DNA of 38,826 bases from Planctomycetaceae bacterium (GTDB lineage: Bacteria; Planctomycetota; Planctomycetia; Pirellulales; Pirellulaceae), in assembly GCA_002862205.1 (NCBI GenBank), contig PKCN01000354.1:1-38826 (forward strand). Reading direction: 5' to 3'. This document shows, one piece after another, positions 1 to 38,826 of the stretch. Under the pieces are notes generated by a model. It saw nothing but the letters and a program-made list of their open reading frames with translations. It ran no database searches and was not told where the DNA came from. The stretch's first letter is position 1. Each line of letters begins with the position of its first letter. Made by a program: the position numbers and the translations under genes.

Positions 1-115
1 TGACAACACCCCCTCATGAGCCACCGAAGGCGCTATGATCGGGTGAGGCTGACTGCCTGCTTGACCCTCGCGAATTTCCTTTTCACAAAACATGATCCGA
101 TCTGGAGTCTCAAAA
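1..115. other. Left edge and leader of the first DUF1559 gene
   Basis: This is a short stretch between the window edge and the first gene. I see no gene I can support here. A TTGACC hexamer at 61-66 could be a -35 element, but I find no convincing -10 at the right distance, so I do not call a promoter. The last 20 bases carry the GGAG Shine-Dalgarno sequence of the gene starting at 116. Confidence 0.4.
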
Positions 116-1330
116 ATGAAACGTCAACCTTCCGGTTTTACTCTGGTAGAACTCCTGGTGGTGATCACCATCATCGGTATTTTGATGGGCCTGCTGATTC
201 CAGCAGTCAATGCCGCAAGGGAAACCGCGCGCCGCAACCAGTGCGCAACCAACATGAAGAACTTGGCATTGGCGGGTGTTCAGCACGATGTGAGCAAGAA
301 ATTTCTTCCCGGTTACGTCCAGTCTTTCGGAAGTTTCGAGTCAGGCATTGACCCCAGTGACCCACAGAATGCACCGCCGAATCACCTGAAAATCGGCACC
401 TGGGCCGTTGCCCTCCTCCCATGGCTCGACGGACAACCGACGTACGAGCACTGGACTCAGGACCGCTACCCGATCACAACGACTTCCACCGCTCTGGGGA
501 AACTCAATGGCGCCTCGGGCACTGGCATGCACCCACTGGCAGCACCCAACCTTGCCATTTTCCAATGCCCTAGCAACCCAGTTGCACGCGGAAACTTTGG
601 CAAGAACAGCATGGTCTACAACAACGGCATGCACCCAAGAACGCAGGACAACACACTCCTGCTGAGAAATTTCGGCGGAAGCAGTTGGTTGATGAACTCC
701 ATGGACAAGAACAGCGGGGTGGGTACCCAGCAATTCAACTCCACCGCCGATACAGTGACGCTTGATGACATGAAAGATGGCCAAGGATTCACTGTGCTAT
801 TTTCAGAGAACGTCCAAGCACTGCCTTGGCATCGAGCAGGATTCGCCAACAAGAACCGCCTGCAACTGGCAGCCAACAACCCGTCAAATGGACAGGTCAC
901 CAACCAAGTCGTAATCCCAGCACGCTATACCAACGGCATGGTTTGGCATTACGAGGATGAGCAGTATGCTGACACCACCTTGGCAAGTTTCTGGAATGGT
1001 TCTCCGAAATTCAACCTTGCAAACTTGGCAAACGGACAAGGCAAAATTCAACCGGAGAACGTGCTCGACTTCCACAGGATCAATGGACGTGGAGCGACTG
1101 TCTCAGAAGATATCTTCGTCTTGGAATTGAACAATGGGAACAGCTACAACCTTGCACGCCCATCCTCGGCGCACGTTGACGGCGTTAATTGCGCCTTCGG
1201 CGATGGTGCAACCCGCTTCATCACGCAGTCGATTAATTACCGTGTTCTCCAAGCCATGATGACACCACGCGGCAAAGCCAGCTTGGTGCCCTATCCAGAG
1301 TTCGTGCTTACTGACGAACTTGGCGACTGA
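116..1330 (+). CDS. DUF1559 family protein with type IV prepilin-like N-terminus
   Basis: This is a 404-residue member of the DUF1559 (SBP_bac_10) family, which is massively expanded in planctomycetes and is thought to be pseudopilin-like and exported. The N-terminus is a canonical class III prepilin signal: six residues, Gly7, then FTLVE with Glu12 at +5 of the mature protein, followed by a hydrophobic helix to about residue 30. Downstream are the family's [15 protein letters not shown] segment and a C-terminal '[16 protein letters not shown]' motif. I chose the ATG at 116 because GGAG lies 8 bases upstream of it and it places Gly7 correctly. An in-frame ATG at 92 lacks this. A strong hairpin follows the gene. 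Its close paralogue is immediately downstream. The precise role (pseudopilus component or secreted structural protein) is unknown. Confidence 0.93.
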
Positions 1331-1370
1331 TCACGCATCGGTTCATGCTCCGGTCTACCTGAAAAAAGCA

Positions 1371-1401
1371 CCCAGTGGCAGAGGCTCCCCTCTGCACTGG
1401 G
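1371..1401 (+). terminator. Hairpin downstream of the first DUF1559 gene
   Basis: A near-perfect inverted repeat lies 40 bases after the stop codon. The left arm CCCAGTGGCAGAGG (1371-1384) pairs with CCTCTGCACTGGG (1389-1401) with one bulged G and a 4-base loop. No T-tract follows, so it may act as an mRNA 3' stabiliser or a U-tract-less terminator. The role is inferred from position only. Confidence 0.5.
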
Positions 1402-1647
1402 AACTTAGCGTGGACCGAGGCCTTGCGATCAAATCCATTTCCAAGTGCGAGGAACTCCGAGACGAGTCAATTAGTGATGACTCGCAACAAGCACGAACAG
1501 GAACGGCCCTTCACCTTCACGGTTAGTGCCCTCGCGGTGAGCGTGGCATCAGGCTTACGGGAAACCGCAAAACTAAAACGGGATGTCTTAGAAAAAGCAG
1601 ACAAGAGTTTGCAGGCAGTTTTCACATAGTGAGGAGGGTACCTTGCG
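1402..1647. other. Spacer between the two DUF1559 paralogues
   Basis: Together with the hairpin this is a 317-base gap between the tandem paralogues. A short open frame (1375-1629) crosses it, but it overlaps the hairpin, has no Shine-Dalgarno sequence and resembles no family I recognise, so I do not call it. The final bases hold a strong Shine-Dalgarno sequence (GAGGAGGG, 1631-1638) for the next gene. Confidence 0.4.
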
Positions 1648-2871
1648 ATGAGATGCCGATCATCCGGACTTACTCAGTTGGATCTCTTGGCGAGTATCTG
1701 CCTCATCGCCATCTTTTTGGGTTTGCTGATCCCAGCAATCAATAGCAGCAAGGGCCCAGCCCGAACCAATCAGTGCGCAACCAACATGAGAAACGTGGCA
1801 CTTGCTGCGATTGAGCATGATTCCAGCAAGGGTTCTTTTCCGGCATACATCCAGGATTTCGGTACGTATCAGGGCCAAGGGATCGACCCGTCTGATCCTA
1901 CCAACCTGGGCGTCCCCGACCACAAAAAGATTGGAACCTGGGCGGTTGCCATCCTTCCGTGGCTCGACGGTCAGCCAACCTACGAGCACTGGACTCAGGA
2001 CCGGTATCCCATCCTTGTTGCAGATCCAAACAATCCCCCCGCTCTGGGCACAACGACAGGCCTTGCTGGCCACGGTTTCCACACACTTGCCAGTCCTAAT
2101 TTTGCCATCTTTCAATGTGTAAACAATCCTGCGAGAGATTCAAAATCTGGTCGTAACAGCATGATTTATAACAACGGCATGGCGTGGCCCAGCAGCCTCA
2201 TATCCTTTGCCAATGCCGAGGGAGTCAGCAATGGCGTTGGCAATAACAAGTACAATGTCACGAGTGTGAATCGCACCACGGGTAAGGGATTCCACGCATC
2301 AGAGCGTCCGAACACTACTCTCAAGGACTTCAAGGACGGACAAAGCTGCACGATTCTGTTTTCAGAGAATATCCAGGCATTGCCATGGCATCGCGCTGGT
2401 CTGATCGATGGTCGTGACCTGATCCTGCAGAGCCCAAACGATCAAGACATCGTGTTCGGTGTGACCACCCCCAAGTTTCTTGCCGCGCGATATATCCATG
2501 GCATGGTTTGGCATTATGAAGATGCGGAATATGCCAACGCAAAATTGGCCAAACAATGGAATAAGCTCGGCACAGTGAAATCGGCATTTCCCGCTGGTGT
2601 GGCCGCAGTTCACCGAATCAATGGCTGCATCAAGGGAGATAAAAACTCACTTTTCAGTCTGCGCATTCGCAACGCAAACAGCGCAGTCCATCTCGCTCGT
2701 CCTTCATCAGCGCACAACCAAGGAGTCAACACGGCCTTGGCAGATGGATCGACACGCTTTGTGCACGAAAACGTCGATTACCGTGTGTTTCAGGCATTGA
2801 TGACACCGAACGGAAAAGCGAGTTCGGTTCCCTATTCGAAATTCGTCCTGCCTCCCAAATTCCGCTTTTGA
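1648..2871 (+). CDS. DUF1559 family protein with degenerate prepilin signal
   Basis: This 407-residue paralogue of the preceding gene shares long blocks with it, including the 'KIGTWAV(A)[13 protein letters not shown]' region and the C-terminal 'SSAH..GVN.A..DG' motif. The start at 1648 is secured by GAGGAGGG 9 bases upstream. Aligned with its neighbour without gaps, the cleavage motif G-FTLVE has become G-LTQLD: Gly7 is kept, but the +5 Glu is Asp12 and the segment after it is less typical. In type IV pilins Gly-1 is needed for cleavage, while Glu+5 is needed for assembly and N-methylation. This copy may therefore be processed but not incorporated, or simply anchored. It contains an insertion of about 15 residues near residue 200 relative to its neighbour. 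It probably arose by tandem duplication and then diverged. Confidence 0.9.
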   Translation: MRCRSSGLTQLDLLASICLIAIFLGLLIPAINSSKGPARTNQCATNMRNVALAAIEHDSSKGSFPAYIQDFGTYQGQGIDPSDPTNLGVPDHKKIGTWAVAILPWLDGQPTYEHWTQDRYPILVADPNNPPALGTTTGLAGHGFHTLASPNFAIFQCVNNPARDSKSGRNSMIYNNGMAWPSSLISFANAEGVSNGVGNNKYNVTSVNRTTGKGFHASERPNTTLKDFKDGQSCTILFSENIQALPWHRAGLIDGRDLILQSPNDQDIVFGVTTPKFLAARYIHGMVWHYEDAEYANAKLAKQWNKLGTVKSAFPAGVAAVHRINGCIKGDKNSLFSLRIRNANSAVHLARPSSAHNQGVNTALADGSTRFVHENVDYRVFQALMTPNGKASSVPYSKFVLPPKFRF

Positions 2872-3314
2872 TACTCCACCTGCCAAATCAATTCTTGAAT
2901 TCTGATCGCAGCTCCACTTCTATGTGCGTCCACCATCGCCGTGGGCCTAGCTTGGTTTTCAGCTTTGCCTGAGAGGTCAGTAACGGCTGTTACTGTTCCT
3001 GCCCACCAAGAGTCAGCAACAGGCCCCACACGGATGTTGACTGCAGCACAAACTGACTGCGCCACAAGCCTCATGCTGTTGGTCCAGATGGTCTGTCACT
3101 GGGCTGTTCCAATTATCCCGATGATCCACTTGTATCGATCATTCAATCGGCTGGGCAAGCATCGTTGAGTTTGACGGTCAATCGCTTCAGATAAGAGCTA
3201 ACCCCGGACGATGTCCTTGATGCACGACGGAAGCAAGAGCGTTATTTGTACGCTCGAATCGCTAATGGCAAGGTTGCCGCTAACTGAAAGCTGACATCCG
3301 CATTAGGCGAATAC
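2872..3314. other. 443-base intergenic region with a coding-like remnant
   Basis: No gene is supported here. A stem of GAGCGT/ACGCTC (3237-3242 with 3250-3255) is present. From 3195 to 3287 a 30-codon frame rich in Arg, Lys and Glu reads like protein. It is closed by TAA upstream and TGA at 3285-3287, and it lies in the same frame as the gene starting at 3315. It could be a decayed 5' extension of that gene or a remnant of something else. Confidence 0.35.
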
Positions 3315-4826
3315 GTGACGAAGACGATCCCCAACTACCTCCGCATCCATCGTGGCATCGAACGCAGTGAGTCGATCAATCATGACCAGCCGAAAAATCT
3401 GGTCACAAATTTCTGGAACAGCTATTCCGAGGCTACCGGATGGCGAATTGACCCACGAGCATCGCGAAAAAACGACACACTCGAAATGCTCCCCGCTGTG
3501 ACCAGCGAAACGATCAACGAGTGCGAGCATGACGACACCCCGGTGCTAGGCCGAATTGCAGCAACTCGCTTGGCAAACGCTGCCTCCAAACTGACTGAAC
3601 AGTTATTACGCACTCAGGAATGTCTGCGGCAGCGAGAAGCTGAGCTTGCTTCGACCGCTGCCATGATCGGCGTTGAATACGAGGTCAAGGTAACAGCAGA
3701 CCAAATTGAGCAGTCACTTGCTGATGCCATGAAAGCCTGCAAGTGTGACGCTGCAGCTTTATACATGCTGGATGAAGATACACGTTATCTGAAAACGAGG
3801 TCAGTCGTCGGTTTACCTGCTGAACGTCTTGAAAGCCCGCCTCGCGAACTTCGTGGCAGCCGTGGTGACCTGGAAGCGATGGTTCAGGATGTGGTCACCA
3901 TTGATGACATGCTGGCCGGCTCGATTGATACTTGGAACAGTCCAGAGCCGTTTGCTGCAGGAATCTGCGTTGCAATCCAGGTAGATGACATTCCTGTTGG
4001 CACCTTGTGGCTTTTCAGGGAAACCACTGCAGAGTTCAGTGACGCAGATTCGGCAGTCGCACGTCTCGTTGCCACTAATTTGTCACTCATGCTCAGGCAG
4101 TCACCACAAGCAGACATTTTCGACAAATCAAATTCGAATCAGTCGGTTCAGGAAATTGCCCAATGGCAATATGAATCTCTGCCTGCCGGTTCAACGCTGG
4201 CCGATGGCTGGCGAGTTGATGGCATGATTGAGTCACCGGAGTCATGGGCCACCGGTTGGCACCACTGGGATGTACTTCCCGACGGCACCCTGATGCTCGC
4301 AATCGCCGAAGCAGCCGATCCCACTGCCAAGGGAGCCATGCACGCGACTGTTGCACGAACTGCTCTCGCTGCACACTCCGGATATCGCCACACACCGGCT
4401 CAGCTAATCCAGCGAGTCAGTGACACGCTGTGGCAAACCAACACGGGCGAACAACTGGTATCGCTGATTTACGCTCACCTTGATCCCGAGAGCGGCGATG
4501 GAGTGGTCGCATCGGCAGGTACCATCAGCGCGTTGATCAGTAGTCGCTATGGATATCGACCTCTGGTGGGTAATCTCAGCGATCCACTCAACACCAGCAT
4601 GGACAGCAAAGCCACCAACCACGAGTTCCATCTGCTGCAGGGTGAAACCTTGTTGGCCTACTCAAAAGGTTTTTCCGTCGCAGGTGCAGACCAAATGATT
4701 CTTGGTGGACACATTCAAACCGCAATGCAGTTGGAAGATCGCAGCCCACTCGCAATGCTCCGACGCAAGCTGATTGACCTTCCGCTGGCTCAAGAACGCG
4801 GAGCACTAACGCTGTTACGTTCGTGA
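3315..4826 (+). CDS. GAF domain protein with degenerate SpoIIE/PP2C-like phosphatase domain
   Basis: This is a 503-residue cytoplasmic protein. Residues 85-115 look like a short coiled coil. Residues 125-260 form a GAF-type sensor domain, and residues about 280-500 follow the SpoIIE/RsbU phosphatase fold pattern ('EIAQWQYESLPAGSTLADGWRVDG', shown here as a family-like block, then 'VLPDGTLMLAIA', 'LVSLIYAHLDPESG', 'ASAGTISALI'). The acidic metal ligands seem lost. The usual GGDxYD reads W-H-H-W-D at 315-319, GDxxGHG reads A-E-A-A-D-P-T-A-K-G at 331-340, and SDG reads S-K-G at 450-452. It may be a pseudophosphatase acting as a partner-switching or binding module. The start is GTG 3315 with a weak Shine-Dalgarno sequence; ATG 3486 is an alternative. 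It converges on the thioredoxin-like gene. Confidence 0.7.
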   Translation: MTKTIPNYLRIHRGIERSESINHDQPKNLVTNFWNSYSEATGWRIDPRASRKNDTLEMLPAVTSETINECEHDDTPVLGRIAATRLANAASKLTEQLLRTQECLRQREAELASTAAMIGVEYEVKVTADQIEQSLADAMKACKCDAAALYMLDEDTRYLKTRSVVGLPAERLESPPRELRGSRGDLEAMVQDVVTIDDMLAGSIDTWNSPEPFAAGICVAIQVDDIPVGTLWLFRETTAEFSDADSAVARLVATNLSLMLRQSPQADIFDKSNSNQSVQEIAQWQYESLPAGSTLADGWRVDGMIESPESWATGWHHWDVLPDGTLMLAIAEAADPTAKGAMHATVARTALAAHSGYRHTPAQLIQRVSDTLWQTNTGEQLVSLIYAHLDPESGDGVVASAGTISALISSRYGYRPLVGNLSDPLNTSMDSKATNHEFHLLQGETLLAYSKGFSVAGADQMILGGHIQTAMQLEDRSPLAMLRRKLIDLPLAQERGALTLLRS

Positions 4827-4891
4827 GTTCGATACTGCTCACGCTTCAATGGCGGCGTCGAAAGACGTTGCCAAACTCAGCCTTATTGAGT

Positions 4892-4951
4892 CAACAACTA
4901 TTCAGCCAACAACTATTCAGCCAACAACTGTTCAGCCAACAACTGTTCAAT
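4892..4951. repeat. Four 15-bp tandem repeats spanning a stop codon
   Basis: There are four contiguous copies of CAACAACTRTTCAGC (4892-4906, 4907-4921, 4922-4936, and 4937-4951 with its end diverged). They lie at the 3' end of the reverse-strand thioredoxin-like gene. R is A in the first two copies and G in the last two. On the coding strand G gives CAG (Gln) and A gives TAG (stop). Confidence 0.9.
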
Positions 4952-6019
4952 GGTCCTCCGCATCTGCTGTTCACCATCACCGCCCTGCCAATTCAGCTCA
5001 CCTTGCCACCAGCGTCTGAGAAATCCCTGCCTGTCGATCAAGTAGACGGTGGGCCACATGGTATTGCTCCAATTTTTCCAATTCGCAGATTCAAGATCCA
5101 ATAGAACAGGGTATTTGATGGCTTCGCGTATCGCTGCGGCTTGGACTTGCTCAACACGACGTTCTGCCGCCGTTTCTGGTGTCTGAAGTCCAATCACCAC
5201 CAGTCCTCGATCTGCATAATCTTCCCACCAGGCTTTGTAGTGCGGAAGATTTCTTTGACAATTGATGCATTGAAACGCATAAAAATGGACGACCACCACT
5301 TTCCCTTTTAAATCCGCCAGGCTGAGCGGTCCACCCTGAATCCAAGTCACCCCATCAAGGGTCAATTCCGGCGCGAAGGGGTAAGTCCGGCGAACAGAAG
5401 AAAAGTCAAAAGCTGGCCCCGCCAGATCGCCAAGGCGTCTCTCCTGATCGGCTGTCAACTGTTCGGTCACACTGTCAAGTTCCAATTGTTTGACTTGCCT
5501 GATTCGCTCACTCTGCTCTGCTTCAACGCCAGAGCGTGGCAACTGAACAATCGATCGATCCGTTGCCTGAAAGGTAGACTTGAGCGACTCACTCTGCGTT
5601 TTGGAGAGTTTCAGCATGCCTGCGACATCATCTCGCAAGAGCATGCGAGTTCCCAATGCTTGAAACTGCAATTGCAGCAGTCTCTGTTGCTGAACGGCAT
5701 CAAGAATGGGGCGAAGTCTCTGTTCCAACTGCCCAGTAAGCTTCCGAATTTCCAATTCGCGAGCTTCACTCTCCAAATTGCGACTGCGGAACCATGGACC
5801 GTCCACCTCACGAAGGACAGAACGGATGCGTGTACGCTGCTGGTCCGTGAGTTTCAATTCCGCATGAACTGCATCGTCACGAATCATCTGCAACAAGACT
5901 GGCGGCCCCGACAATGCGGGCAACTCAGCGTTACAATTTCCACCACCACCGCTGGCGATGCAGCCAAGTAATAATATCGCACACGAGATCAGGCTTTTGA
6001 CTCTGACGGCAATTTTCAT
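4913..6019 (-). CDS. Thioredoxin-like lipoprotein, DipZ/TlpA type
   Basis: This 368-residue protein is predicted to be an exported, lipid-anchored thiol oxidoreductase. The start ATG at 6019 has GGGGGA upstream and yields a lipoprotein signal with lipobox L-L-G-C at Cys20. A longer frame from 6055 would bury this signal. Residues 50-200 are helical and charged, with no family I can name. Residues 205-355 are a thioredoxin fold with redox motif C-I-N-C (Cys251, Cys254) in the setting 'FQCINCQRNLPHYKAW', then 'GLVVIGLQTPE', 'IKYPVLLD', and 'WPTVYLID' with the cis-Pro. This matches DipZ-type thioredoxins. The protein ends in the repeat EQLLAEQLLAE, made by a 15-bp duplication. It is last in a run of same-strand genes encoding c-type cytochromes, so a role in haem-Cys reduction or in periplasmic redox is plausible. 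Confidence 0.88.
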   Translation of the reverse strand: MKIAVRVKSLISCAILLLGCIASGGGGNCNAELPALSGPPVLLQMIRDDAVHAELKLTDQQRTRIRSVLREVDGPWFRSRNLESEARELEIRKLTGQLEQRLRPILDAVQQQRLLQLQFQALGTRMLLRDDVAGMLKLSKTQSESLKSTFQATDRSIVQLPRSGVEAEQSERIRQVKQLELDSVTEQLTADQERRLGDLAGPAFDFSSVRRTYPFAPELTLDGVTWIQGGPLSLADLKGKVVVVHFYAFQCINCQRNLPHYKAWWEDYADRGLVVIGLQTPETAAERRVEQVQAAAIREAIKYPVLLDLESANWKNWSNTMWPTVYLIDRQGFLRRWWQGELNWQGGDGEQQMRRTIEQLLAEQLLAE

Positions 6020-6120
6020 CCATTCCCCCAACAAACGATGAATCACCCGCTCCACTTCTCGGCAAAAGGTATTTCTACGGACAAGTTCGCACCATCATTC
6101 CTGCAGGAATGGAAACTGAA

Positions 6121-7539
6121 TCACGCGAAAATTTCCTTGATCACCTCGCCATGCACATCAGTCAGTCGAAAGTCGCGACCACTGTAGTTGAAGGTGAGTT
6201 TCTCATGATCGAGTCCGAGCAAATGCAACAAAGTCGCATGCCAGTCATGCATGTGTATTTTGTCCTGAATTGCATGATGTCCAAACTCATCGGTTTCTCC
6301 GTATGAGAACCCTGCCTTGACACCACCACCGGCGACAAACGAAGTGAACCCATAGGGATTGTGGTCGCGTCCAGTTCCATTTGCCTGTGCATAAGGTGTA
6401 CGCCCAAACTCTCCCCCCCACCACACCAGCGTATCCTCCAAAAGTCCTCGTTGTTTCAAGTCCGCCAGCAAACCAGCGATGGGCTTATCGACTTTGACCG
6501 CATGATCTGCATGTTTCTCGAGGTTTGAATGCTGGTCCCACCGGGGGTTGTTTGTATTGTCGCCATAATTGACTTGGATATATCTGACGCCTGCTTCGGA
6601 CAATCGTCGTGCCATCAGACATTGTCGGCCAAAGTCGTCCGTTTCTTTTTCCCCGATTCCATACATGTTTTGAACATGCTGGGACTCCGAAGAAAGGTCC
6701 AGAATATCAGGGACTGAATGCTGCATCCGCCACGCCAATTCATATGAGTTGATCATGGCATCCATCTCCGTATCGCCGGGATGCGAATTTTTCTGAATCG
6801 CATTGATTTTCTGCAATGCTTCGAACTGACTCATTTGCTCATTTGAGTTCAGCATTGGATTACTCAGGTTTCTGATTTTTGCATCCTTGGCCGACACGCC
6901 AGCGCGGCCAACCGCAGTACCTTGATACACGGCAGGCAGGAAAGCATTGCCAAAGTTACGTGGCCCACCATTTCCCATGGACGGCTGCAACGTCACAAAC
7001 CCGGGCAGGTTTTCACTCTCGCTGCCAAGCCCATATTGAACCCACGCTCCCACGGAAGGGCGGACAAAATTGATCGAACCCGTGTGTAGAAACAACGTTG
7101 CCGGTCCATGCGCCACACCATCGGTGTGCATTCCCTTCAAGAAACAGAGGTCATCCACATGCTGAGCGATATTCGGAAAAAGCTCGGATACGTACTGACC
7201 ACATTCTCCATACTGCTTGAATTTCCAAGGCGATTTGAAAACCCGGTGCTTTGTAATCGTTTTCGTCTTGGCGAGCACTCGAGCATCGTCAAACGTTCTT
7301 TCCTCACCATCATGCTTTTCCAACAATGGCTTGTAATCGAATGTATCTACGTGACTCGGGCCTCCCTGCATGAAGACAAAGATCACCCGTTTGGCGCGCG
7401 CGGGAAAGTGCGTCGATTTTGCAGCGAGCGGATTTCCCCCTTCGGCTTTGGCGTGGCGTTGCATCATGGATGCCGCCGCCAGATATCCAAAACCACAAGC
7501 ACTCGATTTCAATAAATTTCGTCGATTCAATCTCATCAT
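6121..7539 (-). CDS. DUF1501 protein, Tat-exported, alkaline-phosphatase-like fold
   Basis: This protein of about 472 residues belongs to the DUF1501 family, which is related to the sulfatase/alkaline phosphatase superfamily and is abundant in planctomycetes. The N-terminus has a twin-arginine signal (N-R-R-N-L-L-K) before a small hydrophobic stretch ending near 'HAKAEGG'. Family blocks follow: 'FMQGGPSHVDTFDYKP', 'FLHTGS', a 'YGDNTNNPRWDQHSN' segment, 'WWGGEFGRTPYAQ', 'GRDHNPYGF' and 'HDWHATLLHLLGLDHEKLTF'. Asp and His residues in these blocks fit metal binding, but the substrate is not known. The start is ATG 7539; an upstream TTG at 7548 is possible. It lies 18 bases after the cytochrome-type gene upstream, as usual for these pairs. 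Confidence 0.9.
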   Translation of the reverse strand: MMRLNRRNLLKSSACGFGYLAAASMMQRHAKAEGGNPLAAKSTHFPARAKRVIFVFMQGGPSHVDTFDYKPLLEKHDGEERTFDDARVLAKTKTITKHRVFKSPWKFKQYGECGQYVSELFPNIAQHVDDLCFLKGMHTDGVAHGPATLFLHTGSINFVRPSVGAWVQYGLGSESENLPGFVTLQPSMGNGGPRNFGNAFLPAVYQGTAVGRAGVSAKDAKIRNLSNPMLNSNEQMSQFEALQKINAIQKNSHPGDTEMDAMINSYELAWRMQHSVPDILDLSSESQHVQNMYGIGEKETDDFGRQCLMARRLSEAGVRYIQVNYGDNTNNPRWDQHSNLEKHADHAVKVDKPIAGLLADLKQRGLLEDTLVWWGGEFGRTPYAQANGTGRDHNPYGFTSFVAGGGVKAGFSYGETDEFGHHAIQDKIHMHDWHATLLHLLGLDHEKLTFNYSGRDFRLTDVHGEVIKEIFA

Positions 7540-7557
7540 GTCACTCAATTCTCTGGA

Positions 7558-10452
7558 TCAATCCAGATAACGAAAATCGATACACTGGAACAGCAACTGA
7601 TAGACCAACGCCCACTCGGAAGTCCCTCCAGGCTGTTCGTTTGTCACCAACAAATCCATCATCACTTGCCGCTCTTGTTCACGGGGCTCACGTCCCAAGA
7701 CTTCGGCATAAGCGCGCCTCAACATTGCATCTTTTTCCCCGGGGTGTTCTTTCTCAAGTCTTTGGGCAGCATCGGCAGCCTGCTCCATCACGAACGGCTG
7801 ATTCATCATCAGCAGCGCCTGGGAAGCGACATTACTGGCGGTGCGCAAACCACCTTGAATGTTGGGGTCGGCAAAATCAAACACTTCAAAGATCTCTGGA
7901 AGCCTGTTGCGAAAAACGGGGACATAGACGCTTCGCCTGCGGCCTTGGAACTGGTAACCGTACTCGCTGGATGTCCCGTTCTTGATTGTTGGCCCCCCCA
8001 CAGCGAGGTCCAAATTACCTGCTGCCATCAAGATTGAGTCACGGATATCCTCTGCCAACAGACGTTTGCGATCACGTCGCCAATACAAACGATTGTCGGG
8101 ATCCAAGGCTTGATCATCATCTGCCTGGCGGGTGCTTAACTGATAGGCACGCGAACTGACGATCTCTCGCACAAGTTTCTTGATTGACCATCCATTCTGG
8201 ATCAACGATGAAGCAAGATGATCCAACAGAGCAGGGTGCGTTGGTCGGTCCCCGGTAGTACCGAAATTGTCAACACTGGCAACAATTCCTCTCCCCATCG
8301 TCCAGTACCAAACACGATTTGCGATGACTCGAGCTGTCAGTGGGTTCTTTTCGTTGGCAATCCACTCTGCCAATTCCAGACGCCCACTTGAGTCGGAACC
8401 CACCCTGGGCATTCCATCCCAGGCAGCGACCTGCAATACCCCACGCGGCACTAAATCACCTTTCTGATGGGTCATCCCACGAATAGCGACGTGAATATCC
8501 GCGGGTGACTTAACATCACGTGCCGCCATTGCAACTTGCCGTTTGGGAGTGGACTTTTTGATCGCCTTGACTTCTTTTGTCAGGCGATCAACTTCAGTCT
8601 TCGCAGCAGCAACTTTCATTTTCAAAGCTTCTGCCTTTGCTTCGGCCGTAGCATCCTCAATGCCGCCTTGCTGCCGAGCGATTTCTTTTGCTGCTGGATC
8701 TGCAACCCGTGTCCAAATGATCGCATCCGCAATCACAACGCCATCATCAGTCCCTGTTGTGAACAGCTCAACACTTGAACCCCCTTTTTTGTCGAACTCA
8801 AAAACCCCAAGCGACTCCATCAATCCATCAACTGACGGAGCTTTCCGTTGATTGATCTCAACGACGGCCTCACCTTGCCTATGCTTGATTCTGTAGGGAA
8901 CATTCTTTGCCCGATTGGCACCACTGGAGTAGGACGCAAAAACTTCATACCGCCCTGACTCTGGCAGCTCTGTCTGATAAACAACCGACTTTGCCCCCTT
9001 GTCCATCTGTTCATCATGGATGTAATTGGCACCCACATACTTCGCCACGGCGGTCGAGTCCTTCCAATTACCGATGACCTCTGCATCGACGCTGTCCACG
9101 ACCACACCGCTGAGCGTTACTGGATCCACCGACTTGGTCGATTTGGCACTTTTTCCAGTCGCCTTCTTCCATACCTTGGTGGCCGCTGCGAGTTGTGCTT
9201 CAGCAACTTCAAGTTTTTCTGCAGCGGCAAGAAAAACAGCTTCTTCAGCAGGCGAGAACGGCAAATCAACCGTGTTCCAAGCAGAGACATTCGAGTGATT
9301 GAGTGAATGAGTGCTTTTGAATATTCCCGCCAACGCGTAGTAATCCCGTGTTGGGATGGGATCGAACTTGTGGTCATGACACCGCGCACAGCCAATCGTC
9401 ATGCCCAGCATGGCTTTGCCCATCGTGTCCAGCTGTTCATCAACAACATCCATCTCAAGGATATCTTTGTCCTGCATCTCATAATTTGTCGGACCCAACA
9501 TCAGGAATCCAGTCGCGACCACTTTGCGTTCGCGATCAAGCCTGTCATTGGCGGGCAGCAGATCCCCGGCGATCTGCTCTTTGAGAAATTGATCAAAGGG
9601 GAGATCTTGGTTGAACGCATTGATCACGTAATCGCGATAACGCCATGCGTCTGGAAAAAGCAGGGTACGTCCACCGCCGCTTGACTCGGCAAATCGAACC
9701 ACATCCAGCCAGTGTCTGCCCCAGCGTTCACCAAAATGATCTGACTGCAGCAAACGATCGATGAGCTTCTCTGTCGCCTTGTCAGATTTGTCTGACAGAT
9801 ATTGCTCAATCTGGGAAGGCGTTGGCGGCAGTCCGGTCAAATCGTAGGTCAATCGCCTTAGCAAGCTTTCCCTGCTTGCATCAGCGGCAGGTTCAATCCC
9901 GCTTGCTTCGAGCTTCTGCAACACAAATCGATCCATCTCATTCTTCGGCCAAGCAATTTCATCGGTCTCCGGGGCGTTTGGCTTCCTGATTGGCTGAAAT
10001 GCCCAGAACTGCTTTCCATCCGCGATCGTTGGAGCACCAGCATTTGCTGGAGTCGCCGGATCATCACTGCCACGAGGGTCGAATGCCCCAGCTCGAACCC
10101 ATGCCTGGAAAGCTTCGATCGTTTCCTTTGGCAATTTACCCCGAGGCGGCATTTCAAGACTGATGTCTTCATACCCAATCGCCTTCAAGAGGAGACTTTG
10201 GGAATCTCCGGGAACGATGACCGCACCCGAATCCCCACCTGCCTGCCAGGCTTCGCGACTATCAAGACGCAAGCCACCCTGAACCTTTTTCGGTCCATGA
10301 CAGCGAATACAATGCTGCACCAAGGCCGGACGAATTTTTTTTTCAAAGAACTCAGCAGATGCGTCCTCCGCACACACATGTTCATTCACCGACAGCGTTA
10401 ACCACTGAACCAGAAGAATGAAGACAATTGTTTTCGGAGAAATCTGCATCAT
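7558..10452 (-). CDS. Planctomycete cytochrome c protein with DUF1549, golvesin-like and DUF1553 domains
   Basis: This is a 964-residue exported protein. The signal peptide covers residues 1-28. The PSCyt1 haem domain has C-I-R-C-H at 48-52 and M-P-P-R-G at 101-105 as the likely axial Met region. DUF1549 covers about 168-380 and contains a second haem-like C-A-R-C-H at 355-359. A beta-sandwich of the golvesin/xanthan-lyase C-terminal type covers about 450-583 ('GNWKDST', 'YVGANYIHD', 'GRYEVFASYSSG', 'IADAI'). A Lys/Glu/Ala-rich helix lies near 600-645, then DUF1553 from about 690 to 940 ('NPLTARVIANRVW', 'GWSIKKLVREIV', 'QALLMMNQPF'). These proteins always travel with DUF1501 genes and are guessed to act on complex polysaccharides or in periplasmic electron transfer; no activity is proven. 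It is tightly linked to genes on both sides. Confidence 0.93.
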   Translation of the reverse strand: MMQISPKTIVFILLVQWLTLSVNEHVCAEDASAEFFEKKIRPALVQHCIRCHGPKKVQGGLRLDSREAWQAGGDSGAVIVPGDSQSLLLKAIGYEDISLEMPPRGKLPKETIEAFQAWVRAGAFDPRGSDDPATPANAGAPTIADGKQFWAFQPIRKPNAPETDEIAWPKNEMDRFVLQKLEASGIEPAADASRESLLRRLTYDLTGLPPTPSQIEQYLSDKSDKATEKLIDRLLQSDHFGERWGRHWLDVVRFAESSGGGRTLLFPDAWRYRDYVINAFNQDLPFDQFLKEQIAGDLLPANDRLDRERKVVATGFLMLGPTNYEMQDKDILEMDVVDEQLDTMGKAMLGMTIGCARCHDHKFDPIPTRDYYALAGIFKSTHSLNHSNVSAWNTVDLPFSPAEEAVFLAAAEKLEVAEAQLAAATKVWKKATGKSAKSTKSVDPVTLSGVVVDSVDAEVIGNWKDSTAVAKYVGANYIHDEQMDKGAKSVVYQTELPESGRYEVFASYSSGANRAKNVPYRIKHRQGEAVVEINQRKAPSVDGLMESLGVFEFDKKGGSSVELFTTGTDDGVVIADAIIWTRVADPAAKEIARQQGGIEDATAEAKAEALKMKVAAAKTEVDRLTKEVKAIKKSTPKRQVAMAARDVKSPADIHVAIRGMTHQKGDLVPRGVLQVAAWDGMPRVGSDSSGRLELAEWIANEKNPLTARVIANRVWYWTMGRGIVASVDNFGTTGDRPTHPALLDHLASSLIQNGWSIKKLVREIVSSRAYQLSTRQADDDQALDPDNRLYWRRDRKRLLAEDIRDSILMAAGNLDLAVGGPTIKNGTSSEYGYQFQGRRRSVYVPVFRNRLPEIFEVFDFADPNIQGGLRTASNVASQALLMMNQPFVMEQAADAAQRLEKEHPGEKDAMLRRAYAEVLGREPREQERQVMMDLLVTNEQPGGTSEWALVYQLLFQCIDFRYLD

Positions 10453-10484
10453 CGATGACTACTTTGAACGCGTGTTCAAGACCG

Positions 10485-13400
10485 TTACTGGAGGAAGTAA
10501 AACGCTTTCATGTTCAGCAGAGCATGAGCAAGATCAACCCACACCCTTTTATCCTCTTTCCCGTAGGCCTTCGCCTGAACATCAAGAAACTGCTGTAACT
10601 GCTCAATTTGCTGATCAGTGGGTACCACGCCGTGAACCCTTTCGACCATCAGCGTGATTCGTTGCTCCGCCGCCTGATCCGGCACCGCAAGACTTCTGTC
10701 AGCGATGATCCCGGCCTGTCCGATAATGAACGGATCATTCATCAAGGCAAGAGCCTGAGCTGGCACATTGGAGTTGCTGCGTCGTCCCTTGGGACCAAAG
10801 GGACTTGGCATGTCAAAGGTCAACATGAATGGATTAAGAAAGTTGCGATAGACGGACAAGTAAACGCTACGCCGGCCATTACCGTCCAAGGGACCACTTG
10901 GTCTCGCTCCGCGACCAGTCATGAACGGAGTTCGATGTGTCGCGACGCTGGGTCCAAATGGCTTTGGTTGCAAACGCCCCGACGCTACAAGAACAGCATC
11001 CCGAATTGCTTCACCAGACAATCTCCGCACCCGCATGCGATGCAGCAAGGCATTCGTTGGGTCGACGCTGGCAAGCTGTTTTTCACTTAATCCGGTGTTT
11101 GCTACGCTGGCCTGTCGATAGGTACTGGACAGCACCATCTCTTTCATCAGATGTTTGAGTGACCAACCGCTGTCAACAAGATCTGTCGCCAGCCAATCCA
11201 ATAATTCCGGATGACTGGGAGGCAATCCCTGTGGACCAAAGTCATCAACGGTGGGCACGATCCCCACGCCGAACAGATGATGCCAGAGACGATTCACAAT
11301 CACTCTGGCCGTCAGAGGATTCTCAAGACTCGCCACCCGATCAGCCAGTTCCAAACGCGTAACCGGCTCTCCTCCAAGTGCCTCAAGAAACCTCGCGGGA
11401 ACAGCTTCACCAGGATTTTGATGGCTGCCTCGGATATAGACCTGCGCATCTTCCGGGGTCCCCTGCGCCATCGCGATGACTCGGCGAACATTCGGCATAC
11501 TCTCCGCTATTTTGCCCGCCTCGCCCAGACTTGCTGCAGCCGCTGGACTAAGTTCTTCAACGCTCAAAAGCTGATTCTTCAGCAAGGCAGAAATCAATTG
11601 ATTGGACGTACCCGACTTCAGGTCCAACACCGCTTGATCGTGCAGTTCATTGAGTGCCTCGGCATTGAATTTCGACTGATCTGCCCGTTGCTTGCCTGGT
11701 GGCCCACCATCGGAAAGAACAATTTTGTCGATCGCAATCGTTGCATCGCCGGGATCGATGAACTCCAGATAGCCTTTATGACCTTTATACTTTCTCAAAT
11801 CACCTGCCAGACTCTTCCATTGCCAATTTCCCTGCGTGTCGGTTCCCTTGTTATTCATGAAAGTGCCACGAAACAGCAGAGCATTGAACTCTGCCATTTG
11901 AAAATTGTCTATCACAACACGAACTGCCGCGTTGGGCGACGCCTTCATCAACACATGAATCCGATCTGTTGTGATTTCGAAAGTTGGCGAACGAAGGATT
12001 CCCACCTGTTTCTTACCCGCGATGCCACTGTCGACCGTATCGGGCGCCAGTAATTCACCATTGGCAGCGAAGCCCAGACCAGACCCGGTGGGCAAAAACG
12101 CGAGCCCGGATGTTGTCCAGCCCTCGGGCAGTGAATCCCCCCGGAAATCAACCAGCACATTCTGGTTTGCCAGGTCATACCCGGCATCCGTCAACTCGCT
12201 CTTGATTGCCTCATGCTTTTCAACCCAACGCTGAAGACGCGATGCATCAAGCTGCTCGGCTTGGGCTGCCTTCTGCAATGACACGGCAGGGTCTACATCC
12301 GATTTGGGAGCACTCAGGGTTCGCATGGCAGCGCGGTAGTAGTCCCCTGAACGCCTGCCTTTCTCAACCAGCTGCTCGACAGACTTCAAATCATCCGCTG
12401 CGGACTGGCGCAAACGGTTAATTTTCCTCGTTGCCTCAAGACGTTTTCCAGACGGGTCTAACGGATACTCTTGCCGGCAGCTACTTTGCAAATGCGCACT
12501 CAACGCGTAATAGTCAGCGGTTGTGATTGCGTCAAATTTATGATCGTGACAACGAGCACAGGCAATGGTCAGACCAAGAAACGTTTTACCAAAAACATCG
12601 ATCTGGTTATCCATGATGTCTGCTTCATTACCAAGCACATCAGTGGGAGCGTGTGTCGCTTCGTGGAGGTACCAGAACCCCGTTCCAATGATTGATTCAT
12701 TCCATCCTTCATCTGGATTCCGCCTTGGCTCGGGCAACAGGTCTCCCGCAATATGCTCGCGAATGAACTGATCAAACGGCACGTCAGCATTGAAGGCACG
12801 AATCAAATAATCTCGATACTCATGAGCATGGCGCAGAGGGTAATCAAATTCATGACCATAGGTTTCCGCATAGCGAACAAGGTCCATCCAATGCCTCGCC
12901 CACTTTTCCCCCAGATGCGGCGACTGCAACAATTCATTGACGACATTCTCGTATGCACTCTCACTGTCGTCGTTGAGAAACCCAGCAATCTGCTCGGGTG
13001 TTGGCGGCAAACCGATCAAGTCAAAATAGACACGTCTGAGCCAAGTCCTGCGATCGGTTTCGGGAGCAGGCTGCAAACCTGAGGCTTCGATTTTCTGCAG
13101 GATAAATCGGTCCAAATCTGACTTTGGCCACTCCCGATTCTCGACCCATGGCAACTCAGGCTTGGCAATAGGTCGCCAGCTCCAATGATCCCGGTAGCGT
13201 TGGTCAAGGTTGAATCCCTTTGCGGGTGGTGTTACAGATTTTTTGGCGGCACGAGGATCCGGCGCACCCATTTTCACCCACTTTTCCAACGTCGCAATGT
13301 CCTTATCGGACAATTTTGATCGCGGAGGCATTGCGGTGACTTTGTCCTCTTGATATCGGACAGCATCGATCACAAGACTCTCATCAAGGTTGCCTGGAAT

Positions 13401-13721
13401 GATCGCAGGGCCAGATTCTCCGCCCGTCATCCAGCCCCATTTCGAATCCAGCAATAACTCCGCTTCCACTTCATCCGCACCCTCGGAATGACATTCGTAG
13501 CAGTGTTCTACAAAAATGGGGCGCACACTGGACTCAAAGAACTCGATCTGCTCGGCACTAGGGGCTTCTTCTGCTATGGCAGTGAGCGAGCCAGACAAAA
13601 ACAGACAGACGACGGCACTCGCGACCCAACCCGCACCGGCAAGCGGTCGGTTGCGTCGAGGAATGACGCCCCGATCCCAAAGAATCAATTTCAGCTTGCA
13701 GACTTGACTGGAACAGATCAT
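10485..13721 (-). CDS. Planctomycete cytochrome c protein with DUF1549 and DUF1553 domains
   Basis: This 1078-residue paralogue of the next gene has a signal/anchor helix at about 30-50 and a haem motif C-Y-E-C-H at 74-78, followed by 'AMPPRSKL'. DUF1549 contains 'RHWMDLVRYAET' and a second C-A-R-C-H motif in 'TIACARCHDHKFDAITT'. In the middle, instead of a golvesin-like domain, it has a different beta-rich module ('VLVDFRGDSLPEGW' to 'IDKIVLSDGG'), perhaps a carbohydrate-binding-like sandwich. The C-terminus is DUF1553 ('NPLTARVIVNRLWHHLFG', 'ALALMNDPF'). The start overlaps the stop of the DUF1501 gene upstream as ATGA. Its Shine-Dalgarno sequence is a full 12-base complement of the usual 16S 3' end. 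This suggests strong translational coupling and near-equal production of the two proteins. Confidence 0.93.
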   Translation of the reverse strand: MICSSQVCKLKLILWDRGVIPRRNRPLAGAGWVASAVVCLFLSGSLTAIAEEAPSAEQIEFFESSVRPIFVEHCYECHSEGADEVEAELLLDSKWGWMTGGESGPAIIPGNLDESLVIDAVRYQEDKVTAMPPRSKLSDKDIATLEKWVKMGAPDPRAAKKSVTPPAKGFNLDQRYRDHWSWRPIAKPELPWVENREWPKSDLDRFILQKIEASGLQPAPETDRRTWLRRVYFDLIGLPPTPEQIAGFLNDDSESAYENVVNELLQSPHLGEKWARHWMDLVRYAETYGHEFDYPLRHAHEYRDYLIRAFNADVPFDQFIREHIAGDLLPEPRRNPDEGWNESIIGTGFWYLHEATHAPTDVLGNEADIMDNQIDVFGKTFLGLTIACARCHDHKFDAITTADYYALSAHLQSSCRQEYPLDPSGKRLEATRKINRLRQSAADDLKSVEQLVEKGRRSGDYYRAAMRTLSAPKSDVDPAVSLQKAAQAEQLDASRLQRWVEKHEAIKSELTDAGYDLANQNVLVDFRGDSLPEGWTTSGLAFLPTGSGLGFAANGELLAPDTVDSGIAGKKQVGILRSPTFEITTDRIHVLMKASPNAAVRVVIDNFQMAEFNALLFRGTFMNNKGTDTQGNWQWKSLAGDLRKYKGHKGYLEFIDPGDATIAIDKIVLSDGGPPGKQRADQSKFNAEALNELHDQAVLDLKSGTSNQLISALLKNQLLSVEELSPAAAASLGEAGKIAESMPNVRRVIAMAQGTPEDAQVYIRGSHQNPGEAVPARFLEALGGEPVTRLELADRVASLENPLTARVIVNRLWHHLFGVGIVPTVDDFGPQGLPPSHPELLDWLATDLVDSGWSLKHLMKEMVLSSTYRQASVANTGLSEKQLASVDPTNALLHRMRVRRLSGEAIRDAVLVASGRLQPKPFGPSVATHRTPFMTGRGARPSGPLDGNGRRSVYLSVYRNFLNPFMLTFDMPSPFGPKGRRSNSNVPAQALALMNDPFIIGQAGIIADRSLAVPDQAAEQRITLMVERVHGVVPTDQQIEQLQQFLDVQAKAYGKEDKRVWVDLAHALLNMKAFYFLQ

Positions 13722-15160
13722 GCGATCACCTCCTTGATCAGATTTCCGTGAACATCAGTCAATCGCATGTCACGACCGCTGAAACGGAAAGTACTTTTTG
13801 TGTGATCTACGCCAAGCAGATGAAGCATGGTTGCATGCAGATCGTGTATCTCAAACCTGTCTTCCACGGCACGATACCCCCATTCATCAGTAGCTCCTAC
13901 CGACGCGCCGCCTTTGACTCCGCCACCTGCCATCCAGACGGTAAACCCAAAGGGATTGTGATCCCGCCCATTGGACCCTTGTGCAAAAGGTGTCCGACCA
14001 AATTCACCAGCCCAAACAACCAGCGTCGACTCAAACAGACCTGTCCGTTTGAGGTCTTTAATGAGAGCAGCAATTGGCTGATCCACCGTCCTGCAATTTT
14101 TATTGTGCCCATCAATCAGTCCGCCATGCTGATCCCAACGATCACCATTCCCGCCGGGGCACGTCAACTCAATGAATCTGACACCACGTTCAACCAAACG
14201 CCTTGCCAGCAGGCATTGCATCCCGAAGGTTTTCGTATTATTGAAATCTGATTCCAGACCATAGAGTTTTTTCGTCTCAGCGGATTCGCCGCTCAAGTCC
14301 ATCAGTTCGGGAACAGCCGTTTGCATTTCAAACGCTGTTTCATAATTCTGAATCGCGGCTTCGACTTCAGGGTCAGCCCCAAGACCTCCATTGGTCTGCT
14401 GGTCAAATGCACGAATCAAGTCGAGTTTGGTTTTCTGCAATTGGGAATTGTTTTCACTGGGTTTGATATTTGCCAATGGCTGGGCTTTGGGAAGGAATAC
14501 CGATCCTTGATATGCCGATGGCAGGAACCCGGATCCAAAACAGTCCAACCCGCCCGGCGGAATCAAGCCACCATTGAGCACAACGAAACCGGGCAGTTCC
14601 TGATTCTCGCTGCCAAGTCCATATCCAAACCAGGCGCCCATGCTGGGTTTGCCCTGAAGCCCATTCCCCGTGTGCAGGAAATAGTTGGCTGAGGTATGCT
14701 CGGAAAACTTTGACGTCATCGACTTGACCATCGCCAAGTCATCAGAGACTTCAGAGAGATGGGGAAACAGATCACTGATCCAATGTCCGGCCTCTCCGCG
14801 CTGAGAAAATTTCCACTGGCTTTTAAGAACTTTTCCTACCGCATCAAACTGCGTGGGGGCCAATTTACCGATCACCTTCCTCGGGTCCTGACCATCGTAC
14901 TTTTCAAGTTGAGGCTTGTAATCAAACGTATCGACGTGCGATGGCCCACCATCCATGTAAAGGAAGATGACATTTTTGGCAGGTCCTGGAAAATGAGACG
15001 GCTTTGGATCCCATGGGCCAGACGCAAGAGCCGACGAAGATCTCCCCGAGAGTGTGCTCAACGCCAACGCGCCAAAGCCGTTAGCACACCACTGAAGCAT
15101 CTCGCGACGACTTGTGGGACGAGAACCAAAACGACCACAGTGATGCTGCAACTTCTTCAT
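13718..15160 (-). CDS. DUF1501 protein, Tat-exported, alkaline-phosphatase-like fold
   Basis: This 480-residue DUF1501 protein appears to be the first gene of the reverse-strand operon. The Tat-type signal is S-R-R-E-M-L-Q (17-23) followed by an Ala/Leu-rich segment ending near 'SALASG'. Family blocks are 'FLYMDGGPSHVDTFDYKP', 'FLHTGNGLQGKPSMGAWFGYGLG', 'GDRWDQHGGLIDGH', 'VVWAGEFGRTPFAQ', 'GRDHNPFGF' and 'IHDLHATMLHLLGVDH'. It is a clear paralogue of the DUF1501 protein at 6121-7539. Compared with that protein it carries Ser/Gly-rich changes after the signal and a shorter loop after 'LNGG'. It overlaps the downstream cytochrome-type gene by four bases. The 350 bases upstream probably hold the operon promoter. 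Substrate and activity are unknown. Confidence 0.92.
   Translation of the reverse strand: MKKLQHHCGRFGSRPTSRREMLQWCANGFGALALSTLSGRSSSALASGPWDPKPSHFPGPAKNVIFLYMDGGPSHVDTFDYKPQLEKYDGQDPRKVIGKLAPTQFDAVGKVLKSQWKFSQRGEAGHWISDLFPHLSEVSDDLAMVKSMTSKFSEHTSANYFLHTGNGLQGKPSMGAWFGYGLGSENQELPGFVVLNGGLIPPGGLDCFGSGFLPSAYQGSVFLPKAQPLANIKPSENNSQLQKTKLDLIRAFDQQTNGGLGADPEVEAAIQNYETAFEMQTAVPELMDLSGESAETKKLYGLESDFNNTKTFGMQCLLARRLVERGVRFIELTCPGGNGDRWDQHGGLIDGHNKNCRTVDQPIAALIKDLKRTGLFESTLVVWAGEFGRTPFAQGSNGRDHNPFGFTVWMAGGGVKGGASVGATDEWGYRAVEDRFEIHDLHATMLHLLGVDHTKSTFRFSGRDMRLTDVHGNLIKEVIA
13723..13734 (-). promoter_or_regulatory. Perfect Shine-Dalgarno sequence inside the upstream gene's last codons
   Basis: On the reverse strand the sequence AAGGAGGTGATC lies immediately before GC-ATG of the gene starting at 13721. 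It is the complete complement of the common bacterial 16S rRNA 3' end (GATCACCTCCTT). The same bases encode the last Lys-Glu-Val-Ile of the DUF1501 protein. The core GGAGG is 7 bases from the ATG, an ideal spacing. Confidence 0.85.
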
Positions 15161-15516
15161 GTTCTAATTTCAATCAGAGTCGAATCAGAGGATAAAATTC
15201 ATGAGAATCAAACGAAACAGCAGACAGGGTTCACCATCGTGGCCATGAACGAATGAATCCGTTCGCATGATGGCCCGGTGGGGCATGGTGGATTTTCCGC
15301 AAGTCTTGTTTCACTGCCGATTCACAGAACCCCAGTTTAGCATGAGAGGGCAGCTTTTTGGCCGACTCATGCCGCTCAAAACCGGCCGATTTGTGATGCT
15401 TGTCGAATTCGGGGCAATTACGCAGAGCGTTTGGCCGCTATGCGGTCGAAGACCGGCCCCAAGACCATGCAGATATCCGTACTCAGCAACCGACAGACCA
15501 TTTTGATGGGCTGATT
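15161..15516. other. 356-base intergenic region upstream of the cytochrome/DUF1501 operon
   Basis: It lies between the end of the TPR gene and the start of the DUF1501 gene, both on the reverse strand, so it should contain the operon promoter. I find no convincing -35/-10 or -24/-12 pair by eye. A short forward open frame here (15267-15506) has no ribosome-binding site and no recognisable composition. Confidence 0.4.
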
Positions 15517-16287
15517 TTACTTATCTGTTGACAAGTAAGCGGCATAAACGCGTGCCACATCACCCATGTAACTGAAAGACGCATCTTTGGCAGACAAATC
15601 CATGTAGCGTTTTGCTGTAGCGCGATCGCCGGCTGCGTCTGCGTACAGCCCCAGATAAAAATTACCGTAAAAGTCAGCAGACTCGCGTCCCCGCGTGTTG
15701 GTTGGAAAGCTCTCCATTTTTTTGATCACTTTGTCGGTCTCTCCAGTGCTAAGCATTTGCAGCACCTCTTCCATGGGAGCTCTGGGGTCGTTGGGAGCAG
15801 GCAGAACGACGGACTTTGCCTTATCGAATGACTCTGCTTTGGCCACACACAAAAAGTGCCACGCTGCATTTTCCACGTCATTGGGGTTAACCCGACGATG
15901 CACCTCAAACTGCTCGACTCCTGCTTTGTATTTTCGAGCAAAATACAGTGCGATCCCTCGCTGCCAAAGTCCTGCCAAAGCCTCCGGCTGCAGCTTAAGA
16001 TAACGATCAAACAATTCCGCAGCTTGTTTCGATTTTCCACTCCTCAAATAAACGTCTCCGGCCAAGCGAAGATTGCCAGCATCGTTGGGGGACTGCTTGA
16101 GCAGCTTGTCAACCGCCTCAATGGCCTTGGCCGATTCTCCAGCTTGCAAAGCACGAATTGCTGTGACACGCAGAGTCGCTGGTTCCACCTTGTTGGTCCC
16201 TTTCCTGGCTGATTCATCCTGCGCATCAATGTCTGGCGAACTGACAATCACGAGCAGGAAACAAAAGACTGTAAAAAAGGGTTTCAT
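15517..16287 (-). CDS. Secreted tetratricopeptide-repeat protein
   Basis: This 256-residue protein has a clean signal peptide (residues 1-22, cleavage near 'DIDAQ-DES'). The start ATG at 16287 has AAGGAG 9 bases upstream. Residues about 35-185 are helical repeats in TPR style: 'ALQAGESAKAIEAVDKLLKQSPNDAGNL'-like units, 'LAGDVYLRSGKSKQAAELFDRYLKLQPEA' and 'GIALYFARKYKAGVEQFEVHRRVNPND' (quoted only as short family-like blocks). It probably serves as a periplasmic scaffold. Similar planctomycete proteins with 'GLYADAAGD...' near the C-terminus are conserved but uncharacterised. It lies 68 bases downstream of the chorismate-lyase-like gene on the same strand. It could be co-transcribed but has its own good ribosome-binding site. 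Confidence 0.85.
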   Translation of the reverse strand: MKPFFTVFCFLLVIVSSPDIDAQDESARKGTNKVEPATLRVTAIRALQAGESAKAIEAVDKLLKQSPNDAGNLRLAGDVYLRSGKSKQAAELFDRYLKLQPEALAGLWQRGIALYFARKYKAGVEQFEVHRRVNPNDVENAAWHFLCVAKAESFDKAKSVVLPAPNDPRAPMEEVLQMLSTGETDKVIKKMESFPTNTRGRESADFYGNFYLGLYADAAGDRATAKRYMDLSAKDASFSYMGDVARVYAAYLSTDK

Positions 16288-16355
16288 CGCTGCTTCTCCT
16301 TCAAAAAAAGATATGGCTTACCTGAACAAAAGGAGTCTCTGACTCACACCAGAAC

Positions 16356-16928
16356 TCAGTCTTCCAACAAGGATGTCGGTGAAACAATTTCCAACAACTC
16401 AATCGCCGGTGCTTTATCACAATAGATCAGCGCCGTTCGTCCATATACTTGCTTGTCTGTGTCCAGTTGCATCAATTCGGCGAGACTCGAGCCTGGCTGC
16501 ACTTCCCACAAACCACAAAGTTGCACTTCCCGCAACACATCATGCTCAATCAGGACACGCCCCAATGGCGTCGTTTGACTTTCAATCTGCTTCCAGACTT
16601 CATCATCCAGCGTCCGCGTATTGAGCCTTACAATGCCGTATTGGACAATTCGTCCAGTCTCCTCGGTTACCAGGGTAATTTCTCTGGAATACCATCCCTG
16701 AGTGCGGTGGCACCGATGCACAACAACGTTGACTTTTTCGCTGTAATGTGACTCAACCGTCACTGTCATATGAGCGTGATGGTCGAGCAACGACTCATAA
16801 GGGTCCGGTACCTTGGCAACCGACTGAAACTCACCCAATTGTGAATGGCCTACCGGCTCACAATAGAACTCGTCCAGCAAATTCCGGATATCGATGCGTG
16901 AATCATCGGAGGAAGCCACTTCGCTCAT
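16356..16928 (-). CDS. Chorismate-lyase-like protein (DUF98/UbiC fold)
   Basis: This protein of 190 residues (ATG 16928; a GTG at 16940 would add four) looks cytoplasmic. The central part follows the DUF98/chorismate pyruvate-lyase pattern: 'LLDHHAHMTVTVESHY' near 47-62, 'WYSREITLV' with Arg82, 'GRIVQYGIVRLN', 'TPLGRVLIEHDVLR' at 120-133, 'YGRTALI', and 'PAIELLEIVSP' with Glu180. I would align Arg82, Leu122 and Glu180 with the active-site Arg, Leu and Glu of UbiC. Members of the fold release pyruvate from chorismate to give 4-hydroxybenzoate (UbiC; Rv2949c in mycobacteria). It is third in an operon with a polyprenyl synthase fusion and a terpene cyclase, which supports a role in making an aromatic head group. 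Some members of the fold are only ligand-binding, so activity is not certain. Confidence 0.7.
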   Translation of the reverse strand: MSEVASSDDSRIDIRNLLDEFYCEPVGHSQLGEFQSVAKVPDPYESLLDHHAHMTVTVESHYSEKVNVVVHRCHRTQGWYSREITLVTEETGRIVQYGIVRLNTRTLDDEVWKQIESQTTPLGRVLIEHDVLREVQLCGLWEVQPGSSLAELMQLDTDKQVYGRTALIYCDKAPAIELLEIVSPTSLLED

Positions 16929-16952
16929 AGGTTCACTCACTATTCCTGCCGC

Positions 16953-18809
16953 TCACCCCAAAGGTGCCGTGACACCGAGAGTGACAACGGAAGGTGTGGG
17001 CATCTCCGGTCTCTCCAATACAGTATCCACAAGAAAATAAAACAGGCGACGAAGTTCTTCTACATCAATTTCATCAGCGACCTTTTCAGCTCTTGCCTGA
17101 TGTTTATCAACAAGTTTCAACGCAGTTTCAAAAACATCTGCCTGTTCATAGAGTTTCCGCACCTGAAAGAGTCGCTCAGCGTCTGAAAGACCACAGTCGG
17201 ACTCTGCCAAATCAAGCAATCGCGTGGCATCTTTTTCTGGCAGGCCTTGCAACGCCAATGCCCACAACAAAGTAGGGCGACCACCGAAAACATCTCCCCC
17301 GGCCGACATTTTGTTTGAATCATCACCAATCCAATCACCCAAATCGTTGAGTATTTGAAAGGCGACCCCCATATTCCGGCTGAAAGTACGAATGGCTGTT
17401 CGGTATGGCGTTGCGTCTCCCGCCATCCGAACCCCACTGAGCAAGGCGGCTTCAAAAGCAGGCGATGTCTTCAGTGCATAGACTTTGAGTGCATCAAGCG
17501 GAGTCAACCGGCGATCTTTTCCGTCCCGCCAGATCAATTCAGATCCCTGCCCTTCGGCAAGCCGCATGTGGGCTGCAGCCAAGGCATCCAGAACGTCCAC
17601 TCGCGCCTCGCTCGGCACATCATCCTGATCTTCGTTGCGGCTTAACAATCGGTACCCAAGCCCGATCAAGTAGTCACCAACATTAATGGCAGTAGGAATA
17701 CCGAACCTGCGGTGAACTGCAGGTTGTCCATAGCGGAATGCATCATCATCTTCGATGTCATCATGCACAAGACTCGCCTTGTGAAACGTCTCGATGCTCA
17801 TGGCAGCGCGACGGACTGAAATCGGAAATTCGGAAATTGCAGTTTCCGCCGCAGGACCTGTCGCATGTCCACCTGTCATCGCATCATACGCAGCGAGGGT
17901 GATAAACGGCCGCGAGTGTTTTCCACCACGACTCAGGAAATCGTAGGCGATGTGTTCGGTTGCCGAAATCGCATCCATCTCCTCGATGTCAGTCACACTG
18001 ACTGCATTTTCACCCAACTCTGCTTGAGTACGCACGCGAGGTGCGAGGACGTCCATGGTCTGTGACTTGAACAGATCACTGGCAGCACGCATTAGATGAA
18101 CGTAGCTTCGTGTCACGCTTTGAGCGGGCTGATAAGGTGTTCGGATCATCTCATTGACCCATGGCTCATCCACCTTTGTGTTTCGGCAATCGCTGCTCAA
18201 CAGAGGGACGGCCATGCAAGGAATCCCAGCCAACAACACTTTGTCGATCGCCTTTTCCAGGACGTTCAAGCACGCGACACCGACAACCGCATCAACGTAG
18301 CCACCGACGATGATCTTCATCACCACTGGCGATCCTTCAGCTACCAGTACCCGGTATCCCATGTCTTCGGCCAAGCCACGAAAATCCGCAATGCTGCAGG
18401 CACCACACTCTTTACAATTCATTCCGAATTGATCGTATTCAGCAGGGCAGCCTTCAGCATGTTTGAGACAGTGCGGCAAAAGAAACAGACGGCGTTCGGG
18501 TGGAACGGCCGACAACGATTCTTTCCAGAATTCGCTGCTGATCATGACCATCATCCAGCCCAGATAACCTTCGGGCAAATCCGCCTCCTCCAAAGCTCGA
18601 CGGGCTACTTGCTCCATCTCATCCTTGGTCATCGGAGCGGACCGATCGATCCGGGCCGCGATATCAGCGCAGCGTGCTCGCAAGCTCTCTCGTAATTCAA
18701 AAGTTTCGGGCACGTCTTTGAGATGGCTCGTTTTCCGACGTGGCGTTCGGCCTTCGGAAGTCGTTTCCGACTTCGGCGCCGTGCCACTAGTGCTGAGTCC
18801 GCTGGACAA
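16953..18809 (-). CDS. DUF116-polyprenyl diphosphate synthase fusion protein
   Basis: This is a 618-residue fusion. Residues about 60-245 are a DUF116 domain with a Cys cluster (Cys114, 121, 132, 135, 138, 180, 198, 208) in blocks such as 'LPHCLKHAEGC', 'NCKECGACSI', 'VVGVACLNVLEKA' and 'PLLSSDCRNTKVD'. The spacing suggests an Fe-S cluster or zinc. Residues about 280-600 are a trans-isoprenyl diphosphate synthase: 'GGKHSRP' at 295-301, first Asp-rich motif D-D-I-E-D at 350-354, and second motif N-D-L-G-D at 488-492, with Asn instead of the first Asp. The synthase should condense isopentenyl diphosphate with an allylic primer. The start is TTG 18809, two bases after the cyclase stop, with GAGG 7 bases upstream. 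The fusion and the Cys cluster suggest redox control or a second reaction. Confidence 0.88.
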   Translation of the reverse strand: MSSGLSTSGTAPKSETTSEGRTPRRKTSHLKDVPETFELRESLRARCADIAARIDRSAPMTKDEMEQVARRALEEADLPEGYLGWMMVMISSEFWKESLSAVPPERRLFLLPHCLKHAEGCPAEYDQFGMNCKECGACSIADFRGLAEDMGYRVLVAEGSPVVMKIIVGGYVDAVVGVACLNVLEKAIDKVLLAGIPCMAVPLLSSDCRNTKVDEPWVNEMIRTPYQPAQSVTRSYVHLMRAASDLFKSQTMDVLAPRVRTQAELGENAVSVTDIEEMDAISATEHIAYDFLSRGGKHSRPFITLAAYDAMTGGHATGPAAETAISEFPISVRRAAMSIETFHKASLVHDDIEDDDAFRYGQPAVHRRFGIPTAINVGDYLIGLGYRLLSRNEDQDDVPSEARVDVLDALAAAHMRLAEGQGSELIWRDGKDRRLTPLDALKVYALKTSPAFEAALLSGVRMAGDATPYRTAIRTFSRNMGVAFQILNDLGDWIGDDSNKMSAGGDVFGGRPTLLWALALQGLPEKDATRLLDLAESDCGLSDAERLFQVRKLYEQADVFETALKLVDKHQARAEKVADEIDVEELRRLFYFLVDTVLERPEMPTPSVVTLGVTAPLG

Positions 18810-18811
18810 AC

Positions 18812-20830
18812 CTATACCTCAGGGAGCGTTTGTGTGGGGTTCTGTAAAGGATTCGTTTCGTCTGGTGACCCATTTCGGGCCGGTTGGTCTGCCGCAAGCT
18901 GAAGGTATTTCCCCAACGCTGCCGTGGTGAAGATCAAAGGATACAAGCGTTCGTGGTACCAAAGCTTGGCAAAATAAAAACCGATGGGCCAAGGTAACCG
19001 GTGCCGCTTTTCTTCAAAGCTCTTCAACAGGAATTCGACGCCGGAGATTATAGCCTGACTCGTCGCTTTGGTCCCACCATGCTGAGGTACAGTTTGTGCG
19101 TTGAGACCACCCAATCGGTCTGTTTTGTCTCGTTTTGTATCTTCCTTGCCGGTTTCAGGGGCTGATTTTTTCCCGGAAAGTGCAACGGTTGCCAATGCTT
19201 CGACCGCCAACGCCGTTTCTTCGACGCTGCTGACGACGTCAAATTCCCCGAACTGTTTTTTTTTTAGCCAAAGGGCGACAGAACCGCCTCCACCCCAGCC
19301 ACCGTCATCATTTTGGTTCTCCACCAGATATTGACACCCAGCACCCAATGCCTGCGAAGAAAGACTTCCAGAGGCTGCTGCAAGCAAAACCCGCGATGTT
19401 CCATAGACCGGATTTGACTCATCCACACGGTCCTGATTGCCAAACCAGAGGGGCAACCAGGATCCGTCAGGCTCCTGGTTTTTCTCCAGAAACCGGGTGC
19501 CCGAGTTTACCATCCCGACCGCTTTCGCATCAGGAAACTCGTTGACGGTCAAAGCCCGCAACGCGTGCGCGGTCAGGTCATTACTACTGCGATCAAAAGG
19601 CAGTTTGCCCCAACCGCGACAAAAGGTCGGCCAACCACCATCACGATTTTGCAGTTTCAACAACCAAGCTCGCCCCGCAGCAATCGCGGCGTCACACCTC
19701 TGTTGTTGTGTCGCATCCAATGCAGGCTTCATGTACGCGAGAGCCAAAATCGCAGCAGGAGTATCGTCACTATCGGGCACTGCGCCACTCAGATCACTCC
19801 AACCCCAACCACCAGGCTCAGCTCCGGTAAACGGATGACGCACCTCATGCTGACATCCTAAATGCCAATCCAGCAAGTCGGGTGTGCACCAGGCACGATC
19901 GTCTGCTGGATCAGCCGCGAGGGCGTTGATCGAAAGAGAAGTCACCCACGTTGCCAGATTAGTATCGATTGGCCAACTGCCATCCTCATTCATCGAATTC
20001 ACAAGAAATTCAAGACCTCGTCGAGACACATTGTGCTCGGCCCGCTTTGTCGCAGCAAGGCTCATGACCACAAAGGAGGTGAGAGGAGTTGCTTCTAAAT
20101 ATCCTCCGCTTTGCGGTTGCATCTTTTCCAGCACCCTCATGCTGCGACCAACCGCAGCCGCCCGGACCAACCTCATTGGAAAGAAAGCTTTCGGTCCATG
20201 AAAATGACGAGCCTGGCCAATCGCAACCAGCGCAGGGATCGCGTAACTGACCACCGGCATCTGTAACAAGCGGTACATCGACTGCGGAAAGACAGCCGCT
20301 TCAAACGGCAAGGCCGCGACCCTATTCCAAGGGACCAAACCTGCGATTGCCATGTTGGCCAGAATGGGGATAACAAACGTCTTGTCTTTTCCATAACGCT
20401 CTTTCAAAGCATCCAACTTGCCCAACCGCTCGACGTACCGTTCCAACGCAAGGACGGCCTCCTTGGCAAGCGTGCTGCCGATCGCCTGACCGGCCAAAGC
20501 AGAGGCAGCTAAAACGAGGTAGCTGGTGGCAATGTTGGAATGACTGCGATCCGTGTCACCAAACCCCCCGTCTTCGTTCTGCTGATGTTGCAGGTACTGA
20601 ATTCCAGATGCGATGCATTTCCTGATCTGTTGGTCGGCACTGCAGTCGCTCTGCTGCGAACTCGCCTTGTGAATCAAGACTGCCGACATCGCACTGACGG
20701 CCGTTGCAGTGCTCAAGGCGGAAGGAGAAAGCGTCCCTGTCCAGCGATGCCCATCACTTCTTTCGGCCAACAATTCACCGCGCAGTTGATCAAGCGTGAC
20801 TCTAGCGCGTTCGCGGATGCTTGGTTTCAT
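18812..20830 (-). CDS. Class II terpene cyclase, squalene-hopene cyclase-like
   Basis: This 672-residue protein is built of alpha-alpha toroid prenyltransferase/squalene-oxidase repeats. The protonating Asp motif D-S-D-D is at 353-356 in 'VPDSDDTPAAILAL', matching DxDD of class II cyclases. QW-type repeats are visible: 'EDGGFG' (86-91), 'EDGSWP' (282-287), 'RDGGWPTF' (396-403), 'PDGSWLPLW' (454-462) and 'DDGGWGG' (508-514). The C-terminus 'YHERLYPLIFTTAALGKY' resembles the end of squalene-hopene cyclases. A charged, probably disordered insert of about 35 residues lies near 554-589. The length is close to bacterial SHC. ATG 20830 is the chosen start; an in-frame extension to 20899 adds an unconvincing N-terminus. 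Next to an isoprenyl synthase, the substrate may be squalene or a linear polyprenyl chain. Confidence 0.88.
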   Translation of the reverse strand: MKPSIRERARVTLDQLRGELLAERSDGHRWTGTLSPSALSTATAVSAMSAVLIHKASSQQSDCSADQQIRKCIASGIQYLQHQQNEDGGFGDTDRSHSNIATSYLVLAASALAGQAIGSTLAKEAVLALERYVERLGKLDALKERYGKDKTFVIPILANMAIAGLVPWNRVAALPFEAAVFPQSMYRLLQMPVVSYAIPALVAIGQARHFHGPKAFFPMRLVRAAAVGRSMRVLEKMQPQSGGYLEATPLTSFVVMSLAATKRAEHNVSRRGLEFLVNSMNEDGSWPIDTNLATWVTSLSINALAADPADDRAWCTPDLLDWHLGCQHEVRHPFTGAEPGGWGWSDLSGAVPDSDDTPAAILALAYMKPALDATQQQRCDAAIAAGRAWLLKLQNRDGGWPTFCRGWGKLPFDRSSNDLTAHALRALTVNEFPDAKAVGMVNSGTRFLEKNQEPDGSWLPLWFGNQDRVDESNPVYGTSRVLLAAASGSLSSQALGAGCQYLVENQNDDGGWGGGGSVALWLKKKQFGEFDVVSSVEETALAVEALATVALSGKKSAPETGKEDTKRDKTDRLGGLNAQTVPQHGGTKATSQAIISGVEFLLKSFEEKRHRLPWPIGFYFAKLWYHERLYPLIFTTAALGKYLQLAADQPARNGSPDETNPLQNPTQTLPEV

Positions 20831-21196
20831 TTGCAGTGCTTTTCCATGATTTTTCACCCTTGCCGCACATGCCAGACCAAGCATCACTCCGCAGGTCACG
20901 CACGAATGGCGTTCAAACGCTTGTCACTTTCGCTTCTCTGAACGCCTTGTCAAGCTCTGAACGCCTTTTCGAGAAGCGTCAGCTGCCCCTTTGCAAATCC
21001 CAACACCTGTGCTGCCCCGAGGCCGCACAGGCACAAACAGCAGATTCTGATATTTACCGATGCCGGATTGTATCGCCGCTACAAGTGGGCGACTATCTTC
21101 TGTAAAGCCCAAACATTGATGGCAGGAATTTCTAACCCAAAGCCTCCGTCTCTCATACGAGCCAGCGGTCCTAACACAAATTGGCGGTAATAAGTG
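20831..21196. other. 366-base divergent intergenic region
   Basis: It lies between the terpene operon (-) and the isomerase-like gene (+), so it should hold both promoters. A short direct repeat CTGAACGCCTT occurs near 20938 and 20956. I see no clear promoter pair or palindrome. Confidence 0.4.
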
Positions 21197-22114
21197 ATGC
21201 AACGTCGTGAATTTCTTGGAGTAGCAGCCGGGACATTGTCGGCTTGCGGCTTGACTCGGAACATAAAGAACACGGACGCCCGAGAACGGATACAGCGTTC
21301 CGGACCCCCACGGTTTGAAATTGGTCTTGCTGCGTATTCGCTCCGGAATTACTTCGCCTACAAAAAGGGCAAAGCCCAGAAACCGTCAGACGATGGCCCA
21401 AGCATCGACATGATCGGGTTTCTCGATTACTGCGTTGCCCACAACTTTGATGCTGCCGAACTTACGAGCTATTTCTTTCCGCCCAAGGCAGACAAGGCAT
21501 ATTTCCTCGGCTTGAAGCACGCTGCATTCATTCGTGGCGTGGCAATTTCAGGCACAGCGATTGGAAACAATTTTACAGTTGGCGTTGGCCCCAAACTTGA
21601 CTCAGAAATCGCAGAAGCAAAAGAGTGGATCGACCGAGCCAGCCTGCTAGGCGCCCCCCACATCAGATTTTTCGCCGGAACCAACCGGCAACTCGAAGGG
21701 GACCCAAAGCGTCTCGATGAAGCCGCTGACGCCCTCAACCAGTGCGCTGAGCATGCCGCAAAGCATGGCATTTTTATCGGTGTTGAAAATCATGGAAACC
21801 TGACACCGTCGCAACTGCTTGCAATCATGAAACGGATCGATAGCCCGTGGATAGGCATCAATCTTGATACAGGGAATTTCCATTCAGACACTCCTTACGA
21901 GGACCTCGAAGAGTGCATCGACTTCACCGTCAACGTTCAGGTAAAAGTCAGCATGAAAACACCAGCGGGAAAGAAATATCCTGCCGACATGGAACGCATC
22001 GGCAAAATCCTGAAAAAAGGCAACTACCAAGGGTATGTCATCCTCGAGTACGAAGACGAGTCTCCCTATGAACGGATCCCAGATGCACTGGCAGCACTGA
22101 AACAGGCACTCTGA
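21197..22114 (+). CDS. Exported sugar phosphate isomerase/epimerase-like TIM-barrel protein
   Basis: This 305-residue protein (ATG 21197; a GTG directly before it could also start) belongs to the xylose-isomerase-like TIM-barrel superfamily. The N-terminus 'QRREFLGVAAGTLSACG' is a Tat signal with twin Arg and a lipobox-like L-S-A-C. The enzyme may therefore be anchored outside the cytoplasm, as is common for planctomycete members. Barrel signatures are 'IGLAAYSLRNYF', 'FDAAELTSYFFP', 'APHIRFFAGT', 'IFIGVENHGN' (metal Glu), 'IGINLDTGN' (metal Asp) and 'GYVILEYEDES' (metal Glu). The usual His/Asp pair of the 'VHIKD' strand reads 'VQVKVSMK', so a metal ligand may be changed. The substrate is probably a sugar or inositol-like compound, but the sequence does not say which. 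Confidence 0.88.
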   Translation: MQRREFLGVAAGTLSACGLTRNIKNTDARERIQRSGPPRFEIGLAAYSLRNYFAYKKGKAQKPSDDGPSIDMIGFLDYCVAHNFDAAELTSYFFPPKADKAYFLGLKHAAFIRGVAISGTAIGNNFTVGVGPKLDSEIAEAKEWIDRASLLGAPHIRFFAGTNRQLEGDPKRLDEAADALNQCAEHAAKHGIFIGVENHGNLTPSQLLAIMKRIDSPWIGINLDTGNFHSDTPYEDLEECIDFTVNVQVKVSMKTPAGKKYPADMERIGKILKKGNYQGYVILEYEDESPYERIPDALAALKQAL

Positions 22115-22176
22115 CATTACATCCGGGTGCGTCCGACAATCCAGAGTTGCATGCTGCCAACCAATGCTGACCAAAT

Positions 22177-22200
22177 CTGTTTCACGTGACCGTGAAACAG
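22177..22200. terminator. Perfect 10-bp hairpin after the isomerase-like gene
   Basis: CTGTTTCACG (22177-22186) pairs perfectly with CGTGAAACAG (22191-22200) across a TGAC loop, 62 bases after the stop codon. No T-tract follows. It may be a transcript end or processing site, or an operator-like palindrome in front of the next gene. A weaker inverted repeat follows at about 22216-22250 (TGCATT/AATGCA core). Confidence 0.5.
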
Positions 22201-22360
22201 CCCGGCTGCTGGACCCAAAATCTTGCATTCCAAAATGCATGAATTTTGAGACATTGAATGACCCTGAGTGATCGATGGTGACTTGGCCGACCAAGTCTGC
22301 TATTTCACGGGTGTCGGGATTCCCTCCTCACACCTGAGCCAACGGCAAGACAGGATTTTC

Positions 22361-23893
22361 ATGAACGGTTCATCCCCCCGAGCAATGCGTTTCCTGAGAT
22401 GCGTGGTTTCGCTGCCGATCATGATCAATTTGGGTTTCATCATCCAATCAGCGACAGCTCAAGACCAACCAGCGACAGCTCAAGACCCACCAGCGACAGC
22501 TCAAGACCAACCAGCTTGGAAAAAGGGGCGTTCGACTTGGAATGGAGAAAGCTACGAAGTCCCAAAAATCCCGGGAAAGGCTCCTCGCTTCACTCTGCCA
22601 ATCGCGGAAGACATTCCACGACCCTACACGATTCCAACGGATCCCAATGCCGCCAGCGCAGCCCAGACCATGTCGGCAAAGCACTTCGCCGAGAATCCAG
22701 CCGCACCTGAAATCATGGTGTCGGGGACGAAAGAACGAGCACTGCCACAGGCCCCCAAGCTGACGCTACCTGCCGGAACGGCCCGGACGCCACGCCAGAT
22801 CATCCCTTCAAATCCCAATGTTTCGACCGGTGATGCCGAACCTTGGCAAACCCAGTTGCAGTTTCCTGAGGATCAAGCCACCCCACAGCCTGCCTCGTCA
22901 AGCGAAACGGGAGCCTTGTCCCCAGCAACCTTCTCGTCGCTCCCGAGCAATGCCTTGAATGATTTCCTGAGCACGGACCCCGTGTCGCTCAATGGGCAAA
23001 GACCAGACGACAGTAATGCTGAAGGCATGCCACTCCCATCATCGCAAGTGGGACAAGTTCCGAACACGCAACCTACCCAAAAGGTTTCCGAACAGGCGGA
23101 TTCAAAATCTGGTCAAGAACCCGAGAGCAGCGCTGACGCGTCTTCCAAAATCAACTCTACCACCCCGGGCTTGGATTCATCGGAACCCGCCCCTCTGCAA
23201 ACGGAAGTCACTCGTTGGTATCAATATCCGCGAGGATGGATGAAAGGCTGGGATTCTCATGCAGAATTCGGCTTGGATGGAAGTGATGGCAATGCGAACA
23301 CGCTTGCAATGCAGGCCGGTGTGGAGCTGAAACGAAAGACTGAGCGGTACACACTGGGCATGGACATCAACTACCGGCAAGCCAGCAGTCGCAATAAAAC
23401 CACCGAGCAAAACGGCCGTTTCAATCTCAACTTTGATCGTTTATTAGGCAACACCTCGTGGTCAGCATTTGCCAAACACGGCATGGAATGGGACCAATTC
23501 AAGCCGTTTGATTTACGCCTGAACCTGAATGGAGGCGTTGGTTACTACTGGCTAAGAAGCGACATCGCGACTTTCGCAACCCGCTTCGGTGCTGGTGCAT
23601 CGCGGGAAATCGGAGCCCCCATCGATGAGTGGACCCCTGAAGCGGTCTTTGGAATGGAAGCTGAAAAACAACTCACTTCGCGGCAAAAGCTGAAGGGTAA
23701 ATTCGATTACTTTCCTGCTTGGGAGAATTTTGGCGACTATCGCCTGGTCAGCGATGTGTCGTGGGAAATCCTGCTTGATGGGAGCGAAAACCTCAGCCTT
23801 AAACTTGCTGCCACAGACCGTTATGACAGCACCCCACAAGGCGCTAAACCCAACGACATCTATTACTCGCTGTTATTGCTATACAAGTTCTAG
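22361..23893 (+). CDS. DUF481-type outer-membrane beta-barrel protein with a disordered N-terminal half
   Basis: This protein of 510 residues starts at ATG 22361, with AGGA upstream. An earlier in-frame ATG gives no signal sequence at its N-terminus. A signal peptide ends near 'SATAQ'. Residues about 28-50 contain three copies of a 7-residue TAQDQPA-like repeat. Residues 50-285 are rich in Pro, Ser, Gln and Asn and probably unfolded. The C-terminal half (about 290-510) shows alternating beta strands: 'SHAEFGLDGSDGNANTLAMQAG', 'TERYTLGMDINYRQAS' and 'LLGNTSWSAFAKHGMEWDQF' as short family-like blocks, then 'YYSLLLLYKF' ending in Phe as outer-membrane barrels do. This fits YdiY/DUF481 salt-induced outer-membrane proteins. 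The function is unknown, possibly a barrel tethered to a long periplasmic tail. Confidence 0.82.
   Translation: MNGSSPRAMRFLRCVVSLPIMINLGFIIQSATAQDQPATAQDPPATAQDQPAWKKGRSTWNGESYEVPKIPGKAPRFTLPIAEDIPRPYTIPTDPNAASAAQTMSAKHFAENPAAPEIMVSGTKERALPQAPKLTLPAGTARTPRQIIPSNPNVSTGDAEPWQTQLQFPEDQATPQPASSSETGALSPATFSSLPSNALNDFLSTDPVSLNGQRPDDSNAEGMPLPSSQVGQVPNTQPTQKVSEQADSKSGQEPESSADASSKINSTTPGLDSSEPAPLQTEVTRWYQYPRGWMKGWDSHAEFGLDGSDGNANTLAMQAGVELKRKTERYTLGMDINYRQASSRNKTTEQNGRFNLNFDRLLGNTSWSAFAKHGMEWDQFKPFDLRLNLNGGVGYYWLRSDIATFATRFGAGASREIGAPIDEWTPEAVFGMEAEKQLTSRQKLKGKFDYFPAWENFGDYRLVSDVSWEILLDGSENLSLKLAATDRYDSTPQGAKPNDIYYSLLLLYKF
22449..22511. repeat. Three 21-bp tandem repeats in the DUF481 gene
   Basis: Three adjacent 21-bp units (22449-22469, 22470-22490, 22491-22511) begin CAGCGACAGCTCAAGACC and differ at one or two bases. 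In frame they encode ATAQDQP-type repeats directly after the signal peptide, so copy-number change would preserve the frame. Confidence 0.9.
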
Positions 23894-23940
23894 GCCAAGC
23901 TTCAAGAACAGGGCGCACTGCACCAAGTCGGGCATGCAAC

Positions 23941-23976
23941 CAGCAAGCCACCGGAAAGCAGCAAGCCACCGGAAAG
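23941..23976. repeat. Two identical 18-bp tandem repeats
   Basis: CAGCAAGCCACCGGAAAG occurs twice back to back, between the convergent DUF481 and DUF2141 genes. It is non-coding. Confidence 0.9.
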
Positions 23977-24004
23977 CGTTATGGCAAGAGCCACAGCGGC
24001 GACT

Positions 24005-24613
24005 CTAACGCACAAAAACCTCAATGGTTTCATTATTCAGTGGCCGGGCAATGACGGTCTGAGCCCATGTTGGCGGGCCAGTCAAACCTCTTGCATTACG
24101 TGAAAATCCATACCGTTCACTTGGGAAACCGATGGCGTTCTTGTTGAGGATACTATCGTCGTTTTCATCGTGAAAAACGGCGATTGCAATTTTCTCGGGT
24201 AAGGCGTTCAGCGGAACTGGAATGTAAACCTGACCTGCAGTGATGGGTTCAACACTTGCAAAGACCGCATCTGCCGGTCTTTCAAACGTCGATTCGGCTC
24301 CGTAAATGGCAATTTTAATGGTGCCATTGTCGTTGGCAGCACCGAGGATTCGGATGACCACAATCCCTGAGGTAGGATCACCTGCAGCGAGCACCGCTTG
24401 AATATTTTCGGCATCCGGGAATCTCGGCTTCTCAAACAGCAAATTCTGTTGGTAGAAGAGCATGCTGGCCCCGACCATCAAAATGATCCCAACAAAACCC
24501 AGCAAAAGATTGCCATGGTTTTTCGTCCACAGCCCCGGTTCCTTACCGCGGTAATCCAAGTCCGGGATGGCGAGCGAATCCTGCGTCAAAACAACACCTA
24601 TCCAAAAGATCAT
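24005..24613 (-). CDS. Membrane-anchored DUF2141 domain protein
   Basis: This protein of 202 residues starts at ATG 24613; a GTG at 24628 is possible. Residues 1-15 are hydrophobic, then residues about 35-56 form a clear transmembrane helix ('LLLGFVGIILMVGASMLF'). The rest is an exported domain of the DUF2141 type, with the typical 'IAVFHDENDDSILNKN', 'GFPSERYGFSRNARG' and 'P.W..T' blocks. The 'DENDDSILN' segment is a plausible calcium-binding loop. DUF2141 proteins are small beta-sandwiches of unknown role, secreted or anchored. It converges on the DUF481 gene, and I see no operon partner. Confidence 0.8.
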   Translation of the reverse strand: MIFWIGVVLTQDSLAIPDLDYRGKEPGLWTKNHGNLLLGFVGIILMVGASMLFYQQNLLFEKPRFPDAENIQAVLAAGDPTSGIVVIRILGAANDNGTIKIAIYGAESTFERPADAVFASVEPITAGQVYIPVPLNALPEKIAIAVFHDENDDSILNKNAIGFPSERYGFSRNARGLTGPPTWAQTVIARPLNNETIEVFVR

Positions 24614-24730
24614 CACTGAGGTCAGCACACTTCAGTCTAACACGTTCCTGAACGCTTCCCGACCGGTAAGTGGTACCAAGTAAAATTTTCTGTGGAACCA
24701 AACGCCACAAGAGAAGCCCTGCGGGGACTT

Positions 24731-25147
24731 TTAATTTCCATCCTGCAGAATATTTCTCATATCCTCAATCAATTCCTGCTGATGTTCCATCCAGCAGTCG
24801 AATCGATCCGCATCATCATCCCAACGCACCCACATTTCTGACCGATCAGAGAGAACGAGCTTCAGTGCGTTGATCGCCCGGGGGACCAGGAACTTGCAGT
24901 TCAGATCACGATGCTGTTCACACCATCCCGCTGCAGCATCTGGTAGTCCCGCTCGTGGGCCTGTAATCACACCACGCAACATTTCGGCAGTACAGACAAC
25001 ACCAATGCAGGCGAGGAAATCAAAGTAGTCGAGCCCTTGGAGATCCAGACACTTCATAAAAAAAGCGATCGGATCAGAGTCGTGCAGATCCTCCAACCAG
25101 TCGCAAGCAATTCCATCCTCAAACGTCTGGTAGCCCCATGAACTCAT
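24731..25147 (-). CDS. DUF4259 domain protein
   Basis: This cytoplasmic protein of 138 residues starts at ATG 25147, which gives the family-like N-terminus 'MSSWGYQTFEDGIACDWLEDL' (quoted as the 20-residue start). A longer frame to 25255 adds a hydrophobic segment that family members lack. The body is helical ('YFDFLACIGVVCTAEMLRGV', 'RAINALKLVLSDRSEM') and matches DUF4259, whose members are scattered in bacteria and often sit near polymorphic-toxin or immunity genes. No toxin gene is seen here. No function is known. Confidence 0.68.
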   Translation of the reverse strand: MSSWGYQTFEDGIACDWLEDLHDSDPIAFFMKCLDLQGLDYFDFLACIGVVCTAEMLRGVITGPRAGLPDAAAGWCEQHRDLNCKFLVPRAINALKLVLSDRSEMWVRWDDDADRFDCWMEHQQELIEDMRNILQDGN

Positions 25148-25493
25148 CGGGTTCAATCCATCGCAACGGGGTAACAACAGTGACACAACGGCATGGCATG
25201 AAAAGGGAACAAGGATCACCAGACAAAATCGAACAGTGATGCCCCGGTGAATCATCCACTGTTAGAGAAACAGGCGGTTTTGGTCGGTGGCACCTCTCAA
25301 GGCTGCCGTCAGAGCATGTGACCTGACCTCGCTGTGACCTGACCTCGCTGTGACCTGGCCTCGCTGTGACCTATCAGCCGCAACTTAATTTTTCAGCACC
25401 TGGGAAACATCACAGTGATCAGGCTTGCCGCAACTGCAAGCATGGCAAGATGGTCGCCTCCGGTCAGGAAACAGCCGCTCCCAGTTCAGGCAA
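25148..25493. other. 346-base intergenic region with 16-bp repeats
   Basis: It lies between the DUF4259 and DUF1598 genes on the same strand. Besides the tandem repeat at 25319-25372 I see no gene, hairpin or promoter I can support. Confidence 0.5.
25319..25372. repeat. 16-bp tandem repeats, three full copies and a partial
   Basis: TGACCTGACCTCGCTG at 25319-25334 and 25335-25350, TGACCTGGCCTCGCTG at 25351-25366, then TGACCT. This is non-coding, in the gap downstream of DUF1598. The TGACCT half-sites are spaced 16 bases apart. Confidence 0.9.
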
Positions 25494-26852
25494 TCAATTG
25501 TCCCACCACCAGTTCTCGCTTGTGGCCGCCAGCGCGGTGCTAGAAACTTTTGACAGATTCGTGTCAGTGCGTTGCTTTTCAACCACCTCAAAGCCGTTGA
25601 TATCAACTCCGCCTGAGGCTGTGACAACCCACTTGCCACCACGTCCGCGAATGAAGCTGCATTGTGGGTCAACTGCTTTGGGAGTGTTATAGCTTGCCAG
25701 TGGCAAATCATCACTTTTGACAGCGAACAGAGCGAGATCAAGGTTTGCTTTCTTTGCAAGACCTTCCTGAACAATCAAAGTCGCGACAATGGTCATGTCC
25801 ATGATGTTCTGGAGGTCCGAGAAGATCGGCATGCGGCGAGACAATTCTGAGTATTTCTCGGTCATGGTATCAGCAAATGCCTGTGCCAATTTGTCTTTTT
25901 TGCCGGTTTGCGATGCGGTTCCATCCCCACTGATTGCATCGATTTCAGTCATGGTTTTCACACCCTGACCACTCAGTTTCCACGCTAATCCGTCTTCGCT
26001 CTTGGCCAGAGCGTCATAATCACAAGCCATCCACCAACGCGGGTTCTGATTCGACGCGTGTGCGGTGTTTTTCGACATCTCAAGATAGCTGTTCAAACCA
26101 TTGACTTGAGAAGGAGCCAAGCCCATGGCAACTCGTTTCATTTCGTAATCAGCGGCAACCATGGTTCGAGCAAAGCGAGAATCGGTTGGCACGCCGGTCA
26201 ATTGAATCGTCTGGGGTCCGAAAGCTTCGCGCATCGAAGCTTCATAAACTGCGGGATTTTGTCCTGGCCGCAAGGTGATCCGTCGCATCAGTTTCTGGAG
26301 ACGCAGTCGCCCCTCGGCGGTTGGCTCAATCGAGCAACTGATACCTTCCTGACGCGCGGTCTCCACACTCCGCAAGGCGACAACCAGATCCGAGAGGCGC
26401 ATTGTTGCTCCCCCGGTGATCGTGCCAACGACGAAACCATCGGGACGCACTTTCCAAGGTTCGGCTGGTCCAGCAATGACGACATCATTTTTTGCTTTGT
26501 CAACGAAGACATATTCGATCCGTTGCAAGCCAGCCAAATACTGGACATCGCTTGGAATCTCGCGGCCTTCTGCGTTTGCCTTGACAATTGCGTTCTGGAT
26601 TCCACGAAGGGAAACCATCCGCATGTTGGCACGCTTGGCAATGTCACCAGCGATCGGGGCCCAACCCCGCTCAACGGCATTTGTCAGTTCCTGCAACTCT
26701 TGCACGGTTGCAGTCCGCATGACGCCCGAGGCATCAATCATGACACCACCGACCGCTCGACCGCCATTGCCAAACTGCCCGGCTTGAGCAGTTGTGGTCA
26801 GCGTCAGCACGCCTAGGAAGACAGGGAAGAGTGAACGAACAATACTTTTCAT
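25494..26852 (-). CDS. Exported DUF1598 protein
   Basis: This 452-residue protein starts at ATG 26852; an ATG four codons upstream is less likely to give a clean signal peptide. The signal peptide is about residues 1-24, ending 'TTAQA-GQFG'. The body carries the planctomycete DUF1598 pattern: 'GGRAVGGVMIDASGVMRTA', 'MRMVSLRGIQNAI', 'LAGLQRIEYVFVDKAKNDVVIAGPAEPW' (seen as a family block in parts), 'ARQEGISCSIEPTAEG' and 'DYEMKRVAMGL'. No catalytic motif or haem motif is visible. It is transcribed divergently from the FHA-sigma54 regulator across a short region with a palindrome at 26891-26903. Its function is unknown; exported beta/alpha proteins of this family are found in most planctomycetes. 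Confidence 0.88.
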   Translation of the reverse strand: MKSIVRSLFPVFLGVLTLTTTAQAGQFGNGGRAVGGVMIDASGVMRTATVQELQELTNAVERGWAPIAGDIAKRANMRMVSLRGIQNAIVKANAEGREIPSDVQYLAGLQRIEYVFVDKAKNDVVIAGPAEPWKVRPDGFVVGTITGGATMRLSDLVVALRSVETARQEGISCSIEPTAEGRLRLQKLMRRITLRPGQNPAVYEASMREAFGPQTIQLTGVPTDSRFARTMVAADYEMKRVAMGLAPSQVNGLNSYLEMSKNTAHASNQNPRWWMACDYDALAKSEDGLAWKLSGQGVKTMTEIDAISGDGTASQTGKKDKLAQAFADTMTEKYSELSRRMPIFSDLQNIMDMTIVATLIVQEGLAKKANLDLALFAVKSDDLPLASYNTPKAVDPQCSFIRGRGGKWVVTASGGVDINGFEVVEKQRTDTNLSKVSSTALAATSENWWWDN

Positions 26853-26890
26853 GGCAAAATCCATCGCGGTGGATCTCCGGGATTGCCGGC

Positions 26891-26903
26891 GGTGTCGGAC
26901 ACC
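26891..26903. promoter_or_regulatory. Palindrome GGTGTC-G-GACACC in divergent region
   Basis: A perfect 6+1+6 inverted repeat lies 39 bases upstream of the DUF1598 start, on the side facing the sigma54 regulator. A further half-like GGTGTT follows at 26909. It could be an operator for a dimeric regulator or a 5'-UTR hairpin. The role is inferred from position only. Confidence 0.35.
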
Positions 26904-27165
26904 ACCAAGGTGTTAGAGGTTTTATTAGCTATACCCCATTGTGACCGAAGTTTTGCACTTTTTCGAGAAAAAACTGGCGGTGGTTGAGGATAGTTCACGC
27001 AAAAAATATCGGCAACGGAAGGTTATGCGGTCTCGTCTAGCTATCAACGGTGGACGGGAATTGCCCCAGATTCTAGTTTGGAGGGAGCAAGAAGCGGAAC
27101 AGCAATGGTCAAATTTAGGCTTCGAAAGCCGATCCCACGACCTCGGAGCGAGCATTTTGACTGCA

Positions 27166-29193
27166 ATGGATCGTCATCCCCCGGAAAATCCACCCCAAAC
27201 GTCGACCGGAGCGTTGCAAGATCAAGGGGCTTATCTGATTCTCCGAAGTGCGGGCCGCTGGAGTGATGTTTTCCGCCTTACCCCGCCGCAAGGGGCGGTT
27301 TTTGGGCGAGCCTCGACAAATGAGATCATCATTCGTACCGAACAGGCGAGTCGACAACATGCTCGTGTTTTCTGGTCAGAAGAGGGCTGGAAGCTCGAGG
27401 ATTTGAACAGCCGAAACGGTACCTTGCTCAATGGTCAGCCGGTTTCTTCGCCCACACGTCTGGAAGATGCCGATTTGATTGAGGTCGCCGGCTTTGCCAT
27501 TACCTTTGCCCGCAGGATTGAAGGTGGCATCGGTGAACCGGTTCGCTCACCCAAGGCACCGGGGCAGGCCACCGAAGACCAAATCACGCTGGAAATGGAC
27601 GACAGTTCCATCACAGACCGGCGACGGCACAGTTCCTATCTTTTCGATCCGACCGGTTCTGCCAAACCTGCATCGGAAGCCAACCAGGGTCAATCCAGCC
27701 GGCATTTGCTTCAATTGGCTTTTGCTTTGGCCAGGTGCGACCGGATAGAACAAGCAGTAGACATTGTGTTGGACTGCCTTGCTGCTCACGTGCAACTGGA
27801 CACCGCTGGTGTCTATGTCTGCCAAGCAAAAAAATCACGCGGACAAACACAAGACATTCCATTGGCGGGAACTCGGCAATCTGGCTCTCGCAGCTACCGC
27901 CGCCCCCCCGATTCCCTGCTGACATCGGTTGCGACAGAAGAAGGCGAGGCAATTCTGGCACGCAATGTCATGGGTGACGAACAATTGGCGACCGAGAATA
28001 GCCGTGGAGAACTCGATGCCCAAAGCGTTGTGATGGCGCCGGCCAGAGATCAGCGAAACCAACTTCGAGGTTTGGTACACGTCACGACCACTGAAGGTAC
28101 TCCACCCCTGGGAGCTGATGAACTCGAATTCATTGTCGCAACCTGCGAGATTTTTGGTGAATCGCTCGGCAATCTCGCAGACCGCAAACGTCTGGACCGG
28201 TCACTTCGAAAGAGTCAAAAACAGATCAAAGAGTTGCAGGATCGACTCGGAGACAAAGTAAACATCGTCGGCAAGAGTGCATCGATTGGAGAAATTGTAC
28301 AGCAGATCGGAATGGCAGCACCCACCAATGCGACGGTCCTGGTGCGGGGTGAATCAGGAGTCGGCAAAGAGCTGGTCGCTGCGGCATTGCATCATGCCAG
28401 TGACCGAAGTGGTGAGCCACTGATCTGCTTGAACTGTGCAGCTCTGTCACCCACTTTGTTGGAAAGCGAGCTCTTTGGACACGAGAAAGGTGCTTTCACG
28501 GGAGCAACCGAACGCAAACGTGGAAAATTTGAAGCTGCCAATGGTGGCACTTTGATGCTCGACGAAATTGGTGAAATGAGCCCTGAGGTGCAAGCCAAGT
28601 TCCTGAGAGTCATTGAGGGACATCCATTCGAACGAGTGGGTGGCCACGAGCCCATCAAAGTCGATGTTCGCGTCGTCGCCGCAACCAACCGTGATCTTCA
28701 AACCATGGTACGCGAAGGTAAATTTCGTCAGGATTTGTACTACCGACTGCATGTGGTGGAGATCCTTGTGCCACCACTTCGAAAACGGGGCAAAGACTGC
28801 CTGCTCCTCGCCGATTACTTTCTGTCGCAATTCAATCAGGAAATGGGACGAAGAATCGAGGGTTTTTCAGATGCTGCCAAAAAAGCTTTGCTCGAATACT
28901 CGTGGCCAGGAAATATTCGTGAACTGAAAAACGTCGTGGAACGCGCCGTGGTGCTCAACACGAAAGACCGGATAGAAGCCACAGACCTGGCCCTGGCACC
29001 TGCCACCGAGGGCCTACCAGCAAGTGGTCAGGCCGATGACCCTGCACAAATGACGCTTGCAGCTCTGGAACAGATTCATATTGAACGAGTTCTTCGTCAC
29101 ACCGATGGAAACAAAAGTCGGGCGTCGGCCATTCTGGGGATCGAACGCAGCACCTTGGATCGAAAACTGAAGCGTTTTGCAGCAGCACGATAG
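27166..29193 (+). CDS. FHA-GAF-sigma54 activator with Fis-type HTH
   Basis: This protein of 675 residues starts at ATG 27166. An open frame extends to GTG 26941, but the extra 75 residues look non-conserved. An FHA domain is at about 22-118 ('[12 protein letters not shown]', 'SRQHARVFW', '[11 protein letters not shown]') and binds phospho-Thr. A GAF domain is at about 180-340. The AAA+ sigma54-interacting domain covers about 360-600, with Walker A 'GESGVGKE' (395-402), GAFTGA (442-447) for sigma54 contact, Walker B 'GGTLMLDE' (460-467), and 'WPGNIREL' (580-587). A Fis-type helix-turn-helix is at about 632-670 ('[21 protein letters not shown]'-like). There is no receiver domain, so activation likely comes through phosphopeptide binding by FHA and a ligand in GAF. 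It is a plausible regulator of the divergent DUF1598 gene, but the target is not shown. Confidence 0.9.
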
Positions 29194-29249
29194 CCCGCCA
29201 GTGAATACTCAGTAACATGCAACGCTCAGGAACCTCGGCAGCACTGGCA

Positions 29250-29275
29250 ACAATGTCTTCCCACAATGTCTTCCA
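29250..29275. repeat. Two 13-bp tandem repeats
   Basis: ACAATGTCTTCCC (29250-29262) is followed directly by ACAATGTCTTCCA (29263-29275), in the non-coding gap between the convergent sigma54 regulator and the small acidic gene. Confidence 0.85.
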
Positions 29276-29314
29276 GTCATCCGATACTTGCTGAGTCAGG
29301 TCCTGCCGGGTCGC

Positions 29315-29689
29315 TCAACCTTCCAAATCAAGGTTGGTTCCGGGCGTGGCGCGGGGTTCGCGATCGGTGCCAGGAGGGATTCCCTCGGCATCCGCTTGAG
29401 TCCGAGGGTCAGTGTCACGTGGGTCGGTGATACCTTCGTCTGCCTTTGATTCATCGCCCTCCCCATGGCGTTCGAACTGGTCAAGAAGCTGACGTCCATC
29501 CCCGTCACGATCACTGGTCTGATCGCCAGCATCTATCGCATTGGAATCAGCAGACTTCCCCCCCGGTTTGTCGGCCGTCGCCTGCTGCCGAGTCGCCTCC
29601 ATTGCCTGTGCGTCGGCCTCGCCTCCACGTGCAGCGGCACGACCGGTTCCGGCGATCGACGCCGCAGCAGCACTTGGATTGATATTCAT
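29315..29689 (-). CDS. Small acidic hydrophilic protein, conserved type unknown
   Basis: This is a 124-residue protein with good ribosome binding (GAAGGA about 7 bases before ATG 29689). The N-terminus 'MNINPSAAAASIAGTGRAAA' is Ala-rich; the rest is Asp, Glu, Gly and Gln rich ('GDQTSDRDGDGRQLLDQF', 'ADEGITDPRDTDPRTQAD') and likely unfolded. The 'SDRDGDGR' segment resembles a conserved motif I associate with small planctomycete hypothetical proteins, but I cannot name the family. There is no membrane segment, Cys pair or enzymatic motif. It sits just upstream of the AsmA-like gene's stop side, on the same strand. Confidence 0.6.
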   Translation of the reverse strand: MNINPSAAAASIAGTGRAAARGGEADAQAMEATRQQATADKPGGKSADSNAIDAGDQTSDRDGDGRQLLDQFERHGEGDESKADEGITDPRDTDPRTQADAEGIPPGTDREPRATPGTNLDLEG

Positions 29690-29725
29690 TGACTTATCCT
29701 TCTTTTGAAAGCCTTGGTCAAATCT

Positions 29726-32700
29726 TTAGAATGGCAGCCACTTCCCCAATCCTGTTTTCGGTTCGTTTGCAATTTCTTCCCGGTCATCAGAAATCGCCGG
29801 GAAAATCATTTCCAGTGTCTCTTCGACACCTTCGAGCGTGCGCCGTTGATAGGTAAGCGAGTGCAGCGGCCCGCGTACATCAATGGTCCACAATGTGTAC
29901 TGCTCACCCAGCGTCAGCAGCCCCATCAGGGTGTTTCGGGGATTGACCTGTGTTTGAAAGCTTACGTCAAGTTCCTGACGATTGTCGAGTTTTCCGTAAC
30001 CTTTTAGGGCAATCAGATCGCCTGAGACATCGATTCGATCAAAAGTAATCGTCTCTCCAAAAAGCTCGAACTGGATTTCCGCATCCGTCAGGGCTGAATA
30101 GTCCTGTTCGTCAGGCTTCTTGATCCTGAGCAATTCCATCACCTGATCCATCAGAGGCAACTTATAAAGGGTTGCATCACGAACCAGAGACCAACCTTTA
30201 CCACGCAACATGCTCATATTGCCAAGTCTCCCCAACAACCGTGTCCGACCTCGCAGACTGCCGGACATGTCGTGTCCATTTTGCCCGAAGTCGGCGAGGA
30301 TATTCGGTACCATCGCATTCTCAACACCGAGTACCACATCAAAGTCACCAGTCGATAACTGGACGTTGCCATCCATGACCAGAGTGCCACCAAACAGATT
30401 TCCATGAAGTCGGTTTTCTGCTCTCGCGATCACTCGCGGGTCTTCCAAATCAGCAATATTGGGTGATGTTGCTCCGCGTACGGGATTGCCCAGATACAAC
30501 ATTGTGTTGGCAATTGAAAAGGGACCTTCAATATTGGTCAACTGCAGATCATAGATATGCATCGAGTCAATCTGAATGTCTCCGTTGGCAAAGATACCGC
30601 GTTCATCCTGCCTGCCAATGACTCTGACACTCCCCCTCATGGAATGCACAGGACCAACCTCCGCAATACGATTCCCCTCCAATTGCAAGGCAATGTCCCA
30701 GTCCAGGTCGGGGTTCACATGCATCGCGTCCGGCAATGCGATCCGCGTCGCTCCCGAAATACCGATGGGACCACGCAACTGCAACGCCTTCATTGCTTCT
30801 CGCATTTGTGCGGGCATGGCCGCAATCAGTTCCACGTCAGGCAACAGCCTGCTGCCGGCATGCAGATTCAACATCAACTCCCATCTTCCCTCTACGTTCT
30901 GACGGCAAATTCCATTAGCCGACAACATCGATGCATCGTGACGCCCCTTCAACGAAATCAATTCCACCTTTGAGCCATCGTAAAAGACTGAGCCAGCAGT
31001 CACATCAATCCGATAGGGAAGATAGTTGGGACGCAAACTCAGTGTACGGCTGGTGACTTCATCGGATTCAAACTGGTTGGCAGTCAATTCGAGGTCAAGT
31101 TTCCCACCCGACCCGACCTGTTCGAGCTTGGCCGTCAGCTGATCCAGAATTCCTGTAGGTGAGATGGCGTCCCAGATTCGACTCGCATCGTCAGGCAAAG
31201 AATTCCGGAGTGAGTCGTCCATCAGGACGTTGGTTGCATCAAACTGCAGCTTCAGGTGGGACGGTACTGGGGCCGCATTGTTCAGATCCGTCACCAGGTC
31301 AGCGCCCGCATTCAGGTTTGGCTTGCCGGCAATTCGATAAAATCCACTGCAAATGACATCATGCCCATTCGCACTCACCCCCCTCAGGCCATTCAGACGC
31401 ACGACATCATTTTCTACCTGTAGTCTTCCGTTGACCTTGTACAACGGGTAACGAAAATTTTCGTACCTGACATACCCATCACTGACACGCACATCTATCT
31501 TTCGCGATGAACGACCATTCGCATCGGTCGTCAACAGGGCCGTTACCAAATGCAATGATCCGCGAGGTTTCAGCGACCGGGTGAAGGACTCCAACTTGGA
31601 CATCGGGCCATCGCGCGGAGACATTGATTTCAACAGAGTGGCGTCAATTGGAATTGGGCCATCCGTCGTGATTGCAAAAGATTTTTCAAGTGTGATCCCA
31701 GGCTTGATTGGCAGTTTGAAAGCACACTGCATCTGGTTGGAACCCATGGTTCCTCCCAACCTTTCGGCGACCGCAATCCCATCGCGGATTTCAACTTTTC
31801 CAAACAGACTTTCGATGGGGTAGGGGAAGCGATCATATTGCACATCCACTCCCTTACAAGTCACATGTCCGTCAAGTTTCCACTGCAAATCCTTGTGCTG
31901 CAGGTTGCCCTCAATATCCACTCGCCCGTACGGTGAAAACTTGTGCCAATTAGCTTGCATCTTTGCGGGCAAAGCTGCCGCCAACCGCTCGTCAAGCATG
32001 ATATTGCCGGCGTGAATCCGCAACTCAGTGTTACAAGGCCACGCATACCCATGAATTCGGCCGCTGGTTCGCACCAACGAATCCCCAAACATGAATTGTG
32101 AAGCCTGGATTGAAAGACCCGTGGGATCACAACTCACAATACCACGCAACTGTGAGATTGTTTGCGGTAGGGAGGGATGCGAAAAACGTCCCTCATGAAT
32201 GGTGGTATTGAGCTTGTAGTCAAGTTTGCCGGCCGGCGATTGGTGCACAGCGAAACTTGCATCGCAAATGCACTGCAAATCCCGCAACTCTCTCGCTTTC
32301 GTTCTCCACTGTGGCGGCAAACGATCAAACAGATCCCGACTGAGATAAGCACCTTTGACGACGCCTCGAATATCAACCCCGCGTTTCGACTGATTGATCT
32401 GAACGACCAGCGAATTTGCGAAGTCAGTCGCTCCCCGGAGAGTGATCGAGTCATCAGTCCCACCCTCAGCGTTGGGTGTCCGAACAACCAGGACTTCTGG
32501 AAACGACGCAATCATCGGTCGACTGCGGGAATGATCATCGACCAAATGGAGTCGCAGGCGACGAATTTCCATTCGTGGTGTCACAGGGCCAAATTTTGGC
32601 ATGGGCAACAATTCGCTAATGGTTGGAGTCCCATCCTCCAACAGTCTTGTGTTGGCATGCACACCATCCAAAAGGATCCGATGTGTCTTTAGTGGTATCC

Positions 32701-33052
32701 CGCCGGAACCCAACTTATCAGCATCCAAATCCGCCTCAACGGTCAAACGCTCGATGCGAAGCAACTCGCTGTCTTCGGCACCACTGATGGCCAAGGAAGG
32801 ATCCAGAATCCTCAGATCCTCAAAAATGAAACCAACGCTCTGATCGAAGTGGCCGCGTCGCAAAGAAACAACATGGTCAGGATAACGCTCCTGAAAGATC
32901 TCCAAGACATGTCGGCGTGCTGTCTCACCCACCGTCTGGGGAGTCAATGTGTAAACCACAAACGCGACCCCCACGCAAACAAGCGCAGCACTTAAAAGCC
33001 GCGAGAGAAGTCTCGGCTTGGCGGAAATCGGCGCATCCTTGGTGCCATTCAA
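29726..33052 (-). CDS. AsmA-like inner-membrane-anchored protein
   Basis: This 1108-residue protein has one N-terminal transmembrane helix (about 16-36). The rest is an exported beta-rich region with repeated 'G.v.i.gg.l...dG.v....l.l....v.' strand patterns. Its C-terminal third (about 900-1070) matches the AsmA-like C-terminal domain ('LRGRTRLLGRLGNMSMLRGKGW', in parts, 'DATLYKLPLMDQVMELL', 'DAEIQFELFGETITFDRI', 'LIALKGYGKLDNRQELDVSF'). AsmA/YhdP family proteins form bridge-like channels that move phospholipids to the outer membrane or control its homeostasis. The start is TTG 33052, since no ATG lies near the signal and AAGG is 7 bases upstream. It is downstream of two glycosyltransferase-like genes, fitting an envelope theme. 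Confidence 0.78.
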   Translation of the reverse strand: MNGTKDAPISAKPRLLSRLLSAALVCVGVAFVVYTLTPQTVGETARRHVLEIFQERYPDHVVSLRRGHFDQSVGFIFEDLRILDPSLAISGAEDSELLRIERLTVEADLDADKLGSGGIPLKTHRILLDGVHANTRLLEDGTPTISELLPMPKFGPVTPRMEIRRLRLHLVDDHSRSRPMIASFPEVLVVRTPNAEGGTDDSITLRGATDFANSLVVQINQSKRGVDIRGVVKGAYLSRDLFDRLPPQWRTKARELRDLQCICDASFAVHQSPAGKLDYKLNTTIHEGRFSHPSLPQTISQLRGIVSCDPTGLSIQASQFMFGDSLVRTSGRIHGYAWPCNTELRIHAGNIMLDERLAAALPAKMQANWHKFSPYGRVDIEGNLQHKDLQWKLDGHVTCKGVDVQYDRFPYPIESLFGKVEIRDGIAVAERLGGTMGSNQMQCAFKLPIKPGITLEKSFAITTDGPIPIDATLLKSMSPRDGPMSKLESFTRSLKPRGSLHLVTALLTTDANGRSSRKIDVRVSDGYVRYENFRYPLYKVNGRLQVENDVVRLNGLRGVSANGHDVICSGFYRIAGKPNLNAGADLVTDLNNAAPVPSHLKLQFDATNVLMDDSLRNSLPDDASRIWDAISPTGILDQLTAKLEQVGSGGKLDLELTANQFESDEVTSRTLSLRPNYLPYRIDVTAGSVFYDGSKVELISLKGRHDASMLSANGICRQNVEGRWELMLNLHAGSRLLPDVELIAAMPAQMREAMKALQLRGPIGISGATRIALPDAMHVNPDLDWDIALQLEGNRIAEVGPVHSMRGSVRVIGRQDERGIFANGDIQIDSMHIYDLQLTNIEGPFSIANTMLYLGNPVRGATSPNIADLEDPRVIARAENRLHGNLFGGTLVMDGNVQLSTGDFDVVLGVENAMVPNILADFGQNGHDMSGSLRGRTRLLGRLGNMSMLRGKGWSLVRDATLYKLPLMDQVMELLRIKKPDEQDYSALTDAEIQFELFGETITFDRIDVSGDLIALKGYGKLDNRQELDVSFQTQVNPRNTLMGLLTLGEQYTLWTIDVRGPLHSLTYQRRTLEGVEETLEMIFPAISDDREEIANEPKTGLGKWLPF

Positions 33053-33121
33053 ACCCGAACCTTAGAGCGTTCAGTTGTCGCGAGCGTTCCATCACGTCGC
33101 TGCCAGATAATAGCCCCGTTT

Positions 33122-34837
33122 TCACGACTCCAGCCAGCCCAAAAACTGCCAAAAACGGTAGATCCACGGGGATTGCCAGGGACTTTCCAAAGAAGCGGAC
33201 ATCGAAAAAACACTCAATGCAAGCATTGTGTAAAGCGTGGCTCGACGTGCTCGCGTGGTCTCAAACCAAGTCATCACGGGTGTCGCAACAAGCAACCACA
33301 ACGGCGCAAACCACAACAGCCAGCGAAAACACACGCTGACGCCCCCGTAATTACGGTCAATGAGCGGACGATTCAAATAAAACAGGAAACAAACAAGAGA
33401 CGCCACCGAAATCGCCAGCGTTAGACGGCGAAACTCGGAGGTACCACGCATCACACCGACCAAGAGCCCCACCGGCACCAACAACCACAGCGGAGTCAGC
33501 GAAAACAATCCATGATGCCCAAAGGTCATTTGGGAAAAATAGACAAGTTTGGAAGCTTCGCCTTGATCGACACCACGACGCGATCCGTCTTTCCAATAGG
33601 TATTGGGGTATTCATACCAATCATCCCACTTGGCAAGTGACCACACGGTTCCTGAGAGCAACAAGGCAAATTGACGTTCGCCGCTTTGTACCGTCCATCG
33701 CGCTGGTTCGTCGGATTCAGCGATCTCAATCTGATCGGCACGGTTGCTCAAACCTGCTTCCCAGAGCCGCCGCTGAAGCTCCTCTTTGACAGACGGGTCA
33801 GGTTCACGACTCGCCGTCACCGACGAGTCAAGCACAGCAATCGTCACTCCGTTTCCACGATGAGCATAAGGGGGACGAAGACTTTGGTGTGCGAGCCAAT
33901 TCGTTCCAAAGAAACCAAGTGCCACGACGGCCACCCCGCCGATGAAGGGCAATACCGAGACGCGTTTGGCCCATGTGAATAAGCCAAACCAGAGGACCAA
34001 CATCGAGAGCGCGGGCAATTCATTTGCCGCCGCCAAAGCAGCACAGATACCGGCTAGCAGGTACAGCATGGTGTGCGCCCGCCCGGAATCCAAGGCAATG
34101 GGTTCTTTGCTATTTGGTTCTTTGCTATTTGGTTCTTTGCTATTCGAATTTCCATCGGAATTCGACGTTCGTGAATCGGATGTTCCGCAACTCGGATCAC
34201 CGGTCCTTGCGACCGTCAGCAGATAAATCCATGCCACCACCGCGGTGGCAGCAGCGGCAGGCAAATGATTGTTCAGAGAAATGGCAAAGGGTAGTAGCAT
34301 GGTGCCAAAACAGCACCCCAACGCGGCCAATCGCTTGGACCAATCGTCTTTGCCAATTCGTTCAATGCACGCCATGGTGGCAAGCAAGAAGACGGCCAGG
34401 AGAGGCAGGTTGACTAATCCAAGGAGAATTCTTGTCAGGTAGATCGGCTGATCGGTCAAAGTCATGCCGGTGACAAAATTGACGACTTTATAAACACCGG
34501 CCACTGCGGTCGGGAAAAGTGGTGGTTTACTGCTGTAGTAGTGCTGCTTGTCATCAGGCCCCAAGTGTCGCACTTTGTCGATCGTTTGCCACGGATGAAT
34601 GTGACGACGCACGGGATCCACGATTTCGATTTGGGAGTCAATGGCGTAAGTGCCATGCTCAACCAGTGACGCAACCGTGCACCACCGACTGCGATCATTC
34701 GCACTCAGGAAAGCAGTGGTTCCATCACGCCCTGTAACAACCGAGATACGCCCGGCGGTCAACGCCAGTGCGATCAAAGCAAATATCAGATAGGCAGATC
34801 GTCGTGCACGCATCTGAGACGCAGTTTGCTCGGTCAT
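33122..34837 (-). CDS. GT-C/GT39-like polytopic membrane glycosyltransferase
   Basis: This protein of 571 residues has about 10-11 hydrophobic helices. The first luminal loop contains acidic and Pro-rich parts ('NDRSRWCTVASLVEHGTYAID' as a family-like block in pieces, then 'YYSSKPPLFPT' at 100-110), typical of GT-C enzymes that use polyprenyl-phosphate sugars. An inter-helix hydrophilic stretch at about 211-246 has three NSKEP repeats. The C-terminal part has a 'PSVKEELQRRLWEAG' soluble segment. The gene overlaps the upstream GT2 gene by ATGA, so the GT2 probably supplies the lipid-linked sugar this enzyme transfers. The acceptor is unknown: protein, lipid or polymer. Confidence 0.78.
   Translation of the reverse strand: MTEQTASQMRARRSAYLIFALIALALTAGRISVVTGRDGTTAFLSANDRSRWCTVASLVEHGTYAIDSQIEIVDPVRRHIHPWQTIDKVRHLGPDDKQHYYSSKPPLFPTAVAGVYKVVNFVTGMTLTDQPIYLTRILLGLVNLPLLAVFLLATMACIERIGKDDWSKRLAALGCCFGTMLLPFAISLNNHLPAAAATAVVAWIYLLTVARTGDPSCGTSDSRTSNSDGNSNSKEPNSKEPNSKEPIALDSGRAHTMLYLLAGICAALAAANELPALSMLVLWFGLFTWAKRVSVLPFIGGVAVVALGFFGTNWLAHQSLRPPYAHRGNGVTIAVLDSSVTASREPDPSVKEELQRRLWEAGLSNRADQIEIAESDEPARWTVQSGERQFALLLSGTVWSLAKWDDWYEYPNTYWKDGSRRGVDQGEASKLVYFSQMTFGHHGLFSLTPLWLLVPVGLLVGVMRGTSEFRRLTLAISVASLVCFLFYLNRPLIDRNYGGVSVCFRWLLWFAPLWLLVATPVMTWFETTRARRATLYTMLALSVFSMSASLESPWQSPWIYRFWQFLGWLES
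34101..34145. repeat. Three 15-bp tandem repeats in the GT-C-like gene
   Basis: GGTTCTTTGCTATTT occurs three times without gaps (34101-34115, 34116-34130, and 34131-34145 ending in C). On the reverse strand it encodes NSKEP three times in a hydrophilic loop. Confidence 0.9.
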
Positions 34838-35958
34838 GAAGGTTGTCCCTGCGGATCCTGATCAGGCGGATTGCCCATATCTTCGGCAGTTCCTGCAACA
34901 TGCTCGGCAATGCTGAACGTATCTCGGGGGCCATGCGTGCGAGCGACAACCAATTCGGCCAACAAGCCTGCAAGCAGAAACTGTGCGCCCAGCAGTAACG
35001 CAAGGATGCAATAATAGAAAATTGCTTTTTCATGAAGGTGCACCGGATCAAAACCCTCGATCGCACGTGAGATCACCCACCAAGCTGATAGAAAGAGAAT
35101 TCCAAATCCCCCTGCACTGAAAAACAACATGCCTCCGACTCCAATCAGATGCAGCGGACGGCTCGAGAAGCCTGTGAGCAAATAGATGGTCATCAGATCC
35201 AGAAAACCTTTGATCATTCTGGAAAAGCCGTACTTCGAATGACCAAATCGGCGGGCATGGTGTTCGACGACGATCTCGCCCGGTTTCCACCCTCGAGCAG
35301 CAGCAAGAACGGGAATGAAGCGGTGCCGCTCACCGTACAGTTCAACTTCGTCAAAAATTTCCCGGCGGTAGGCTTTGAAACCGCAGTTGTGGTCATGCAG
35401 TTTCACACCAGTCAGCCTGCTCACCAACCAGTTGAACACTCGACTGGGCAAAACTTTGTGCAGAGGATCATGTCGCACCTGTTTCCAGCCACTGACCAGA
35501 TCATAGCCTTCGTCCAATTTTTCAATGAACCGCGGAATTTCCTGCGGGTCATCCTGCAGGTCTGCGTCCATCGTGATCACAATCTCGCCTCTGCAAATTT
35601 CTGCACCAGCGGAAAGTGCGGCAGCCTTACCAAAATTACGGCGGAACCGGATCGCCTCTGTACCGGCATGGCTCTGCACCAATTTATGCATGACCGCCCA
35701 CGTGTTGTCCGTTGAGCCATCATCGACAAACACAATCTGAACATGAATCCGATGCTCTTTGCAGACACTCAGAATTCGAGTGTGCAATTCCTCGATCGAC
35801 TCATACTCGTTGAGCGTCGGGATGATGAACGAGACATGACGGGTTCGCGGTTGCACTTTTGCCTCTCCACTTGGATGAGAATGGGGGGGCGAGTTGCCTC
35901 CGGCGACAGAACTGTCAGCGTTTTCATTGAATGAACCAGTTTCACCTGACGTTGCCAT
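34834..35958 (-). CDS. GT2 dolichol-phosphate-mannose-synthase-like glycosyltransferase
   Basis: This protein of 374 residues starts at ATG 35958; a TTG at 36009 would add 17 residues partly made by a repeat. Residues 1-40 are acidic and likely unstructured. Residues 42-260 are the GT2/DPM1-type catalytic domain: 'IPTLNE' (46-51), 'VDDGSTD' (78-84), 'RRNFGKAAALSAG' and 'DADLQDDP' (131-138), with the usual Asp residues for UDP/GDP-sugar and metal. Two transmembrane helices lie near 277-303 and 317-341, as in GtrB/ArnC-type enzymes that put a sugar on undecaprenyl phosphate. It overlaps the following GT-C-like gene by four bases (ATGA), suggesting coupled production of donor maker and transferase. 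Confidence 0.9.
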   Translation of the reverse strand: MATSGETGSFNENADSSVAGGNSPPHSHPSGEAKVQPRTRHVSFIIPTLNEYESIEELHTRILSVCKEHRIHVQIVFVDDGSTDNTWAVMHKLVQSHAGTEAIRFRRNFGKAAALSAGAEICRGEIVITMDADLQDDPQEIPRFIEKLDEGYDLVSGWKQVRHDPLHKVLPSRVFNWLVSRLTGVKLHDHNCGFKAYRREIFDEVELYGERHRFIPVLAAARGWKPGEIVVEHHARRFGHSKYGFSRMIKGFLDLMTIYLLTGFSSRPLHLIGVGGMLFFSAGGFGILFLSAWWVISRAIEGFDPVHLHEKAIFYYCILALLLGAQFLLAGLLAELVVARTHGPRDTFSIAEHVAGTAEDMGNPPDQDPQGQPS

Positions 35959-36395
35959 GTCCAACTCTTCGGGGCTGTTGATGGGGTCACTGTTGATGGG
36001 GACAGACAACAGAATCTCGCAGTAGGAAAGGGTAAAGAAGTGCGAAAATCAGGCATCATGGACACGTTCGAGGCAGGACCCCCATTATGCCCATCTGTCA
36101 GGTCCATGCCAGCGGCTACCGGAATCCATGCAGTTGATGTTGCGAGATCCATGGCCGGGCCGAGCCCCGGTTATCTTCACCAACCACCTCAATTCACTCG
36201 TTTCCCGACCCCATTGTCCAACGCATCCCATGTTGGACGGATTCTGCAAAATGGTAGAAGTCAAGGTGTTGAACACTCGCGACAGCATGTTCAGTCGTTT
36301 ATAAACTGGCGTCCAACCACCCGCTTTAACGCTATTTTGCCGTTGGCTTCTCACTCTCCGATCAGTTTCTCTCCCAGACAAGTTGCTGTTTGTTC
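35959..36395. other. Divergent intergenic region between GT2 and DUF485 genes
   Basis: This region should contain both promoters. It holds the 15-bp duplication and a 7-bp hairpin GTCCAAC/GTTGGAC (36216-36222 with 36232-36238, 9-base loop). I recognise no gene or clear promoter. Confidence 0.4.
35975..36004. repeat. Two 15-bp tandem repeats at the GT2 5' end
   Basis: CTGTTGATGGGGTCA (35975-35989) is followed by CTGTTGATGGGGACA (35990-36004). It lies just upstream of the preferred ATG of the GT2 gene and would encode Pro-Ile-Asn-Ser-Asp repeats only if the TTG start were used. Confidence 0.85.
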
Positions 36396-36689
36396 ATGAA
36401 CACTTCAGACTCACCCTCCCCGCAACGCCGGTTCAATACCAGACTGGGCTTGCTTCTGTTTTTGGTCTATCTGGCTCTCTACACCGGATTCGTGCTGATC
36501 AACGCATTTGCCGCAGACCAAATGGAAACCATTGTCCTGGCAGGGCTGAATCTGGCGATCGTCTACGGATTTGGCTTGATTGCGTTTGCTCTCGTATTGG
36601 CGCTGATTTACGGCGCACTATGCCGCCCGGAGCCTGCTGAAGATGTCGCCACCAGTGAAGCAACCACAACCTCGGGGGATTCCAAATGA
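36396..36689 (+). CDS. DUF485 membrane protein (YjcH-like)
   Basis: This 97-residue protein starts at ATG 36396. Two transmembrane helices lie at about 16-37 and 51-75, with charged ends and a soluble C-tail rich in Ala, Glu and Thr. It matches DUF485 proteins, which nearly always precede acetate/solute:sodium symporters (yjcH-actP in E. coli). The stop overlaps the next start as ATGA, confirming coupling. It probably assists membrane insertion or regulation of the symporter. The role of DUF485 is not established. Confidence 0.88.
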   Translation: MNTSDSPSPQRRFNTRLGLLLFLVYLALYTGFVLINAFAADQMETIVLAGLNLAIVYGFGLIAFALVLALIYGALCRPEPAEDVATSEATTTSGDSK

Positions 36690-38638
36690 TTTACGATCCC
36701 GCCCCGCTCGCAATTTTCATTTTCCTCGGATTCGTGTTCGGCACCGTTGGCCTCAGCTTCTACTTGGGTCGCAAGGCTAAATCGTCTGAAGGATACTTCG
36801 CAGCTCATGGCCAGATTCCATGGGGTGTCAATGGTATCGCCTTCGCAGGTGACTACCTCTCGGCTGCATCATTTCTCGGCATTTGCGGAATGATCGCCGC
36901 CTATGGATACGATGGTTTCCTGTATTCCATTGGATTTCTGGCCGGCTGGATTGTCGCGTTGTTCGTGATCGCCGAACCCATGAAACGACTCGGCAAGTTC
37001 ACCTTCGCTGATGCTCTGGATGCAAAGTTCAATTCACGAGGAATCAAGGGGGCCGCAGGGATCAGCACGCTGGTTGTCAGCATTTTCTATCTGATTCCGC
37101 AAATGGTGGGCGCCGGATCACTGATCCAACCACTCCTGGGGCTTCCCCATTGGGTCGGCGTGGTGATGGTCGGTGTTGTGGTGATCATGATCGTGGTCAC
37201 GGCAGGCATGGTTTCAACCACGTGGGTCCAGTTCCTCAAGGGCTCGCTGCTTGTCATTTTCAGCACCGTTCTCGTCGTGATGCTGCTGCAACAAGGTTTG
37301 ACAACCGACACGAGCAGCTTTGAAACCATCGGCCCCCTCAACGAGCAGGAACTGACACAGGACACCATTGCCGGTCGAAAAGTGATTCCAGCCACAGATG
37401 GTTGGCAGGGTACGGCAGAGCAGAAACAGGAATTCATTCGATTCGTTCCTGAAGATGGCAGAGCTGGATACGATGTATTCCATATCGATGACGTCCCCGG
37501 CTCCGATGAAAAGTTGCTTCGACAGGCGCAGTCGGTGACCGGAACAGGAGCATCCAAACTGATCGACGGTGCCCCCAATGGTCGCGGAGAAGGTGAACGT
37601 GAATTACAGCCGATTGGACACCTGGCCAAACTTCCCGGCGGCGAAACTTCAACGGGCCCACTCGGTCCCATTTCATTCTTCACGACGATTGGAGACAGTG
37701 AAGTCATCCTTTGGGGAAACACGACGATCGTTCATTCCGAAGGCCCCAAAACGAAGGTTTACTATCAAAAGCCGACTGCAGGCAAACGGGTGCTGCGTCC
37801 AGGGGAACATCCAAAATTTGCCGGTATCCGAGGTGAAGGATTTGGTGACAAACTGAATTTTCTGTCTTTGATGCTCGCATTGTTCTGTGGCACAGCATCG
37901 CTGCCACACATTCTGATTCGCTACTACACGGTCAAAGATGGATCGGCAGCTCGCAAAAGCACGATTGTGGGAATCGCCACGATCGGCTTCTTTTACGTGT
38001 TAACGCTGTACCTTGGGTTAGGGGCCATGACCAGCGGTGCCCTGGACCTGACCGACACCAACATGTCGGCACCTTTGTTGGCTAACAGCATTCGCCCGTG
38101 GCTGTTCGCCGTCATCTCAGCGATCGCCTTCACGACCGTGTTGGGTACCGTCAGCGGCTTGATCCTTGCCAGCAGTGGTGCCGTTGCACACGACCTGCTG
38201 ATCGGCGTGATGGGCATGAAACTCTCAGGAGAAGCTCAGGTTAAAGTCGCAAAAATTGCAGCCATCGTGGTGGGTGGCATCGCCATCGTCTTGGGTGTTC
38301 TCTTCAAGGAACTCAACGTGGGCTACCTTGTGGGCTGGGCATTCAGCGTGGCCGCCAGCGCAAACCTGCCTGCCCTGGTCATGCTTTTGTTCTGGAAAAA
38401 GACGACGAAAGAAGGAATCATTGCTAGCGTTTTGGTAGGGATGATCAGTTCACTAGGATGGATCCTGCTGTCGGCAGATACCTACAAATCAGTTTACGGC
38501 CTCGATCCCAAGGACGCGATCGCACCGTTCAGCCAGCCGGGAATCATCACAATTCCTTTAGCTTTCATTACGCTGATCGTGGTCTCGCTGTACTACCAAA
38601 ACCGAGGGACTCAGACAGCAAGCGAGCCCAACGCGTAG
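36686..38638 (+). CDS. ActP-like sodium:solute symporter with long soluble insertion
   Basis: This is a 650-residue member of the sodium:solute symporter family, closest in pattern to acetate permease ActP: 'FYLGRKAKSSEGYFAA', 'GVNGIAFAGDYLSAASFLG', 'GRFTFADALDAKF'-like, and 'GTASLPHILIRYYTV' (402-416). It has about 13 transmembrane helices. Usual ActP proteins are about 550 residues. The extra length is a hydrophilic stretch from about 205 to 388, with little hydrophobicity, between two central helices. The transported compound (acetate, pyruvate or similar) cannot be decided. It is translated from ATGA overlapping the DUF485 gene. The long loop may be a domain facing outside the cytoplasm. 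Confidence 0.9.
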   Translation: MIYDPAPLAIFIFLGFVFGTVGLSFYLGRKAKSSEGYFAAHGQIPWGVNGIAFAGDYLSAASFLGICGMIAAYGYDGFLYSIGFLAGWIVALFVIAEPMKRLGKFTFADALDAKFNSRGIKGAAGISTLVVSIFYLIPQMVGAGSLIQPLLGLPHWVGVVMVGVVVIMIVVTAGMVSTTWVQFLKGSLLVIFSTVLVVMLLQQGLTTDTSSFETIGPLNEQELTQDTIAGRKVIPATDGWQGTAEQKQEFIRFVPEDGRAGYDVFHIDDVPGSDEKLLRQAQSVTGTGASKLIDGAPNGRGEGERELQPIGHLAKLPGGETSTGPLGPISFFTTIGDSEVILWGNTTIVHSEGPKTKVYYQKPTAGKRVLRPGEHPKFAGIRGEGFGDKLNFLSLMLALFCGTASLPHILIRYYTVKDGSAARKSTIVGIATIGFFYVLTLYLGLGAMTSGALDLTDTNMSAPLLANSIRPWLFAVISAIAFTTVLGTVSGLILASSGAVAHDLLIGVMGMKLSGEAQVKVAKIAAIVVGGIAIVLGVLFKELNVGYLVGWAFSVAASANLPALVMLLFWKKTTKEGIIASVLVGMISSLGWILLSADTYKSVYGLDPKDAIAPFSQPGIITIPLAFITLIVVSLYYQNRGTQTASEPNA

Positions 38639-38780
38639 AAACGATCGATGCCATGTTTCCTCGTGCAGCGGAAAAGATTTGTGCTCTCCGCTTCATCCAT
38701 CAAACGCGGTGGGTTGGATCGCTGCTGAAGTCTCGCGGCACCCTGCAGGAGGGTTCATTAGGCATGGCAGGACTCCACTG

Positions 38781-38826
38781 CAACCGCCCTCTTGGGATAC
38801 CCAACCGCCCTCTTGGGATACCCAAC
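38781..38826. repeat. 21-bp tandem repeats reaching the window end
   Basis: Two 21-bp copies beginning CAACCGCCCTCTTGGGATAC (38781-38801, 38802-38822) and the start of a third run off the right edge of the window, after the symporter gene. The true copy number cannot be seen. Confidence 0.9.

Follow-up and report, generated by a model that had tools for sequence, protein, structure and literature searches.

What could a packed group of genes make when it combines a terpene cyclase, a polyprenyl diphosphate synthase and a relative of chorismate lyase? The question is raised by contig PKCN01000354.1 of a Planctomycetaceae bacterium, of which a stretch of 38,826 nucleotides (hereafter the window) was analysed. 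A preliminary description of this DNA had proposed that the three proteins would make a polyprenyl chain, cyclise it or squalene, and supply an aromatic acid, giving a lipid that is neither plain ubiquinone nor plain hopanoid. The source genome is Rhodopirellula/Rubripirellula-like, the nearest named relatives of its synthase (about 90% identity) being mostly MAGs labelled in this way.

Organization of the operon

The three genes, all on the minus strand, form a tightly packed operon. The first one, CYC (18812..20830, 672 aa from an ATG), encodes a class II (DXDD) terpene cyclase of the squalene-cyclase superfamily, as indicated by the Pfam domains SQHop_cyclase_C and SQHop_cyclase_N, both over cut-off; an alternative upstream start on the same strand, a GTG at 20899, is possible. 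Only 2 bases separate CYC from IPPS (16953..18809, minus strand, 618 aa), which has a TTG start and encodes what Pfam identifies as a fusion of DUF116 and a trans-polyprenyl diphosphate synthase. A GAGG read within the last codons of CYC (18817..18820, minus strand), 7 bases before this TTG, is a possible ribosome-binding site. The third gene, P3 (16356..16940, minus strand, 194 aa), encodes a protein assigned to the chorismate-lyase/DUF98 fold by AlphaFold2 and Foldseek; its GTG start lies 12 bases after IPPS, or 24 bases if the in-frame ATG four codons on is considered. The packing, the TTG start and the GAGG in the preceding gene agree with the preliminary description.

Downstream of P3, a gene on the same strand (15517..16287) encodes a TPR protein, as indicated by Pfam TPR in the L209 homologue. 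The named loci used here are the best 80 of 570 confirmed loci, each considered with 10 kb on both sides. The TPR gene recurs after P3 in close relatives, in 15 of these 80, and is probably outside the pathway. An Rfam scan of the window gave no match over the gathering threshold.

Families and motifs of the three proteins

CYC matches SQHop_cyclase_C with 107 bits (cut-off 26) and is the sole strong PF13243 match of the source genome (79 bits, the next one reaching 39). Its putative catalytic acid motif DSDD (residues 353-356; 19763..19774, minus strand) aligns in phmmer with the DVDD of squalene-hopene cyclase 1gsz. D353, D355 and D356 are invariant in an alignment of 35 rows, and a DXDD motif is present in all 65 named cyclases and in 32 of 33 others. 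The family first given to CYC is therefore upheld by both its Pfam domains and its DSDD. However, CYC reaches only 78.1 bits with the hopene-cyclase model TIGR01507, whose cut-off is 431.1, and 104 bits with TIGR01787 (cut-off 323). A hopene cyclase proper was rejected on this score.

IPPS harbors a DUF116 domain (residues 76-222, 135 bits versus a cut-off of 25) and a polyprenyl_synt domain (residues 286-536, 141 bits versus 27), which confirms the fusion recognized beforehand together with its DDIED. This first Asp-rich motif, read from the sequence at residues 350-354 (17748..17762, minus strand), is kept as DDxxD in the 80 named synthases. The pattern of the second Asp-rich motif matched 58 of these 80 relatives, all as NDxxD, and missed 22; among 36 further synthases, DDxxD was also found. 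Furthermore, all 80 named synthases carry an Ala at -5 and a Phe at -8 of the first motif. Rules of chain length rely on residues near this motif, so that Ala -5 and Phe -8 give a hint only. The model of DUF116 (pLDDT 76) had no PDB match at E <= 0.001, the best one being at 0.059. Among the DUF116 literature matches listed, no title concerns a prenyl pathway, this string being also the beginning of longer DUF numbers.

Neither Pfam nor NCBIfam gave a match for P3 alone at E 0.1. Its AlphaFold2 model (pLDDT 88) retrieved AF1396/DUF98 (2nwi) as the best Foldseek match (E 3.3e-7), DUF98 proteins occupying ranks 1 to 3 and UbiC (1jd3) ranking fifth (E 4.5e-5). UTRA effector domains of GntR regulators (PhnF, DasR) were also retrieved, with E from 4e-5, PhnF being placed above UbiC. 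In the P3 alignment (43 rows), R86 and E184 are invariant and R105 is found in at least 90% of the rows; R86 and E184 may be the counterparts of the active-site residues of UbiC. At E <= 1, PF01947 is matched by 4 of the 43 relatives (best E 0.013), the P3 of the window giving no match. P3 is thus predicted to have a chorismate-lyase/DUF98 fold, as previously suggested for this protein, with a putative lyase role.

Conservation of the operon among Planctomycetota

Among the named loci, 71 offer 1.8 kb or more of sequence before IPPS, and in 60 of these CYC lies upstream at a distance of at most 700 bases. P3 is located at most 1 kb downstream of IPPS in 66 of the 69 loci with enough downstream sequence. 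The titles of the named loci include Rhodopirellula, Rubripirellula, Stieleria, Pirellula, Gemmata, Singulisphaera and Isosphaera. The three genes are thus also neighbours in relatives, as the preliminary description required. Eleven of the 71 loci have no CYC directly upstream of IPPS; in three of them (L275, L284 and L285), CYC is present at a distance of about 1 kb, with an oppositely oriented gene in between. Forty loci were picked by hand, 20 around IPPS across the phylum and 20 around P3 in the bacterium's own family. Of the former, 17 contain CYC, and of the latter, 16; four of the own-family P3 loci have neither CYC nor IPPS.

At the scale of the phylum, CYC was detected in 46 of 199 genomes at E <= 1e-30 (at most six candidates scored per genome) and the full fusion in 48 of 199 among the matches listed, some being matched in two pieces. 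Both occur together in 45 of the 199 genomes (Fisher p 7e-40, a value that ignores shared ancestry). P3 is carried by 112 of 119 genomes of the own family. It was undetected in 22 of the 46 CYC genomes, with a profile built largely from own-family rows that may miss diverged copies; for all such absences, incomplete genomes may also hide genes. Since P3 goes undetected in these genomes, it is dispensable for the presence of the cyclase module.

Substrate supply

PF00494 (squalene/phytoene synthase) was detected in 35 of the 46 CYC genomes and undetected in the 11 others; among the 26 CYC genomes of good quality, it was undetected in five. For instance, a genome of 99% completeness (G175) has the full cluster and no detected PF00494. 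Hence, barring another route, CYC is unlikely to use squalene as its general substrate. In the source genome, squalene stays possible since three PF00494 matches are found there. Together with the low hopene-cyclase score, the 11 genomes bear out the earlier opinion that the product need not be a plain hopanoid.

UbiA is encoded by all 46 CYC genomes. Among the matches listed, none is located at a CYC locus, the nearest one on the same contig being about 97 kb away (G269). UbiA is closer to P3 in two genomes (3.2 kb in G225 and 14 kb in G304). Among the matches listed, the prenyltransferase that might have been expected nearby is thus missing from the surroundings of CYC. The joining of an aromatic acid to the terpenoid, as proposed in the preliminary description, finds no direct support, given this distance and the CYC genomes in which P3 is undetected.

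Larger gene sets around the cyclase and around P3

In eight loci outside the class of the window (L080-L087), eight genes are found together (cluster I). They encode a GcvH-like protein, a CobW GTPase, a small CxC protein, a ferredoxin (FDX), a radical SAM protein (rSAM), IPPS, a toroid protein (TOR) and CYC. FDX has about 300 aa and two Cys clusters, TOR has about 300 aa and belongs to PF00432, and rSAM carries CxxxCxxC and further conserved Cys. Seven of the eight genes are present in L077. Moreover, two loci of the own family (L096 and L101) gather GcvH, FDX, rSAM, CYC, IPPS and P3.

In a sample of 20 genomes, all CYC carriers, rSAM, FDX and TOR were each found in 20 of 20. They are present in one copy, except for a second, weaker rSAM match in G243; both G243 and G284 give a weak FDX match. 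As for the GcvH paralogue, 18 of these 20 genomes carry it, and the sole match in G284 and G243 is weaker and resembles a canonical GcvH. The lipoyl-site Lys is invariant in 12 of 12 GcvH-like proteins. In the source genome, rSAM, FDX, TOR and GcvH are located on other contigs (C338, C92, C126 and C5); GcvH adjoins genes for a PQQ propeller and a HemN-like radical SAM protein, as in L101, and an ABC ATPase gene follows TOR. Within 10 kb on either side of the 80 named loci, rSAM was found 19 times, TOR 11, FDX 9 and GcvH 8, and the compact module is therefore a minority form in Pirellulaceae; close kin of the window carry these genes at other places, like the source genome. The operon of the window represents one part of a larger conserved set that includes radical SAM, ferredoxin, GcvH-like and toroid proteins.

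Two other roles were considered for these additional proteins. An HpnH-type side-chain enzyme was rejected for the neighbouring radical SAM proteins, three of which reach 34-48 bits with the HpnH model (cut-off 225). Protein prenylation by TOR was set aside as less likely because the zinc ligands of protein prenyltransferases seem to be lost in its alignment, at the positions where these ligands presumably lie.

Seventeen P3 loci outside the CYC-IPPS setting were also examined. In nine of them (L298-L304, L312 and L313), all outside the class of the window, P3 is accompanied by 6 to 13 further labelled genes (cluster II). These are drawn from a set encoding a sodium symporter, AMP-binding-like and aldehyde-dehydrogenase-like proteins, an iron alcohol dehydrogenase, a PQQ propeller, a HemN/HutW-like radical SAM protein, a halogenase-like FAD oxidoreductase, a glycosyltransferase, a 4HBT thioesterase, an unknown protein, a PaaK-like ligase, an ABC ATPase and an FtsX permease. 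The names LuxE and LuxC applied within this cluster are our labels and not family matches. Two other loci (L307 and L308) carry five cluster II genes including P3, and the last six (L305, L306, L309-L311 and L314) carry none besides P3. Clusters I and II are interleaved in seven named loci (L241, L242, L245, L247, L258, L263 and L285, the last one labelled Gemmata).

Discussion

These data lead us to favour, by a modest balance, an operon that is the core of a cyclised-polyprenoid biosynthetic pathway conserved across a large part of Planctomycetota. The probable product of the larger gene set is an isoprenoid lipid containing rings, perhaps bearing an aromatic head; a chorismate-derived aromatic part is possibly present in the product. 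From the co-location and co-occurrence of both genes, and from the genomes without detected squalene synthase, we infer that IPPS feeds CYC. P3 and the second cluster argue, less firmly, for the attachment of an aromatic part.

The pathway would likely begin with the synthesis by IPPS of a polyprenyl diphosphate, probably C20 or longer. CYC would then likely protonate and cyclise this chain or a derivative of it, and not squalene. It is plausible that the product would be modified by the radical SAM protein with the dicluster ferredoxin and a lipoyl-type GcvH-like carrier, and that in some classes the CobW GTPase and the small CxC protein would take part. More speculatively, in lineages like that of the window, P3 might cleave chorismate or a similar acid into an aromatic building block. 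This block might in turn be processed by the CoA-ligase, thioesterase, reductases, FAD oxidoreductase and glycosyltransferase of cluster II, and the product might be exported by the ABC/FtsX exporter. The complete version of this scheme is a signature lipid whose polyprenyl chain is cyclised by IPPS/CYC, radical-modified with the lipoyl-type carrier, provided with a chorismate-derived head, glycosylated and exported; we consider it doubtful as a whole.

The alternative that deserves the most attention, even though we hold it to be rather unlikely, is the existence of two pathways that gene order alone brings together in some lineages. One would produce a cyclic terpenoid (CYC, IPPS, TOR, rSAM, FDX and GcvH) and the other, including P3, would be an aromatic/acyl pathway. 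This would fit the nine of 17 loci where P3, away from CYC, belongs to a separate cluster with 7 to 14 labelled genes, the two loci with a five-gene P3 cluster and the six of neither kind, as well as the 22 CYC genomes in which P3 is undetected. However, the interleaving of both sets in seven named loci and the adjacency of P3 and IPPS in 66 of 69 suggest a shared product or regulation. P3 itself might be a regulator binding a small ligand, or a lipid-binding protein, instead of an enzyme, UTRA effector domains having the same fold and PhnF ranking above UbiC among its structural matches. This seems improbable: DUF98 proteins hold the first three ranks and UbiC the fifth, 194 aa is too short to fit a DNA-binding domain, and the invariance of R86 and E184 in 43 rows would be expected if they match the active site of UbiC.

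CYC could also be a diverged squalene cyclase leading to a hopanoid-like triterpene, with IPPS providing FPP/GGPP and with P3 and the other genes being neighbours from other pathways. The superfamily of CYC, its status as the sole strong PF13243 match of the source genome, and the presence of PF00494 in this genome and in 35 of the 46 CYC genomes are compatible with this; furthermore, planctomycete hopanoids are cited as reported in PMC8303584. We judge it unlikely, since the scores of CYC fall far below both cyclase cut-offs (78.1 versus 431.1 bits and 104 versus 323 bits), 11 CYC genomes have no detected PF00494, a dedicated synthase next to CYC would be unexpected if squalene were used, and the neighbouring radical SAM proteins reach only 34-48 of the 225 bits of the HpnH model.

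The larger gene set is apparently undescribed so far. No description of it was found in a literature search with poor coverage of subscription journals, nor in the accessible parts of PMC12078418, PMC8303584, PMC8692599 and PMC7378531. The accessible main text of an essentiality study of Planctopirus limnophila (PMC10632474) contains none of the terms squalene, polyprenyl, radical SAM, isopren and terpen. In PMC8303584, clusters of planctomycetes that contain polyprenyl synthetases and terpene cyclases are called early carotenoid or hopanoid genes, and some loci generically ascribed there to these routes may be something else. A lipid-type pathway of such wide conservation, present in one copy in the tested genomes and apparently with an unassigned product, would represent a gap in the knowledge of planctomycete membranes. 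It would also be a candidate biomarker independent of hopanoids and sterols, and it would place the orphan domain DUF116 in a definite biochemical setting. If the signature lipid were real, it would establish a novel class of membrane lipids, either cyclic meroterpenoids or quinone-like, involving some fifteen genes.

Comparison with known systems

CYC resembles squalene-hopene cyclase (1gsz) by its superfamily, its full length, its DXDD and its QW-type repeats. It differs from this enzyme by a score far under the hopene-cyclase cut-off, by its link to a prenyl diphosphate synthase and by its occurrence in genomes without detected squalene/phytoene synthase. In the merosterol-type pathway, the class II cyclase MstE acts on a prenylated benzoate. 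The idea of a class II cyclase using such a substrate is common to both systems, whereas the planctomycete set has no UbiA near CYC among the matches listed and includes additional radical SAM, ferredoxin, GcvH-like, CobW and toroid genes; the name MstE is absent among the ten PDB sequences matched by CYC. In Bacillus, the cyclisation of sesquarterpenes (C35) is another case of an SHC-like cyclase acting on a non-squalene polyprenoid, with other partner genes. P3 is similar to UbiC and to DUF98/Rv2949c-like proteins (PF01947) by its predicted fold and possibly by its conserved Arg and Glu but has a far diverged sequence. Lastly, the radical SAM protein of the module shares CxxxCxxC and further conserved Cys with HpnH, NirJ and AhbC, although its NCBIfam scores are far under the cut-offs among the matches listed.

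Away from cyclase genes, the P3 protein, which has a predicted chorismate-lyase/DUF98 fold, can be encoded within a repeatedly seen gene cluster that has 7 to 14 labelled members (L298-L304, L312 and L313, all loci outside the class of the window). The other genes of this cluster encode a symporter, reductases, a HemN-like radical SAM protein, an FAD oxidoreductase, a CoA ligase, a thioesterase, a glycosyltransferase and an exporter. At one of these loci, L298 (G225:C1:1637267-1641741), a UbiA-family prenyltransferase is encoded 3.2 kb from the P3 homologue on the same strand, and in genome G304 (contig C2) about 14 kb separate such a gene from the P3 homologue. Furthermore, a 530-aa open frame of L105 (9682-11271) contains a P3 homologue that is possibly a fusion, and further P3 matches lie within other long frames.

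Besides P3, a second copy of the DUF116-synthase fusion is carried by one genome (L076, G223:C1:6745763-6747457), and the 20 kb retrieved at this locus contain no cyclase gene. In one cluster, a cysteine-desulfurase-like gene of DndA/IscS type (L081:15088-16248, minus strand) immediately precedes the gene encoding the GcvH-like protein. Separately from the cyclase-synthase-P3 operon, the window carries large genes arranged as two tandem pairs (6121-15160), one member of each pair being similar to the DUF1501 protein of the related locus L209.
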